DNA of 61,903 nt, taken from contig NZ_VJXQ01000001.1 of the NCBI RefSeq assembly GCF_007655485.1, positions 254,643 through 316,545 of the forward strand. The letters are read 5' to 3'. Under the pieces are notes generated by a model. The model had not been told where the DNA came from. It ran no database searches and saw only the letters and a list, made by a program, of their open reading frames with translations. Positions 1 through 61,903 of this stretch are shown in pieces. Each line of letters starts with the position of its first letter. Position 1 is the stretch's first letter. Position numbers and translations under genes: made by a program. The stretch is from Halobellus captivus (GTDB lineage Archaea; Halobacteriota; Halobacteria; Halobacteriales; Haloferacaceae).

Positions 1-456
1 ATCGCGACCGCGTCGCTGCACGCGGCCGCTCGAATGGCGCAGGTGCCGCGGAGCATCGACGAGGTCGCGCGCGTCTCCCGCGTCGACGAGGACGAGTTCG
101 AGCGGGCCTACCGCTACGTGGTCCGCGAGCTCTCGCTCGAGATCCAGCCCGCGGACCCCGCCGAGTACGTTCCCCGGTTCGCGTCCGATCTCGAGATACC
201 CAAGGAGACCGAACGAACGGCGCGGGAACTCCTCGAGAACGCCAAGCGCAAGAACGTCCACTCCGGGAAGTCGCCCGTCGGCCTCGCCGCCGCCGCGCTC
301 TACGCCTCGGCGCAGTTGACCAACGTAGAGCTGACGCAGGCGGAGGTGAGCGATGTGACGGACATCTCCGAGGTCACCATCCGGAACCGGTATCAGGAAC
401 TACTGGAGGCGTGGGACACGCCGCGCGGCGGCCGAAAGCGGGCTGCAGAAGCCTGA
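1..456 (+). CDS. tfb: Transcription initiation factor IIB (TFB), C-terminal part, 5' end outside window
   Basis: General archaeal transcription factor that bridges TBP on the TATA box and RNA polymerase. The frame is open from base 1, so the gene begins upstream; 151 C-terminal residues are visible. They cover the end of the first cyclin fold (AARMAQVPRSIDEVARVS) and the whole second one (SPVGLAAAALYASAQL followed by a helix-turn-helix ending in EVTIRNRYQELL), which is typical TFB architecture. The N-terminal zinc ribbon and B-finger are not in view. Haloarchaea usually carry several TFB paralogues and I cannot tell which one this is. Confidence 0.93.
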   Translation: MATASLHAAARMAQVPRSIDEVARVSRVDEDEFERAYRYVVRELSLEIQPADPAEYVPRFASDLEIPKETERTARELLENAKRKNVHSGKSPVGLAAAALYASAQLTNVELTQAEVSDVTDISEVTIRNRYQELLEAWDTPRGGRKRAAEA

Positions 457-607
457 ACGGGGGCAACCGCTTCTCGACGTTCTGCGAAACGAAAACCCGA
501 GATCGTCTTCTAGCAGTGCCTTCCGAAGTCACCGTCGAGCGCTGACGCCGACTCGGCCTACTTCTCCGGCATTCTACCACTTTCACGCGGATTCGCTCCA
601 CTTCTCA

Positions 608-654
608 ACGCCGATGTCCGGGCTCTCCCCCTCGACGCCGATGTCCGGGCTCTA
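608..654. repeat. Two-copy tandem repeat, period 27, at the halocyanin stop codon
   Basis: A 19-base unit beginning acgccgatgtccgggctct occurs at 608-626 and again at 635-653, with the distal copy running into the stop codon of the minus-strand halocyanin gene. The rest of the 457-651 spacer shows no gene. Confidence 0.85.
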
Positions 655-1179
655 CTCCTCGACGACCACGACGCCCTTCATTCCGATCGTTTCGTGCGGC
701 GTGCAGTAGTATTTGATTGTCCCCGGCTCCTCGAACGTCTGCGAAAAGGTGTGTCCGGCCTCCTGGACCTGTTCGGACTCGAAGGAGCCGTCCTCGGCGA
801 CGACGTTGTGGAAGCTGCCGCGGCCGTTCCACTCCCAAACGACCGTCGTTCCCAGGGTCACGCGTACGGCGGCTGGTCCGTATCCGAAGTTGCCGCCGTT
901 GGCTTCCGCGCCGACGGTGATCGTGACCTCGTCGCTGTCGGTCTGATCGACGACACCGTCGTAGTTCGAGGTGCCGTCGAGGTAGCCGTCGAACGAAGGC
1001 GGAGAGTCACCGCTAGACCCGTCGGTGCCGCCGTCACCGTTTTCGCTGGTCCCGCCGCTATCGGATTCCCCGTCACCTCCGGTGTCGCCGTTCGACCCGC
1101 CTGCGCAGCCTGCGACGCTCGCCGTGAGTGCTACGGTGCCCGCGAGAACGCGCCGTCGCGTTAGCTTTGTCTGTGACAT
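652..1179 (-). CDS. Halocyanin-type blue copper lipoprotein
   Basis: Membrane-anchored small electron carrier of the plastocyanin/azurin family on the outer face of the membrane. The 175-residue protein starts at 1179 with a twin-arginine signal (TRRRVLAG) and a lipobox ending at Cys25 (SVAGC), then a Gly/Ser/Asp-rich linker of about 45 residues. The copper domain occupies roughly residues 75-175, with all four type-1 ligands visible: His124 (SFHNVV), Cys159, His162 and Met167 (YYCTPHETIGM). An upstream in-frame ATG at 1263 would put 28 residues before the Tat motif and is less likely. Redox partner is not indicated by the neighbours. Confidence 0.93.
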   Translation of the reverse strand: MSQTKLTRRRVLAGTVALTASVAGCAGGSNGDTGGDGESDSGGTSENGDGGTDGSSGDSPPSFDGYLDGTSNYDGVVDQTDSDEVTITVGAEANGGNFGYGPAAVRVTLGTTVVWEWNGRGSFHNVVAEDGSFESEQVQEAGHTFSQTFEEPGTIKYYCTPHETIGMKGVVVVEE

Positions 1180-1336
1180 CACTCGCACTACGGCCTGCGC
1201 ACGTAAGGATGTCACAGTCGTTCCCAGTTCTCGAAAATAGCCGGAACGAGTTCGGCATCTCACCGCTCTCCGGGGTCGATACCGATGCCCGGGGCGTAAC
1301 CCTTACATATTGTGTCGTGGTACCATTCAACACCAA

Positions 1337-1540
1337 ATGGCCGATCTCGATCTTCCCTTTCCAGCGTGTTGCGCCACGTGTCCGCACCGAAACACGTTCA
1401 CGGCGTCGTGCACTCACGAGTTTCGACAGTCGGTGCTACGGGAAGTGCGGGAGGATCGGACCTGCCCGGTCTACGCCGAGGCGAAAACGGAGGCGATGCG
1501 AACGCTCGAAGCATCGATCGATGACGCATCATATGAGTAA
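1337..1540 (+). CDS. Small Cys-rich protein, possible metal-binding peptide
   Basis: 67-residue protein of unknown function. Five cysteines (11, 12, 15, 25, 43) with His17 and His27 are arranged CCxxCPH...CTH...CP, which could bind a metal ion. The start at 1337 (MADLDLPF) is preferred over a GTG at 1310. It lies 16 bases before the TauE-like membrane protein and is likely co-transcribed, so a metal-handling or cytochrome-oxidase assembly role is plausible, but this is inference only. Confidence 0.65.
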   Translation: MADLDLPFPACCATCPHRNTFTASCTHEFRQSVLREVREDRTCPVYAEAKTEAMRTLEASIDDASYE

Positions 1541-1555
1541 CCGCCCTGAACCGAT

Positions 1556-2413
1556 GTGGTTGTCACCGACGGGACGACCGAATGTCATACGACCGTGACG
1601 CTCCCGTCGATCGGTGGGACGGACCCGCTTGCCGCGATCGGTTCGATAGCGGCGTCGAACGTCGAGTTCGGCGTCTTTCTCGTGATCGGGGCGCTCGGCG
1701 GGGCCCACTGTCTCGGGATGTGCGGTCCGCTCGTGAGCGTCTACGCCGACCGGCTCGAAGCCACGGACGACCGCTCCGATGGCGTGTCGGTTCGGCAGAT
1801 CAGACAGCACGCGCTGTTCAACCTCGGACGCGCTGGCGGCTACGCGGTCGTCGGAGCCGCACTCGCCCTCTTGGGCGCGTTGACTCTTGGGACCGTCGAC
1901 ACCGTCGTCACGGTCGGCAACGGGGTCAGAGGGACGATCGGAGTCTTGATCGGCACCCTCATCATCCTCACCGGAGCGTCGTATCTGGGCCGGGGAACGG
2001 GCGGGCCGTTCAGGCTCCCGAGACAGTTCTCGGGGATATTCACCCGAATCAGCACCGCACTGACGAGTCGCGTCGACGCCCTCGTCGGCGACAGTCGAAT
2101 CGTCGGACTGGGAGTCGGTCACGCGTTCCTGCCGTGTCCGATCACGTTTCCGGCCTATCTGTACGCGTTCGCGATCGCCGACCCGCTCCGCGCGGCGGTG
2201 TTGCTCTCGCTGCTCGGCATCGGCACGATTCCGACGCTGTTCGTTTACGGTCTGGCGCTCGGATCGCTGTCGATCGGCCGCCGACGAGCCGTTCATCGGG
2301 TTCTGGGTGCCGCCTTTCTGCTCCTCGGATATCTCCCGCTCGCGCACGGACTGATGCTTCTCGGCGTCCATCTCCCGCATCCGGCGGTTCCGATCTACCA
2401 ACCGCTCGGGTAG
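1556..2413 (+). CDS. Sulfite exporter TauE/SafE-family (UreH/CcoH-like) membrane protein
   Basis: Integral membrane protein of about 285 residues with around six hydrophobic segments. The first carries GALGGAHCLGMCGPL (Cys52, Cys56), the hallmark of the bacterial and archaeal DsbD/UreH-like transmembrane family linked to heavy-metal or copper handling; a second conserved stretch reads GHAFLPCPITFP in the middle. A GTG at 1556 is the only start giving a sensible N terminus, though the first about 35 residues are not hydrophobic and the true start may be later. It sits between a Cys-rich peptide and a stand-alone metal-binding domain, a setting typical for copper delivery to oxidases. Confidence 0.8.
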   Translation: MVVTDGTTECHTTVTLPSIGGTDPLAAIGSIAASNVEFGVFLVIGALGGAHCLGMCGPLVSVYADRLEATDDRSDGVSVRQIRQHALFNLGRAGGYAVVGAALALLGALTLGTVDTVVTVGNGVRGTIGVLIGTLIILTGASYLGRGTGGPFRLPRQFSGIFTRISTALTSRVDALVGDSRIVGLGVGHAFLPCPITFPAYLYAFAIADPLRAAVLLSLLGIGTIPTLFVYGLALGSLSIGRRRAVHRVLGAAFLLLGYLPLAHGLMLLGVHLPHPAVPIYQPLG

Positions 2414-2467
2414 CGTCGGCGCGAACCAGCACAGCCAACCAACCGAGTGCAGCGAAACGATGATCGA

Positions 2468-2692
2468 ATGAACGCCCCTCGCGACGATCGGGACGAAGGT
2501 ACTGATCGCGACGAGCACGTCGAACGCGATGGGTCGATCGATCGCGACAGTTGTGCGCACTGCGGACTGCCGACGCCGACGCCGCCAGTCACGGATGAAG
2601 GCATCGACGGCTCGTACTGTTGTCGGGGCTGTCTGGCGGTCGCCCGCGCGCTCGGGTCTGCCGACTTCGACACGCACTCCGCGTCGGAGTGA
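2468..2692 (+). CDS. Stand-alone metal-binding domain resembling the N terminus of heavy-metal P-type ATPases
   Basis: 74-residue acidic protein. Residues 29-60 read CAHCGLPTPTPP...YCCRGCLAVA, matching the putative metal-binding domain that precedes the HMA and ATPase domains of copper-transporting P-type ATPases (CcoI/FixI group). Here the frame ends 14 residues later and no ATPase follows; the next gene is an unrelated UspA. It could be a true stand-alone metallochaperone or the remnant of a lost ATPase. ATG at 2468 is preferred over GTG at 2447. It follows the TauE-like gene by 54 bases. Confidence 0.65.
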   Translation: MNAPRDDRDEGTDRDEHVERDGSIDRDSCAHCGLPTPTPPVTDEGIDGSYCCRGCLAVARALGSADFDTHSASE

Positions 2693-2765
2693 CCTGAATT
2701 GAGTTGACGCGGGCGAGTGAGATTCGGGTACGGATTTTTTCTCGTTCCCCCGCGAACGCTTCGAT

Positions 2766-3620
2766 ATGACCAACCCCCCCGGCGTCGACCTCGACCGAGT
2801 CCTGGTTCCGATCGACGGCAGCGACGGCGCGTCCGCCGCGCTCGATCACGCGATTTCGATCGCGGCGGCGACTGATGCAGAGATTCTGCTCCTCGCCGTC
2901 GTCGATCCCTACGGCCTCTCGACCGTCACGGAGCGCAAAGAAGTCGAAGCAGAGCTCGAAGACCTGGTCACCGACGCGGCGGCGCGCGTGCAGGACGCGG
3001 GCGTCGACGTCAGTACCGCCGTCGAGGCGGGGTTCCCGCACGAGGAGATTCTCCACGTGGTCGAGGACCACGCGGTCGATCTGATCGCGATGGGAACGCA
3101 CGGACGGCGGGGGCTCGGGCGGTTCGTTCTCGGCAGCGTCGCCGAGAAGGTCGTCCGCCTCTCGCCGGTTCCGGTGCTCACCGTGCGGACGGAAGCGACG
3201 GGTCAACGGCCCTACCGCGACATCGTCATACCGACTGACGGGAGCGACGCCGCAGCGCCCGCCGAGCGCTGGGGCGTCGACCTGGCCGAGGAGTTCGGGG
3301 CGGAACTCCACGCGCTCTCGGTCGTCCCCGAGGGCCCCGTTCGATCGAGTGAAACCGTCGACGCCTACGAGGAGATGGCCCGGGCGGCGCTCGACCGCGT
3401 CGCGGCGCGCGGCGCTTCGTTCGCCGTCGACGTCTCGGAAACGATCGAGTACGGCGTCCCCCACCGCGTGATCGTCGACCGCTGCAAAGACACCGACGCG
3501 GATCTCGTCGTGCTCGGCACGCACGGTCGAACGGGCGTCGAGCGCTTCGTCCTCGGGAGCGTCGCCGAGAAGGTCGTTCGCCTCTCGGAGACGCCGGTGC
3601 TCGTCGTGCCGTCGGAGTGA
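2766..3620 (+). CDS. Tandem universal stress protein (two UspA domains)
   Basis: Cytoplasmic nucleotide-binding stress protein of 284 residues made of two Usp domains (about 8-145 and 148-284). Each ends in the ATP-binding signature G-2x-G-9x-G-S: GTHGRRGLGRFVLGS in the first and GTHGRTGVERFVLGS in the second, each followed by VAEKVVRLS. The N-terminal DRVLVPIDGSDGA strand is also typical. Both halves retain the ATP-type signature, so neither looks degenerate. A T-run at 2736-2741 just upstream may end the preceding transcript. Confidence 0.93.
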   Translation: MTNPPGVDLDRVLVPIDGSDGASAALDHAISIAAATDAEILLLAVVDPYGLSTVTERKEVEAELEDLVTDAAARVQDAGVDVSTAVEAGFPHEEILHVVEDHAVDLIAMGTHGRRGLGRFVLGSVAEKVVRLSPVPVLTVRTEATGQRPYRDIVIPTDGSDAAAPAERWGVDLAEEFGAELHALSVVPEGPVRSSETVDAYEEMARAALDRVAARGASFAVDVSETIEYGVPHRVIVDRCKDTDADLVVLGTHGRTGVERFVLGSVAEKVVRLSETPVLVVPSE

Positions 3621-3701
3621 TCGCCCCGATATGAACGCGTGAGGACGCGGCGCGCGACGCCGAAACGTCACGCTTACTCGCGTCGCTTGCGAGGAGCAGA
3701 T

Positions 3702-4694
3702 ATGACCGTTCCCTGCGTCCGCGTGCCGACCAGCGAGGGGGAGGAGACACGCACGGCGCTGGCCGAGCGCGACCTCCTCGACCAGACGCACGAGATCACG
3801 GTCGAGTCGGGAACGCTGTACATTCCCGTGACCGACCGGACCGCAGTTCCCACCGCGTACGACGTCGTCGAGCGCGACGCCCCCGCCCGGACGACGCAGA
3901 CGACGCCCGCGGAGATCCTCGGGTTCGAGCCCTCCTACGAACGCCTCGGCGACGTCGTCATCCTCGACGAGGACGATCCGGAGAGAGCGCGCCGAATCGC
4001 CGACGCGATCGTCGAGTCGGACCTCCGCGCGCGGACGGTGGTCAACCGCGCCTCGAAAGTGAAAGGCGAACTCCGCGTCCGCGAGTGGGACGTCCTCGTG
4101 GGCGATTCGACGGAGACCGTGCATCGGGAATACGGCTACGAGTTCGCGCTCGACATCGCGGAGGTGTACTTCTCGCCGCGTCTCGCCACCGAGCGCCACC
4201 GCGTGATCTCGCAAGTCGACGCGGGCGAACGCGTCGTCGATATGTTCGCGGGCGTCGGGCCCTTTGCGGTCCCGATGGCCGGGCGCGGCGCGGCGGTCGT
4301 CGGCTGCGACCTCAACCCCGCGGCGATCGAGTACCTCCGCGAAAACGCCCGGCGAAACGGCGTCGAAGAGCGAGTGACCGCGATTCAAGGCGACGTCCGC
4401 GACCTCGCCGACGACTACGCGGGGTGGGCGGATCGGTTGGTGATGAACCTCCCGCACAGCGCCGGTGAGTTCCTCGAGACGGCCGTCGAACTCGCGAGCG
4501 AGGAGTGCGTCGTCCACTACTACGACATCCAGCACGAGGACGACCCGTTCGGTCCGGGCGAGCGCGCGATTCGCGGGGCCGTCGCCGAGAGCGACGTCGA
4601 CTACGAGGTGCGCGTCGAAACCGAACGACTCGTCCGCTCGTACGCCCCGCACGAGTACAACGTCTGTCTCGACGTCCGCCTCACTGCGCGTTGA
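3702..4694 (+). CDS. trm5: tRNA (guanine-37 N1) methyltransferase, Trm5 family
   Basis: Methylates G37 next to the anticodon in tRNA using S-adenosylmethionine. The 330-residue protein has the Trm5 arrangement: a small N-terminal domain, a middle domain with GFEPSYERLGDVVIL, and a class I methyltransferase core with VVDMFAGVGPFAVPMA (motif I) and the catalytic-site motif MNLPHSA. ATG at 3702 fits the family start (MTVPCVRV); the frame extends 63 bases further upstream without similarity. It may be Trm5a- or Trm5b-like; I did not separate these. The tRNA-Thr gene follows 52 bases downstream. Confidence 0.9.
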   Translation: MTVPCVRVPTSEGEETRTALAERDLLDQTHEITVESGTLYIPVTDRTAVPTAYDVVERDAPARTTQTTPAEILGFEPSYERLGDVVILDEDDPERARRIADAIVESDLRARTVVNRASKVKGELRVREWDVLVGDSTETVHREYGYEFALDIAEVYFSPRLATERHRVISQVDAGERVVDMFAGVGPFAVPMAGRGAAVVGCDLNPAAIEYLRENARRNGVEERVTAIQGDVRDLADDYAGWADRLVMNLPHSAGEFLETAVELASEECVVHYYDIQHEDDPFGPGERAIRGAVAESDVDYEVRVETERLVRSYAPHEYNVCLDVRLTAR

Positions 4695-4746
4695 TTCGGA
4701 AGCCTTTTCTTATTCATCGCAGTACGGACGAGTGCGTCACAACGGC

Positions 4747-4819
4747 GCCGGTGTAGCTCAGCTGGCAGAGCGATTCCTTCGTAAGGAATAGGCCGAGGGT
4801 TCAAATCCCTCCACCGGCT
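4747..4819 (+). tRNA. tRNA-Thr (anticodon CGU)
   Basis: Folds as a complete 73-nt cloverleaf: 7-bp acceptor GCCGGTG/CACCGGC, D stem GCTC/GAGC, anticodon stem ATTCC/GGAAT enclosing the loop TTCGTAA (anticodon CGT), 5-nt variable loop, T stem GAGGG/CCCTC with loop TTCAAAT, discriminator T. No intron is seen and CCA is not encoded. An AT-rich stretch at 4703-4716 (ttttcttatt) is a plausible TATA element. Confidence 0.95.
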
Positions 4820-4894
4820 CTTTCTGCCGAACAAAGTGAGGCTGAAGAGCTTCGTAGAGGGATTTGACTAAGCAAGCGAGAAGTGAGCGACCGC

Positions 4895-4928
4895 GGTTCA
4901 AATCCCGTAAACAGGCTACCTGCCGAAC
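4895..4928 (+). repeat. Decayed copy of the tRNA-Thr 3' end and its flank (possible att scar)
   Basis: The segment ggttcaaatccc...ggct...tgccgaac repeats the tRNA T-arm/3' end plus downstream flank found at 4798-4832, with mismatches in the acceptor part. In addition 4857-4867 (gagggatttga) is an exact inverted copy of T-arm bases. This 4820-5016 spacer holds no gene. The pattern fits a leftover attachment site of an element that integrated at the tRNA, or a tRNA pseudogene. Confidence 0.6.
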
Positions 4929-5016
4929 CCTGGCCTTCGAGGCGCTGCACCGAAGCCAACTGAGTCTATCTCTGTTAGTACTTATGATGGCCTGAATCGA
5001 TCCGGAAGCTCCGCCG

Positions 5017-6432
5017 TCAGTTCGCCCAGGTCGTCGGCTGCGGTGGCAGCTCCACCGTGACGACGTTACCTCGGGTTTCTCCGTGATCGAAGTGCAACAA
5101 CCCACCGGACTGCATCACGACGAGGTGGACGAACCAGAGCCCGAACCCTGTCGAGTGGTACGTCGAATGGACGAGGCGGTCGTTCGAGAACGACCGGTAC
5201 TCCATCTCCGGAATTAGCGGGCCGTCATCGCTGATCTGAATAGTCACCCTCGATTCGGTGGCCTGGACGGCGATATCGACTCGCGGCTCCCGCCTGTCGT
5301 TGTGTTCGATCGCGTTCTCGACTAGTTCCCGGAGCGCAAGTTTGAGTGCGGGCATTGCCGACACGGTCACGCGCTCGGGGAGGTCGGACGTGATCGTCGC
5401 TGCAGGATACGCGTCGCTGTGCTCTCGAACGATGGATTCGAGGATGGCTACCACGTCGACGGCCTCCGTAGACTGTGGTGTGGTCAGTTGATCGACTATC
5501 AGATGGTGATTGTCGAAGATGGAGAGCAGCCGATCGATGGCAGTCTCGATACGTCCCACCGCGGACGGGTCCTGCGCTGAAATGGAGTCGTTGACCATCT
5601 CTACTGTGCCGTGAATGATGTTCAACTGGTTCCGAAAGTTGTGTTTCAGGAGATAGTCCACCGCGCGCAGGTGTTGCTCGCGAGCCTTCCGCTCGGAGAT
5701 GTCGCGCCCGATCCCGACCAGTCCGACTACCTCCCCATCCTCCAGGAGTCGTCGCTTGCGGAACTCGAACGGGATCTCGGTCCCCCGTTTCGTGACGACA
5801 GTCGCTTCGACGGAGTCTCCGCCTTCGGCCAGCGCCGTCGCGATCGAGTCCGAGATCCGATCGGTGTGCGACTCGACGAAGAAGTCCTCGATATCCATCG
5901 TCCGGACCTCCTCCTCGTCGTATCCCGAGACTTCGAGAAGCGAGTCGTTCCACCGGTTCAGCTCTCCGCCGGGAGTGATGTAGTAGAAGACGTCCGGGAG
6001 CGTATTCAGTGCGTCATCGACAAACTGGCGCTGCTTTTCGAGTTCCTCGTACGTGTTCTGCAGTTCCGTGACGTCGACGACCACCGCCTGCCCGATATTT
6101 CTCCCGCGATAGCGGCCGGGAGCGGTGGAGACCTGAATACGCCGCGTCTCACCGTCATCACGCTGTAACTGCATCGGAGTCGGGCCCGACGAGGTCTCAT
6201 TCTCGACTACGTCGACGAGCTCCTGTTTTGCCGTGTAGTGATCGTCCGAGATGATGAACTCGAAGATGGAGCGGCCGATCAGTTGCTCTCTGGACTCGAG
6301 CCCCAAGAGTTCGACAACTGCGTCGTTTCCCCAGATGATCGTTCCGGACTCGTCGAAGAGGTTTATCGGCGCGGGCGACGCGCTGATCAACCGCCGATAG
6401 TTACTCGCCTCTCCGTTCTCTTCGTCGACCAT
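5017..6432 (-). CDS. PAS-PAS sensor histidine kinase
   Basis: Soluble 471-residue sensor kinase with no transmembrane segment. Residues about 8-125 and 137-250 are two PAS domains (the second ends in GIGRDISERK), a short coiled region follows, then the kinase core: H-box LLKHNFRNQLNIIHG with His264, N-box LRELVENAIEHND with Asn373, and a G-box SDDGP / GFGLWFVHL at 401-437. The ATPase lid is compact, as in many haloarchaeal kinases. No response regulator lies beside it, so it is an orphan and its signal is unknown. It faces the tRNA-Thr gene tail to tail. Confidence 0.92.
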   Translation of the reverse strand: MVDEENGEASNYRRLISASPAPINLFDESGTIIWGNDAVVELLGLESREQLIGRSIFEFIISDDHYTAKQELVDVVENETSSGPTPMQLQRDDGETRRIQVSTAPGRYRGRNIGQAVVVDVTELQNTYEELEKQRQFVDDALNTLPDVFYYITPGGELNRWNDSLLEVSGYDEEEVRTMDIEDFFVESHTDRISDSIATALAEGGDSVEATVVTKRGTEIPFEFRKRRLLEDGEVVGLVGIGRDISERKAREQHLRAVDYLLKHNFRNQLNIIHGTVEMVNDSISAQDPSAVGRIETAIDRLLSIFDNHHLIVDQLTTPQSTEAVDVVAILESIVREHSDAYPAATITSDLPERVTVSAMPALKLALRELVENAIEHNDRREPRVDIAVQATESRVTIQISDDGPLIPEMEYRSFSNDRLVHSTYHSTGFGLWFVHLVVMQSGGLLHFDHGETRGNVVTVELPPQPTTWAN

Positions 6433-6579
6433 TGTGGGTGTTGTGGATACGATTGGTTCTTGGGGACTGGGAGGGGACCGCGCGTGTTACCAAGTGGAAA
6501 TTTCCTCTGCACTATAATTTCGACGCCATATAAACATTCGTCAGCATACCTACATCGTATTTACCGTGGTGTGCGTCCA

Positions 6580-7200
6580 TCACGATCGCACTTCCAAGTC
6601 ACCGCGCCGTTCCCGGTGCATCACGTCCCCGGCGAACATCCGAAGTTTCGAGACGAGCTCCGCCTCGGTTTCGTAGGTGGCGAGTCGCACGTCCCACCGC
6701 ACCCGTGCGGATCGGATCATCGCACTCGTGACGTTGTCTTCGTGGACGAAAATCAGTCGATCGCTGTGCGTCTCCGCAAGCGCTTCGAGGATGCTTCCGG
6801 CCTCTTCGCCGATGCCGAAATTGTGTCCGAGAAACGGCACCACGAACGCCGTCGCGTTGCTGCACCGCGTGAACTCCACGCTTTGGGTGGCCGCATCGAT
6901 GGTATCGATATCAACATCGACGTCGAGGGCCAGGAACGCGTTGATTCCCGGCGTGACTCGGAGCTCACCCTGCACCCGTCGTAAGAGCGCCTGTGATGCA
7001 TCGATTTGGTCTTTGCTCTGAAAGAGTCGCCGTAACGGGCCCGGCAGATCGTCCACGTCGATGTCGCGCCGCTCCGATTCGCTGAGAACGTAGTTGAGAT
7101 TGAACGATTTGTACGGTCCCATCAGATAGAAGAGAAACCGATCGTACGGCACGCGGCCCAATCGTTCGACGATCAGGTCGCGCGTTATCTCGACCGTCAT
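6580..7200 (-). CDS. Haloarchaeal protein of unknown function, deoxyribosyltransferase/TIR-like fold suspected (resembles DUF7509)
   Basis: 206 residues, no signal or membrane segment. An N-terminal beta strand ends in LMGPY (26-30); the middle has a strand FLALDV, then SVEFTRCSNATAFVVPFLGHNFGIGEEAGSILEAL split over 107-141, followed by RLIFVHED. The order GPY - D..E - 'C(s)xAxxxVPF' - GxGxE.GSIxEA resembles nucleoside 2-deoxyribosyltransferase and TIR-like NAD hydrolases, where a Glu in the last block (Glu132 or Glu133) is catalytic. This is pattern-level similarity, not proof. It is transcribed divergently from a winged-helix regulator 97 bases away, suggesting a regulated pair. Confidence 0.55.
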   Translation of the reverse strand: MTVEITRDLIVERLGRVPYDRFLFYLMGPYKSFNLNYVLSESERRDIDVDDLPGPLRRLFQSKDQIDASQALLRRVQGELRVTPGINAFLALDVDVDIDTIDAATQSVEFTRCSNATAFVVPFLGHNFGIGEEAGSILEALAETHSDRLIFVHEDNVTSAMIRSARVRWDVRLATYETEAELVSKLRMFAGDVMHRERRGDLEVRS

Positions 7201-7297
7201 AGGCGATTATCCGCCCAGTAGTATATAAAAAAACGGGTTTTTGAGAAGTCTCGGCTTGAGAAACCTTAAGCACTGCATACGTCTATGGAAGCATAGG
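7201..7297. promoter_or_regulatory. Divergent promoter region of the unknown/wHTH pair
   Basis: 97-base AT-rich spacer between two genes that start on opposite strands. It contains tatataaaaaaac at 7220-7232 and an imperfect inverted repeat gagaagtctcggcttgagaaacc around 7244-7264. TATA elements for both directions and an operator for the winged-helix protein would have to lie here; I cannot assign exact sites. Confidence 0.45.
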
Positions 7298-7711
7298 ATG
7301 GCGACGAACGACACGCAGGTCGTCGGCGGGGAGTTCCCCGAGGACCCGGCGGACCTCCTCCCGGACCGGAGCGTCCTCACGCTCGATGAGTACCTCGCGA
7401 TGCAGGCCGCCGTGGGACACCGGACCCGCTATGAGATCGTCTATCGCCTCATCTACAACGGGGAGATGAGCCCCACGGAGTTGGAAGAGGCGATCGAGAT
7501 CGACGACAGCACGCTCCACTATCATCTCAACAAACTCGTCGACGTGGGCCTCATCGAAAAGCGCCAGCGGACCGAACGCGGGCAGGACGGCCTGCACACG
7601 TACTACCGAGCGACGGTGTTCGGCGAAGTGACGCTCACCGAGGGCGTCAGCGCGTTGATCCGGGGCGAACGAGACTTCGCGGCGATGTACGACAGTTCGA
7701 CCGACCGCTGA
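7298..7711 (+). CDS. Winged-helix transcriptional regulator (ArsR-like)
   Basis: 137-residue DNA-binding protein. A winged helix spans about residues 30-110: helix LAMQAAVGHRTRYEIVYRLI, then MSPTELEEAI (helix 2), DSTLHYHLNKLVDVGLIEK (recognition helix) and a wing TYYRATVFGEVTL. This is the ArsR/HTH_20-type fold common in haloarchaea. No effector domain or metal-binding Cys pair is seen. ATG at 7298 gives the natural start; the frame continues 57 bases upstream into the spacer. It probably controls itself and the divergent gene ending at 6580. Confidence 0.85.
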   Translation: MATNDTQVVGGEFPEDPADLLPDRSVLTLDEYLAMQAAVGHRTRYEIVYRLIYNGEMSPTELEEAIEIDDSTLHYHLNKLVDVGLIEKRQRTERGQDGLHTYYRATVFGEVTLTEGVSALIRGERDFAAMYDSSTDR

Positions 7712-7892
7712 TCACGCTCCGGCGTCGCCAACAGATGCTGCTTCGTGAGGAGTGAAACTGCCTGGAACGGTACGGAAAGACATCGGCCCCCCGCTCTCGA
7801 TTATCCCTCGACGCATTCGGGTGAAATTTCACAAGGCGCGCGAGGGTCGCCCGAGAGTCGAGCGTCCACAAGTGAGCGTCCACAGACCAGTG

Positions 7893-8378
7893 TCAGTACT
7901 TGTACAGGGAGACGACGTACGGCAGGCGGTCGTACATCCAGACGGCGACCGGCAGGCCGACGATCGTGACGCTCGCGACCCACGCGAGTGACATCCAGAT
8001 CCCGCTGAGCCACCAGCCGACGAAGAGAAAGTACACCGCGCGAACGACGAGCGAGTGCTGCTCGCTCCCGGACTCGGTAATCGTGACGTCACCGGTGGCG
8101 CTCTTGGTGAAGGTCGTCTCGATCCGCCGCTCTTTCAGCGAGACGATTTTCGGCACGAGATTGATCATCTTGATCCCGATCGGCATCCCGATGACCGTGA
8201 CGACGAGGAACCACGCGACGCTCAGCCAGATCCCGCTCGCCCACCACCCGATCAAGAGGAAGTACGCGGCGCGAACCACGATGCTGGGTGAGTTATCGCG
8301 CTGCTCGACGGACACGTTGACGCCCTCGCGACCATCTGGCGCGCCAGATCCGTTCTGCGTTGTGGTCGGGTCGCTCAT
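7893..8378 (-). CDS. YccF-family inner membrane protein with two repeated domains
   Basis: 161-residue membrane protein built from two homologous halves (about 30-90 and 105-160). Each half reads VVRAxYFLxxGWWxSGIW followed by a second hydrophobic segment containing a VTxxGxPxxxxM turn, the pattern of the YccF/DUF307 membrane domain. Function of the family is unknown. ATG at 8378 (MSDPTTTQ) is chosen; an upstream ATG at 8456 adds 26 unrelated residues. It is divergent from the prenyltransferase gene. Confidence 0.85.
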   Translation of the reverse strand: MSDPTTTQNGSGAPDGREGVNVSVEQRDNSPSIVVRAAYFLLIGWWASGIWLSVAWFLVVTVIGMPIGIKMINLVPKIVSLKERRIETTFTKSATGDVTITESGSEQHSLVVRAVYFLFVGWWLSGIWMSLAWVASVTIVGLPVAVWMYDRLPYVVSLYKY

Positions 8379-8539
8379 CTCTGCGATCTCGTTGTCGCCG
8401 AGCGCGGTTAAGGCTGCGGCATAGAACGGAGGGAACTGCGTTCTCTGTCGTCGCACGCGGCGATTCGATCCCGTCCCCGAGCGTCTCGATGCGTCGACTC
8501 CGCGCCCTTTATTTCGGAGCCACGGACAGGGATAGACGA

Positions 8540-9427
8540 ATGAACGCAGACGGACCGGCGACCGCCGAAACGCTCCGCGGCCTGTTGGATCTCACGCGGC
8601 CCGGAAACACGGTCGCCGCGGGCGTACTCACGTTCACGGGGGCGTTCGTCGCCGCGGGAGTCGATTCGAGCGCCGTCGCCGTCGTCGCCAGCGTAGCGGC
8701 GACGATTTTCGCGACCGGCGCGGGCAACGCGGTCAACGACTACTTCGATCGCGATATCGACCGGATCAACCGACCGGACCGACCGATTCCGCGCGGAGCG
8801 GTCAGCGCCCGCGGCGCGCTCGCGTTCAGCGTCGCGCTGTTTCTCGGCGCGGTGGTCGCCGCGCTCGCGCTACCTCTCCCGGCGATCGCTATCGCCGTGG
8901 TGAACCTCCTCGCGCTCGTCGCCTACACGGAGCTTTTCAAGGGACTCCCGGGCGTCGGCAACATCGTCGTGGCGTATCTGACCGGTTCGACGTTCCTCTT
9001 CGGCGCGGCGGCGGTCGGACGGCTCACCGACTCCGCCGCGCTCGTGCTGTTCGCGCTCGCGGCGCTGGCGACGCTGACCCGCGAGATCGTCAAGGACGTC
9101 GAAGACCTCGCGGGGGACCGCGCGGAGGGTCTCAGTACGCTTCCGATCGTCGTCGGCGAGGGGACTGCCCTGCGACTCGGTGCAGTGGTGCTGGCCGTCG
9201 CCGTGGCGGCGAGTGCGGCACCCTATCTGTTGGGGACCTTCGGAATCGTCTACCTCGCGCTCGTCGTGCCCGCCGACGTGCTGATGCTCGCGGCGGTTCG
9301 ACAGTCGTTTTCGGACCCCTCGAACGCGCAGCGCCGACTGAAACGGGGGATGTTCCTCGCGACCGGCGCGTTCGTCACCGGTCGCGCTGTCGACGTCGTC
9401 GGTATCGACGTCCTCGGCGTGCTGTGA
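8540..9427 (+). CDS. UbiA-family geranylgeranylglycerol-phosphate geranylgeranyltransferase (DGGGP synthase)
   Basis: Attaches the second geranylgeranyl chain in archaeal ether-lipid synthesis, acting in the membrane. The 295-residue protein has 8-9 hydrophobic segments and both Mg2+/diphosphate motifs of UbiA prenyltransferases: NDYFDRDID (66-74) followed by RPIPRG, and DVEDLAGD in the second half. An in-frame extension to 8360 overlaps the divergent YccF gene and is rejected. UbiA paralogues for quinone synthesis are the main alternative, but sequence style and length fit DGGGP synthase. Confidence 0.88.
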   Translation: MNADGPATAETLRGLLDLTRPGNTVAAGVLTFTGAFVAAGVDSSAVAVVASVAATIFATGAGNAVNDYFDRDIDRINRPDRPIPRGAVSARGALAFSVALFLGAVVAALALPLPAIAIAVVNLLALVAYTELFKGLPGVGNIVVAYLTGSTFLFGAAAVGRLTDSAALVLFALAALATLTREIVKDVEDLAGDRAEGLSTLPIVVGEGTALRLGAVVLAVAVAASAAPYLLGTFGIVYLALVVPADVLMLAAVRQSFSDPSNAQRRLKRGMFLATGAFVTGRAVDVVGIDVLGVL

Positions 9428-9634
9428 GTGGTCGTCAGTCCGCCTTTGAAACCCGGGAGCTCGACAACGAGGTGACTGTTATTGCATCGTTGCCGTCAGT
9501 CGAAATCCACCGAAGCAATCAAAAAGAATATTATCTGCACCTGTTATGGTTAACTCGTCTAATGACTCCCGGCGAGTCGATCCACCGAACGACCACACCC
9601 TCTCTTGTAGCTGGCTCGACGCCGAGGACCCCTG

Positions 9635-10246
9635 ATGTATGACCTCGGCCCGGACCTCGACGCGGAGGTCCCCCCCGGTACGAACATTCTGGTGAGCGGT
9701 CCGCCGTTGACCGGGAAGCGGTCGCTCTGCCTGGACATTCTCGCATCGGGGACCGAGAAGGGCGAGGGCGCGATCGTCGTCACCACGAAAGACGGGGCCG
9801 ATCGCGTGCTCGACGACTTCGGAAAGCGCGTGTCCTTTGAGGACCGTCCGGTGGCCGTCATCGACTGTGTCACCCGCCAGCAGGGCGTTGGCGACGTCCG
9901 CGACGACGACCGGGTCAAGTATGCCTCCTCGCCGGTCGATATGACGGGAATCGGGATCAAACTCTCCGAGATCCTGCAGACGTATTACCAGGACCAGGGC
10001 ATCGAGCGCAACCGCGTGATGCTGCACTCGCTGTCGACGCTTCTGATGTACGCCGACCTGCAGACGGTCTTCCGCTTCCTCCACGTGTTCACCGGCCGGA
10101 TTCAGAGCGTCGGCGGGCTCGGCGTGTTCGCCATCGACGCCAGCGCCCACGACGACCAGACCATGAACACGCTGAAACAGCTGTTCGACGGCATCGTGAC
10201 CACGCAGGAGGATGGCGAACCGTCCGTTCGCCTCGCGAGCGACTGA
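9635..10246 (+). CDS. RecA-superfamily ATPase of signal-transduction type (KaiC-related)
   Basis: 203 residues with a Walker A motif SGPPLTGKRS (21-30), a short KaiC-like core and a Walker B-like strand LGVFAIDASAHDD. Such proteins are frequent in haloarchaea and are assigned to signal transduction, often beside kinases; none is adjacent here. The active core is compact and may lack full KaiC catalytic residues. The 207-base spacer upstream (9428-9634) contains an AT-rich stretch at 9526-9553 that could hold the promoter; I see no gene in it. Confidence 0.82.
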   Translation: MYDLGPDLDAEVPPGTNILVSGPPLTGKRSLCLDILASGTEKGEGAIVVTTKDGADRVLDDFGKRVSFEDRPVAVIDCVTRQQGVGDVRDDDRVKYASSPVDMTGIGIKLSEILQTYYQDQGIERNRVMLHSLSTLLMYADLQTVFRFLHVFTGRIQSVGGLGVFAIDASAHDDQTMNTLKQLFDGIVTTQEDGEPSVRLASD

Positions 10247-10417
10247 GACCGCCGATACGTCGGTCGGCACCCGCATCACTTCCGACACGTGCCGTTTGAC
10301 GGTCGCATCGGCCCAACGCAGTTCGATTTCGGAACGGTTTACGGCACCGAGACTCGCGACGAGAGCGAGGTGATCGGAACCAGAAAGTACTTTTTGCGCA
10401 GTTTCATTCGACTCGGT

Positions 10418-10633
10418 ATGCCCTCCAGCATACTACTCCAAGGTGCCGTTGGTACGGTCGGCGTGTTGATTGGACTCCTCTTCTTGGCCGTCGGGATCGC
10501 GATGGTCGTCTGGACGTACACCGACGCGAAGAAGAACAGCGCTCACCCGGCGTTCCTCTGGGCGCTCGTCGTCTTTTTCGCCCCGATTTTGGGGATCCTC
10601 CTCTACGTCCTCCTCGGTCGAAGCGCTCGGTAG
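10418..10633 (+). CDS. Small two-helix membrane protein with PLDc_N-like domain
   Basis: 71 residues, two transmembrane helices (about 9-31 and 45-65) joined by a WTYTDAKKNSAHPAFLW loop. This is the short 'phospholipase D nuclease N-terminal' domain found as the membrane anchor of cardiolipin synthases, here without any catalytic domain. Stand-alone copies occur in many archaea with no known role. The start at 10418 (MPSSILLQ) puts the first helix near the N terminus. Confidence 0.75.
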   Translation: MPSSILLQGAVGTVGVLIGLLFLAVGIAMVVWTYTDAKKNSAHPAFLWALVVFFAPILGILLYVLLGRSAR

Positions 10634-10739
10634 CCCGTCAAACCGACTGCCGACCGGTGTCGGACACCGCCGTTCGCCGAGTGCGTACCGCTCTCACTGC
10701 CGCGGCAGAATTTTACGTCGGCCGTCCTTCGGTTCGAGT

Positions 10740-11168
10740 ATGAACGTCACCGACGACGAGGGGCTCCGAGCCGTCCTGGACGCCGAAACGGTCGCGGTAG
10801 TCGGCTGCTCGACCACGGCGGGAAAAGCGGCACACGACATCCCCGCGTACCTCCAGCGAAACGGCTACCGGATCGTGCCGGTGAACCCGTTCGCCGACGA
10901 GATCCTCGGCGAAACCGCGTACGACTCGCTGGCCGAGGTCCCCGAGGACGTCGAAATCGACCTCGTCGACGTGTTCCGGCCGAGCGAGGAGGCGGGAGGC
11001 ATCGTCGACGCCGCGATCGAACGTCACGAGACCGTCGGCGACGTCCGAGCGGTGTGGCTCCAACTCGGGATCACCGACGACGAAGCCGGTGAACGCGCCG
11101 CCGAGGCCGGACTCGATTTCGTCCAGGACAAGTGTATGAAAGTCGAGCACGCGCGGCTGGCCGAATAG
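10740..11168 (+). CDS. CoA-binding protein (YccU-like, Rossmann fold)
   Basis: 142-residue cytoplasmic protein of the CoA_binding_2 family. The N-terminal Rossmann segment VAVVGCSTTAGKAAHDIPAYL, then YRIVPVNPFADEILG, VDLVDVFRPSEEA and a C-terminal DFVQDKCMKVEHARL follow family order closely. CoA is presumed bound by the glycine-turn region; no enzymatic activity is known. It stands alone between unrelated genes. Confidence 0.9.
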   Translation: MNVTDDEGLRAVLDAETVAVVGCSTTAGKAAHDIPAYLQRNGYRIVPVNPFADEILGETAYDSLAEVPEDVEIDLVDVFRPSEEAGGIVDAAIERHETVGDVRAVWLQLGITDDEAGERAAEAGLDFVQDKCMKVEHARLAE

Positions 11169-11238
11169 GATTCGGGTACCCGTTGGTCGAGCCTCTCACC
11201 CGCACGCCGAGCGCTCGCAACCGAACACCCGATATCGA

Positions 11239-11559
11239 TTACTCTTCGCCGTCGTTCGCGGTCGATGAGGCGTCAGTCGAAGCCTCGTCGTTCGCCTGTT
11301 CGCCGTCTCGCTCCGCTTCGACGATGTGGGCGTCGGCGGTGACGCTCTCGACGTCGATCCCCTCGTTTTCGGCGACGGCTTCGAGCAGCGCGCGCATCTC
11401 GGCGGTCTCGCGTTCGAGGCGGTCGACGCGGTCGCTGGTCTCCTGGGTCGTCTCACGCATTTCGACGACCTGATCGCGCAGGTCGTTGAGTCGCGTGTAG
11501 ACGTCCTCGGCCATTTCGGTCACTTTCTGGAGCTTCTTCGCGGTGCCTCCGAGTCCCAT
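11239..11559 (-). CDS. Haloarchaeal coiled-coil protein (DUF5798-like)
   Basis: 106 residues beginning MGLGGTAKKLQKVTEMAEDVY, followed by a heptad-rich stretch (about 20-70) with alternating acidic and basic residues and an acidic, low-complexity tail. It matches the pattern I associate with haloarchaeal DUF5798; function unknown. The start at 11559 is clear because the longer frame reading through from 12732 is antisense-like shadow of the ABC permease genes. Confidence 0.75.
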   Translation of the reverse strand: MGLGGTAKKLQKVTEMAEDVYTRLNDLRDQVVEMRETTQETSDRVDRLERETAEMRALLEAVAENEGIDVESVTADAHIVEAERDGEQANDEASTDASSTANDGEE

Positions 11560-11687
11560 ACCTCCCGTTCGGACGCCGGGGTTTGTGTGCGTTCCGGCTT
11601 GGAGTGCCCGGCGGACGGGAAAGACGCCTCGCAACTGCCACCACCGTACCATCGTTACAGTCACCACCGCATCTAAGGGTCGTCCAT

Positions 11688-12788
11688 CTACAGATCGTCC
11701 GCGTCGAGTCCGTTCACGAGGCGGCGGACCCCCCCGTACGCGACGACGGCCGTGACGACGAGCGCGACGACGGCGGCGTAGTCGGCACATCCGGCGCTGT
11801 CGATCGCCAGTCGGGCGGCGGCGGTGACCGGCCCGTTGGGAAGCAGCGCCGTTCCGCCGAAGACCAGCAGGACGCCCACGGAGTAGAGGAACTGCGCCGC
11901 GCGGCGCTCCGGGGCGAGCAGCGCGAGCGCCGCGCCGACCCCGCAGATCAGGAGCGCCATCGCCGCGACCAGCGCGAGCAGCGCCGGAACGTTCGAGACG
12001 CTCGTGCCGTTGAGTTCCAGCAGCCCGATCCACAGAGCGGCCTGCACGGGCGCGAGCCCGGCCGCCGCCAAGAGCTTGCCGTCGACGACGTCCGTCAGCG
12101 AGAGCGGTGCGACCCGCAGGAGTTCGAGCGTTCCGCGATCGATCTCCTCGGTGAGCGAGTCGACCGCGACGGAGCCCGAGATGAAGACGGGTAAGAACAG
12201 CAGGAGCGGGAGCAAAACCGTGTACGTGAAGGCGAAGTACGGGCTCGAAGACGCCTCGGGCGGCAACTCCAGCGGCTGGTCGTCGAGGTACGCCGCCCGG
12301 TCGGCTCGCTCCGCGCGCTCGAAGGAGCGCACGACGTCGCGCAACTGGACGACGACGACCGTCGTCTGGACGTTCGAGTCGGGCGCGACGGCCCGCACGA
12401 ACACCCGCTCGTCGCGCGTCTCCGCCACCAACACCGCGTCGATCCCGGTCGCGTCGTACTCGTGGAACGCGCGCAGCGCCGTCTCCTCGGAGCGGTAGAA
12501 CTGCGCGTCGACGCCGCGGACCTCCCGCGAGGCGCGGATCAGGTCGCCTGCGGCGTCGCCCGTGACGGCGACGTCGACCTCGTAACCCTCCACCTGCCCC
12601 GGATCGTAGAGGGACACGAGTCCGACCACGAGGAACGACGAGAACGCCGCGATGAACAGTTGCAACGCGAGCGCGAGCAGGATCGTCTTCTCCTTCCGGA
12701 GGCTGCCGAACTCCCGGCGAGCGATCGTCCATCGGGGGTCAGGCCCCTCCCGAGGCGGCTGTCGCGGCGGTTTGCCGCTATCACCCAA
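11688..12788 (-). CDS. ABC-2 type transporter permease
   Basis: 366-residue membrane subunit of an export ABC system. One transmembrane helix near residues 38-62 is followed by an extracytoplasmic domain of about 150 residues and then five to six helices, the NatB/CcmB-like ABC-2 topology; FISGSVAVDSLTEEIDRGTLELLRVAPLSLTDVVDGK is the conserved cytoplasmic loop (split here in prose: FISGSVAVD, EEIDRGTLELL, APLSLTDVVDGK). It overlaps the preceding permease gene by 8 bases and forms an operon with it and the ATPase gene ending at 14589. Confidence 0.87.
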   Translation of the reverse strand: MGDSGKPPRQPPREGPDPRWTIARREFGSLRKEKTILLALALQLFIAAFSSFLVVGLVSLYDPGQVEGYEVDVAVTGDAAGDLIRASREVRGVDAQFYRSEETALRAFHEYDATGIDAVLVAETRDERVFVRAVAPDSNVQTTVVVVQLRDVVRSFERAERADRAAYLDDQPLELPPEASSSPYFAFTYTVLLPLLLFLPVFISGSVAVDSLTEEIDRGTLELLRVAPLSLTDVVDGKLLAAAGLAPVQAALWIGLLELNGTSVSNVPALLALVAAMALLICGVGAALALLAPERRAAQFLYSVGVLLVFGGTALLPNGPVTAAARLAIDSAGCADYAAVVALVVTAVVAYGGVRRLVNGLDADDL

Positions 12789-14588
12789 GGTAGGTCACCA
12801 CCGCGAGGTTGTAGGCCGTGTGAACGAGGACGCTGACCGCGAACGCCCCGGCGTACCACCGCAGATCGCGCATCGCGCCCAGCGCGGTCAGCCCCGCCGT
12901 GACGACGTGGAGGGCCAGCGGGGCGAACAGCAGCCCGGCGGCCGAGAACACGCCGATTCCCGACGGCGCGAACGCGGCCTGGCCGAGCGCCAACTCGGGG
13001 AGCCCGACGACCTGCGCGACGGCGGTGAACTTCTCGCCGACGAAGAAGCCGAGTCCCGAGAGCGCCCCGAGGACGAGCGCGACGCGCGGTACGCGCCGGA
13101 ACGTTCCGCTCTCGAACGCGGCGTACACGTGCAGGCTCTTGGCGACCTCCTCGACGAGCGCGACGACGAAGAGCAACAACGGGATCGTCAGCGAGACGGG
13201 GAGCGCGAAGAGCACCGCGATCGCGAGCAACTCCGCGACGAAGACGAACGGGATCGATAGCCCAGAGAGGACCGCGACGTCCCGGGGCCGCGACACCCGC
13301 GCGTCGAGCGCATCGAGGAGTTTCAGCGGCACCGCCCGCTGCGTGAACAGGTCCTCCTCGCGGTAGATCCCGGTCCCGAGCAGGAACAGGACGCCCGCAC
13401 AGAGGGCGAAGGGCGCGGTGGCGAAGACGAACGCGCCGGGCGAGACCGATTCGAGCGGCTGGAGGTCGCGAACGACGAGCGTCAGCGGCGAGATGAGCGC
13501 GATCGGCGTCACGTTCGCGAAGATAGCCGGAACGAACGTGTAGGCGGTCAGGAACACCGACACCGTGACCGTGACGAAGGTGAGTTCCTTGAACGAGCGC
13601 GCGAACATCGCCCCGGCGAAGGTCGCCGCCAGAAACAGCAGCGCGATCGGGAGCACGGCCGCGATCGAGACGAGGCTCCCGCCGACTCCGAGGGCGATCA
13701 GCGCCGTCACGCCGACCATCGTCGCGAGGTACGGTAGCGTCTTTCCGGCGACGATGTCGCCCGGCGAGACGGGCGCGACTAAGAGCAGTTCGCCCCGGCG
13801 GTTGATCCGCTCGTTGAGCATCGTGCTGCCGTACGCCTGCACGACGAAGTTCATCGGCACCAGGAAAGCGAACGCGAGGACGAGCGAACCGAACGGGAAC
13901 GGCGGTTGAATGTCCGCTGGCGAACCCGATCCGCCGCTACTCAACGGGTTGATCCCCGACAGCGCTGGCACGCCGAGCGGGCCGCCGGACGACCCGGCGG
14001 AGGCGGATCCGCCGTCGTCGTCCCCTGCGGCCTCGCCGTCGGAACCGCCTCCGCTGTCACCGCCGTCTCCGGTACCGGATCCACCTTCGCCGTCCCCCTC
14101 GGCGAACGCGTCATCTGGAAGCGACGCCGAGCGCGGTACGTACTGGAGGACGGTCACCACGGGGAACGCCGCGGAGCCGTTTTCCTCCGCGCTCATCCGC
14201 TCGAAGTTGAAGGCGCGGACCGACGAGCGGAACTCCGAGAGCGCCGCTCGACCCTTGGGGGTGTCGGCGACGAACAGCTCGCCATCGACGAGCAGCACGT
14301 CGACGTCGCCGTCGCGGAGGGCGTCGGGACTCGGCTCTCGCGCGTCGAGCGCGACGCTTCGTTCGACCGGTTCGTGGTACGGGCTCTCGGCGTCGACGCC
14401 GACGCGGTAGATGTCGCGGTCGAGTGCGACGCCGCCAGCGAGCAAACCGCCCCCGAGGACCGCACCGACCAGCAGGAGGGCGAACGCTCCCAGTATCGCC
14501 GTCCGACGGTCGACGATGCCCGCCGAGCGCGACACCTCCCAGCGAGCGATCCGACCGATCGCGGAGAGGTGCTCGCGGGGCGACCGTT

Positions 14589-14592
<4 letters not shown>
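12781..14592 (-). CDS. ABC-2 permease fused to a PrsW-type intramembrane protease domain
   Basis: 603 residues. The N-terminal about 400 residues form an ABC-2 permease like its downstream partner, including an extracytoplasmic Gly/Ser/Asp-rich insert near 160-215 and the loop NERINRRGELLLVAPVSPGD. The C-terminal about 180 residues are a multi-helix domain with EEVAK (481-485), FFVGEK (Glu520), His562 in ALHVVTAG and HTAYN (His591), the four-motif pattern of PrsW/CPBP-related membrane metalloproteases. GEK replaces the more usual GEN. It overlaps the ATPase gene by 4 bases (ATGA), so translation is coupled. Confidence 0.85.
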
Positions 14593-15566
<974 letters not shown>

Positions 15567-15778
15567 CTACTACCGCTCGCCACGGATTCACCCGAGATAA
15601 AACCTGACCGCCGGGTATCGAATCTGATACGATCCCGGACGGGGGTGACCGGAATAGGCAAGGTGAATCGGGGCGATCAGCGTGAAGTCTGAGACGGAAA
15701 AAATGAGACATTTGTTGACACGTCTCAGGCGACAGTATCAAGTTGCTCACCGTTGAGGTGCAATCGAAGGGGGAAAGC

Positions 15779-16738
15779 GTGACCGAGGACGGCGATTCCG
15801 AGCGGGGGAGAGACGGCGAAGGCACCGGCGATCGCACCGATCGCGGCCCGACGGCCAGCGAGATCGACGGTCCGGTGAGAGCCACGAGCGACGACTACGT
15901 CGATCTCGATATTCCGCTCCCGTGGAACGTCTCCAGCGATGACAACGCTGCGGCTACCGAATCTGAGAACGCGGACAGAGACGCAGACGAGCGAAAGGGT
16001 TCGGACGGATACCCCGCAGAAGACGCTGCAAAAGACGCGGTAGAAGGCCCCGCTGAGGACGTCGCAGCCGGGGGGAACTCGACCGAGGGCGACGAAACCG
16101 ACGGGCCACCGGCACAGTTCGAGGACATCCGTTTCGTGGGTCCGAAGAGCGCGGCCGCGCTCCGGGAGTCGGAGATCACACTCTCGGGGTTCGTAAACAA
16201 GCACGTCGCGTACCGCGATCTGACGGACGCGGGCGTCAATCCCGGCGTCGCGGCGAAGATCAGACGCGAGCACTCGCTGTCGTGGTCGCTCGACGGCGGC
16301 GGGACGGACCTGGATCGCCGGTCCGCACAAGTCCGCGGACTCGACGACGAGGAACGCGCGTGGATCGCTGCCTCGTCGGGGTGGTCTACCGACGATACGG
16401 CGGCGACCGAGACCGACGGGTCGGGTGACGCCCAGGCAGCGGAGGCGGCGTGGCGCGACCGACAGACGGGCGAGAAGCAGTCAGAACCGTCGACGATGGA
16501 CGCCGAGACCGCGTGGCGTCGGCGGAGCGCCCCGACGTCGGTGACGGCGCTCGACGGAATCGACGCCGAAACGGCGGACACGCTTCGCAAGGCTGGCATC
16601 GGATCGATTCGACGGCTCGCCACCGCGGATCCCGAGAGCGTCGCCGACGCCCTCGAGGTGGACCGCGACCGGGTCGAATCGTGGTGTCGCCTCGCTCGCG
16701 AGCACGATGCCAGTGCGGATGACACGGCAGGTTTATAA
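15779..16738 (+). CDS. Haloarchaeal helix-hairpin-helix protein (DUF7409-like)
   Basis: About 319 residues, highly acidic with long disordered stretches. A first HhH-like segment lies at FEDIRFVGPKSAAALRE and a second near the C terminus (VTALDGIDAETADTLRKAGI then LATADPESVADAL and VESWCRLA); both are the non-specific DNA-binding hairpins seen in topoisomerase VI-B and RadA-like proteins. GTG at 15779 (VTEDGDSE) seems the best start; a TTG at 15743 is possible. Role unknown, DNA or protein binding inferred. Confidence 0.75.
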   Translation: MTEDGDSERGRDGEGTGDRTDRGPTASEIDGPVRATSDDYVDLDIPLPWNVSSDDNAAATESENADRDADERKGSDGYPAEDAAKDAVEGPAEDVAAGGNSTEGDETDGPPAQFEDIRFVGPKSAAALRESEITLSGFVNKHVAYRDLTDAGVNPGVAAKIRREHSLSWSLDGGGTDLDRRSAQVRGLDDEERAWIAASSGWSTDDTAATETDGSGDAQAAEAAWRDRQTGEKQSEPSTMDAETAWRRRSAPTSVTALDGIDAETADTLRKAGIGSIRRLATADPESVADALEVDRDRVESWCRLAREHDASADDTAGL

Positions 16739-16915
16739 ATTCATTATCTGTTGAGTGAATTTTTACCAGATCCTGTTCGCTGGTTTGAGGCTCTCATTCG
16801 CACGAATACTGCCGAACAACTGACGGGTCGCCGATCCGTCGGTAGCAAAGATTTTATGCCGCCTGTTGCCGCATATTGAACTGACCACACCGCCCGCAGT
16901 GGGACGAGTGATCCG

Positions 16916-17824
16916 ATGGCCACGAACAAAAATTCCTCGCCGACCGACCCCGCACCGACCAACGCGACAGTGAACGCCGTTCTCGACACCGTCGCGCGCT
17001 CCGCACCCGACATCCGCAACGGGCTTCCCGGTCGACGCGTCGCGATCGAGGGCGAAAACCCGTCCGGAGAGTCACAGAAGGCGGCGGACGTCTACGCGGA
17101 CGAACTGCTCTGTGAGCGGATCGGCGAGATACCGAACGTCGGCGAATACGCCAGCGAGGAGCGCGAATCCGTCGTCGACGTCGGTTCGGGACTCTCGGTC
17201 TGCGTCGACCCGCTCGACGGTTCTTCGAACCTCGAGCCCAACGCCGCGATGGGGACGATCGTCGCCATCTACGACGCGCCGCTGCCCGCGAGCGGTCACG
17301 ACATCGTCGCCGCCGCCTACGTCCTCTACGGCGCGACGACGACGATGATCGTCGCGCTGGAGGACAAAGATACGGTGGCCGAGTACGTCATCCACCCCGA
17401 CGGGAACTACCAGATCGTCCAGGGTGAGATGACGATCCCGGAGAACCCGTCGGTGTACGGTTTCGGCGGACGGGTCCCCTTCTGGGTCGACGAGTTCAAA
17501 ACGTACGTCGAGGAAATCGAGTCGAACCCGGAGATGAAGCTCCGGTACGGCGGCGCGATGATCGGCGACGTGAACCAGGTGCTCACCTACGGCGGTATCT
17601 TCGGCTACCCGACGCTCACGAACGCGCCGGAGAGCAAACTCCGCGTCCAGTTCGAAGGCTACCCCGTCGGCTACATCATCGAAACCGCTGGCGGAGCCTC
17701 CTCGGACGGCCAGCAATCACTGCTCGACGTCGAGAAGGACGACCTCCACGCGCGGACGCCGGTGTACGTCGGCAACCAGGAGCTGATCGACGAACTCGAA
17801 TCGGTCTTCGCCGACCGAGACTGA
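16916..17824 (+). CDS. fbp: Fructose-1,6-bisphosphatase, class I
   Basis: Hydrolyses fructose 1,6-bisphosphate in gluconeogenesis, in the cytoplasm. 302 residues with the phosphosugar phosphatase metal site: ASEERE (first Glu pair), [13 protein letters not shown] (Asp-Pro-Leu-Asp-Gly-Ser), the [12 protein letters not shown] and [14 protein letters not shown] substrate-contact stretches, and [13 protein letters not shown] near the C terminus. Haloarchaea carry this class I type. The 177-base upstream spacer has a TATA-like attttatg at 16851-16858, giving a transcript with a short leader. Confidence 0.93.
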
Positions 17825-17964
17825 TCCCGCTGAATTCCCACGCGACCGACCTCGTACGGTGCCGCCCGTACTGAATTGCGGTCCACCTGTCCGTGAGCCA
17901 ATCAGCAGTTGCTGGCGTCAGTACGGGCTTCGGTAAATTAACTGAGAACAGATAGGTCACCGAA

Positions 17965-18705
17965 CTAGTCGGTGATCTTATCGGTCAGTTCGGTTCCGAC
18001 TCCGAGGAACTCCTGCTGGGTCGCGTCGTCGTTTCGGAGGTCGGTGACGCTCCCCTCGTAGACGTTCCTCCCCTGTTCGAGGATGTAGACGCGGTCTGCG
18101 ACTTCCAAGACCGTGTTGAGGTTCTGTTCGACGAGCAGGATCGGGATATCCTGATCGCGTATCCTCCTGATCGTCTCGATGACGTCCTGGACGATCTGCG
18201 GTGCGAGCCCCTCCGTCGGCTCGTCCAATAACAACAGTTCGGTCTTGCTCCGCAGCGCCCTCCCGATGGCGAGCATCTGCTGTTCGCCACCGCTCAGCTT
18301 CGACGCCTTCAGCGATTTCCGCTCCTCTAGCCGAGGCATCCATTCGAGGATCTCCTCTATGGTCATAATCCCGTCAGACTGCTTGATGCCGCCCATCCGG
18401 AGGTTTTCCTCGACAGTCAGATCGGGGAAGACCGCCCGCTCCTCGACGACGTAGCTGATCCCGAGATTGCTGATCTCGTAATCGGGCAGGTCGGTGATGT
18501 CCCGTCCGTCGAACTCGATCGTACCCGCGAGCGGTTTGATGACGCCGGTGATCGACCGCAACGTGGTCGTCTTTCCGGCACCGTTTCGACCGAGTAGTCC
18601 GACGACTTCGCCTTCCTTCACGGAGAGTGAGACGTCCTCTAAGACGAGTCCCGATCCGTACGACGAGGATATCCTGTCGACAGAGAGGATGGGGTCTCGT
18701 TCCAT
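17965..18705 (-). CDS. livF: Branched-chain-amino-acid-type ABC transporter ATPase, LivF
   Basis: 246-residue ATPase of a high-affinity importer. Walker A GRNGAGKTT (39-47), LSGGEQQMLAIGRAL signature, Walker B LLLLDEPTEGLAP and switch LLVEQNL match LivF rather than LivG (YVVEERAVFPDLTVEENL). Last gene of a minus-strand operon: binding protein, fused permease, LivG, LivF; only one base separates it from LivG. By context the substrate may be an aromatic or small organic acid rather than an amino acid. Confidence 0.93.
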   Translation of the reverse strand: MERDPILSVDRISSSYGSGLVLEDVSLSVKEGEVVGLLGRNGAGKTTTLRSITGVIKPLAGTIEFDGRDITDLPDYEISNLGISYVVEERAVFPDLTVEENLRMGGIKQSDGIMTIEEILEWMPRLEERKSLKASKLSGGEQQMLAIGRALRSKTELLLLDEPTEGLAPQIVQDVIETIRRIRDQDIPILLVEQNLNTVLEVADRVYILEQGRNVYEGSVTDLRNDDATQQEFLGVGTELTDKITD

Positions 18706-18706
18706 C

Positions 18707-19459
18707 TCACTCGCCCTCCGTGCCGATGTAGGCCTCCTGCACCCGTTCGTTCGCCTGAATCTCTTTCGGATCCCCCTCCGCGAGGATCTCCCCTCGGTTG
18801 AGAACGGTAATCCGATCGGAGATCTGCATCACCATCTCGATATCGTGTTCGATCAAGATTAATTTTATATCTCTATCGTTGACAATTCTCTGAATGAGGT
18901 TCATCATCTGTACTGACTCCTGTTTTCCCATCCCGGCCGTCGGTTCGTCGAGAAGGATGAGATCCGGCTCCACGGCGAGCGCCAGCCCCATCTCTAACTT
19001 GCGTTGGTCGCCGTGGCTGAGCGCGTCGGCGCGGACGTCGGACAGTTCCGATAACTCGAGATCGGCCATCAATTGGTCCGTTTTCTCAAGCGTCGTCGTG
19101 AGCGCGTCCGAACTCATCCAAATGGCGTTTCGCTTCTCGTCTAACGCCTGCGTCGCGATCTGGAGGTTCTCCTTGACTGTCAGTCCCTCGAACAGGTCGG
19201 CGATCTGGAACGAGCGGCTAATCCCCTTCCGAACGATCTTCCGCGGCGCCAGACCGGTGATGTCTTCCTCATTGTACCGGATTTCGCCCTCGGTGGGTTT
19301 GAGATACCCGGTCAACAGGTGAAACAGCGTCGACTTCCCGGCTCCGTTCGGTCCGATGATGGAGTGAATGCCATCGCGACTGATCGAGAGGTTGACGTCG
19401 CTGACGGCCTGGAGTTCGCCGAATTTCTTGGTGAGATGTTTCGTTTCGAGCATATTCAC
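18707..19459 (-). CDS. livG: Branched-chain-amino-acid-type ABC transporter ATPase, LivG
   Basis: 250 residues. Walker A GPNGAGKST (36-44), ISRSFQIADLFEGLTVKENL Q-loop region, signature LSHGDQRKLEMGLAL (LSHG variant usual for LivG), Walker B LILLDEPTAGMG and LIEHDIEMVMQISDRI with the switch histidine. Partner ATPase of LivF directly downstream; its first 4 bases overlap the end of the permease gene, so the operon is translationally coupled. Start at MNMLE or two codons later at MLE. Confidence 0.93.
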   Translation of the reverse strand: MNMLETKHLTKKFGELQAVSDVNLSISRDGIHSIIGPNGAGKSTLFHLLTGYLKPTEGEIRYNEEDITGLAPRKIVRKGISRSFQIADLFEGLTVKENLQIATQALDEKRNAIWMSSDALTTTLEKTDQLMADLELSELSDVRADALSHGDQRKLEMGLALAVEPDLILLDEPTAGMGKQESVQMMNLIQRIVNDRDIKLILIEHDIEMVMQISDRITVLNRGEILAEGDPKEIQANERVQEAYIGTEGE

Positions 19460-21411
19460 TTGTCTCCGTTGATCGAATCGGCGTCACTCCCCGCGCTTGC
19501 GGTCGGATCGGCATCGCGGTCGTTACCGAGTGCATCCTCGAGGATGTAGTAGAAGCTGACGAGCCCCCGGGGCGCGAAGAGGACGATCACGATGAGGACG
19601 AAGCCCAGAATCATCCGCCACTGATCGAAGTAAATCGTCAGGAGCTGATCGAGACCGATCAGGACCGCGCCGCCGATGATCGGTCCGAAGAGCGTTCCGA
19701 CGCCGCCGAGGATGACGGCGAACAGCGCGTCGCCCGAGACGATCCAGTACAGCGAATCCGGGCTGGTGAACGTCTGCCGAGTCGTCACCAACGCACCGGC
19801 GACACCACCGATAGCTCCCGAAATGGCGAAGATACGTCGTTTGGCCTTGTTGGTGTCGTACCCGACGAACTTCGCGCGGCGCTCGCTCTCGCGAATCGCC
19901 TGCAGTTGGAGACCGAACGGCGAGTCCATAATCCGCTTGGTGACGTAATAGAGCGACACCAGCAGCAGCAACGAGATGTAATAGAACGCGAAGGTCTCGG
20001 ACAGGTCGATTATGCCGAACAGCATCACGTGATCGATCGCGAACCCGTTACTCCCGCCGGTGAAACTCGACCACGAGAGCGCGAGTTGATACAGCATTTG
20101 CCCGACGGCGAACGTGACGACCGCGAAGTAGAGCCCGGAGAGGCGCGCGGAGATCGCGCCCACCAACCACGCGACTGCGGCGGCGAAGAGTATCGCCACG
20201 GCCAGCGCGATCACGAACGAGTTCGTGAAATTAACGGTGAGGAGCGCGACGGCGTAGCTTCCGATGCCGTAGAACGCCGCGTGCCCGAAGGAGATCAGGC
20301 CCGTGTAACCGATCACGGTGTCGAGACTGAGCGCGAAGATACCCCACACGAACATCAGCGCGATCAGTCCCACACCGTATTGGCTCACCGATGGGAGCCG
20401 TGAGACGAACGGGATGATCAACAGCAACCCTACGACGGCCATCACCCGTCGGTCCGTCAGATTCACGGGCTTGATCGTCTCGTCGTAGGACAGCTTCGCG
20501 GCCTGCTCTCTGATTTCGTAGGTCCCGAGGATTCCCTCCGGTTTGAGGACTAACACACCGAAGAGGAGCCCGTAGAGGACGAACCCGGACAGTTCCGAAG
20601 CGAACGTGTTGGTGAACGTCTGGACGAATCCGACGATCACGCCAGCGACGATCGAGCCGCCGAAGCTACCCAGCCCGCCGATAGCGACGACCACGAAGGC
20701 GATGATGAGCGCCTCGTTTCCCATCTCCGGGTTGACGCTCAGGAACGGCGCTGCCAACGCGCCCGCGATCGCCGCGAGGAACGTTCCCAGACCGAAGATG
20801 AGCGTGTAGTAGCGGCCGATGTTGACGCCCATCAGCCGGACCGTCTGTTTGTCCTGCGCACCCGCGCGAACGATCAGCCCGAAATCGGAGTACCGGAAGA
20901 GCGCCCACGTCAGGAAGGCGATCAGGGCGCCCGCACCGATCGTGAAGATTCGGTACCGCGGGTAGATGACCGGCCCGATAGCAATCGCGCCGCCGAGGAG
21001 CTCCGGCGTCGGGAAGAACTTCGTCCCCGTCCCCCAGATGAGTTCGACGACGTCGGTGACGATCAGGAGCACGCCGAAGGTGATCAACACGTGATACAGC
21101 GGCGATCGATCGTAGATGTGGTGGAGGGTGAGCCGTTCGACTGCGATGCCCAGCCCGGCAACGACGAGCGGACCGAGGATGAGCGCGACGAAGAAACTCC
21201 CCGTGGCGTCGACGACCGTGAACGCGAGGTACGCACCGAGCATATAGAAGATGCCGTGGGCGAAGTTGAGCACGTCGGTGATGCCGAATATCACGGCGAA
21301 GCCCGACGCGATGAGGATGTAGAGCATACTCAGTGCCAGTCCGTTCAAAAGCAAAAACACCAGCTGGGTGGTGCTCACATCAAACGCAGCAAGTGAAATA
21401 TGATGTATCAT
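19456..21411 (-). CDS. Fused LivH-LivM permease of the first Liv-type importer
   Basis: 651 residues with about 17 hydrophobic segments. Residues 1-300 are LivH (GFAVIFGITDVLNFAHGIFYMLGAY; loop VRAGAQDKQTVRLMGVN with the coupling EAA-like motif; ending VLVLKPEGILG) and 320-651 are LivM (LSLDTVIGYTGLISFGHAAFYGIGSY; AIRESERRAKFVGYDTNKAK). Normally these are two genes; here one frame encodes both with a short linker YEIREQAAKLSYDE. It lies 24 bases after the binding-protein gene and overlaps livG by 4 bases. Confidence 0.9.
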   Translation of the reverse strand: MIHHISLAAFDVSTTQLVFLLLNGLALSMLYILIASGFAVIFGITDVLNFAHGIFYMLGAYLAFTVVDATGSFFVALILGPLVVAGLGIAVERLTLHHIYDRSPLYHVLITFGVLLIVTDVVELIWGTGTKFFPTPELLGGAIAIGPVIYPRYRIFTIGAGALIAFLTWALFRYSDFGLIVRAGAQDKQTVRLMGVNIGRYYTLIFGLGTFLAAIAGALAAPFLSVNPEMGNEALIIAFVVVAIGGLGSFGGSIVAGVIVGFVQTFTNTFASELSGFVLYGLLFGVLVLKPEGILGTYEIREQAAKLSYDETIKPVNLTDRRVMAVVGLLLIIPFVSRLPSVSQYGVGLIALMFVWGIFALSLDTVIGYTGLISFGHAAFYGIGSYAVALLTVNFTNSFVIALAVAILFAAAVAWLVGAISARLSGLYFAVVTFAVGQMLYQLALSWSSFTGGSNGFAIDHVMLFGIIDLSETFAFYYISLLLLVSLYYVTKRIMDSPFGLQLQAIRESERRAKFVGYDTNKAKRRIFAISGAIGGVAGALVTTRQTFTSPDSLYWIVSGDALFAVILGGVGTLFGPIIGGAVLIGLDQLLTIYFDQWRMILGFVLIVIVLFAPRGLVSFYYILEDALGNDRDADPTASAGSDADSINGDK

Positions 21412-21434
21412 ACTGGGTAGGCCTATTCGGACGT

Positions 21435-22760
21435 CTACAGGGAGGGCAACTCACAGCCGGTTTCTTCACAGGTTCGGGTGATCTCGTCCGCCGGTCGCGT
21501 CGCGACGATCTCTTGGCCGGGCCAATCGTACTGATCCGGTTCAGTGATCCGCCCGACGAAGCCGTCTCGGAGCGCCTGATGGTCGCACTCCCGCATCGTC
21601 GTCGTTCCCATCGGTTCGTCGCTTTCGAGGCCTTCCATTTCGTCGATAATCGCGGACGTTTCGATCCCTCCGGCGTTTTCCGCGGCCTGGGCGTAGAGCC
21701 GAAGGCTGCTCCACATAACGAGCGCGAAGTCGGTCGGCGGTTCGTCGTACTCCGCCGTGTACCGGTCGGTCAGCAGCTCGTTGGCCTCGGATTCGTACGT
21801 CGGCTCGTACCGGATCGTCGTGTAGGTCCCGACTGCCGAACTCCCTGCACCCTGACGGAGCGGGAGGTAGGTGTTGGTCGTGCTCATAATGTCCTGTTCG
21901 AGCTCGAACTGCGCTGTCTGACTGAGGAAGTTAACGGCGTCAGCACCGCTGAATCCCTGGAGCACCCAGTCGGCGTCCGAGGATTGGATCTCGCTGATGA
22001 CCGCAGAGAAGTCGGTCGTACCGAGCGGCGTCTGCGTCTCGTCGACGATGTTGAAATCGAGTCCCGATGCCTCGAAGGCGTCCTTCCAGGTGCGCGCGAT
22101 CGACTGGCCGAACGCGTAGTCGGCGATGTGGATCCAGACGTTCGACCCGAGATTCTCCAGGGCCCACTCCGCGCCGGACCGCGCGATCTGGGAGTCCGAG
22201 TACTGGTATCGGAACGTCGTGGGCAGGCACTCCTCGCCGGTTATCTCTTCGGGACCACCGTACGCGAAGTACGGAATCCCCACGTCGTACGCGTAGTCTG
22301 CCACGGAGAGGTTTACCGCGCCGGAGACACCGCCGATGAGCAGGTCGACGTCGTTGGTCTCGACGTGACGTCGCGCCATCTCGCGCCCCGTGCTCGGATC
22401 GCCCTCAGTGTCTTCGACGAATCGGACGACTTCTCGGCCCAGGATCCCGCCGAGATCCTCGTTCACGTGGTTGACGGCAACGTGCGATCCTTTCTCCTGT
22501 GCCTCACCCAGCGCGGCGAACGGACCGCTGGTCGGGTGGAGGAATCCGACGCGAAGCTCCTCCCCGCTACCGCCCGAGTCGCCGCCCGATCCGCCACTAT
22601 CGCCGCTGCTGTCGCCGTCACTGTCGCCACCGCTGTCGCCGCCTCCACCGCTGTCCCCACCGTTACCGTTACTTGAGCAACCGGCAAGACCAGCGATTCC
22701 AGCGGTCGTCCCGGTGTATTTTAGCACGTCCCGTCGGCTAAGGTCGCTATCGCCTAGCAT
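21435..22760 (-). CDS. ABC transporter substrate-binding lipoprotein (Liv/urea family)
   Basis: 441-residue exported binding protein. N terminus MLGDSDLSRRDVLKYTG is a Tat signal, followed by a lipobox at GLAGC, a Ser/Asp/Gly linker (about 30-65) and a periplasmic-binding-protein type I fold: RVGFLHPTSGPFAALGEAQ, GILGREVVRFVEDTEGDPS and later ADWVLQGFSGADAVNF. Start ATG at 22760 is preferred to one five codons upstream. A TATA element (TTTATTATAG on the minus strand, 22781-22790) sits 21-30 bases before it. It heads the importer operon. Confidence 0.92.
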   Translation of the reverse strand: MLGDSDLSRRDVLKYTGTTAGIAGLAGCSSNGNGGDSGGGGDSGGDSDGDSSGDSGGSGGDSGGSGEELRVGFLHPTSGPFAALGEAQEKGSHVAVNHVNEDLGGILGREVVRFVEDTEGDPSTGREMARRHVETNDVDLLIGGVSGAVNLSVADYAYDVGIPYFAYGGPEEITGEECLPTTFRYQYSDSQIARSGAEWALENLGSNVWIHIADYAFGQSIARTWKDAFEASGLDFNIVDETQTPLGTTDFSAVISEIQSSDADWVLQGFSGADAVNFLSQTAQFELEQDIMSTTNTYLPLRQGAGSSAVGTYTTIRYEPTYESEANELLTDRYTAEYDEPPTDFALVMWSSLRLYAQAAENAGGIETSAIIDEMEGLESDEPMGTTTMRECDHQALRDGFVGRITEPDQYDWPGQEIVATRPADEITRTCEETGCELPSL

Positions 22761-22780
22761 ACTACGGGGGATCAACTAAA

Positions 22781-22790
22781 CTATAATAAA
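22781..22790 (-). promoter_or_regulatory. TATA element for the first importer operon
   Basis: Minus-strand TTTATTATAG, 21-30 bases before the ATG at 22760, consistent with leaderless transcription of the binding protein gene. Confidence 0.55.
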
Positions 22791-22883
22791 CCTTTGCCTC
22801 AAATGCGGATTCGTGTAGAATCCATTACCAATAGGCTCTGAAACCCGGCGCATCGGCTTCGAACTCAAGAAGGGGACTTTTCG

Positions 22884-22939
22884 CACACTCGATAGTCGGT
22901 TGGCCACACACTCGAGAAGCCGCTGTGTCCACACACTCG
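22884..22939. repeat. Three copies of cacactcg in the spacer
   Basis: The octamer cacactcg occurs at 22884-22891, 22907-22914 and 22932-22939 (spacings 23 and 25) inside a 231-base spacer (22761-22991) that has no gene. The third copy is followed by a partial inverse (cacagtgtg). Meaning unknown; part of the recurrent short-repeat pattern in this window. Confidence 0.6.
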
Positions 22940-22991
22940 GTAGCACAGTGTGTCAGCCTTCATCAGATCGCACGCGCGCCGTCCCGCCCCT

Positions 22992-23915
22992 TTACGAATC
23001 GGTGAACATGATATCGGAGAGGAACTTCGTAGATTTCTCGATTCCCTCGTGTAACGGCTGCGGCGTATTCAACTGCTGAATGCTGACGGGCCCGTCGTAC
23101 CCGACGAGATCGAGCGTCGAGATTATGTCGCGCCACTCCGACTCACCGTGTCCGTACCCGACGGCGCAGAAGGCCCACGACCGATCGAGTTTCGCATCGA
23201 GCGGCGTCATGTCCCACACGCCCTGCAGTCGCTTCCGTTCGGGATATTCGACGACGTCGGAGGTCTCGAAGTGCATAATCGCGTCGTGCTCGGCCAGATA
23301 CCGGATCGACGCGACGGGGTCGATGTCCTGAATCCAGAGATGTCCGGGATCGACGTACGCACCGATCCGATCGCTCGTCTCCTCGATGAGCCGGACTATG
23401 GTCGGGGGGCTATTCACCAGCATGTTGACGTGGATTTCGATCGCGACATCGACGTCGTGGTCATCGGCGAACGCACCCAGCTCGGTCCAGTACGGGATCG
23501 CGACCTCCTCCCACTGGTATCGATAGTGATCGGCTTGGTCTCCCGGCGGAACCGGCGCGACGATCCAGTTCGGCGTTTCGTCGTTCGGTCCGCCCCCCGG
23601 GAGCCCCGAGAATGCCGACACCGTGTCCACGCCGAGTTGATCGGCCAGTCGGATCGTGTCTCTGAGCAGTTCGTCGGCCTCGGCGGCCCGTTCATCGATC
23701 GGATGGAGCATATTGTGACCGGTCGCTCCCAGCATCGAGAGGTCGATGTCGTGAGCGTCGAACGTCTCCAGGAGTTCGGCTTGCGCCTCCGCATCGTCGA
23801 GATACTCTTCGGGGTCACACCGCCAATCGATGCTTTCGACCCCGAGGTCGCCGAGGAACGTCAACGTCTCGTCTAGCGGTTCCTCGAACGGCAACGTCTG
23901 CACACTCAGATGCAT
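22992..23915 (-). CDS. Sugar phosphate isomerase/epimerase family protein (TIM barrel)
   Basis: 307-residue AP-endonuclease-2/xylose-isomerase-like TIM barrel. Divalent-metal ligands are suggested by EEVAIPYWTELG, DVAIEIHVNM (Glu), AYVDPGHLWIQDIDP (Asp, His) and HFETSDVVEYP (His, Glu). Family members isomerise or epimerise sugars, inositols or keto-acids; substrate is not deducible. It is divergent from the SDR gene across 178 bases. A minus-strand TATA (TTTTATTTA) lies about 25 bases before ATG 23915. Confidence 0.85.
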   Translation of the reverse strand: MHLSVQTLPFEEPLDETLTFLGDLGVESIDWRCDPEEYLDDAEAQAELLETFDAHDIDLSMLGATGHNMLHPIDERAAEADELLRDTIRLADQLGVDTVSAFSGLPGGGPNDETPNWIVAPVPPGDQADHYRYQWEEVAIPYWTELGAFADDHDVDVAIEIHVNMLVNSPPTIVRLIEETSDRIGAYVDPGHLWIQDIDPVASIRYLAEHDAIMHFETSDVVEYPERKRLQGVWDMTPLDAKLDRSWAFCAVGYGHGESEWRDIISTLDLVGYDGPVSIQQLNTPQPLHEGIEKSTKFLSDIMFTDS

Positions 23916-24063
23916 ACGGTGGCTGTCGAGGGGATCTAAATAAAACTACCTCCGTTGTGTACGACTATCGCACCGATTCGCGCGCTAGTGAAACCGCAGC
24001 AGGAACCGTGGCTCGGGATCGGATGTACAGATAACGAACACGAATCCTCACGCTATGCAAATG

Positions 24064-24070
24064 TTTTTTA
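24064..24070 (+). promoter_or_regulatory. TATA element of the SDR gene
   Basis: TTTTTTA 24-30 bases before the ATG at 24094, consistent with a leaderless transcript; supports the later start codon over ATG at 24055. Confidence 0.5.
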
Positions 24071-24093
24071 GATCCACAGGAGTCTGTCGAGCT

Positions 24094-24867
24094 ATGCTTT
24101 CGGGCAAGACAGCGTTCATCACTGGTGCCAGTCAAAATATCGGCCGGGAAATCGCTCGCACGCTCGCCGATCGGGGTGCAAACGTGGCGGTGGCCGCCAG
24201 GAGCGACGGGATCTACGAGACGGCGGATCTGATCGACGACCCCGATCGGGTACTCCCCATCCAGATGGACTTAGTCGACGACGGGATGGTCGAAAACGCC
24301 ATCGAGGAGACCGTCGAGACCTTCGGCGGGCTCGACGTGCTCGTGAACAACGCGGGCGTGCCCGGCCCGACGAGCCCCATCGACGAGACCCGAATCGACG
24401 AGTGGGAACACGTCCTGGACATCAACCTCCTCGGACAAGTGCGGACGATACGAGCCGCCGCGCCCCACCTCCGAGAGAGCGATGCCGGACGGATTATCAA
24501 TATCTCGTCGACGGCGGCGAAAGACGTCGTTCCGAGCAAATCCCCCTACAACACCTCGAAATCCGCCGTGATCGGGTTGAGCCGGTCACTCGCCGTGGAA
24601 CTCGGAGCGGATAACGTCACGGTCAACGCCATCTGCCCCGGAGCCACCGACGGCGAGCGGATCGAACGGTCGATCTCACAGCAGGCCGAAAATATGGGCG
24701 TGTCATTCGAGGAGGCGAAAGAACGGCTGTTCACCGGCAGCGCGGCGTTGGGCACGCTGATCGAACAGCAGGACACGGCGGCGCTCGTCGCGTTTCTCGC
24801 GAGCGACGAGGCTCGATACATCTCAGGACAGGACATCAACGTCGACGCGGGTGCCTGCTTCGAGTGA
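24094..24867 (+). CDS. Short-chain dehydrogenase/reductase (SDR)
   Basis: 257-residue NAD(P)-dependent oxidoreductase of the classical SDR type. Cofactor motif TGASQNIGREIA (10-21), NNAG in VLVNNAGVPGP, catalytic Ser in INISSTAAKD and the YxxxK pair in SPYNTSKSAVIG, then a C-terminal ISGQDINVDAG. The protein resembles 3-oxoacyl-ACP reductase/gluconate dehydrogenase relatives; substrate unknown. ATG at 24094 is chosen because the upstream ATG at 24055 overlaps the TATA box. Confidence 0.9.
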   Translation: MLSGKTAFITGASQNIGREIARTLADRGANVAVAARSDGIYETADLIDDPDRVLPIQMDLVDDGMVENAIEETVETFGGLDVLVNNAGVPGPTSPIDETRIDEWEHVLDINLLGQVRTIRAAAPHLRESDAGRIINISSTAAKDVVPSKSPYNTSKSAVIGLSRSLAVELGADNVTVNAICPGATDGERIERSISQQAENMGVSFEEAKERLFTGSAALGTLIEQQDTAALVAFLASDEARYISGQDINVDAGACFE

Positions 24868-24891
24868 CTGCCGACGGTAGAATGACGGTCC

Positions 24892-24943
24892 GCGTTCGAG
24901 CAACGCCGATATTCGACTACCTCTCGTGTTCGAGTAACGGTCG
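24892..24943. repeat. Imperfect direct repeat after the SDR gene
   Basis: gcgttcgagcaacgccg at 24892 and gtgttcgagtaacggtcg at 24926 (offset 34) lie in the spacer after the stop at 24867, before the convergent IclR gene. Confidence 0.5.
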
Positions 24944-25017
24944 GTTTGGGCCTCGCGCGTATGGCGGCGAACCGCTACTCGACGACTCCGCGGCCCGGTA
25001 TCCGTGATCCGCGGCGC

Positions 25018-25785
25018 TCAGCTATGTTCGATGTGTAGTTCGAGTTCGTTCGTCGCCGCTAGGACGAGGTCGACGAGTTCGTCCTCGATGCGCTCTCGCT
25101 TCAGACGCGTCGCAGGGCCCGAGACGCTGATCGCGCCGATCGGGTCGGACTGGCGCTTAGTCACCACGGCGGCCCCGATGGCGTGGACTCCAGCCGTCGA
25201 TTCTTCGAGGTTCAGTGCGTAGCCCTGCTCGCGAATCCCATCGAGTTCCTCTTCTAACCGCGTTGTATCGGTGATAGTGTTCGGTCCGGTCTGGTTCATC
25301 GAGATCGATTCGAGGATATCGCGCTGGACCGATTTCGGGGTGTGAGCGAGAATCGCTTTGCCAGCGGCACTCGCGTGAATCGGGCCGCGGCGGCCGATGT
25401 GGGCTCCTGTCTGGACGGGATTGTCGCCGATTTCGGTGTAGAGGTACACACGATCGGTTTCCTCTCTGACGATGAACTGCGCCCGTTCGTCGGTGAGGTG
25501 GGCGAGATCGTCGATTTTCTGTTTGATCATCGAGTAGCCTTCGATCTGTCGCCGAAGCTGGCCACCGACGGTGAGAAACTTGAAGCTCAGCCGATAGGTT
25601 GTCCCGTCCCTGATCACGTACCCGTTTTCTCGCAACGTCGTCAGGTGTCGGTGGACTGTGCTGGTCGCCAAGTCGAACCGCTCCTCCAACTCCTCGATCG
25701 TCGCGGGTCCGTCTTCCAGTAACTCCTCGACGATGGACAGGGACGCTTGGGTCGTTTTCACCCCGGTATTGGTGTGCTGAGCCAT
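25018..25785 (-). CDS. IclR-family transcriptional regulator
   Basis: 255-residue regulator with an N-terminal winged HTH (SLSIVEELLEDGPATIEELEE; then STVHRHLTTLRENGYV) and a C-terminal ligand-binding domain (GRRGPIHASAAGKAILAH; GYALNLEESTAGVHAIGAAVV; RIEDELVDLVLAATNELE). IclR proteins bind short palindromes near their own promoter and respond to small organic acids. Matching palindromes lie upstream (see below). Start ATG at 25785 is set by a TATA element 22-29 bases upstream. It is the only regulator in the surrounding catabolic genes. Confidence 0.93.
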   Translation of the reverse strand: MAQHTNTGVKTTQASLSIVEELLEDGPATIEELEERFDLATSTVHRHLTTLRENGYVIRDGTTYRLSFKFLTVGGQLRRQIEGYSMIKQKIDDLAHLTDERAQFIVREETDRVYLYTEIGDNPVQTGAHIGRRGPIHASAAGKAILAHTPKSVQRDILESISMNQTGPNTITDTTRLEEELDGIREQGYALNLEESTAGVHAIGAAVVTKRQSDPIGAISVSGPATRLKRERIEDELVDLVLAATNELELHIEHS

Positions 25786-25806
25786 ACCGTAGTTATCTCC
25801 CCACAC

Positions 25807-25832
25807 ATTATAAATTTCCCGATATACGGAAT
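25807..25832 (-). promoter_or_regulatory. IclR gene promoter with overlapping palindromic operator
   Basis: Minus-strand TATA TTTATAAT (25807-25814) is directly adjoined by ttcccgatatacggaa (25816-25831), an imperfect palindrome. A 16/17-identical copy occurs at 26408-26424, so the element is likely a protein-binding site, most simply for autoregulation by IclR. Confidence 0.55.
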
Positions 25833-26574
25833 AGAACCTAGTCAGAGACTACTAGAAAGGTACAGTCTATCGATTTTATATCTATCAGCGTGTACCGTCC
25901 AACCGATCATCCTCCCATAAATCGAAATTGTGATCCTTCTGTTCCGAGAACCCGGCTGTGACGGCGTGTTTTTCGAGCTCATTTTCGGAATAGCGCCCGT
26001 TCGAATCGTGAGACAGTGGATAGACATTACACGAGTATGTTTGTAACGTTATGGTTCGATAGAGATATCGAACTGCCGCGTTCGGCCCCCCGAGAGATGC
26101 TTCGAAACGGTGTTCCCGAGAACGGGCCAGTCAGTAGCGGTATCGAGTGATCCGCTGGAACTCACTCGTGGGGAACACAATCCCGAATATCGGGAAATCA
26201 AGTGTACCAATATGAGTACCGATCCGATTCGAGTACTCTGTGAGCTCTAACGGCTTAGAGATCACCCGTTAGCGCGGAAACGGGAAATAGAACCCCGCCA
26301 CCGTCTGAGATCGTATCGAAGAATGTTCGCCTTGGTAGCACCGAACTAGATGCATTAGTCCGGTTAGAAAGTGAATTACAGTGCTAGTAGATCGATGGGA
26401 ATGGCAATTCCCGTTATACGGAATTAATGGCTCACCCAACGGTCCGAGCTGTAATATCAAATATAATACAATATTGTCGTTAATCCTTTCAGCCGTGGCG
26501 TTTGTACGACATCACCACCGGTGCGAGAATCGAGACGGTGTCGAAAACTTCGCAACTGGGCTTCGAGAGCGATT
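25833..26574. other. AT-richer non-coding region with several palindromes
   Basis: About 740 bases without a credible gene, visibly lower in GC than its flanks. It contains ttcccgttatacggaat (26408-26424), a perfect arm palindrome tcccgaatatcggga (26182-26196), ttcccgagaacggg (26113-26126) and ctctaacggcttagag (26245-26260). Short open frames here (such as minus strand 26269-26460) have no recognisable content. It separates IclR from the 3' end of the amidohydrolase gene. Confidence 0.6.
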
Positions 26575-27930
26575 CTACAGGTCGATCCCCGCTTCGTCGA
26601 TCAAACGCCGTCCGGAGTCGACGAACCGGTCAAACTCTTCTCTTACGGCGGGATTCAGCAGTTCACCGTCGCGCTTGACAACGTCTCCGTCGACCAACAC
26701 CGTGGAGATGTGTGACGGATCCGACTGGAATACGACCGTCTGAATGGGGGAGTGAGACGGTGCCGTTGTGAAGTCGTTAGCGTCGATCAGAATGATATCC
26801 GCGCGTTTACCCGGGGTGAGGGTGCCGATCTCGTCTTCCATATTCAGCGCCTTCGCGCCTTCGATGGTCGCGAATTCGAGCGTGTCTCGGGCCGTCGTCT
26901 GAACGGCAGTGACCTCCTCGTCGCTTTCGAGGACCTCCTGGTTCTCGAACATCCGCTGGACCTGCATCCCGATGCGCATCTGGCTGCCCATATCGCCGCT
27001 GATGTTCGAACAGACGTCGACGCCCCACGAGACGCGCCCTCCGGCGTCGAGGACCTTCTTCGTGACGGGGATTCCGTGACCCATCTGCATCTCGACTTCC
27101 GGGGTGGACGAGAAGGAGACGCCCTGATCGACGGCGTGCTGGACGTCGTCCTGCGCGAAGTGGTTCGCGTGCGCGACGTTGACGTCGGGACCGAGCATAT
27201 CCTTGATGGCGCCGAAGCCCTGATAACCCCCGCCGTAGACCGACGACGGCCACAGCGCGGCACCCATGTGGACCGTCGAGAGTGCCCCCAGCTCCCGTGC
27301 CAGTTCCAGGTCCCGCCGGGCGGTCTCGTCGGTACAGAAGTCCGGCCCCCGGAGCCCGAGCGCCAGACTGAGCAGGTCGTCGTCGCGGATCTTCTCCTCG
27401 TGGAGCTCTCGGATGTTCGCTTCGGGGAGGCCGACGTCGCTCTCGAACCACCACTTCGCCGCGTCGTCACCCGGCGGACCGTAGGTGTACACCGCACGCA
27501 GTCCGACGTCCTTCAGGGCATCGAGGGCCCGCTCGCCGTGTTCGAGCGTGTTGGGGTACGACCAGTCCAGGGCCGTGGTCGTCCCCGTATGGAGCTTCTC
27601 CAGCGCGCCGAAGAGACCGCCGAGGTACATGTCCTCGGGCCGGTAGAGCCCGGTGATGTTGCCGAGCATGTGGTCGAAGTACTCGCCCATAAGCGACCAG
27701 TCCCCGGCGATGCCCCTGACCTGGGTCTGTGCGAGGTGAATGTGGGAGTCGACGAACCCGGGGAGCACGATCTGATCGCTCGCGTCGATCACCTCGGCGT
27801 TCGACGCGGTCAGTCCGTGGCCGATTTCGACGATTTCGCCGCCGTCGATCCGTACGTCTGCTTCCTCCAGGGTACCGACGTCCGGATCCAAAGAGACGAC
27901 CGTCCCGTTTCGAATGATCTTTTCTGTCAT
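26575..27930 (-). CDS. Amidohydrolase-family deaminase (S-adenosylhomocysteine/5'-methylthioadenosine deaminase or TrzA/AtzA type)
   Basis: 451-residue zinc-type amidohydrolase. N-terminal composite beta domain with LPGFVDSHIHLAQTQ (metal HxH), then STVHMG and AHANHFAQDD histidines, and WGVDVCSNISGDM supplying the Asp near the active site; ends with the LTPGKRADIILIDANDF strand. Sequence type fits the SAH/MTA deaminase-cytosine deaminase-chlorohydrolase group; exact substrate unknown. Start ATG at 27930 (MTEKIIRNG) is preferred; the reading frame runs 240 bases further without similarity. Confidence 0.85.
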   Translation of the reverse strand: MTEKIIRNGTVVSLDPDVGTLEEADVRIDGGEIVEIGHGLTASNAEVIDASDQIVLPGFVDSHIHLAQTQVRGIAGDWSLMGEYFDHMLGNITGLYRPEDMYLGGLFGALEKLHTGTTTALDWSYPNTLEHGERALDALKDVGLRAVYTYGPPGDDAAKWWFESDVGLPEANIRELHEEKIRDDDLLSLALGLRGPDFCTDETARRDLELARELGALSTVHMGAALWPSSVYGGGYQGFGAIKDMLGPDVNVAHANHFAQDDVQHAVDQGVSFSSTPEVEMQMGHGIPVTKKVLDAGGRVSWGVDVCSNISGDMGSQMRIGMQVQRMFENQEVLESDEEVTAVQTTARDTLEFATIEGAKALNMEDEIGTLTPGKRADIILIDANDFTTAPSHSPIQTVVFQSDPSHISTVLVDGDVVKRDGELLNPAVREEFDRFVDSGRRLIDEAGIDL

Positions 27931-28166
27931 TCCACGTCGATGATTCGAGCAACAGGATAAATATTCTATGGTAACGGTAGTCACGGGGAAGAAGCGGGGA
28001 ATACAGCCATTCAGACGGCATCCCGTTCTCTCTGTGAAGCCGTGGTATCGAGTGCGGCGCGATTCCGAGTAACGGCCCAGAAACGTTCCCCACCGAGAGT
28101 GGCGTTTGCACCTTCGTACTCGCCCGGTGGCAGGTCGACTCCCGCGCGAACTGCCAACCGGAGCGT

Positions 28167-28199
28167 ACATTTATATGGGATGGTTTGATATCAGGGGTT
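28167..28199 (+). promoter_or_regulatory. Leaderless promoter with GGGATnnTTTGAT box
   Basis: ACATTTAT followed by GGGAT, two bases, TTTGAT, with the ATG exactly 33 bases from the first A. The promoter at 33140 has identical elements and spacing, so the two genes are probably co-regulated. Confidence 0.55.
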
Positions 28200-29465
28200 A
28201 TGGCAGCCGATACTGGCCCGTCAGCCAGATCCATCCTAGACGACGTGACTGTCCTGGACCTCACGACGTTCGTCACGGGGGGGTTCTCTACGCTGATGCT
28301 GGCAAATCAGGGCGCAGAAGTCATCAAAGTTGAGCGTCCGGAGATGGGCGATACCCTTCGGCACTCGGGCCCGCCGTTCGTGGAGTCACAAGCCCAGAGC
28401 GAATACGGGCGGACCGCGTCCGAAGAGGGCGAATCGCCGTATTTCTGGACGGTGAACAGCGACAAGCGAAGCATCGAGATCAACCTCCGATCGAAGGAGG
28501 GTCGATCCGTCCTCTACGATCTCGTTGCGGAAGCGGACGTCGTCATCGAGAACTACCGACCGGGGACGGCCGAAAAACTCGGCGTGAGTTACGAGGACCT
28601 CAAACCGCACAACGAGGAACTCATCTACTGTTCGATATCGGCGTTCGGCGAGACCGGGCCGTGGAGCGATCGACCCGGATACGACCTCCTCGTCCAGGGG
28701 ATGAGCGGGATTATGGAGGTGACCGGAGAGGAGTCGGGTCCGCCGGTGAAAGTGGGGATTCCGCTCACCGATCTGATCACCGGGATGTGGGCGAGTTTCG
28801 GAATCGTCGGCGCTCTCTATCGACGCGCGCGAACCGGCGAAGGCGATCGGATCGAACTGGGAATGCTCGACGCGACGCTCCCGTGGTTGACGAAACAGGC
28901 CGGAAAGGCGTTCGTTGGCGAACGGCCGACGCGGATGGGTACTCGCGACCCCGTCCTCGCTCCGTACCAGACGTATCCCACGGCGGACGGCTATCTCAAC
29001 GTCGCGTGCGGGAATCAGAAGATCTACGAGGAACTGTGTGAGGCCCTCGACCGCCCGGACCTCCTCGCCGATCCCCGGTTCGAATCGAACAGCGCCCGCG
29101 TGAAGCATATGGACGCGTTGGAGGAGGAGTTGACGGAAGTATTCGAGGCGCAGACGACCGAGGAGTGGGTCGAGGAACTCGCCGAGGGACGCGACCTTCC
29201 CGTGGGGCCGATACACTCGGTGTCGGAAGCGCTGGACAACCCACAGACGCGCGCGCGTGATGTCATAAAGCGGATCGAACATCCCACCGCGGGCGAGATG
29301 TCGGTGATCGACCATCCGCTCAACTACACCAACGCGGAATCGGGGTTCTCGCGACCGCCACCGCTGCTCGGTGAGCACACCGATTCGATCCTCCGGGAGC
29401 TGGGATACGACGAGGAAGCGATCGACGAGTTGAGATCGACGGGCGCGATTCCGGATCACGAGTAG
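28200..29465 (+). CDS. CaiB/BaiF CoA-transferase family III protein
   Basis: 421-residue cytoplasmic enzyme that moves CoA between carboxylic acids (formyl-CoA:oxalate, carnitine, succinyl-CoA:mesaconate types). Typical features: DVTVLDLTTFVTGGFSTLMLANQGAEVIKVE at the N terminus (Asp-containing first domain), NSDKRSIEINLRSKEG, VVIENYRPGTAEKLGV and YCSISAFGETGPWSDRPGYDLLVQGMSG with the family loop. The catalytic Asp is expected in the PGYD segment. Start ATG at 28200 directly after a TATA/GGGAT promoter. Likely activates the pathway's acid intermediate. Confidence 0.92.
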   Translation: MAADTGPSARSILDDVTVLDLTTFVTGGFSTLMLANQGAEVIKVERPEMGDTLRHSGPPFVESQAQSEYGRTASEEGESPYFWTVNSDKRSIEINLRSKEGRSVLYDLVAEADVVIENYRPGTAEKLGVSYEDLKPHNEELIYCSISAFGETGPWSDRPGYDLLVQGMSGIMEVTGEESGPPVKVGIPLTDLITGMWASFGIVGALYRRARTGEGDRIELGMLDATLPWLTKQAGKAFVGERPTRMGTRDPVLAPYQTYPTADGYLNVACGNQKIYEELCEALDRPDLLADPRFESNSARVKHMDALEEELTEVFEAQTTEEWVEELAEGRDLPVGPIHSVSEALDNPQTRARDVIKRIEHPTAGEMSVIDHPLNYTNAESGFSRPPPLLGEHTDSILRELGYDEEAIDELRSTGAIPDHE

Positions 29466-29550
29466 CCGGTTCTCACCCCGCAGTTCGCCAGGGACGGAGA
29501 GTCGTCCCCTGGGTCCAGGCGGAAGTCCTCGGGTGCGCCGCGACGCGACT

Positions 29551-29587
29551 GATCGAAGCAGTCGAGCGACTAATCGAAGCGGTCGAA
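29551..29587. repeat. Direct repeat gatcgaagcrgtcga
   Basis: gatcgaagcagtcga (29551-29565) and aatcgaagcggtcga (29572-29586) precede the TATA-like actatatac of the FAH gene at 29618. Could be an operator or one of the window's short duplications. Confidence 0.5.
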
Positions 29588-29617
29588 CTATATACGGGTA
29601 GCGACAACGTGGTACCG

Positions 29618-30505
29618 ATGCGCATAGGACAGTTTTACGACGACGACCCTTCCGAGAGTTGGGTCGGCGTGGCACGTCCGGACGGCACCGTAATCGACCT
29701 CGCGACCGCCGGGAACGCGGCGGGCATCGAGATACCCTCGCGAACGCGGGCACTGCTCGAACAGTGGGGGTGGCGGCGAAAGGCCGAACTCGCCGTCGAA
29801 CACGCGGCGGAGACGGGCGTCGGTGTCGTTGACGCCGGGTCGGTATCACGCGCGGCCCCGCTCACAGAGCCCAGCAAAGTCGTCTGCGTCGGGTTGAACT
29901 ACCGCGACCACGCCGAGGAAGGGGACAACCCGATCCCGGACGAGCCCGTGTTGTTCTCGAAATTCCCTACGTGCGTGAACGGTCCCAACGGGGCGATCAC
30001 GTGGGATCCCGACCTAACCCAGAAAGTCGACTACGAGGCTGAACTCGTCGTCGTCATCGGGCGCGAGGCCCGCAACGTCGATCCCGAGGAGGCCCACGAG
30101 TACGTCGCGGGATACACCGTCGGAAACGACGTTTCCGCGCGGGATCTCCAGCACGGCGACGGCCAGTGGGTGCGCGGCAAGAGCCTCGATACGTTCGCCC
30201 CGATCGGTCCCGACATCGCGACGCCGGAGGAGGTCGACGACGTTCACGATCTCGACATCTGGACCGAAGTCAACGGCGAGCGACTCCAAGAGTCGACGAC
30301 GGCGAACCTGATCTTCGGCATCGACGAACTGATTTCGTTCTGTAGTCGGGCGTTCACGCTCGAACCCGGCGATCTGCTCTTTACCGGAACCCCGCCGGGC
30401 GTCGGCGTCTATCGCGAACCACCGGTACTGCTGGAGGACGGCGACACAGTGACCGTCAGTGTCGACGGACTCGGCGAACTCACGAACCACTGTCAGTTCA
30501 ACTGA
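29618..30505 (+). CDS. Fumarylacetoacetate hydrolase (FAH) family protein
   Basis: 295-residue divalent-metal enzyme that cleaves or isomerises acylpyruvate-like compounds. Fold marks: KVVCVGLNYRDHAEE, FSKFPTCVNGPNGAI, the metal Glu pair in YEAELVVVIGREA, TVGNDVSARDLQ with the third ligand Asp, and GDLLFTGTPPGVG near the C terminus. ATG at 29618 (MRIGQFYDDD) lies about 25 bases after actatatac. Related to 2-hydroxyhepta-2,4-diene-1,7-dioate isomerase and fumarylpyruvate hydrolase; substrate not fixed. Confidence 0.92.
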   Translation: MRIGQFYDDDPSESWVGVARPDGTVIDLATAGNAAGIEIPSRTRALLEQWGWRRKAELAVEHAAETGVGVVDAGSVSRAAPLTEPSKVVCVGLNYRDHAEEGDNPIPDEPVLFSKFPTCVNGPNGAITWDPDLTQKVDYEAELVVVIGREARNVDPEEAHEYVAGYTVGNDVSARDLQHGDGQWVRGKSLDTFAPIGPDIATPEEVDDVHDLDIWTEVNGERLQESTTANLIFGIDELISFCSRAFTLEPGDLLFTGTPPGVGVYREPPVLLEDGDTVTVSVDGLGELTNHCQFN

Positions 30506-30589
30506 GACGGCCCGAGAGACGGGACGTTTCGACGCGGATTCGTTGCTTCTTCCACAACAATTAATAATAGGTTATGAGATAGCTTCGCT

Positions 30590-31927
30590 ATGGACAACCA
30601 CAGTCCTGACCGAGAACCATCTTCCGTCGCAGCGGCGATGCGAGCGGCGAACAGGCGAGAGGACTACGGCGGGCGTCGGGGGTTCGAGTACACCCATTGG
30701 ATCAAAGAGCAGATGTCCTGGAAAGAGTCGTGCTACCTCGGCGACTGGTCGTTCCTCGCGAACCTCAAACTTGAGGGCCCCGAGGCGATCGACCTCCTCG
30801 CGGATCTCAGCATCAACTCGATGGAGAACTACGAGATGGGCCAGGGAAAGCACGTCGTTCAGTGTAACGAGAACGGTGACGTCCTGGCCGAAGGGGTGTT
30901 GGTCCGATCCGGAGAAGAGGAGTTCATCGTTCACGGCGTTCCCGCGTATTGGACCGCGTACAACCTCGAAAACGGGGATTACGACGCCACGATGGAGTAC
31001 CGGGACACGTTCAACATCGGACTGCAGGGCCCGAACACGCTGAAGGTCCTCGACGACTTGGATGGGGACCACGACCTCCGGTCGGTCGACTTCATGCGGT
31101 CCGGGTGGCTCACCATCGAGGGCGTCGAGATCCGCGCCGTTCGCTTCGGGATGTCCGGCGAACTCGGGTTCGAGCTACACGGTCCCGGCGAGCACAAAGA
31201 GGACGTCTGGGAAGCGATCAGGGAGGCCGGTGCGGAGTACGGGCTCCAGCGGCTCAGTGTCAAGACGTCCTCGATCAACCAGCTCGAATCGGGGATCCCG
31301 TCGCGGGTACGAGACTACGTTTCGGCGATCTTCACCGACGAACTCGAGGGATACCGCGAGTACCTGAAGGAGACTGCGACGAGGGATCTCATCACGCATC
31401 CCGTCGAAGGGAGCTTCGACGCCGACGATATCAGCGGGTGGTATCGGAACCCCGTCGAACTCGGGTGGGGACGGTACATCAAAGACGATCACGACTTCGT
31501 CGGCCGCGAAGCCATCGAGGCGGAGATGGAAGACCCCGAGCGAACGCTCGTGACGCTGCGGTGGAAACCCGAGGACGTCGGAGAGGTGTATATGTCGCTG
31601 TTCGCCGACGGAGACACGTTCAAGTACATGGATATGCCGCATCAGCAGAAGCGCGCGATGGTCGCCGACCGCGTCCTGAAAGACGGTGAGGACGTCGGCG
31701 TCGCGACGATGCGCGGGTACAGCTACTACTTCCGAGAGATGCTCTCGCTGTGTACGATTGACCCCGAGTACAGCGAACCGGGGACCGAAGTAACCGTCCT
31801 CTGGGGCGAGGGAAAGAACCCGAAGAGCCCGACCGTCGAAGACCACGCGCAAAAGGAAATCACGGCCACGGTCGCGCCTACTCCATACAAGGAAGACCAC
31901 CGGAAAACGGACCTGTCGAACTCGTAA
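30590..31927 (+). CDS. Folate-dependent aminomethyltransferase-family protein (GcvT/LigM-like)
   Basis: 445 residues of the GcvT fold: DWSFLANLKLEGPEAIDLLADLSINS, then GMSGELGFELHGPGEHKEDVWEAI and a C-terminal barrel-like domain with LGWGRYIKDDHDFVGREA. Full-length relatives include glycine-cleavage T protein, sarcosine/dimethylglycine dehydrogenase domains and the tetrahydrofolate-dependent O-demethylases (LigM, DesA). Its length and a large N-terminal extension (SSVAAAMRAANRREDYGGRRGFEY) fit the demethylase group. No glycine-cleavage partner genes are near, so a one-carbon-removing catabolic role is favoured. Confidence 0.8.
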   Translation: MDNHSPDREPSSVAAAMRAANRREDYGGRRGFEYTHWIKEQMSWKESCYLGDWSFLANLKLEGPEAIDLLADLSINSMENYEMGQGKHVVQCNENGDVLAEGVLVRSGEEEFIVHGVPAYWTAYNLENGDYDATMEYRDTFNIGLQGPNTLKVLDDLDGDHDLRSVDFMRSGWLTIEGVEIRAVRFGMSGELGFELHGPGEHKEDVWEAIREAGAEYGLQRLSVKTSSINQLESGIPSRVRDYVSAIFTDELEGYREYLKETATRDLITHPVEGSFDADDISGWYRNPVELGWGRYIKDDHDFVGREAIEAEMEDPERTLVTLRWKPEDVGEVYMSLFADGDTFKYMDMPHQQKRAMVADRVLKDGEDVGVATMRGYSYYFREMLSLCTIDPEYSEPGTEVTVLWGEGKNPKSPTVEDHAQKEITATVAPTPYKEDHRKTDLSNS

Positions 31928-31960
31928 CGAAGTAGTTCACACTCTTTCTCTCGAACTCAC

Positions 31961-32000
31961 GGCGAAACTCCCTGCTCTATTCGGGGTGAAACTACCTGCT
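31961..32000. repeat. Two-copy repeat between convergent genes, period 24
   Basis: ggcgaaactccctgct (31961-31976) and ggtgaaactacctgct (31985-32000) lie in the short spacer between the convergent demethylase-like and TatD-like genes. Confidence 0.55.
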
Positions 32001-32014
32001 GCATACGCCTCGTG

Positions 32015-33016
32015 TTACAGATCGAGGTCGAACATCCGCTTCGGCGTGTCGAAGACGACGGTTTCGATGTCGGACTCGTCGACGCCGAGGCGGTACAGTT
32101 CGAAGACCGCGCGCTTGAGGGCGAACGGGTCCGAGCGGAGCACGTTCGCGCAGTCGGTATCGATCATAATCCGATCGGGGCCGTACTCCCGAATCGCCGC
32201 GGCGACCGTAGAGGGCGAGACGCCGGTGAGCCACGGCGCGCCGATCGTGAAACTGGCGTAACAGTCGGTTTGCTCCATCAGATACTCGACGTTGTTCGGA
32301 TCGGCGTGGGAGGCGACGATCCGCGATTCGGGGAGTCCCGCGCGGTTCGCTGCCTCGACGTCGTACTTCACCGCTTCGAGCTCGGGATTCTCTGCCTCGT
32401 ACACCGGGGCCTGTGACAGCGACGAGTTGCGCTCGTAGCCGTGGAGGCCGATCCCCGGACGGCGGTGTTCGTCGTCATTCAGACGGGTCGGCGTGTGGAG
32501 GATGACCGGCAGATCGTGTCTCGCGGCGACGTCCATCTGGGCTTCGAGAACGTCCATCTGCTCGTCGAGCGCCCATGCGCTGACCTGCTGTGACTGTCTG
32601 ATTCCGATCTCTCCCACGGCGACGACCTCCTCCAGCGCGCAGTAGTCGTTCATCGCGTCGACGAGGCTCCGGGCGTCCTCGACGCGGACGCCGGTTTGCA
32701 CACCGACAGCGAGTTTCGCCTCGTAGAAGTGGTTTCGCTCGATGATTCGGTGTCGGTTGATCGCGTCGTCCCACAGGAACCGAACGTCCGCCGGACGAAC
32801 GGGCTTGTACGGGGTCCAGTGGTTGCCGGACGCCACCATCACCATCGCACGACAGCCCGAGAGTGCGTACCGCTCGCGGTCGCTCCACGAGAGCGTGTGA
32901 GCGTGATTGTGGCTATCGATCCAGGGGAGATTGAGGAGCGACGTCGGGAGGTCGACGTCGTCGGCTTCGGGGTACGCCGCATCGGTCGGCCGATGCGTGG
33001 GTGATCCGGGGGTCAT
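32015..33016 (-). CDS. TatD-family metal-dependent hydrolase
   Basis: 333-residue TIM-barrel amidohydrolase. PWIDSHNHAHTLSW near residue 30 supplies the HxH metal site, VAVGEIGIR the Glu, VILHTPTR and IVASHADPNNVE the later His residues, and RIMIDTDCANV the catalytic Asp, in TatD order. TatD relatives act on nucleic acids, but many haloarchaeal copies lack assigned function. ATG at 33016 (MTPGSPTH) is used; a longer frame reaches 33112. Divergent from the beta-propeller gene. Confidence 0.85.
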   Translation of the reverse strand: MTPGSPTHRPTDAAYPEADDVDLPTSLLNLPWIDSHNHAHTLSWSDRERYALSGCRAMVMVASGNHWTPYKPVRPADVRFLWDDAINRHRIIERNHFYEAKLAVGVQTGVRVEDARSLVDAMNDYCALEEVVAVGEIGIRQSQQVSAWALDEQMDVLEAQMDVAARHDLPVILHTPTRLNDDEHRRPGIGLHGYERNSSLSQAPVYEAENPELEAVKYDVEAANRAGLPESRIVASHADPNNVEYLMEQTDCYASFTIGAPWLTGVSPSTVAAAIREYGPDRIMIDTDCANVLRSDPFALKRAVFELYRLGVDESDIETVVFDTPKRMFDLDL

Positions 33017-33139
33017 ACCCGAATCGACGGCTGGCGGCGCAAAGAGTGTTTGGAGATGGGCGCTGAGCCGGGTGGTTCGGGGCTCGAACGGTGCGGTGTC
33101 CAACGACAACAATCGCGACAGAGTGCGTCACTGTACCAT

Positions 33140-33172
33140 ACATTTATGAGGGATTATTTGATCTATTAGCGT
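33140..33172 (+). promoter_or_regulatory. Leaderless promoter with GGGATnnTTTGAT box (second copy)
   Basis: ACATTTAT, two bases, GGGAT, two bases, TTTGAT, ATG at offset 33: same elements and spacing as the CoA-transferase promoter at 28167. Confidence 0.55.
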
Positions 33173-34216
33173 ATGGCATTACTGATCGGTACTGACGCGG
33201 GTCTGTATCGAGTGGACGACGTTCCATTCGAGCGCGACGACGTCGAAAAGGTACTCGACTGCGAGGTGGTGACGGCGGTGCAGACGTTCGATCACGCGGA
33301 AGGCGTCTTCGTCGCATCGACGACGGGGGCCTATCGATCCCGCGACGGCGGGGACACCTGGGAGGATCTTGAGGTTCCCCTGGGCGATCGGTTCTGGCAC
33401 GCCGGGACGAGTGAGGTGTGGTCGATCCTCGCCACGCCGGAGGCGCTGTACGTCGGAACGAACGATCCCTACATTTTCCGCTCGGTCGACGACGGGGAGA
33501 CGTGGGCGGAACTCAAGGGGTTCCGAGAGCTTCCCTCCCGCGGGCACTGGGAGTCGCCGATCGACCCTCACTACGCCCGCCTCCGCGTTCTCGAATCCGT
33601 TCCGGGCCGTCCGGAGCAGTTGATCGCGGGCGTCGAGGCCGGAGGGATCCACATCAGTCGCGACGGCGGCCAGACGTGGCTCGACCGACGGGACACCATC
33701 GTCGACGACGTCCATCACGTCCTCCCCATCACCGAGGACGTCTGGCTCGCCGCGACGGGCTACCTCGACCACAACTTGGAGAACCTCGGGCTCGGACACG
33801 CGGTCGCGGACGGGGGGCTCCACCGAACGGTCGACGGCGGCGACTCGTGGGAGCGCCTCGACGTCGGGAACGATTTCTCGTACATCCGACGAGTGTTCAT
33901 CCACGACGGGACCGTCATCTTCAGCGGTGGACAGGAGGCGCCCCCCGCCTGGGTGAACGACGAGCACGAGTCGGCGCTGTTCGAGTCGACGAATTTCGGC
34001 CGCGATTTCGAGCGGGTGTCCTACCCCGGCGAACCGCACGAAGTCATCGAAACGTGGGCGGTCCACGACGGCGACGTCGTCTGCGGCTCGGGCCTCTTCG
34101 ACGTCCCCGACGCGCGCGACGACGTCGAAGGGCGCATTATGCGTCGCGACGACGACGGCACCTATCACACGGTCGGACGGCTCGACGCGAACGTGAGCCG
34201 CATCGAACCGGTGTAA
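33173..34216 (+). CDS. Asp-box beta-propeller protein (sialidase/BNR-like fold), cytoplasmic
   Basis: 347 residues with five Asp-box-type turns: SRDGGDTWEDL, SVDDGETWAEL, SRDGGQTWLDR, TVDGGDSWERL and STNFGRDFERV, spaced as propeller blades. No signal peptide or membrane anchor is present, unlike most sialidase-fold proteins. Sialidase catalytic residues are not evident, so a lactonase-like, binding or scaffold function is possible. It shares its promoter design with the CoA-transferase gene, which links it to the same pathway. Confidence 0.8.
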   Translation: MALLIGTDAGLYRVDDVPFERDDVEKVLDCEVVTAVQTFDHAEGVFVASTTGAYRSRDGGDTWEDLEVPLGDRFWHAGTSEVWSILATPEALYVGTNDPYIFRSVDDGETWAELKGFRELPSRGHWESPIDPHYARLRVLESVPGRPEQLIAGVEAGGIHISRDGGQTWLDRRDTIVDDVHHVLPITEDVWLAATGYLDHNLENLGLGHAVADGGLHRTVDGGDSWERLDVGNDFSYIRRVFIHDGTVIFSGGQEAPPAWVNDEHESALFESTNFGRDFERVSYPGEPHEVIETWAVHDGDVVCGSGLFDVPDARDDVEGRIMRRDDDGTYHTVGRLDANVSRIEPV

Positions 34217-34226
34217 ACTCGGACTG

Positions 34227-34257
34227 ACCGATGTGAGCGCGAATCGGGCCGATGTGA
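34227..34257. repeat. Short direct repeat, period 21, after the propeller gene
   Basis: accgatgtga (34227) and gccgatgtga (34248) follow the stop at 34216. Confidence 0.45.
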
Positions 34258-34351
34258 ACACGGTCGGCCCGGCATTGGTGGATTCCTCGATAGACACACC
34301 CCCGCAGCGACCTCCGATCACACGCGATCCGGCGATGACAACCAACGACAG

Positions 34352-34807
34352 ATGAACTCGAAGCAAGCCGACGAGAACAGTCCACGGACAGATCACCTCG
34401 ACGAGGCGGCGCTCGATGCGCCCGTATCCACGGAGACCGCCGATTTCGTCACCTGCGAGAACTGCAAACGCGTCTGGTACTACGACAGAGCGGTCTGCCC
34501 GAACTGCCGCGGCCGTTCGTTCGAACGAACCCCTTCGGAGCAGGGAACTGTCGTGGCACGGACTACCGTCCACGTCACCCCCGACGGCGTTCCCCAACCC
34601 CTCGACCTCGGGCTCGTTTCGTAACGCGAGGGAGGTCACGTCCTCGGACAGCTGGCAGACGAGACCATCTCCCGCGGGCAGTCCGTCGTCCTCGCAGGAG
34701 CGCACGAACTGCGTCTCGAGGGCGACGGATCGGTCACGACGGGGCCGAAGATTCACGCGGTCGGCGGCGACGCCGACGCCGAGATCGACGTCGACGGATC
34801 GCGATAA
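34352..34807 (+). pseudogene. DUF35 (rubredoxin-like Zn ribbon plus OB fold) protein interrupted by an in-frame TAA
   Basis: First 90 residues form the Zn ribbon FVTCENCKRVWYYDRAVCPNC and the start of the OB fold (SFERTPSEQGTVVARTTVHV, PQPLDLGLVS). A TAA at 34622-34624 stops the frame, yet the same frame continues for 60 codons with clear OB-fold sequence (REGGHVLGQLADE, GQSVVLAGAHELRLEG) to a natural TAA at 34805. The stop thus looks like a single nonsense change, perhaps a Tyr codon TAC to TAA, or a sequencing error. DUF35 proteins bridge thiolase-type enzymes, and a thiolase gene starts 66 bases later. Confidence 0.8.
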
Positions 34808-34873
34808 TGAACGTGAGAACCGCGATGACAGGCGTCGAGGTGCCGCGATGGTGAACAGGATTCGGTTCCACCG

Positions 34874-36181
34874 ATGACGACCGGAGACGCGATGGCGGTC
34901 GATGAACGATCTCCCGACCGCGATCGGGAACCGTGGATCACCGGTGCCGGAATGACTCCGTTCAGCGGCGAACACGATGAGCCGCTCGATAAACTGCTCG
35001 AAAACGCGTCGCTCGCGGCGCTAGACGACGCGGGGGTCGGTCCCGAACAGCTCGATCTGGTGGTCGTCGGGAATATGGCCGCCGAGGCGTTCTCGCGGCA
35101 GTCCGGACTTGCCAACATCCTCGTGGGGTCGCTCGGGGCGTATGGGGCGAGCGCTCGACGCGTCGAAAGCACCAGCGCCAGCGGCGCGAGCGCGTTCGAA
35201 AGCGGCGTTCGAGCGCTCCGGTCGGGAGCGGCCGACTACGCGTTGGTCGTCGGCGGCGAGAAGATGTCCACGGCCTCGACCGCTCGTTCGACCGAGATCG
35301 TCAGTCGAATCACCCACCGGCGGGAGCGCGAACAGGGCGTCACGTTGCCCGGGCTCGCGGGGCTCGCGGCGGACGCGTATCTCGATCGATACGGAGCCGG
35401 ACGGGAGGAACTCGCTCGCGTACCGGTGAAGAACCACCGGAACGCGGTCGAAAACGAGGTCGCACACTTCCGAAAGCGCATCGACGTCGACGACGTGATC
35501 GCTTCGCCGCTCATCGCCGAGCCGCTTCGGCTCTACGACTGCTGTCCGACGACCGACGGAGCCGCGGCGGTTGTCCTGCAGTCGGGAGCCACCGGGATCG
35601 ACAACCGAGCGGACGGTGCCAACGACCTGACCACTACATCCGATGACGCTACCGCTACACCCGACGACGCTACCGCTACACCCGACGACTCGATTCCCAC
35701 GCCCAGAAGCGCAGCCGTCCGCGTCGCGGGGGTCGAAAGCGCGGTCGACACCCACGCCGTCGGCGATCGGCCGGACGTGCTCTCGCTCGGGAGCGTCGAA
35801 CGGGCCGGGATGCTCGCGTTCGAGTCGACGGATCTCACGCCCGGAGACGTCGATCTCCTGTGTCTCCACGACGCGTTCAGTATCCTCGAATGGCTCGAAC
35901 TGGAGGCGCTGGGCTTTCACGACCACGGCTCCGCGTGGGAAGCGACCGTCGAGGGAGTGCACGACGTCGACGGGGCGCTCCCCGTGAACCCGGGTGGCGG
36001 ACTCAAAGCCCGCGGGCATCCGATCGGCGCGACCGGGCTGTCCCAGATCGTCGAAGCCGTCTGGCAACTCCGCGGCGAGGTGCCCGCCGAACGAGCCGTT
36101 GCGAATCCGTCCGTCGCATTGGCGCTCAACCTCGCGGGGTTCGGGAACAACGCGGTCTGTACGTTACTCTCACGGTCGTAG
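34874..36181 (+). CDS. Thiolase-fold protein (SCP2-thiolase type) with Cys-to-Ser at the nucleophile
   Basis: 435 residues. Typical SCP2-type thiolase parts: ITGAGMTPFSGEHDE, LVVVGNMAAE, EKMSTASTARST, CLHDAFSILEWLELEALGF (His-Asp-Ala-Phe loop) and GGGLKARGHPIGATG with the catalytic His. The nucleophile block is ESTSASGAS, where relatives read ACASG, so Cys is replaced by Ser101 (codon AGC at 35174-35176). An insert near 255-280 carries a 7-residue repeat (DDATATP twice). It lies downstream of the broken DUF35 gene. Claisen thiolysis through a Cys thioester is not expected. Confidence 0.85.
   Translation: MTTGDAMAVDERSPDRDREPWITGAGMTPFSGEHDEPLDKLLENASLAALDDAGVGPEQLDLVVVGNMAAEAFSRQSGLANILVGSLGAYGASARRVESTSASGASAFESGVRALRSGAADYALVVGGEKMSTASTARSTEIVSRITHRREREQGVTLPGLAGLAADAYLDRYGAGREELARVPVKNHRNAVENEVAHFRKRIDVDDVIASPLIAEPLRLYDCCPTTDGAAAVVLQSGATGIDNRADGANDLTTTSDDATATPDDATATPDDSIPTPRSAAVRVAGVESAVDTHAVGDRPDVLSLGSVERAGMLAFESTDLTPGDVDLLCLHDAFSILEWLELEALGFHDHGSAWEATVEGVHDVDGALPVNPGGGLKARGHPIGATGLSQIVEAVWQLRGEVPAERAVANPSVALALNLAGFGNNAVCTLLSRS
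35649..35690 (+). repeat. 21-base coding repeat (DDATATP x2) within the thiolase gene
   Basis: The unit gacgctaccgctacacccgac is repeated in frame, giving an Asp/Ala/Thr/Pro-rich loop between the two halves of the thiolase fold. Confidence 0.7.
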
Positions 36182-36254
36182 TCAGCCGAGAAAAGCGGGA
36201 ACCTGTCGCCCGGCGTTGACCGCACGAACGGGAGTTCGCCCGGATCGGGGGCGA

Positions 36255-36662
36255 CTATCTGTTTCGCAGCGCTTCTCGGAGGAAGACGATCGAGGCTCCG
36301 ATGAGCGCGATGTTCTTCGAGAAGTGGATCTTCTGGTTCGCGCGTTCCTTGCCCTCGAAGTCCCAGAACGAGTGAATCGACGGCGTCGTCGAGACGAAGA
36401 ACGCGACGATTCCCGCGGCAGCGAATAGCGGCCACGCCCAGAAGACGAGCAGCAGGCTCGATACGAGCAGCAGGCCCGTCGCGAGGGGAACCAGTAGTTC
36501 GGGAGCGGGAACCCCGCTATCGCGGGCGATTTCGACGCGCTTCTCATTATTCTTGAACCCGTCGACGCTCATGTACACGAGCGTCCCGCCGAAGAGGAGT
36601 CGACCCAATCGTGACGGTGCCCGCGTTTCCGCATCCACCCCGGCTTCCTCACTCTCGCTCAT
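36255..36662 (-). CDS. DoxX-family membrane protein
   Basis: 135 residues with four predicted transmembrane helices. FGGTLVYMSVDGFKN at the first helix, GVPAPELLVPLATGLLLVSSLLL and SFWDFEGKERANQKIHFSKNIALIGA (split: SIHSFWDFEGKER, NQKIHFSKNIALIGA) match DoxX/SURF4-like proteins associated with redox or quinone functions. The MSESEE start at 36662 is chosen; a longer frame goes to 36860. Convergent with the first thiolase gene and divergent from the second. Confidence 0.83.
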   Translation of the reverse strand: MSESEEAGVDAETRAPSRLGRLLFGGTLVYMSVDGFKNNEKRVEIARDSGVPAPELLVPLATGLLLVSSLLLVFWAWPLFAAAGIVAFFVSTTPSIHSFWDFEGKERANQKIHFSKNIALIGASIVFLREALRNR

Positions 36663-36910
36663 CGGCACCCCGCCCGTTGGTACGGTCTCTCCCGTCGCCG
36701 CGTTGTTGTCGAAGCATCTCGACAGATAGATGCGCGCGATCCGGTATAGGTGCTTCGCTCGCTGAGAGGCGCTCCCCTCGCTGTGGAGTTTCCGCTCGCG
36801 GTGGAGCCGACGGAGAGTCCTCGTATCTGAGTCACTCTCGAAATCGGCTCTCTGAGGCAATTCTCCGAGGGGACCGATGAAATAAAGAACGGAGGAGCCG
36901 TACCGATGGT

Positions 36911-38089
36911 ATGGAGCGGATTGTGCTTATCGACGGCGCGAGGACACCCCACGGAACGCTACTCGGCTCGCTATCGGACGTGGAGGGGATCGAACTCGGT
37001 CGCACTGCGATCGACGGTCTCCTCGATCGGACCGGCGTGTCCGGCGAGGAAATCGACTGGGTCGCACTCGGGAACGCGATCCAAGCCGGTATCGGGCAGG
37101 TCCCCGGACGCCAGGCGGTGGTCGAATCGGCGCTCCCGAACGACACGCCGACGACGACGGTCAACGAGGCCTCCGGATCGGGATTGCGCGCGATCACGCT
37201 CGCGGCCGACCGTCTCGCGTCGGGGCGTGCCGACGTCGCCATCGCCGGAGGGTTCGAGTCGATGACGAACGCGCCGTGGATCCTGCCCGACTATCGCAAG
37301 GGACGTCGACACGGCGACGTCACGATACGCGATTCGATGATTCTCGACTCTCTGTGGGACGTGAACCTCGACCGCCACATGGGCGAGATTGCGGAGCAAT
37401 TGGTCGACAGACACATCGACACCTACGACGTTTCCCGGGAGGCGCAGGATCGATACGCGCTCGGGAGCCACCAGCGAGCGGCCGCGGCCATCGAAGCGGG
37501 ACTCTTCGACGACGAGATCGTTCCCGTCGAAGCGCCGACCGGCACCGTCGACACCGACGAGGGCCCGCGGCCGGATTCGACGATGGACGACCTCGCCGCG
37601 CTGCCGACCGCGTTCCGCGAGGACGGGACCGTGACGGCGGCGAACGCCTCGAAACTCTCGGACGGCGCGGGCGTCGTACTGCTCGCCACCGAATCGGCCG
37701 CCGAGGAGTTAGGCGTCGAGCCGATGGCCGAACTGGTCGACTACCGGTACGTCTACCGCGATCCCGACGAGTTCAACGAGGCCGTCGGCGACGTCGTCGA
37801 GCGGACACTCGTCGAGAACGATCTCACTGTCGAAGACATCGGCACCTTCTGGGTCAACGAGGCCTTCTCCGCACAGGAGGTCTACGTGATGGAGCACCTG
37901 TCGATCCCCCGCGAGAAGATGAATCCCCGCGGCGGTGCCGTCGCATTCGGCCATCCGATAGGTGCGTCCGGCGGAATGATCATGGCGTCGCTGGCGTACG
38001 AACTCCACGACGAGGGCCTCGAGTACGGAATGTCGGGAATGAGTATCGGCGGCGGCGGGTCCGTGATGTCCCTGTGGAAGCGGTGCTGA
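36911..38089 (+). CDS. Thiolase-fold protein with both catalytic Cys replaced by Ser
   Basis: 392 residues aligned over its whole length with acetyl-CoA C-acyltransferases: IVLIDGARTPHG, NAIQAGIGQVPGRQAV, SKLSDGAGVVLLA, NEAFSAQEVYVMEHL and GGAVAFGHPIGASGG, so the NEAF loop and catalytic His are kept. The nucleophile block, normally NKVCGSGL, reads NEASGSGL (Ser88, codon TCC 37172-37174). The second catalytic Cys, normally LCIGGG, reads MSIGGG (Ser378, codon AGT 38042-38044). The fold is intact with no frame break, so it is not a simple pseudogene; reaction must differ from ordinary thiolysis. Confidence 0.85.
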   Translation: MERIVLIDGARTPHGTLLGSLSDVEGIELGRTAIDGLLDRTGVSGEEIDWVALGNAIQAGIGQVPGRQAVVESALPNDTPTTTVNEASGSGLRAITLAADRLASGRADVAIAGGFESMTNAPWILPDYRKGRRHGDVTIRDSMILDSLWDVNLDRHMGEIAEQLVDRHIDTYDVSREAQDRYALGSHQRAAAAIEAGLFDDEIVPVEAPTGTVDTDEGPRPDSTMDDLAALPTAFREDGTVTAANASKLSDGAGVVLLATESAAEELGVEPMAELVDYRYVYRDPDEFNEAVGDVVERTLVENDLTVEDIGTFWVNEAFSAQEVYVMEHLSIPREKMNPRGGAVAFGHPIGASGGMIMASLAYELHDEGLEYGMSGMSIGGGGSVMSLWKRC

Positions 38090-38139
38090 GGGAGCGATCT
38101 AAGCCAACGTCGGGCGCCTCCACGGAGTCTCGACTATGA

Positions 38140-38340
38140 AGGGGAATACTATATAAAATACCTAAAAAATCTATTCCAGTACTCTTATGATATATACATT
38201 CTCAATATACATCTCGTAGATTATCTGCCGTGAAATGGCAGTACACGTCATATCTGAGGCTTATTCCAGATCTGTATATTATTAAGACAAATATACTACT
38301 ACACACCAATCAGAAAAAATTATATCATCTAACGATGAGA
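38140..38340. other. AT-rich island without genes
   Basis: About 200 bases, mostly A/T, between the thiolase stop and the 3' end of the DUF3179 gene. Two small hairpins are visible: ctgcc-gtgaaat-ggcag (38226-38242) and atctg-aggcttattc-cagat (38252-38271). It may hold transcription terminators for the convergent genes, or be foreign DNA. Confidence 0.55.
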
Positions 38341-39846
38341 CTACTCTAAAATGTGCACCGAATCGTAGTGCGTCCGGAACGCGAACCAGAGACCGTGTCG
38401 ACCGGGGATCCGCTCTCGCGTCTCTCCGTCAGTTGCGGTGAGCTCGTTTCGAGCGACAGTCCATCTGGTTCCGTCGGCGTCGACGAGTGCGAGCCCGTCC
38501 TCGTCGTCGACCCGCTCGACCGGCGTCGGCGGAGCCTCGTAGACGGCGATATCGTCGGTCGCATCCAGCAGAGCGACGACGTCGCGATCGACGATCTCGC
38601 CTTCGAGGACTGGATCCTCGCGCTCGCGGAGGTCGTCGATCGAGACGATCCACACCTCGTCGGGGTCGTCGACGACGATGCCGTAGACGGACTCCTTCTC
38701 CGGAAGCGCCCCGTCGGCCTTTCGAACGCCCGGTTGGACGATTTCCTCGCGGTTCCAGTAGTGCTCGAAGAAGTCGACGTTGCCGTCGTAGTACGAGTAG
38801 TCGTAGCCGTATCCCGTGTCGATGTCGAGCGCGAGCGTGTCCGGGTACTCGGCCTTCCATTCGCCCCACTCGGTCTGGGTAACCGCGTGTTGATCGAGGA
38901 ACAGATCCGGGTCCTCCGCCAGCGTCTCGCCGCCGATCGGAGTCCCGGCGTGTTGGTCCCACAGCGTCTCGCTTTCCTCGTCGTACATCACCTTGTTCCC
39001 CGAGGCGAGCATCCCGGAGCTGCCGAAGGTTCTGACGTCGTCGTCAGCGCCCTCACCCGCGGCTTTCGAGGGAACCCGTCGATCGTAGAGGATCGGCGCG
39101 TTGCAGAGCGTACAGTATGTGAGGCTCACCGGCACGCCCTGCAGTTCGGCGTTCAGCAGTTCGTGGGGGAACAGCACCCAGCGCGGGACGGCGTACGCGA
39201 CACCCTCGATCTCGAAGCCGAAGACGACGTGGTCGTCATCGAGATAGCGTTCGGGTGCGTCCGCAGCCGCGGGCGAGTCCGACGGCGACGCGTCGGAAGC
39301 GTCGCCCGTCTCGACCTCCTCGCCGGGAACGAACCGCGGCCCGTTCAGCGCCGCGAGGAACGACCGGTCGCAGTTGCCCCAGCGGATCTCCTGGAGGTCG
39401 AACTCCCGCGGCTCGCAGTCGAGCAGACCGCCGACGGGCGGGAGATACGAGCGGAAGAGCCGGAGCTTCCACTCCTCGAAGCCGTCGAGGGGCTCGATCT
39501 CCTGCTGGGAGTACCACGACTCCCACTCGACCCACGCGTGCGCGGAGTCAAAATCTGGTTCCGCTAGCGCCGCGAGGGCCTCGCGCACGCCCGGCCAGGT
39601 GACTTCCGGGAGTTCGAGGTAGCGCGGCGGGTCGTGGCTCCGAAGGGCGGCGGGAAAGCCGAACTGTTCCCAGTCGTTCGCGATGCTGTCGATCACCAGC
39701 AGTTCGACGAGGTGTGGTACGACGCGGTCGTCGCCCTCCTCGGCGAGCGCGTCGATCGCCGTCGCGTGCACGTCGGCGTCGCGGACGAGCAGCTGGTCTG
39801 TCAGCCACTGAAGGCGTTCCGTGGGAGTCTGATCGGGTTGTGTCAC
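38341..39846 (-). CDS. DUF3179 domain-containing protein
   Basis: 501 residues. The N-terminal about 80 residues resemble a HEAT-like repeat (ATAIDALAEEGDDRVVPHLVELL). The DUF3179 domain follows with HELLNAELQGVPVSLTYCTLCNAPILYDRRV, FGSSGMLASGNKVMYDEESETLWDQHAGTPIGGE (quoted in parts: VSLTYCTLCNAPILYDR, SGMLASGNKVMYDEES, TLWDQHAGTPIGGE) and YPDTLALDIDTGYG. Two Cys in TYCTLC suggest a metal or redox site. No signal peptide; function unknown. Confidence 0.88.
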   Translation of the reverse strand: MTQPDQTPTERLQWLTDQLLVRDADVHATAIDALAEEGDDRVVPHLVELLVIDSIANDWEQFGFPAALRSHDPPRYLELPEVTWPGVREALAALAEPDFDSAHAWVEWESWYSQQEIEPLDGFEEWKLRLFRSYLPPVGGLLDCEPREFDLQEIRWGNCDRSFLAALNGPRFVPGEEVETGDASDASPSDSPAAADAPERYLDDDHVVFGFEIEGVAYAVPRWVLFPHELLNAELQGVPVSLTYCTLCNAPILYDRRVPSKAAGEGADDDVRTFGSSGMLASGNKVMYDEESETLWDQHAGTPIGGETLAEDPDLFLDQHAVTQTEWGEWKAEYPDTLALDIDTGYGYDYSYYDGNVDFFEHYWNREEIVQPGVRKADGALPEKESVYGIVVDDPDEVWIVSIDDLREREDPVLEGEIVDRDVVALLDATDDIAVYEAPPTPVERVDDEDGLALVDADGTRWTVARNELTATDGETRERIPGRHGLWFAFRTHYDSVHILE

Positions 39847-39967
39847 AGTACCATCTCTGTCCCAAGCGAGCGTAAAAACCGTTCCTCATCCCCGCGCCTG
39901 GGGCGGGCCTGACTCCGATGGCCGACAACGGCGGCTATAAGTGCTTGTTTCACACAGTCATAGGCAT

Positions 39968-42900
39968 ATGCCAAACCGCGACAGCGATGCCGTTCCCGAC
40001 GGCGGCGTGGCTCGCGCCACACCGGCGAGAGACGCTCGGTCGGATTACTCGTACGTCTCCGAGTCGGTCGAGCGGCCGGACCTCGTCGACGCGCTCGATT
40101 CGCGCGTCGACGGCGAAGTCCGGTTCGACACCTACACCCGACAGATGTACGCGACCGACGCCAGCGCCTACGAGGTGACGCCGATCGGCGTCGTCTTCCC
40201 GACGTCGACCGAGGACGTCGCGAGCGTGGTCACCTACTGCGCCGAGGAGGGGATTCCGGTGCTCCCGCGCGGCGGCGGGACGAGCCTCGCCGGACAGACG
40301 GTCAACGAAGCGGTCGTCCTCGACTTCGCGCGCCACATGGACGAGGTGTACGACGTCGACCCCGACGCACGCGAGGCGCGCGTACAGGCCGGGACAGTGC
40401 TGGCGACGCTGAACGACCGCGCGGCGGAGTACGGCCTGACGTTCGGGCCCGACCCCGCGGCGGGCAACCGCAGCGCCATCGGCGGTGCGATCGGCAACAA
40501 CTCCACCGGCGCGCACTCGCTCGTCTACGAGAAGACCGACCACTACGTCGAGGAGGCCGAGGTCGTCCTCGCGGACGGGACCGTGACGACGTTCGGCGAG
40601 GTCGCCGTCGACGACCTGCGCGAACGCGCCAACCCGGACGGGGACGCCGAGGAGCGCGTCGCCGCGGGCGTCGTCGCCGTCCTCGACGAGCACACCGACG
40701 AGATCCACGAGCGCTTCCCGGAGATGAAGCGGAACGTCTCCGGCTACAACCTCGATCGGCTCGTCGCCGAGGCCGAGGGCGAGTACGGCGAGGCGGGCGT
40801 CGTCAACCTCGGCCGTCTGCTCGCGGGGTCGGAGGGAACGCTCGCGGTCGTCACCGAGGCGACCGTCTCCTTAGAGCCGCTTCCCGAGACGAAGTCGGTC
40901 GCGCTGTTGACGTACGACAGCGTCGTCGAGACCGTCAGCGACGTCGTCCACGTCCTCGAGCACGACCCGGCCGCGGTCGAACTGATCGACGACGTGCTGA
41001 TCGAACTGGCGTCTAACACGACGGAGTTCGCCGACGTCGCCGCGAAGTTGCCCGAGCGGACCGAGGCCGCCCTGCTCGTGGAGTTCTACGCCGAAAGCGA
41101 GGAAGACGGCCGCGAGAAGGTGCGAACGCTCCTCGAAGACCGCGTTCCGGGTCGCGCGAACGATGAAGGCAAAAACAGCGCTGGCAACGCGTCCATAGAC
41201 ACGGGTTCCGAGCGCTACGCGTTCGACGCGTTAGAGGCATACGACAAGGCGGACAGAAAGGAGCTCTGGAAGCTCCGCAAATCCGGGCTCCCGATCCTGC
41301 TCGGACGGACGAGCGACGCGAAGCATATCAGCTTCCTCGAAGACTGCGCCGTCCCGCCGGAACACCTTCCGCGGTTCGTCACCGAGTTCCAGTCAGTCTT
41401 AGAAGAACACGACACGTTCGCGGCCTTCTACGCGCACGCCGGACCGGGCGTACTGCACGTCCGCCCGCTGGTGAACACGAAGTCACAGACGGATCTCGAT
41501 GCGATGGAAGCGATCGGGGAGGCCGTGACCGACCTCGTCGTCGAACTCGGCGGCTCCGTCTCCGGCGAGCACGGCGATGGACGCGCCCGGACGCAGTGGA
41601 ACCGGAAGCTCTACGGCGACGACCTCTGGTTCGCGTTCCAGGATCTCAAGACCGCCTTCGATCCCGACTGGCTGCTGAACCCCGGACAAGTCTGCGGCGA
41701 CGTCGCGCTCACGGAGAACCTCCGATTCGATCCCGAATACCAGTTCGACGCCGGGTTCGACCCGGCCCTGGTGTGGGACAACGAGAACGGGATGCAGGGG
41801 ATGGTCGAACTCTGTCACGGCTGCGGCGGCTGTCGCACCCAACAGACCGAGGGCGGCGTGATGTGCCCCACCTACCGCGCGGCCGACGAGGAGATCACCG
41901 CCACGCGCGGCCGGGCGAACATGCTCCGACAGGCGATGAGCGGCGACCTCCCGGACGACCCCACCGACGAGGAGTTCGTCACCGAGGTGATGGACCTCTG
42001 TATCGGCTGTAAGGGCTGCGCGAACGACTGCCCGAGCGAGGTCGACCTCGCGAAGTTGAAGGCGGAGGTGACCCACGCCTACCACGAGGAGCACGGCTCT
42101 TCGATCCGCTCGAAACTGTTCGCGAACGTCGACACGCTGGCGAAGGTCGGCAGCGCGTTCGCGCCGGTCTCGAACTGGGCCGCGGAGGTGCCTGGCGCGC
42201 GAACCGTGCTGGAAAAGACGATCGGCATCGCCACCGACCGTACGCTCCCGACGTTCGAGCGCGAGACGTTGCAGGACTGGTTCTCCGCGCGCGGCGGCTC
42301 CCGCGTCGCACCCGGCGAGGCCGAGCGCCAAGCCATCCTGCTGCCCGACACCTACACGAACTACAGCCACCCCGCCGTCGGCAAGGCGGCCGTGGAAGTG
42401 CTCGAAGCCGCGGGGGTCCACGTGGACGTCGCGAGCGTGACCGACAGCGGCCGCCCGGCGTTCTCGAAGGGCTTCCTCGACGTCGCGCGCGACACCGCCG
42501 AGAGCACGGTTGAAGCGCTCGCCCCACGGATCGAAGACGGCTGGGACGTCGTCGTCGCGGAACCCTCCGACGCGGTGATGCTTCAGTCCGACTACGGCGA
42601 CCTCCTCTCCGGATCCGACGTCGAGGCCGTCCAAGCAAACAGCTACGGGGTCTGTGAGTACCTCGACGTCTTCCGGCTCGACGACGAAATCGACTTCGAA
42701 GCGCCGGAGCGCTCGGTGGCCTACCACGGCCACTGCCACCAGAAGGCGACGAAGAAGGACCACCACGCGGTCGGCGTCCTCCGCCGGGCGGGCTACGCGG
42801 TCGACCCGCTCGATTCGGGCTGCTGCGGGATGGCCGGGAGCTTCGGATACGAGGCCGAACACCGCGCGATGAGCCAGGCGATCGGCGACACGCTCAAAGG

Positions 42901-43075
42901 GCAGGTCGACGCCAGCGAGGCCGAGTCCGTCGTCGCACCCGGCGCGTCCTGCCGCACGCAGCTCAACGACCTCGGCGCGAGGATCGATCAGTCGCTGCTC
43001 CCCGAGGCCGATCCGGACCGCGAGGGCCCACCGACGCCGATCGAGGCGCTCGCAGCGGGCTTGGCAGAGAACTGA
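39968..43075 (+). CDS. FAD/iron-sulfur 2-hydroxyacid dehydrogenase (YdiJ/D-lactate dehydrogenase type)
   Basis: 1035-residue fusion of a flavin oxidase and an Fe-S reductase. N-terminal FAD domain with PVLPRGGGTSLAGQT and FGPDPAAGNRSAIGGAIGNNSTGAHS (parts), FAD-oxidase C-terminal domain with SGEHGDGRARTQW, two 4Fe-4S motifs (CHGCGGCRTQQ...CP and LCIGCKGCANDCP) near residues 615-690, and a CCG domain with HGHCHQKATKK and GCCGMAGSFGYE. The build matches E. coli YdiJ and D-lactate dehydrogenases feeding electrons to the quinone pool. ATG 39968 fits better than GTG at 39941. Confidence 0.92.
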   Translation: MPNRDSDAVPDGGVARATPARDARSDYSYVSESVERPDLVDALDSRVDGEVRFDTYTRQMYATDASAYEVTPIGVVFPTSTEDVASVVTYCAEEGIPVLPRGGGTSLAGQTVNEAVVLDFARHMDEVYDVDPDAREARVQAGTVLATLNDRAAEYGLTFGPDPAAGNRSAIGGAIGNNSTGAHSLVYEKTDHYVEEAEVVLADGTVTTFGEVAVDDLRERANPDGDAEERVAAGVVAVLDEHTDEIHERFPEMKRNVSGYNLDRLVAEAEGEYGEAGVVNLGRLLAGSEGTLAVVTEATVSLEPLPETKSVALLTYDSVVETVSDVVHVLEHDPAAVELIDDVLIELASNTTEFADVAAKLPERTEAALLVEFYAESEEDGREKVRTLLEDRVPGRANDEGKNSAGNASIDTGSERYAFDALEAYDKADRKELWKLRKSGLPILLGRTSDAKHISFLEDCAVPPEHLPRFVTEFQSVLEEHDTFAAFYAHAGPGVLHVRPLVNTKSQTDLDAMEAIGEAVTDLVVELGGSVSGEHGDGRARTQWNRKLYGDDLWFAFQDLKTAFDPDWLLNPGQVCGDVALTENLRFDPEYQFDAGFDPALVWDNENGMQGMVELCHGCGGCRTQQTEGGVMCPTYRAADEEITATRGRANMLRQAMSGDLPDDPTDEEFVTEVMDLCIGCKGCANDCPSEVDLAKLKAEVTHAYHEEHGSSIRSKLFANVDTLAKVGSAFAPVSNWAAEVPGARTVLEKTIGIATDRTLPTFERETLQDWFSARGGSRVAPGEAERQAILLPDTYTNYSHPAVGKAAVEVLEAAGVHVDVASVTDSGRPAFSKGFLDVARDTAESTVEALAPRIEDGWDVVVAEPSDAVMLQSDYGDLLSGSDVEAVQANSYGVCEYLDVFRLDDEIDFEAPERSVAYHGHCHQKATKKDHHAVGVLRRAGYAVDPLDSGCCGMAGSFGYEAEHRAMSQAIGDTLKGQVDASEAESVVAPGASCRTQLNDLGARIDQSLLPEADPDREGPPTPIEALAAGLAEN

Positions 43076-43122
43076 TCGCATCGCTATCGGCCATCGCTTT
43101 TCCGGCTCATTTCCCGCGAGCG

Positions 43123-43260
43123 TTTATATGCGAAGCCGCGGCCAACGCCCCTATGAGCTGAACGCGGTCCCACGCCGCTTCGCGGGTGTTCGGCACGTCG
43201 GCGTGGGAACAATCGACGTGTCGCGCTCGCCGTCTCAGTCGGTAGCGCGAACGGTGCCGA
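43123..43260 (+). ncRNA. Possible structured non-coding RNA
   Basis: A clear TATA (tttatatg, 43123-43130) stands before non-coding sequence. About 45 bases on there is a perfect 9-bp stem CCCACGCCG (43169-43177) / CGGCGTGGG (43199-43207) with an inner GUG-UUCGG-CAC hairpin and AACA directly after it. No reading frame fits. The shape recalls H/ACA-type guides but the pocket is asymmetric, so the class is open. Confidence 0.35.
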
Positions 43261-43271
43261 CTGTCAGCCCC

Positions 43272-43307
43272 CACTGAGACGCCAATCTATGCACTGAGAC
43301 GCCAATC
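43272..43307. repeat. Two-copy tandem repeat, period 20, at the MFS gene end
   Basis: cactgagacgccaatc occurs at 43272-43287 and 43292-43307, the second copy ending three bases past the stop codon of the minus-strand MFS gene. Confidence 0.85.
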
Positions 43308-43310
43308 AAT

Positions 43311-44504
43311 TCACGCCGTTTTCGGGGCTGTGCCCCGGTGGAACAGCCACCCTCCGAGGAGCGTCATCACAAACACGAGTACGAGCGGCAGCGTGTACCC
43401 GCCGGAGAAACCGGTCAGGACGTTCAGGAGGATCGGTACCGAAATCGCCGTCACCGCCTCGCCGATGTTGAAGATGCCGATGAGCGCCGTCGCGTTCGCC
43501 GCCCCGAAGCGATTCAGGAGAATTGGCGAGAACAGCGGCGCGACCACCCCCAGTCCGATGCCGAAGAGGACGAGCACGACGTACATCGAGAGCGGTGTCG
43601 AGACGAGCGGCAACCCGCCCATTCCGATCGCAGCCAGCACGACGCCGCTCGTGAGCGTCACACGGATGCCGACCCGGTCGGCGACCGCGCCGCCGGCGAT
43701 TCGCGTGATCACGCTGACCCCGCCGACGATGCCGAACGCCGTCGCCGCCACCGTGCGGCCGATGCCGCCCGCGGTCAGAATAGCGACGAGATCCACCGAG
43801 AGTACGAAGTACCAGCTCCACAGCAGCGAGAACCCGGCGAGCGAGACGACGAACGCGCGGTCCGCCAACCGATCTCGGATCCACGCGACGTCGACAGACG
43901 CCGCGGCCGTCCCGCGGACACCCGGCGGGCGCCGATAGACGGTACTCGAAAGCAGAATCACCGCGGCGGTCGTCCACCCGATGACGAGGAGTGCCCTCGA
44001 GATCGACATCCGTTCGAGCAGGAAGACCCAGACCGGTGGCAGGACTAACACACCGAGCCCGTTGCCGATGAACGTGATGCCCATCGCGCGGCCCTCGTAC
44101 TCGTCGAACCACTGCGGGACCAGCGAGATGACGATGACGAACACCGTTCCCCCCGCGGTTCCCAAGAGGCCGAAAGCGAACATCAGGACCGGATAGGAGG
44201 CCGCAAACTGAACCAGGCCGACCGCGAGCGCGAACGCGACGCCGCTGATGGCGACGACGGGACGCAGCGGCGCCCGAGCGATGAGAATGCCGATCAGCCC
44301 CCCGGCGATCATAAACGCTGCCGTCGTGATCGAGAAGATCGTGGATACGCGGAGTCTCGACAGCCCGAAGGCGGATTCGATGGCCTGCGAGTAGACGGTG
44401 AACGTGAAGATCATTCCCCAGATGAGCGTCAGCAGGACCAACCCGAGCACGGAGATGAGCCAACTGGTTCGCGAGTCGAGCGCGGCGTCTTTGTCTTCTA
44501 TCAT
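43311..44504 (-). CDS. MFS transporter (oxalate/formate antiporter- or monocarboxylate-like)
   Basis: 397 residues with 12 hydrophobic segments and the loop RxGRR-like remnants of MFS (RAPLRPVVAISG; ADRVGIRVTLTSG). GNGLGVLVLPPVWVFLL and the order of helices resemble the OFA/monocarboxylate carrier group; substrate likely an organic acid. It lies between the hydroxyacid dehydrogenase and aldehyde dehydrogenase genes, which fits carboxylate import. Confidence 0.85.
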   Translation of the reverse strand: MIEDKDAALDSRTSWLISVLGLVLLTLIWGMIFTFTVYSQAIESAFGLSRLRVSTIFSITTAAFMIAGGLIGILIARAPLRPVVAISGVAFALAVGLVQFAASYPVLMFAFGLLGTAGGTVFVIVISLVPQWFDEYEGRAMGITFIGNGLGVLVLPPVWVFLLERMSISRALLVIGWTTAAVILLSSTVYRRPPGVRGTAAASVDVAWIRDRLADRAFVVSLAGFSLLWSWYFVLSVDLVAILTAGGIGRTVAATAFGIVGGVSVITRIAGGAVADRVGIRVTLTSGVVLAAIGMGGLPLVSTPLSMYVVLVLFGIGLGVVAPLFSPILLNRFGAANATALIGIFNIGEAVTAISVPILLNVLTGFSGGYTLPLVLVFVMTLLGGWLFHRGTAPKTA

Positions 44505-44704
44505 AGCGGGAACCTCGACGAAATCGTCGGCAGAGACGGGATTCCGCCGACTGGTCTGTTCGTCCGTATCGTGTCTCTTCCTCCGTTTAGAGTTTTCTCA
44601 CTGCGGATGGTGAAATGCGTTCCCGCCGAGTGGTGATATCACCGGTGTAACTTGGTTACGGGCGAAAAATTTGGCGATCTGACCAAACTTTCATTAGTGA
44701 TTCA

Positions 44705-44714
44705 CGTTAACGTT
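44705..44714. promoter_or_regulatory. Palindrome acgttaacgt before the aldehyde dehydrogenase start
   Basis: Perfect 10-base palindrome ending 5 bases before the ATG at 44720, just after a TATA-like ttcattag region. Position over the expected transcription start suggests a repressor site. Confidence 0.4.
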
Positions 44715-44719
44715 ATAGT

Positions 44720-46219
44720 ATGGCACTCGAAGGTCAGTCCAAATACAGCATCGACGCGGATTGGAGCAAGCTCTATATCGGCGGCGAGTGGGTGGAGTCC
44801 GAGAGCGGGAAGCTGACACCCGTCGAGGACCCGTCGACGCGCGAAGTCGTCACGGAGGTCCCCCGCGGGACCGAGGGTGACGTCGACGCCGCCTACGAGG
44901 CGGCTGTCGAAGCCCAAGCGGAGTGGCGAGAACACCCGCCCGCCGCGCGGCAGGAGGCCGTCCAGGGTCTCATTCAAGCTATCGACGAGCATCAAGAGGA
45001 GATCGTCGAACTGATCACGACCGAGATCGGCGGGATCCACGGCGTCGGCGAGACGTCGATCCAGATCACGCAGGATCACCTCGCCGAAGCGGCGACCCTC
45101 CCCCGGCGGATGAAGGGCGAGACGGCCGCCTCCAACATCCCAGGGAAGGAGAACATCGTCTACCGCGAACCGAAGGGCGTCGTCACGGTCATCTCGCCGT
45201 GGAACTTCCCACTGAACCTCACGGCCCGCGCGCTCGCGCCAGCTATCGCCGCCGGTAACTCGGTCGTGCTCAAGCCCGCGACGGACGCGCCGATCGTCGG
45301 CGGTCTCGTCTGGGCCCGTCTGGCCGAAGAGGCGGGAATCCCCGACGGCGTGGTCAACGTCGTCACCGGGAAGGGCTCCGAAATCGGCGATCACATCGCG
45401 AGCCACCCCGACAGCGACGTCGTCGCGTTCACGGGATCGACCGAGGTCGGACAGCACGTTGCCGGTCTCGCGGCGGAGAACCTGGCGGTACCCGCGATGG
45501 AACTCGGCGGCAACAACGCCCACATCGTCACCGCCGAGGCGGACATCGAGGAGGCGATCAACGCCGCGGTGTTCGGCTCGTTCATCCATCAGGGACAGGT
45601 CTGCATCTCGATCAACCGCCACCTCGTCCACGAGTCGATCTACGACGAGTACGTCGAGCGATTGACCGAGCGCGCCGAGTCGCTTCCCGCCGGAAGCGCG
45701 CACGACGAGGTCGTCCTCGGCCCCATCATCAACGAATCCCAGCGCGACGAGATGCTCGACTACGTCGAGCGCTCGATCGAGGACGGTGCGACGCTCGAAA
45801 CGGGCGGCGAAACCGTCGAACTCGACGGCGTCGAGGACTCGCTTGTCGTCAGGCCCACAGTCATCTCGGGCGCGACGAACGATATGCCCGCGGCGTGCAA
45901 CGAGCACTTCGGCCCCATCGCCCCCGTCATTCCGTTCTCGGACGTCGACGAGGCCATCGAGATGGCGAACGACACAGAGTACGGGCTCACCGGCTCGGTC
46001 CACGCTGGCGACATCGGCACCGGACTCCAGATCGCCAAGCGGATGGACACCGGTAACGTCCACGTCAACGATCAGGGGATCAACGACGAGGCCCACGTTC
46101 CGTTCAGCGGCACGAAGGCTTCGGGCCTCGGCGGCTACAACTCCACGGACTTCCTCGACGAAGTGACCGAGAAGAAGTGGATCTCGCTGCAGCACGAGCC
46201 GCGAGAGTTCCCGTTCTGA
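44720..46219 (+). CDS. NAD(P)-dependent aldehyde dehydrogenase
   Basis: 499-residue ALDH-superfamily enzyme oxidising an aldehyde to the acid. Cofactor motif FTGSTEVGQHV, catalytic Glu261 in MELGGNNAH and catalytic Cys295 in GQVCISINR are present, as are the VISPWNFPLNLTARALAPA and NEHFGPIAPVIPF stretches. Similar to benzaldehyde/vanillin dehydrogenases as well as general ALDHs; I cannot fix the substrate. The next SDR starts 4 bases after its stop, so they form an operon. Confidence 0.93.
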   Translation: MALEGQSKYSIDADWSKLYIGGEWVESESGKLTPVEDPSTREVVTEVPRGTEGDVDAAYEAAVEAQAEWREHPPAARQEAVQGLIQAIDEHQEEIVELITTEIGGIHGVGETSIQITQDHLAEAATLPRRMKGETAASNIPGKENIVYREPKGVVTVISPWNFPLNLTARALAPAIAAGNSVVLKPATDAPIVGGLVWARLAEEAGIPDGVVNVVTGKGSEIGDHIASHPDSDVVAFTGSTEVGQHVAGLAAENLAVPAMELGGNNAHIVTAEADIEEAINAAVFGSFIHQGQVCISINRHLVHESIYDEYVERLTERAESLPAGSAHDEVVLGPIINESQRDEMLDYVERSIEDGATLETGGETVELDGVEDSLVVRPTVISGATNDMPAACNEHFGPIAPVIPFSDVDEAIEMANDTEYGLTGSVHAGDIGTGLQIAKRMDTGNVHVNDQGINDEAHVPFSGTKASGLGGYNSTDFLDEVTEKKWISLQHEPREFPF

Positions 46220-46223
46220 GACC

Positions 46224-47135
46224 GTGGAAGAGACCGTCTGCGTCGTCGCTGGCGGGGGTAACGGCCTCGGACGGGCCGCGGCTCTCGAACTCGCGGACCA
46301 CGGCGCGCGCGTCGTGGTGAACGACCTCGGTTGCGAGGTCGACGGCACCGGCAGCGACGCGTCCGTCCCCGAGAACGTCGCCAGCGAGATCCGCGAGCGA
46401 GGCGGGGAGGCGATCGTCCACCACGGCGACGTCAGCGACTTCGCGTACGCCGAATCGCTCATCGCGGATACCGTCGACGAGTACGGGCGCGTGGACTTCG
46501 TCTGCAACTTCGCGGGGATCCTCCGCGACGGAATCAGCTACAAGCTCACGGAGGAAGACTGGCGGGAGGTCATCGAGACCAACCTCACAGGCCAGTTCGC
46601 GCCGTTGCGAGCCGCTGCGAAGCACTGGCGCGAGGCGAGCGAGGAGCGCGGCGACGGTGAACGCGACGAAGAAGGCTTCGACCGCCAGCGCTCCTATCTG
46701 GCGGTGAGCGCCGGAGCGGCGCGCGGGAGCCTCGGGCAGGCGAACTACGCCGCCGCGAAAGCGGGAATCCTCGGGATGGTCCGAACGGTCTCGAACGAAC
46801 TGGTCCGTTCGAACGTCCGGGTCAACGCGCTGGTCCCGAACGGCTACACGCGGATGACCGAGACCGTCCCGGCGGAGCACCGCCCGTACACCGCCGAGGA
46901 GATGCCGCCCGAGAAGGTGGCTCCGCTCGTCGCCTACCTCGCGAGCGAGGAGGCCGAAGGCGTCACCGGCTGTACGCTCTATGCGGGTGGCGACCGCGTC
47001 GGCGTCTTCTCCGATCCGGCGATGGACGCGATCGGCGTCAACCCCGACGGCTGGACGTTGGAGTCGCTCTCGCGGCACTTCCGCGATGACGTCGCGAGCG
47101 ACGTCGACCTCTCGCGGACGGAGAGCTACCTGTAG
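46224..47135 (+). CDS. SDR-family dehydrogenase ((3R)-hydroxyacyl-CoA dehydrogenase-like)
   Basis: 303 residues from a GTG start four bases after the aldehyde dehydrogenase. VVAGGGNGLGRAAALEL (cofactor), VVVNDLGCEVDG, FAGILRD, LAVSAGAARGSLGQANYAAAKAG (Ser, YxxxK) define a classical SDR related to the hydroxyacyl-CoA dehydrogenase domain of multifunctional enzyme 2. A 20-residue acidic insert (ERGDGERDEEGFD) near 150 is haloarchaeal in style. Confidence 0.9.
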   Translation: MEETVCVVAGGGNGLGRAAALELADHGARVVVNDLGCEVDGTGSDASVPENVASEIRERGGEAIVHHGDVSDFAYAESLIADTVDEYGRVDFVCNFAGILRDGISYKLTEEDWREVIETNLTGQFAPLRAAAKHWREASEERGDGERDEEGFDRQRSYLAVSAGAARGSLGQANYAAAKAGILGMVRTVSNELVRSNVRVNALVPNGYTRMTETVPAEHRPYTAEEMPPEKVAPLVAYLASEEAEGVTGCTLYAGGDRVGVFSDPAMDAIGVNPDGWTLESLSRHFRDDVASDVDLSRTESYL

Positions 47136-47165
47136 GCGTCGCGGCCGACCGTCCACGTCGGTGAG

Positions 47166-47207
47166 ATTCCGAACCACATCACTGCGTTTCCGAACCACGG
47201 CACTGCG
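47166..47207. repeat. Exact-spacing tandem repeat, period 21, after the SDR gene
   Basis: attccgaaccacatcactgcg (47166-47186) and tttccgaaccacggcactgcg (47187-47207) are adjacent copies 30 bases after the stop. Confidence 0.8.
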
Positions 47208-47294
47208 GGTGCCCCGACCGTCCGCGTCGATACGAGCGCCTATCCGCGGGCCCGAAAGGCATCTTTTATCAGGGATTCCGACGATGTCACGCGT

Positions 47295-48173
47295 ATGCGA
47301 TTCGTCCGCTACGACGACAACCAGCTCGGACTGCTCACGGAAGACGGCAGCGGCGTCATCGACCTCACGGACCGCCTCGGTCTCGAGGGCGAGGAACCGC
47401 TCGTCGAGTACATCGAGGGCGACTACGACGCCACCGGGTACGAGGACGAAGACCCCGACTACGACGTCGACGAGGTCGAGATCGGCTCGCCCGTCGGCCG
47501 ACCGGGCAAAGTAATCGCCGCGCCGCTGAACTACGAGAACCACATCGAGGAGGCCATCGCGGACAAGGACATCACCACAGAGGAGTGGTTCTCGATCAAG
47601 GACAAGGGCTACTTCCTGAAGGCCCCCTCCAGCGTCGTCGGCCCCGACCACGGGATCGAACTCCCGTTCAACGACCGCCGCACCGATCACGAGGTCGAAC
47701 TCGCGTTCGTGATGGGCGAGGAGGCGAAGGACGTCTCCGCCGACGAGGCGTGGGATCACATCTTCGGGTACACGATCCTCTTAGACATCTCGCTGCGCGG
47801 CGATCAGGACCGCTCGAACCGCAAGTCCTACGACACGTTCACCGTCATCGGGCCCTGCGTCGTCACCGCCGACGAGATCGACGATCCCCAGGACCTCCAG
47901 ATGGAACTGCAACTGAACGGCGACCGCCGCCAGTACGAGAACACCGGCGATATGGTGTACACGTGCGCGGACATCGTCCAGTACGCGTCGCTCGGCGCGA
48001 CGCTGGAAGTCGGCGACGTCATCACGACCGGCACGCCCGAGGGCGTGAGCGAACTCCACGACGGAGACACGATCGACGCCGAGATCGAAGACGTCGGCTC
48101 GATGACCGTCGACGTCACCGGCCGCGACGTCTCCTACGCCGACGCCGACGTGCAGAAGGGCGGACAGGACTAA
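47295..48173 (+). CDS. FAH-family hydrolase (fumarylpyruvate hydrolase-like)
   Basis: 292 residues of the fumarylacetoacetate hydrolase fold: KVIAAPLNYENHIEEA, YFLKAPSSVVGPDHG, the metal Glu pair in HEVELAFVMGEEA, YTILLDISLRGDQDRSNRKS and GDVITTGTPEGVSEL. In the gentisate route, an FAH-type enzyme splits fumarylpyruvate into fumarate and pyruvate, and the gentisate dioxygenase gene is 4.5 kb away, which makes this role the best guess. A longer Asp/Glu-rich N-terminal part is typical of haloarchaeal copies. Confidence 0.88.
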   Translation: MRFVRYDDNQLGLLTEDGSGVIDLTDRLGLEGEEPLVEYIEGDYDATGYEDEDPDYDVDEVEIGSPVGRPGKVIAAPLNYENHIEEAIADKDITTEEWFSIKDKGYFLKAPSSVVGPDHGIELPFNDRRTDHEVELAFVMGEEAKDVSADEAWDHIFGYTILLDISLRGDQDRSNRKSYDTFTVIGPCVVTADEIDDPQDLQMELQLNGDRRQYENTGDMVYTCADIVQYASLGATLEVGDVITTGTPEGVSELHDGDTIDAEIEDVGSMTVDVTGRDVSYADADVQKGGQD

Positions 48174-48314
48174 CCACGGCAGCGCTCGGCGCGTCGCCAG
48201 CGGTGACTCCACGTTTTGATCGTTCTGTAACCCCGCGAACCGCGTCGCCACCGAACGCCGCTCACAGCCGAAAGGTAGGCTTAAGAAAGGCGACGTCATA
48301 GCACGTGGTAATCG

Positions 48315-49019
48315 ATGTCACTGCTCGAAGTAGATTCGATAGACGTCGCGTACGGCAACGTGCAGGTCCTCTGGGACGTGAGCCTCGAAGTCGAAAAAGG
48401 CGAGACAGTGGCGTTACTCGGCGCGAACGGCGCGGGCAAGACGACGACCCTGAAGACGATTTGTGGGGATCTCACGCCGATGGACGGCGAGGTTCGCTAC
48501 AAGGGCGAATCGATCGGCGACCTTCCACACGAGGAGGTCGTCGCGAAGGGCGTCGCACACGTCCCCGAGGGTCGAGAGGTGTTCACAGAGAGCACGGTCA
48601 AGGAGAACCTCGAACTCGGCGCGTACCTCGACCGGAGCGGAATGAGCGAGCGCCTCGAACGCGTCTACGACATCTTCCCGCGTCTCGAAGAGCGCGCCAA
48701 ACAGCAGGCCGGAACGCTCTCCGGCGGCGAACAACAGATGCTCGCCATCGGTCGCGGTCTGATGAGTGAGCCCGACTTACTACTCCTCGACGAGGCCAGC
48801 TTAGGGCTCGCACCCGTCCTCGTCGACGACGTCTTCGAGGCGATCCAGCGGATCAACGACGAGGGAACGACGGTCCTCCTCGTCGAGCAAGATATCTACA
48901 ACGCGCTCCGCGTCGCCGACCGCGGGTACGTCATCAAGACCGGCGAAATCTCGCTGTCGGGGACGGCCGAAGAACTCGCGCAGGACAAGCGCGTCGAAGA
49001 GTCGTACCTCGGCGCTTGA
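48315..49019 (+). CDS. livF: Liv-type ABC transporter ATPase, LivF (second importer)
   Basis: 234 residues: Walker A GANGAGKTT, VPEGREVFTESTVKENL Q-loop part, LSGGEQQMLAIGRGL signature, Walker B LLLLDEASLGLAP, LLVEQDI. Clearly LivF-like. The matching permease and binding-protein genes are on the opposite strand at 49240-52515 and LivG is at 56920, so this importer's genes are split. Spacer 49020-49239 shows no gene. Confidence 0.92.
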   Translation: MSLLEVDSIDVAYGNVQVLWDVSLEVEKGETVALLGANGAGKTTTLKTICGDLTPMDGEVRYKGESIGDLPHEEVVAKGVAHVPEGREVFTESTVKENLELGAYLDRSGMSERLERVYDIFPRLEERAKQQAGTLSGGEQQMLAIGRGLMSEPDLLLLDEASLGLAPVLVDDVFEAIQRINDEGTTVLLVEQDIYNALRVADRGYVIKTGEISLSGTAEELAQDKRVEESYLGA

Positions 49020-49239
49020 TACGATCTGTCGCAGGTACTGATCGACGCTGATACTGATACTCTCCAACGCCGTTACCGTCCGACAATAATACGCCCTGAG
49101 AGACGAACTGAAGTTCGGCACCTCACGGCGTCAGAGTCGTTCTCGAACTTTCGCCGCGAAATCTGAAACGGCGGCGGTCCGCCTCACTCGTTTTTCGACT
49201 CGTTTGAGTGAACGAGTGAAAAAGCTGCGACAGCGTGTC

Positions 49240-50262
49240 TCACTCGTGAGCGACGTCGGTGTCGCTCGTCTCCTCGACGACGTACTGCTTGATGAGGCCG
49301 TAGAGCCCCGTTGGCAGGTAGATAATGAAGATAATGATGAGGATCCCCTCGACCGCTTCGGAGTAGCCGCTGACGATCGCAGACAGTCCGTTGTCCAACA
49401 GCAGGTACAGCCCGGAGCCGAGGATCGGCCCCGCGAACGTCCCCATCCCGCCGAGGATGACGATGACGAGCGCGTCGATCGTCCACGTGACGGCGAGCGT
49501 CGACTGCGGGTTGATGTACAGCGTGTAGTGACCGTAGAGCGCGCCAGCTAACCCGGCGAAGAACGACGAAACCACGAACGCGTACATCTTGTACTTCAAG
49601 GGGTTGACGCCGAGACTACTCGCGGCGTCCTCGTCGTCGTGGATCGCCTTCATCCCGAGCCCTGTCGGGCCGCGGACGATGAGATAGGTGATGACAACAG
49701 TCGCGATCGTCGCGACGAGGGTCAGGTAGAACATCATATCGCCGTGGGAGACGACCTCACCGAGCGAGAGATCGGCCTGGATGTAGTAGCCGGTTGCACC
49801 GCCGGTCAGATCGCGGCGGTCAAGCATTATGAGCTCGATAACGGCCGCGAGTGCGAGCGTCCCGATGGCGAAGTAGTGCCCGGTGAGCCGGAAGATGACC
49901 GGTCCGATGACGAGCGCGATGAGCGCCGATGCGAGCCCGCCGATCAACAGCGCGGGAACGAGGGGCAACTGAATCGATTCGGGAAAGCCCCCGGCCGTCG
50001 GCGTCGTCAACCACGCGGCGACGAACGCGCCCATTCCGAAGAACGCGGCGTGACCGAGCGAGATCTGTCCCGCGTATCCGGCCAACAGGTTCCAGGAGAC
50101 ACCGAGCATTATGAAGACGAGCCCCGTGAGGATGAGACCCGTCAACGAGTCGGTCGTGGTGAACGGAACGGTGATGAGCCACAGCACGACGAGCGCGGCG
50201 ATACCGAGCACGCGCCGGTCTGTCGCGAGCGACTCGCCGGGCGCTTTCTCGAGGAAGGCCAC
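49240..50262 (-). CDS. livM: Liv-type permease LivM (second importer)
   Basis: 340 residues, about ten hydrophobic segments: LLAGYAGQISLGHAAFFGMGAF, LGMKAIHDDEDAASSLGVNPLKYK (coupling loop) and FVVSSFFAGLAGALYGH are LivM signatures. A GTG start overlaps the stop of livH (TAGTG). Transcribed after the binding protein and livH. Confidence 0.92.
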   Translation of the reverse strand: MAFLEKAPGESLATDRRVLGIAALVVLWLITVPFTTTDSLTGLILTGLVFIMLGVSWNLLAGYAGQISLGHAAFFGMGAFVAAWLTTPTAGGFPESIQLPLVPALLIGGLASALIALVIGPVIFRLTGHYFAIGTLALAAVIELIMLDRRDLTGGATGYYIQADLSLGEVVSHGDMMFYLTLVATIATVVITYLIVRGPTGLGMKAIHDDEDAASSLGVNPLKYKMYAFVVSSFFAGLAGALYGHYTLYINPQSTLAVTWTIDALVIVILGGMGTFAGPILGSGLYLLLDNGLSAIVSGYSEAVEGILIIIFIIYLPTGLYGLIKQYVVEETSDTDVAHE

Positions 50263-51143
50263 TACTCACCACCTCCGGAGCCGCCGAACAGCCCCTCGGG
50301 CTTGACCAGCAACACGCCGAGGAAGATGAGCAGGCTCACCACGTTGCGGTAACCGCCGCCGAGATACAGCGCTCCGAGGTTCTCGGAGACGCCGAGGACG
50401 AGGCCGCCGACGAGCGTCCCCAGCACGCTGCCGACGCCGCCGAGAACGACCACGGCGAACGTCTTCAGCAGGTAGGACCACCCGACGTACGGATCGATGG
50501 GGAACAGCATCGAGAGCAGCGCGCCAGCCGCACCGGCGAGCGCTGTCCCGATTCCGAGCGTGATGACGTAGATTCGATCGGTGTTGATCCCCATATACTT
50601 CGCCGCTGTGCGGTTCTGCGCCGTCGCGCGGATCGCCTGTCCGGTCTTCGTGTACTGCAGGAACGCCCACGTTGCGGCGATGAGCAGCACGGCAACGACG
50701 AACGTCACCGTGCGCGGGAAGGACAGATACGCGAACCCGAGCTCGATGCCGCTTCCCGGGATGCCGATGTCCGCGGTGCGGGCGTCGCCGCCGAGGATAA
50801 CGCGGCCCAGGTTCTGCAGGATCAACGCCAGCCCGAACAGGACGATGATCGGCTGTTCGAGCCCTTCGTCGACGACGTGCTTCAGGAGCACCTTCTGCAG
50901 CAGGACGCCGAGTCCGAACATCAGCACCATCGCGAGCAGCATCCCGATGAGCGGCGTGATACCGGTCGCGGCGAACAGGAGGATCGCGATGTACGCGCCG
51001 ACCATCAGCATATGGCCGTGCGCGAGGTTCACGATATCCATAATTCCGAACACGAGCGAGAGACCCAGGGCTGCGAGGGCGTAGATGCCCCCGAGCAACA
51101 GCCCGTTCACGATCGTTTGCGTGGCGAGATCGCTAAGGACCAT
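50262..51143 (-). CDS. livH: Liv-type permease LivH (second importer)
   Basis: 293 residues with about eight hydrophobic segments: ALGLSLVFGIMDIVNLAHGHMLMVGAY, AIRATAQNRTAAKYMGINTDRIY coupling loop, VVLGGVGSVLGTLVGG and VLLVKPEGLFGG at the end. Unlike the first importer, LivH and LivM are separate genes here. It follows the binding-protein gene by 34 bases. Confidence 0.92.
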   Translation of the reverse strand: MVLSDLATQTIVNGLLLGGIYALAALGLSLVFGIMDIVNLAHGHMLMVGAYIAILLFAATGITPLIGMLLAMVLMFGLGVLLQKVLLKHVVDEGLEQPIIVLFGLALILQNLGRVILGGDARTADIGIPGSGIELGFAYLSFPRTVTFVVAVLLIAATWAFLQYTKTGQAIRATAQNRTAAKYMGINTDRIYVITLGIGTALAGAAGALLSMLFPIDPYVGWSYLLKTFAVVVLGGVGSVLGTLVGGLVLGVSENLGALYLGGGYRNVVSLLIFLGVLLVKPEGLFGGSGGGE

Positions 51144-51177
51144 TTTCAGGCGTGTGCGCTGTCAGTCCGTTGGCTAC

Positions 51178-52515
51178 TCATCGCTCGCTCCACGGCGGGA
51201 TCGGGTATTGGAAGTCGATCGCCTGCTCGGAGTCGGTGTCCGGGAACGCGAGCCGCTGTGCGCCCTCCCACCACTGGCCGGTCGGGGCGGTCAGTTCGCC
51301 CTCCGCGGGCAGGCCGTTCTCCTCGAAGCTGAACGTGCCGATTACGGTCTGGAACTCCTCGCTGCGGAGCGCGTCGCGGACCGCGGTCGGATCGACCGAT
51401 CCAGCGGCTTCGACAGCCTGCTGGGCGACCTGCGTCAGGTTGTACGAGCCGCCGACGTTCGCGGGCATGAACTCGGCGTCGGTGTCGTACTCGTTGAAGA
51501 ACGACTCTCGGAGTTCCGCGTTGCCGTTGCCGGTGAGACCCGGAACCCACCCGGGACACATCAGCGCGTAGGCGCCATCTTCGCCGAGTGCGGACCACCA
51601 AGCGGACGGGTCGGCACCGCGGACGAACTTCAGCATCTTCGGGGCCCAGTTGTTGTCGCGCATCTGATTGACGGCGGTGATGCCGCCCGGCGGCGTCGGG
51701 TTCGACAGCAGCACTTCGACCTCGTTGCTCTCGGCCTGATTGATGAGCGTCGAGAAGTCCGAGGAGCCCAGCTCGTACACCTCTCGCATCACGATATCGT
51801 AGCCAGCCTCGCCGAGGACGTCCTCCCAGTATTGGGCCTGCTCCTCTCCCCATCCCGAGTTCGGCTCCCAGATGCCGATGTTGGTCGGGCGCTCCTCCTC
51901 GGGGATGAGTTCGAGCGTGCCGAGCGTCGAGCGGGCGACGTCCCGGGATTTCGGGAACGGCGAGAACGTCCACTCGTAGTTGTCGTTTCGGTGCGGCGCC
52001 TCGTACGCGAACGCGATGCCGAGGAACGGGAGTCCCTGATTCTCCGCGAAGGCGCTCCCGGCCGTGACGAGCAGGCTGGAGAAACTCCCCCAGATCATGT
52101 TGACGTCGTTGTTGCTCACGATCGCCTGAAGCTGCTCGCGTAGCGTCTGCGCGTCGCTCTCGTCGTCGCGGAGGATGAGTTCGACCTCGCGGTCGAGTTC
52201 CTCGTTCATCCGAGCGACGCCGAGTTCGTAGCCCCGACGGAGGTCTTCGCCGAGCGAGGAGAAAGACCCCGTGTCCGGAACCGTTCCCGCGATGGTGAGC
52301 GGCGTCGCGTCCCCACCGCTGTCGCCGCCGCTGTCTCCGCTGCTGTCGGATCCGCCGTCGCCGCTATCGCCGCCGCTGTCGCCCCCACTGTCGCCACCGT
52401 CGTCGCCGCCCCCGCCGAGCGTACACCCGGCGAGCCCGGTGATTGCGATGGTGCCGGTCGCTCCGGCTCCTTTCAGATACGTTCGCCGTCGAATTGAGGT
52501 GTCATCACGGGCCAT
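51178..52515 (-). CDS. ABC transporter substrate-binding lipoprotein (second importer)
   Basis: 445 residues: Tat motif IRRRTYLKGAG, lipobox GLAGC, long Gly/Ser/Asp linker (about 35-75), then a periplasmic-binding-protein type I domain (IAGTVPDTGSFSSLGEDLRRGYELGVARM in parts; ATNIGIWEPNSGWGEE-like and VLLSNPTPPGGITAVNQMRDNNW). Likely binds an aromatic acid given the gentisate gene upstream. A minus-strand TATA (CTTTTTATTG, 52541-52550) precedes the ATG at 52515. Confidence 0.92.
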   Translation of the reverse strand: MARDDTSIRRRTYLKGAGATGTIAITGLAGCTLGGGGDDGGDSGGDSGGDSGDGGSDSSGDSGGDSGGDATPLTIAGTVPDTGSFSSLGEDLRRGYELGVARMNEELDREVELILRDDESDAQTLREQLQAIVSNNDVNMIWGSFSSLLVTAGSAFAENQGLPFLGIAFAYEAPHRNDNYEWTFSPFPKSRDVARSTLGTLELIPEEERPTNIGIWEPNSGWGEEQAQYWEDVLGEAGYDIVMREVYELGSSDFSTLINQAESNEVEVLLSNPTPPGGITAVNQMRDNNWAPKMLKFVRGADPSAWWSALGEDGAYALMCPGWVPGLTGNGNAELRESFFNEYDTDAEFMPANVGGSYNLTQVAQQAVEAAGSVDPTAVRDALRSEEFQTVIGTFSFEENGLPAEGELTAPTGQWWEGAQRLAFPDTDSEQAIDFQYPIPPWSER

Positions 52516-52540
52516 ACCGTATGGCACAATAATTATAATG

Positions 52541-52579
52541 CAATAAAAAGGATATGGTTCCAAGTAACGGATATCGGGA
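52541..52579 (-). promoter_or_regulatory. Promoter and palindrome-like site of the second importer
   Basis: Minus-strand TATA CTTTTTATTG (52541-52550) with tcccgatatccgtta on the minus strand just upstream (52565-52579). The latter resembles the ttcccgatatacggaa element at the IclR promoter, with the same distance class to TATA. Confidence 0.45.
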
Positions 52580-52648
52580 CCTGCGGGGCGTAGTGGCCCC
52601 CGTTGGTAGCGATCAGCGACGAACCGCCCCCGGCGATCGGCAGCGTGC

Positions 52649-53725
52649 CTACGAGGACGGTTCGGCCTCGGCGTAGAGGTTGAACGCCTCGAACACCGGT
52701 CGGTCGGTGATGCCGAGCAGTTTCGCCTCGCCGTCGGGCTCGTGGTGGTGGATCTCGTCCGGCGGGACCACGAAGATGTCCCACTGGCTCCACTCGAGCG
52801 CCTCGTCGCCGACGTGGGTCGCTCCCTCGCCCTCGATGACGAAGAACACCTCCGTGGCGTTGTGGAAGTGCGGGTCGGTCTCCTCTAAGAGCAACTGCGC
52901 GCGGAACGACATCGTCGGGAACAGCGGCGGCTTCCCGGTGGCCGGGTTGACGTACGAGAGACTGTAGCCGTCGTTCGGGTCGGGGTCGTCGTTGTCGGCG
53001 CGCTGCCGGAGCGACTCGACCATCTCCTCCCACTCGAACCGGTACGGCGGCGTCGCGTCGTGGATGCCCTCGAACGGTCCGGGGATACCGCTCTGTTTTA
53101 CCTCCTCCTGCGGCCGCCCGCGACCGTACTGAGACGCCCAGTAGCCCTGACTCTTCGTCACCGGCTGACGGTCGAGTTCGTGGTACTCGAACGTGTTCTT
53201 GGCGTTCAGGGAATCGAGAACGAGCGGGAGGTCGAGCACGTCCAGCCACGCGGCCGTCTCGTCGCTCTCGTTGACATGGTCGTGCCACTCCCACTGCGGG
53301 GTGGTGACGAGGTCGTTGTCCTTCATCGGGAACTCCTCGCCCGCGACGACGGTCTTCATATCTTCGTGGCCGTCGATCGTAAAGCGCAGCGCGTTTGCGC
53401 CGTGTCGGTGCGACGGCGCGGTTTCGCCCGGTGAAACCGTCTGAATCCCGACGTAGATCGTGTTCGAGATCGCGTGTGCGGCGTTGATCGGGACCGCGAC
53501 GCGGCGCTGGAATCCAGGCGGGAGGTCGGCGATCGGGACGTCCTGCTCGATGGCGTCGATGGACTCTTTGATATCCTCCCACTTCCAGATATCCGCCACG
53601 GGGTCGTCGAGAGCGTGGCCCAGTTCGTCTTCGACTTCCCAGAGCGGCTGGAGGCGATGCTCCTCGAGAATATTCCGAGTTTCGGAACTCATCTCTAGGA
53701 GTTCCTCTGGCTCTTGCTCTGCCAT
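52649..53725 (-). CDS. Gentisate 1,2-dioxygenase
   Basis: Opens the ring of gentisate to maleylpyruvate using Fe2+ and O2. 358 residues, two cupin domains: the first with PSHRHGANALRFTIDG (His106, His108) and WEWHDHVNES (third ligand region), the second with DPHFHNATEVFFVIEGEG and PPDEIHHHEPDG. N-terminal helix EEHRLQPLWEVEDEL and overall length fit gentisate dioxygenases; 1-hydroxy-2-naphthoate dioxygenase is the close alternative. TATA (minus TTATTATC, 53748-53755) lies 23-30 bases before ATG 53725. Confidence 0.9.
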   Translation of the reverse strand: MAEQEPEELLEMSSETRNILEEHRLQPLWEVEDELGHALDDPVADIWKWEDIKESIDAIEQDVPIADLPPGFQRRVAVPINAAHAISNTIYVGIQTVSPGETAPSHRHGANALRFTIDGHEDMKTVVAGEEFPMKDNDLVTTPQWEWHDHVNESDETAAWLDVLDLPLVLDSLNAKNTFEYHELDRQPVTKSQGYWASQYGRGRPQEEVKQSGIPGPFEGIHDATPPYRFEWEEMVESLRQRADNDDPDPNDGYSLSYVNPATGKPPLFPTMSFRAQLLLEETDPHFHNATEVFFVIEGEGATHVGDEALEWSQWDIFVVPPDEIHHHEPDGEAKLLGITDRPVFEAFNLYAEAEPSS

Positions 53726-53747
53726 ACGCAACCGTTTAGTGTAACGC

Positions 53748-53755
53748 GATAATAA
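53748..53755 (-). promoter_or_regulatory. TATA element of the gentisate dioxygenase gene
   Basis: Minus-strand TTATTATC 23-30 bases before the start codon at 53725; leaderless design. Confidence 0.5.
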
Positions 53756-53907
53756 GTGTGTTGGACGTGCGCACTCCCCATTCCGGATATGCGCCGCTCG
53801 CTGACGAAAACGGCCGATTACTCGCTTCCGATTCGACCGACTACTGTCGCCGCCGAGGTTCCGCGTCGAGGTTCAACGGCCGTTCGGCTGGCGTGTCAAT
53901 CCGACAG

Positions 53908-54084
53908 TCACGCGGAGGCCTGCGCCTCGAACACGTCTTCGGTTCGGAACAGCGCCCGGCAGTCCTCACACACCATCCGGCGCTGGATCCCGTACTCCCA
54001 GAGCTTTCCGCCGCAGTTGAGACAGTCGAAGTGCGCCTCGACGAACGGATCCTCCGTCGCGTATGGGTTCTCGAACTCCGCCAT
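53908..54084 (-). CDS. Small zinc-ribbon protein
   Basis: 58 residues, two CxxC knuckles (FDCLNCGGK and VCEDCRALF) separated by 14 residues, a one-site zinc ribbon. N terminus MAEFENPYATEDP. Function unknown; such short ribbons are numerous in haloarchaea. The start at 54084 is preferred over a 96-residue extension to 54198 that has no family-like sequence. Confidence 0.75.
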   Translation of the reverse strand: MAEFENPYATEDPFVEAHFDCLNCGGKLWEYGIQRRMVCEDCRALFRTEDVFEAQASA

Positions 54085-54233
54085 ACTCCGGGGTACTCGC
54101 GTCGCCGCTAAAAGCGTATCGCCCGTCGGCTTAGTGCGGTTTCGGTGGGAAACCGGACCGTGCTCAGCGACCGAACGAACAGCCGTCTCCGCTCGCATAC
54201 TGACTCCGTAGAAACGAATGGTGTCTGGCCCAG

Positions 54234-54635
54234 TTACTCTTCGGCGTACTCGACGAACTTCTCGCGGATTTCGTCGGGAATCTCGATCGCCCCGCCGCCG
54301 CCGGTCTGCGCACAGACGCGCTGTTCGTAGCCCGAAAAGGCGAGCGTGTCGCCGTTATAGGCCTCGTACTCGAACCGGACGGCGCGCGTGCTCGGGTCCG
54401 GCGTCAGCGTCATCCGGACGTCGTCGCCCGCGTGCAGCGGTGCCTTGAACTCGAACTGCATGTCCACGAGCGGAAAGCCGAAGTTGCGGTTCTGCGCGAT
54501 GTCCCAGAACGGGAACCCGATCTCCTGCATAAACATATCGGACGTCTCGTGGAGCGCGTCGACGATGCGCGGGTAGTGGGCGATACCGTGTGGGTCCGTG
54601 TCCGAAAATCGGACGGTCCAGATGCGTTCGAACAT
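54234..54635 (-). CDS. Acyl-CoA thioesterase (4-hydroxybenzoyl-CoA thioesterase type, hotdog fold)
   Basis: 133 residues. VRFSDTDPHGIAHYPRIVDALHET holds the catalytic Asp of the 4HBT family (SDTDPxGI), followed by GFPLVDMQFEFKAPLHAGD and VRFEYEAYN. It hydrolyses an acyl- or aroyl-CoA, plausibly gentisyl-CoA before ring cleavage, as in the haloarchaeal 4-hydroxybenzoate-to-gentisate route. Its start base (54635) is the last base of the synthetase beta gene, so translation is coupled. Confidence 0.88.
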   Translation of the reverse strand: MFERIWTVRFSDTDPHGIAHYPRIVDALHETSDMFMQEIGFPFWDIAQNRNFGFPLVDMQFEFKAPLHAGDDVRMTLTPDPSTRAVRFEYEAYNGDTLAFSGYEQRVCAQTGGGGAIEIPDEIREKFVEYAEE

Positions 54636-55339
54636 TAGCGTTCGAGTACGACGAGTGCGTCGAGTGCAATCACTCCATCGATCGATGCGAGGACGGGGTT
54701 GACGTCGAGTTCCGCGATCGGATGTTCGGTCACCAGGTCTCCGACGGCCGAAATCACCTCCGCGAGCGCGTCGATATCCGCGGGCTCGCTCCCGCGGTAG
54801 CCGGAAAGCAGGGGTGCAGACTGGAGTTCCTCGATCGCCGACCGGGCCTCCGCTCGGTCGATCGGCGCGATCCGATGGCTGGTGTCCTCGAAGATCTCGG
54901 TGAACACGCCCCCGAGTCCGGTGAGTACCACGGGGCCGAACGACGGATCGCGGATTCCGCCGACGATAACTTCGGTGCCGCGATCGAGATCCATCGCCTG
55001 CTCGACGAGGACGTCGGCGTCGATGTCCCGCTCGTCGGCCGCCTCGAAAATCCGCTCGGCGGCCTCGCGGACCTCGGGTTCCGAATCGAGGCCGACCGCG
55101 ACGCCGATCCCGTCGGCCCAGTCGCTCTTGTGGGTGACCGCGGGCGAGGATACCTTCACCACGACCGGGTAGCCGACGGTTTCGGCCGCGTCGACGGCGT
55201 CGTCGACGCTCTCGCACACCTCGAACGACGGCGTGTCGATACCGACCGACGCGAGCAGGGCTTTCCCCTCCGCCTCAGTGAGGGTATCTCGTCCGTCCGC
55301 ACGCGCTGACGCGATCGGTTCGGGAACGGCGTCACTCAT
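54635..55339 (-). CDS. ADP-forming acyl-CoA synthetase, beta (ATP-grasp) subunit
   Basis: 234 residues of the ATP-grasp subunit of nucleoside-diphosphate-forming acetate/acyl-CoA ligase: LTEAEGKALLASVGI, YPVVVKVSSPAVTHKSD, GTEVIVGGIRDPSFGPVVLTGLGG (split: GTEVIVGGIRDPSFGPV, VLTGLGGVFTEI) and AELDVNPVLAS. Most haloarchaea carry alpha and beta in one chain of about 700 residues; here they are two genes overlapping by 8 bases. Works with the upstream alpha subunit to interconvert acyl-CoA + ADP + Pi and acid + ATP. Confidence 0.9.
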   Translation of the reverse strand: MSDAVPEPIASARADGRDTLTEAEGKALLASVGIDTPSFEVCESVDDAVDAAETVGYPVVVKVSSPAVTHKSDWADGIGVAVGLDSEPEVREAAERIFEAADERDIDADVLVEQAMDLDRGTEVIVGGIRDPSFGPVVLTGLGGVFTEIFEDTSHRIAPIDRAEARSAIEELQSAPLLSGYRGSEPADIDALAEVISAVGDLVTEHPIAELDVNPVLASIDGVIALDALVVLER

Positions 55340-56744
55340 CGGCGGTCACCTCCGAATCCGCGACGTCAACACGTGTTGTGCCGCCGTCAGCGACGCCGTT
55401 GTCCGCGTGTAGGCGCGCGTACCGAGCGAGTGCGCCAGCGGCGTCCGCGGCGCGCTCGGGGGTCTCGAAGAATGGGACGCCTGCGTCCGCGAGTTGGTCG
55501 CGCTGGTCGGCGAGATCCTCTTCGATGCCCTCGGTCGCGAACAACACCGGCTTGTCGACGCGCGCCGCGAGGCCGTCGAGCTCGGCGACCGGGAATCCGA
55601 TCGCCTCCTCGAACAGTTCGTAGACGAGCACGATATCGACTCGCTCGTCCTCGGCGACGGCGGTCACGATCTCGCCGAACTCGGGCATCGGTCGCCCGGT
55701 GTCGACCGGGTTGTCGGCGTACGTGATCCCGGGGAGGATCTCGTCGACGCGCTCTTGGGTGTCCGCCGTGAGTTCCGGGAGCCGACCGCCCGCTCGCTGA
55801 ATTCTGTCGGTGATGATGATCCCCGGCCCGGCCTGGGCGGTGACGACGCCGACGTTCGGTCCGTCCGGCGTCGGCGAGTTCCCGAGCGCCGCGGCGGCGT
55901 CCATGAGGTCGTCGGTCGCGTCGACGGTCGGGACGCCGTACTGCGCGAATCCGGCGGTGTACAGTTCGTGATCGCCCGTGAGCGCCCCCGTGTGTGATTC
56001 GGCGAATTCGCCGACGTCCGACTGGCCCACCTTGTAGGCGATAACCGGCGTGTCGCTCTCGCGGCAGGCTTCCAGCATCCGACGGCCGTCGTCTGTTCCC
56101 TCGACGTGCAGGACGATCGCGTCCGTCCGCTCGTCGCTGTCGAAGTACTCGATCGCCTCGGCGAAACCGACGTTCGCGCGGTTGCCGAGGCCGACCTGCG
56201 CGGAGACGCCTCTACCCTGCCGCCTGGATTGGAACGCTAAGACGAGCCCGACGCCCCCGCTCTGTGCGACGACCGCGACGTTGCCTTCCGGCACCTCCTC
56301 GACCCCGCTGGCGAACGAACAGCGGAGGTCGATCCCGGGAACGAGGAAGCCGCTGGTGTTCGGGCCGAGCAGCGAAATGCCGTGCTCGTCGGCGATCTCG
56401 ACGAGCGCGTCCTGGAGTTCTTCGCCTTTCCCGCCCGCTTCGGCGAAGCCGCTGGCGTAGATGACCGCCGCACCGATTCCGGCCTCTCCGCACTCTTCGA
56501 GCACGTCCGGCATCGCGGGGCCGGGCACACAGCAGAGCGCGAGATCGACATCGTCGTCGATTTCGGTCACCGACGAGACGAACTCCGCGCCGAACAGCTC
56601 ACCCGTCGTCGACGGGTTCACCGGATACACCGGTCCGTCGAAGATCGCGGCGTTCGCCATCGCTTCGTATCCGATCTTGCCCTCGGTCGCCGACGCGCCG
56701 ATGACGGCGATCGCCGAGGGGTCGAACAACTGTCTGAGAGTCAC
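55332..56744 (-). CDS. ADP-forming acyl-CoA synthetase, alpha (CoA-binding) subunit
   Basis: 470 residues: CoA-binding domain LFDPSAIAVIGASATEGKIG, ligase-CoA domains with LLGPNTSGFLVPG, AQSGGVGLVLAFQSRRQ and the phospho-His site ESHTGALTGDHEL. GTG at 56744 (MTLRQLFDP) is favoured over ATG at 56771 because it gives the family N terminus. Partner of the beta gene that starts inside its last codons. Divergent from livG at 56920. Confidence 0.9.
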   Translation of the reverse strand: MTLRQLFDPSAIAVIGASATEGKIGYEAMANAAIFDGPVYPVNPSTTGELFGAEFVSSVTEIDDDVDLALCCVPGPAMPDVLEECGEAGIGAAVIYASGFAEAGGKGEELQDALVEIADEHGISLLGPNTSGFLVPGIDLRCSFASGVEEVPEGNVAVVAQSGGVGLVLAFQSRRQGRGVSAQVGLGNRANVGFAEAIEYFDSDERTDAIVLHVEGTDDGRRMLEACRESDTPVIAYKVGQSDVGEFAESHTGALTGDHELYTAGFAQYGVPTVDATDDLMDAAAALGNSPTPDGPNVGVVTAQAGPGIIITDRIQRAGGRLPELTADTQERVDEILPGITYADNPVDTGRPMPEFGEIVTAVAEDERVDIVLVYELFEEAIGFPVAELDGLAARVDKPVLFATEGIEEDLADQRDQLADAGVPFFETPERAADAAGALARYARLHADNGVADGGTTRVDVADSEVTADE

Positions 56745-56919
56745 ACACGGACATTTGCCGAACGTCCTCAAAGCGTTTTCCCCCTGTGATCGCGCGGACC
56801 GTTCCCCTGCAAGCGCCCGGGGGATCGACGCCGACTCTCGCCGTTCACAGCGCCGAACGGCCGCCCACTCATCGGGCTATTCCGTAAGTTTATCATCGTT
56901 GCTTGGATATCGAACGATA

Positions 56920-57669
56920 ATGACGTTACTGGAAGGTCGAGGGCTGACGAAGAAGTTCGGTGGGGTCGTCGCCATCGAGGACGTCTCGTTCACCGTCGAT
57001 CGCGGCGAGGCCGTCGGGCTCATCGGTCCGAACGGGGCCGGAAAGAGCACGCTGTTCCGGACCATCACCGGCGTCCACCCGCCGACCGAGGGCGAAGTGT
57101 TCTTCGACGGCGAGGAGATCACCGGGAAGTCCCAACACGAGATCTGTCACCGCGGGATGGCGAAGACCCACCAGATCGTCCGCCCGTTCGGGAGCCTCTC
57201 GCTGCTCGAAAACGTCACCGTCGGCGCGTCGTTCGGCGGCCGCGAGTTCGACGATCCGCGGGAACGGGCCGCCGAGATGATCGAGTTCGTCGGCCTCGAA
57301 GAACAGATGCACACCGACCCCGGAGAACTCAGCGTCGGACAGCTCAAGCGACTCGAGATCGCGCGCGTGCTCGCGACCGATCCTGAGATGGTCCTCTTCG
57401 ACGAGGTCGCGGGCGGCCTCGACCCCGAGGAGACCGAGGGAATCATCGATCTCGTCGGCGACATCATCGACGAGGGCAAGACGGTGTTCCTCATCGATCA
57501 CGTGATGCGCGCGCTGATGAGTGTCAGCGAGCGCGTGATGGTGCTCGATAACGGGAAGCTCATCGCCGAGGGAACGCCCGAGGAGATCCAGAACGACGAC
57601 ACGGTCATCGAGGCGTACCTCGGCGAGAACGCGGGCAAAGACCTCTCGGACGCGATCGCCGAGAACTGA
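56920..57669 (+). CDS. livG: Liv-type ABC transporter ATPase, LivG (second importer)
   Basis: 249 residues: Walker A GPNGAGKST, MAKTHQIVRPFGSLSLLENV, signature LSVGQLKRLEIARVL (LSVG variant), Walker B MVLFDEVAGGLDP with the expected Glu-to-Val-containing DEVAGG, and FLIDHVMRALMSVSERVMVL. Completes the second importer, 4.4 kb from the other subunit genes. ATG at 56920 comes about 25 bases after taagtttatc. Confidence 0.9.
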   Translation: MTLLEGRGLTKKFGGVVAIEDVSFTVDRGEAVGLIGPNGAGKSTLFRTITGVHPPTEGEVFFDGEEITGKSQHEICHRGMAKTHQIVRPFGSLSLLENVTVGASFGGREFDDPRERAAEMIEFVGLEEQMHTDPGELSVGQLKRLEIARVLATDPEMVLFDEVAGGLDPEETEGIIDLVGDIIDEGKTVFLIDHVMRALMSVSERVMVLDNGKLIAEGTPEEIQNDDTVIEAYLGENAGKDLSDAIAEN

Positions 57670-57789
57670 TAGGGATTCTCGTAGGAGACCATCGATTCGG
57701 TTTGATCCGAATCGACGACTGTGGCCGGTCGAGGGTCTCTGGGCCTTCGACCGGCTACGATAACCCCTATGACTTCCGCGCGCCGCCGC

Positions 57790-58428
57790 TCAGCGTTTTC
57801 CGGCGAAATCGACGAACGCGGCGAGCTTTTCTCTCGCGTCGGCGGTCACGCTGGAACCGTGATAGACGAGGCCGACGTCGAACTCGTACTCCAGAAGCCG
57901 TTCGAGCGAGTCGTCAGCGGCGGCGAGGTCGGCCGAGTAGTGTGCCGTCGGGAGGACGAAGTACCCCTCCGGCAGGCCCCTCGCGTCCGATCCGAACACC
58001 GCGTCGCCGAGGACGGCGATCCCCGTTGATTCGTCGACGAGCGCGTGGTGCGCTTCGGTGTGCCCCGGAACGTGAACGGCCGTGAACTGTCCCACGCGGT
58101 CCCCGTCGCCGAAGCGGTGATCGACATCGACGGGGACCGCGACGCCCTCGGGGGCCCACGTTTCGAGACCGAACCGCTCGACGAGCCCCGCGAGTCCGGC
58201 CACGTGATCGGGGTCGCCGTGCGTTACGATGATTCGCTCGGGCGTGATCCCCAGCGCGTCGAGCGCGTCGGCGACGACGTCGACGGTATCCTCGAATCCG
58301 GCGTCGACCAGCGTCGGCGTCTCGCCGTCGAAGCAGAACACGCGCCAGCGGGCGTCCGGTGCCGTTTTCACGGTGATATCGTAGACGTCCGGTGCGATCT
58401 CAGTGACGGGCAGATTTGTGTCAGACAT
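57790..58428 (-). CDS. Metallo-beta-lactamase-fold hydrolase
   Basis: 212 residues. THGDPDHVAGLAGLVE (HxxxDH variant HGDPDH), VHVPGHTEAHHALVDE and LGDAVFG provide the metal ligands of MBL hydrolases; a C-terminal His (VYHGSS) completes the set. Glyoxalase II/lactonase-like in overall form. Neighbours suggest thioester or lactone hydrolysis in aromatic or acid catabolism, unproven. Confidence 0.88.
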   Translation of the reverse strand: MSDTNLPVTEIAPDVYDITVKTAPDARWRVFCFDGETPTLVDAGFEDTVDVVADALDALGITPERIIVTHGDPDHVAGLAGLVERFGLETWAPEGVAVPVDVDHRFGDGDRVGQFTAVHVPGHTEAHHALVDESTGIAVLGDAVFGSDARGLPEGYFVLPTAHYSADLAAADDSLERLLEYEFDVGLVYHGSSVTADAREKLAAFVDFAGKR

Positions 58429-58661
58429 CGCACGGGAGTACGACGCCGTGGGTGTTAAACGTGTAGCGTCTCCGCCCCCGCGACGACGAACCGCGATCGA
58501 ACCTCGGGGACGGGCCTGAACCCGCGGTAAACGACTGACCTGGAGACCCCGCTCCGGCGGTGACTCGCTGTTGGGTGAGCCCCGCAGCCGACGGTGATTC
58601 GAGGACGACGAGCGATCCGACACCCCTATTGTGGTCCCCGGTGACACGACCGACACGAACG

Positions 58662-60071
58662 ATGACAGATGGTCTCTCGGCACGAGCGAGTCGGGCGCTT
58701 CCGACAGATCCGTCTTGGCTCGCCCTGCCCGCAGGCGCGCTCGTGGCCGGTTCCGTCCTCCAGTTCGCGCCGCTGAACCCCGACGCGGCACGGATGCTCG
58801 CGATCACGCTGTTCTGCGTCGTGATGTGGATCGGATCGCCGGTGCAACCGTGGTTCACGGCGCTGATCGGCATCGGCTTGATGGGCGTCGGGTTCTCGAC
58901 CGAACTCGCGCTGACCGGCTTCCAATCGCCCGCGACGTGGCTCGTCGTCGTCGGCCTCCTGATCGGCGAGGCCGCAAATTCGAGCGGCCTCGCCGGACTC
59001 GTCGAGCGGATCGCGCTCTACTGGATGCCCGAGCGGATCGCCACCGACGCGGTCGCCGTCTACCGGTACCTGCTCGTCGCGCTCTCGATCGGCAGTCTCG
59101 CGCTCGCGGTGTTGGTCCCCTCCTCGCTCGTCCGCGTGCTCATCCTCGCGCCGATCCTCAAATCGTTCGGTGATCTGTTCACCGAGCGGCAGGCGAAGAT
59201 CGGCGTCTTCCTCGGCCCCCTGTTCGCCACGTACTACGGCGCAACGGGCATTCTCACCGGATCGCTGGCGAACATCATCGTCACCGGCCTCGTCGAATCC
59301 AGCGGCGGACCCGCGATCACGTGGACCGAATGGACGATCTGGATGGGCCCGGTGATGGGACTCGGACGCGTCGCGGTCGTCGTCGCCGTCACGTATCTGC
59401 TGTATCGCCCCCGAGACCGAAGTGCGATCGACGCGCCGGACCAGATCGACGCCGTCTCCCCTTCGTCGACCGAGCGACGGATGCTGCTCTTCCTACTCGT
59501 CGGGGTCGCGATCTGGGCGACCGACTTCGTCCACGGTCTGCACCCGCTGTTCGGCGCGGTCGTCGTCGCGCTCCTCTCGTTCACGCCCGGAATCGGTGTC
59601 ATCGATCACGACGCGGTCGGCGAGACCGACTTCTCGATCCTCTTTTTCCTGGGGGCGATCTTCGCTATCGCCGAGGGCCTGCAGCGGACCGACTTCACCG
59701 ACCTGGCCGCCGAAACGATGCTCTCGTATCTGCCGAGCGATCCGTCGCTGCCGCTCGTGCTGCTGTTCGTCGTCGTCGTCTCGATGCTTATGGCGTTCGT
59801 GATGGAGGGAATGGCCGTCGCGAGCGTGATCACGCCCGTCTTCGTCACCTTCGCGACCAGCGCCGGGATCCCGCTCGTCCCCGTCGCGATGATCGAGAGC
59901 GTCGCCCTCAACGCGTACTTCTTCCCCTACCAATCGGCCGTGTTGGTCGCGATGCTCGGCCTCGGCGTCGTCGACACGATGGAACTGAGCCGGATGGCGT
60001 CGATCTGTACGATCGCGACGCTCGTGTTCCTGCTGCCGATTCAGATCGGGCTGTTCGTGCTCTTCTTCTGA
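58662..60071 (+). CDS. SLC13/DASS-family carboxylate transporter
   Basis: 469 residues with 11-12 hydrophobic segments. Internal repeat halves with FATYYGATGILTGSLANIIVTGLVE (quoted part: ATGILTGSLANIIVTGL) and MAFVMEGMAVASVITPVFV correspond to the two substrate/Na+ hairpin regions of divalent-anion:Na+ symporters. The SNT-like motifs are modified. Import of a dicarboxylate such as fumarate would suit the pathway. ATG at 58662 chosen; frame runs 102 bases further upstream. Confidence 0.87.
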   Translation: MTDGLSARASRALPTDPSWLALPAGALVAGSVLQFAPLNPDAARMLAITLFCVVMWIGSPVQPWFTALIGIGLMGVGFSTELALTGFQSPATWLVVVGLLIGEAANSSGLAGLVERIALYWMPERIATDAVAVYRYLLVALSIGSLALAVLVPSSLVRVLILAPILKSFGDLFTERQAKIGVFLGPLFATYYGATGILTGSLANIIVTGLVESSGGPAITWTEWTIWMGPVMGLGRVAVVVAVTYLLYRPRDRSAIDAPDQIDAVSPSSTERRMLLFLLVGVAIWATDFVHGLHPLFGAVVVALLSFTPGIGVIDHDAVGETDFSILFFLGAIFAIAEGLQRTDFTDLAAETMLSYLPSDPSLPLVLLFVVVVSMLMAFVMEGMAVASVITPVFVTFATSAGIPLVPVAMIESVALNAYFFPYQSAVLVAMLGLGVVDTMELSRMASICTIATLVFLLPIQIGLFVLFF

Positions 60072-60108
60072 TTCCCCGGCCGTTCGTGCTCTTCTCCTGA
60101 TTCCGCAC
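60053..60108. repeat. Two-copy repeat, period 29, across the SLC13 stop codon
   Basis: gttcgtgctcttcttctgat (from 60053) recurs as gttcgtgctcttctcctgat (from 60082); the first copy contains the gene's last codons and stop. Confidence 0.8.
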
Positions 60109-60150
60109 GTCGGCGTCTTCTGAACGAAACTCGGCGGCTCGCTCCCGACC

Positions 60151-60210
60151 GAATCCCGGTCACTTCTCCGGCTGAATCTCGGTCGCTTCTCCAGCCGAAT
60201 CCCGATCTCG
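60151..60210. repeat. Three-copy tandem repeat, period 23, between convergent genes
   Basis: gaatcccggtcacttctccg (60151), gaatctcggtcgcttctcca (60174) and gaatcccgatctcg (60197) are adjacent degenerate copies in the 60072-60252 spacer. No gene there. Confidence 0.8.
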
Positions 60211-60252
60211 TAACGTCGAAACGCGGGCCGGGCCCTCGACGGGACCGTCCGC

Positions 60253-61800
60253 TCAGGAGAAGTGCTTCTCGATCAGATCGTCCCGGATGAGCGTGCCCGT
60301 GTCGGTTCGCGGGAGCGGATCCGCGGTGATCGCGTAGTTCCGCGGGCGCTTGAAATTCGCGAGGCCGTCGTGCTGGAGGCAGTACTCCTCGAGGTCCTCC
60401 GCGGTGATGTCGCTCTCGGTCACGACGACGGCGGTGACGACTTGCCCCCAGTCCTCGTCGTCGAGGCCGAACACGCACGCCTCGTCGACCTCGGGGTGGT
60501 TGCCGAGGACGCGCTCTACCTCCGCGGGATAGACGTTCTCGCCGCCGCTGTTGATCATATTGTCCACGCGGTCGACGATGTAGAGATAGCCCTCCTCGTC
60601 GATGCGGGCGACGTCGCGGGTTCGGAGCCACCCGTCGAAGTACGACTTCTCGGAGGCCTCCTCGTTGTCGATGTATCCGTACGACATTCCCGGACCGCGG
60701 GCGATGATCTCGCCGCGCTCGCCGGGGTCGACGGTCGCCTCCGGGTCCGGGTGTTCGGAGATCGGCACGGATTCGACGACGCGGATCTCCCAGGAGAACG
60801 CCTCCTTGCCGATCGTCCCCGGGTGCTCCTCCTGCACGTCCGGGTGGGCGAACGTGAGGTCTGGCCCCGCCTCGGTCATCCCGTAGGTGTTGTATACGTG
60901 TTCGCTCAGGTGCTCGTGGGTCGCCTCGATGAGGTTCTCCGTGACGATCGCACCCCCAGTGCGGATGTACGACAGCGATTCGGTGTCGTAGGGCGTTTCG
61001 GCCGCGCGTTGGACGTCGTTGAGCGCTTTCAGCTGAGTCGGGACGCCGAGCAGCCCCGTCACGTCGTGGCCCTCGATGAGCTGAAGGGCCTCTTCTGGCT
61101 CGAACGTCGAGTGCAACACGACGGTTGCGCCCGCGACGAAGTGCGGGTAGAGCCACGCGTCGGTGGTCACCATATGGTACCACGGCGAGGTGCACAGCGC
61201 GACGTCGGTCTCGTCGATGCCGTGCTCCATAATTCCCTGGATCGCACCGTACCAGAGCTGTTCCTGATCGAACGGCACGGCTTTCGGAACGCTCGTCGTG
61301 CCGCTGGTGTACAGGATCGCGCACTCGTCGTCGACCGGGTGGGAGTCGTCAAGTTCCGTCTCCGCCGCCGCGAGGACGTCCTCGTAGGATTCGACGTCCT
61401 CGCGTTCGATGTCGCGGTCGCCCGCGTGGACGGCGACATCGAACGCGCCTCGGTCGAGCAGTTCGAGCGCATCATCGGCGTTGTGGTCATCGAAGAGCAG
61501 CGCTTCCGCGTCGCCGGTCTCTGCCATCCGCTTCAGCTCGCCGACCGTCGCTCGGTAGGACAGTTGCACCGTCGCGAGGCCGCGCTTGTTTCCTGCCCAC
61601 ATCGATTCGATCGCGGCCACCGTGTTGACGGAGAGAACGGCGCACCGACCGGTTCCGATGCGGTCGGTGATCGCGTTCGCCAAGCGGGTGCTCCGCTCGT
61701 CCAGTTCCGTGTAAGTGAACGAACGGCCGTCGTCGGTTACGAGCGCGAGTTTGTCGGGATAACAGCGGACCGTCCGAGCGAGGGCGTCACCAAGTTTCAT
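60253..61800 (-). CDS. AMP-forming acyl/aryl-CoA ligase lacking the A10 lysine
   Basis: 515 residues of the ANL family: LYTSGTTSVPKAVPF (phosphate loop, with TTS for the usual TTG), YNTYGMTEAGP (A5), GWLRTRDVARIDEEGYLYIVDR (A7-A8 region, split in source) and SGGENVYPAEVE. The A10 motif, normally PRTxTGK, reads PRTDTGT: Thr503 (codon at 60292-60294) replaces the catalytic Lys of adenylation. FKRP just before is normal. Substrate unresolved; with gentisate genes near, a hydroxybenzoate ligase was considered. First gene before the window edge; spacer 61801-61903 has a TATA-like attaattg. Confidence 0.87.
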   Translation of the reverse strand: MKLGDALARTVRCYPDKLALVTDDGRSFTYTELDERSTRLANAITDRIGTGRCAVLSVNTVAAIESMWAGNKRGLATVQLSYRATVGELKRMAETGDAEALLFDDHNADDALELLDRGAFDVAVHAGDRDIEREDVESYEDVLAAAETELDDSHPVDDECAILYTSGTTSVPKAVPFDQEQLWYGAIQGIMEHGIDETDVALCTSPWYHMVTTDAWLYPHFVAGATVVLHSTFEPEEALQLIEGHDVTGLLGVPTQLKALNDVQRAAETPYDTESLSYIRTGGAIVTENLIEATHEHLSEHVYNTYGMTEAGPDLTFAHPDVQEEHPGTIGKEAFSWEIRVVESVPISEHPDPEATVDPGERGEIIARGPGMSYGYIDNEEASEKSYFDGWLRTRDVARIDEEGYLYIVDRVDNMINSGGENVYPAEVERVLGNHPEVDEACVFGLDDEDWGQVVTAVVVTESDITAEDLEEYCLQHDGLANFKRPRNYAITADPLPRTDTGTLIRDDLIEKHFS

Positions 61801-61903
61801 AGTCTCGTGTTACGCGTCACCAGGCCAACTGCCACATTAATTGTTTTGATAGGGGACGACGGTCGTGGTCCCTTCGTGCGACAGTGCTCGCCCTTACTTC
61901 GTG

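Follow-up and report, generated by a model that had tools for sequence, protein, structure and literature searches.

Can a thiolase that lacks both of its catalytic cysteines still be an enzyme? The classical thiolase mechanism relies on two cysteines, and a gene at positions 36911 to 38089 (+ strand) of the window, the whole 61,903-nucleotide stretch of the Halobellus captivus genome analyzed here, encodes a thiolase that has neither. This gene, P0001, is an uninterrupted open reading frame that starts with ATG, specifies 392 amino acids, and has orthologues across many haloarchaea. Its product scores 369.8 bits against TIGR01930 (cutoff, 240.55) and matches both PF00108 and PF02803 above their cutoffs over the full length. 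It aligns to the solved C. acetobutylicum thiolase with E ~1e-88, and all of the PDB folds nearest to the AlphaFold model of P0001 (pLDDT 80; weak at residues 59 to 62, 120 to 155, 239 to 249, and 344 to 347) are thiolases.

Alignment to solved thiolases places Ser88 at the position of the nucleophilic Cys89, where the classical NKVCGSGL reads NEASGSGL (residues 85 to 92; 37163 to 37186, +), and Ser378 at the position of the acid/base Cys378 of the CxGGG motif, where TLCIGGG reads GMSIGGG (MSIGGGG, residues 377 to 383; 38039 to 38059, +). The Asn and His of classical thiolases are both retained, the oxyanion-hole Asn316 in NEAF (residues 316 to 319; 37856 to 37867, +) and the catalytic His348 in GHPIGASGG (residues 347 to 355; 37949 to 37975, +). 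The first-pass annotation of this DNA, made from the letters alone, had described these substitutions, their coordinates, and the two retained motifs correctly, and its observation that the serines are specified by two independent codon types is confirmed (TCC for Ser88 and AGT for Ser378). P0001 shares its fold, domains, length, Asn316 and His348 motifs, and about 40% identity with classical thiolases (C. acetobutylicum 4n45/4wyr, Ralstonia PhaA 4o9a, and that of Zoogloea ramigera), from which it differs in having Ser for both Cys, Glu86 for the Lys of NKVC, and four Gly after Ser378. In addition, the MGxGP loop of the Cys thiolases is replaced in the Ser/Ser clade, suggesting that its substrate may differ.

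The Ser/Ser pair is conserved among NEASGSGL-type homologues, as the first-pass annotation had asked. Ser88, Ser378, Asn316, and His348 are invariant in all 47 haloarchaeal members of the neighborhood set, in which NEASGSG, Met377-Ser378, and Gly380 to Gly383 are also unvarying and the pantetheine-loop NAS and the HMG motif are likewise retained. Every other haloarchaeal copy of the clade that was read (53 to 82% identity) has NEASGSG and MS[IVL]GGGG. When bacterial and archaeal genomes were scanned, six haloarchaeal relatives were recovered at 58 to 72% identity, all Ser/Ser, along with bacterial relatives at 46% identity or less that have Cys at both sites (poorly aligned distant paralogues aside); family and class searches added further haloarchaeal members at 53 to 76% identity. 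Elsewhere in the phylum, no Ser/Ser relative occurred among the 23 outside-class matches with loci read, all of which are Cys/Cys. A homologue with the normal cysteines at more than 90% identity, which had been named as grounds for abandoning the claim, was not found; the nearest homologue found, in Haloferax mediterranei (WP_004061064.1; pHME505, L248 12001 to 13179), is 81.6% identical and Ser/Ser. It adjoins an ArsA-family ATPase gene, not PHA genes, and is publicly annotated merely as a "thiolase family protein."

When 74 proteins were placed in a tree, a single branch with a support of 100 separated the 26 Ser sequences from the 48 Cys relatives; the stem of the Ser clade is 1.13 changes per column long and is placed among bacterial Cys thiolases. 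The median dN/dS over 88 pairs of clade members is 0.16, and that between P0001 and its H. mediterranei orthologue, which uses the same Ser codons, is 0.11 (dN, 0.12; dS, 1.06). Every member uses TCN for Ser88; for Ser378, L144 uses TCG and the other 46 of the 47 use AGY. No single base change joins the AGY and TCN sets, suggesting that serine itself is selected. In many haloarchaeal genera, the Ser/Ser state is fixed and subject to purifying selection. The idea that haloarchaeal thiolases avoid Cys in general was considered and rejected, since Cys/Cys classical thiolases (L002) and Cys SCP2-type thiolases are present in those same genomes.

Serine thiolases of another kind have been described in haloarchaea. 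A review of PHA synthesis in halophiles (PMC7137286) describes Ser-His-His in place of Cys-His-Cys in the alpha subunits of H. mediterranei PhaA and BktB, presents their OB-fold beta subunits as indispensable, and credits PHBV accumulation in this species to phaA and bktB. A 383-amino-acid thiolase on pHME505 that contains IDQTSSSGGA, HDMF, and GHPLGAS, and is followed by a zinc-ribbon/OB-fold gene, fits the published description of PhaA/BktB, and a protein with this signature is present in 8 of the 9 genomes examined for SCP2-type thiolases, including that of the window. P0001 resembles PhaA/BktB in having Ser for the nucleophilic Cys, a conserved His, a haloarchaeal host, and a putative involvement in PHA metabolism. 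In contrast, it carries PF02803 rather than Thiolase_C_1 (PF22691), is only about 21% identical to the PhaA-alpha-like protein, and has Ser378 where PhaA/BktB have His as the third catalytic residue. As for an OB-fold/zinc-ribbon partner, no match to the PhaA-beta-like protein or to the window's DUF35 protein was found in the 52 clade loci outside the window, in a search made weak by the shortness of the protein. These differences in subfamily, third residue, and partner point to separate origins, such that the Ser nucleophile of haloarchaeal thiolases appears to have arisen independently at least twice. The literature searched, where the PhaA/BktB work (Hou et al. 2013) was represented by a review, yielded no account of a classical thiolase with Ser/Ser. 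The clade is a real and conserved version of a known kind of enzyme, and one that is apparently undescribed.

The Ser/Ser thiolase occurs almost exclusively in genomes with PHA synthase. Among 391 haloarchaeal genomes, the Ser/Ser thiolase (presence threshold, E < 1e-90) occurs in 75 and class III PhaC in 222; 74 of the 75 thiolase carriers have PhaC, the sole exception being the window's own genome, where the same search found no class III PhaC. The odds ratio is 84 (P = 4e-20). The association is recovered both within family f1, where PhaC is present in 5 of 6 carriers versus 26 of about 135 genomes overall (P = 1e-3), and outside it, where the figures are 69 of 69 versus 196 of about 256 (P = 3e-10), group sizes being approximate in both comparisons. 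All of these P values exaggerate the strength of the association, as relatives do not count as independent observations. A control family, MmgE/PrpD, which is present in 190 of the 391 genomes, has a PhaC odds ratio of 1.05 and hence no association, which indicates that accessory genes do not generally follow this pattern. Within its genus, the window's genome is the only carrier of the Ser/Ser thiolase found among 17 genomes, and its copy groups in the tree with those of Natrialbaceae and Haladaptatus, which suggests either acquisition by horizontal transfer or repeated loss.

Two gene contexts recur. One is shared by five genomes from three genera, two of them belonging to Halegenticoccus species and the other three to the same family. 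There, phaC lies 1.5 to 7.5 kb from the Ser/Ser thiolase, and these loci (L010, L011, L182, L212, and L213) contain maoC as part of a phaB-phaC-phaE-phasin-like cluster; in these calls, PhaC exceeds a curated cutoff, PhaE was assigned by Pfam, and the phasin assignment is weak. In seven Natrialbaceae genomes, an MmgE/PrpD gene directly adjoins the thiolase, with gaps of 67 to 80 bases, and on a Natronorubrum aibiense plasmid (L250 3728 to 10583) acyl-CoA dehydrogenase, MaoC, CoA-transferase III, thiolase, and MmgE/PrpD genes form a cluster looking like an operon for CoA-ester degradation. Most copies do not adjoin PHA genes, and in most genomes the gene is on its own amid genus-specific neighbors; a conserved operon common to the clade was not found, the contexts differing between genera. 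The constant links to DUF35 and CoA-transferase genes that had been anticipated from the window did not hold: the window's DUF35 gene was detected in none of the 51 to 52 other clade loci (a weak test with so short a protein), and a family III CoA-transferase was detected in 4. In the window, the neighbors of P0001 include CoA-transferase III, FAH-family, aldehyde dehydrogenase, and transporter genes.

The strongest new evidence lies in the fixation of Ser/Ser throughout one clade and in the tie between that clade and PHA synthase, and the reading toward which we lean is that members of the clade are active short-chain beta-ketoacyl-CoA thiolases that operate through an acyl-serine intermediate and mostly serve PHA metabolism. 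We infer the catalytic activity, the acyl-serine intermediate, the substrate, and the direction of the reaction. Under this reading, a single transition along the long stem branch would have turned Cys-His-Cys into Ser-His-Ser in single-subunit classical thiolases, and the reaction would be the reversible Claisen condensation or thiolysis of short-chain beta-ketoacyl-CoAs. His348 would activate Ser88 for acylation by a CoA thioester, yielding acyl-Ser88 as an oxyester. The oxyanion holes would be built from backbone NH groups and from Asn316 together with water, and Ser378 would perform the alpha-proton transfer that is normally the job of Cys378. Most hosts would use the enzyme at the step between acetyl- or propionyl-CoA and beta-ketoacyl-CoA, in PHA synthesis or in the breakdown of mobilized monomers, beside PhaA/BktB. 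In the window's genome, the lack of PhaC together with the neighbors of P0001 would make a role among the surrounding acyl-CoA catabolic genes more likely. Because PHBV accumulation is credited to phaA and bktB, the Ser/Ser orthologue is not the main condensing enzyme in H. mediterranei; the enzyme may help to break down PHA, carry out condensations that involve other acyl groups, or catalyze a different acyl transfer.

That serine can act as a nucleophile in a thiolase fold is indicated by DpsC, a thiolase-fold protein with a Ser nucleophile (Ser-His-Asp) that self-acylates (PMC12664062); haloarchaeal PhaA/BktB (PMC7137286) are a further precedent in the superfamily. DpsC resembles P0001 in this use of Ser but is a FabH-type enzyme of bacterial polyketide pathways that transfers acyl groups to ACP. 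Its example, showing that Ser-based thiolase-fold enzymes can be acyltransferases (PMC12664062), raises the alternative that the clade catalyzes another reaction on the same fold instead of forming or breaking carbon-carbon bonds as a thiolase: hydrolysis of acyl-CoA, acyl transfer to some other acceptor (an ACP in the case of DpsC), or decarboxylation. The loss of the usual acid/base thiol, the replaced MGxGP loop, and Glu86 in place of Lys are in keeping with such a change, which we nevertheless consider unlikely: the remaining catalytic motifs (NEAF, GHPIGA, the pantetheine-loop NAS, and HMG) are all kept, and the Ser thiolases that haloarchaea have in the other subfamily do carry out condensation (PMC7137286).

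The absence of both thiols would also suit a conserved pseudo-enzyme, whose noncatalytic binding of CoA or acyl-CoA would serve to regulate or scaffold the PHA machinery or a different thiolase, and it is to other thiolases that PHA synthesis in H. mediterranei is attributed (PMC7137286). However, nothing would oblige a pseudo-enzyme to preserve His348 and Asn316 and to hold precisely to Ser at the two sites through so much divergence, or to keep Ser through a switch of codon sets at position 378, and this explanation is improbable as well. An acyl-serine mechanism is favored over a dead enzyme, given that Ser occupies exactly the two Cys positions while His348, Asn316, and the motifs that contact CoA persist. 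Decay, sequencing error, or a mutation specific to this strain has a negligible chance of explaining the substitutions; the adjacent DUF35 gene does have an in-frame stop, but the same residues occur in clade copies from dozens of genomes, with stop-free frames and dN/dS values of 0.11 to 0.16, and the orthologues and these ratios rule such explanations out. P0001 is not decaying. The earlier proposal of a Ser-based reaction rather than decay is thus upheld in its second half by a fixed Ser/Ser pair under purifying selection, and the putative Ser chemistry is consistent with the sequences.

We put at about even the chance that Ser-His-Ser is a third thiolase catalytic set, one that performs true Claisen chemistry through an acyl-serine oxyester in a single-subunit classical thiolase and evolved independently of the Ser-His-His of PhaA/BktB, with Cys replaced twice in haloarchaea. 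With the rest of its active site retained and an unrelated Ser thiolase alongside it in the same hosts, the Ser/Ser clade allows the feasibility of such chemistry to be tested directly. The 82% identical orthologue belongs to H. mediterranei, where deletions and assays of thiolase genes have already been carried out. For bioplastic production, the tie to PHA synthase is relevant as well.

The second Ser thiolase of the window, P0002 (34874 to 36181, +), belongs outside the Ser/Ser clade. It is an SCP2-type protein with PF22691, and its 41% identity to the PhaA-alpha-like thiolase of pHME505, along with the same gene arrangement, assigns it to the published PhaA/BktB type. The presence of two Ser thiolases within 3 kb had been taken to make coincidence unlikely; this argument fails, in that the two are of different types, one of them already described, a P0002-like thiolase occurs in just 1 of the 51 to 52 other loci, and the partner gene of P0002 is itself interrupted. 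The DUF35 (zinc ribbon/OB) partner gene of P0002 (34352 to 34807, +) has zf-ChsH2 in its first part and an in-frame TAA at 34622 to 34624, past which the translated frame resumes with typical DUF35 sequence. Given this stop and the published indispensability of the beta subunits, P0002 may be without a working partner. The two domains of P0002 are separated by a low-complexity insert in which (T)ATPDD units repeat. Another SCP2-type thiolase, encoded by an open reading frame at 523 to 1914 (− strand) of locus L235 in genome G354, has VEAADASG and HDSY, with Asp at the nucleophile position.
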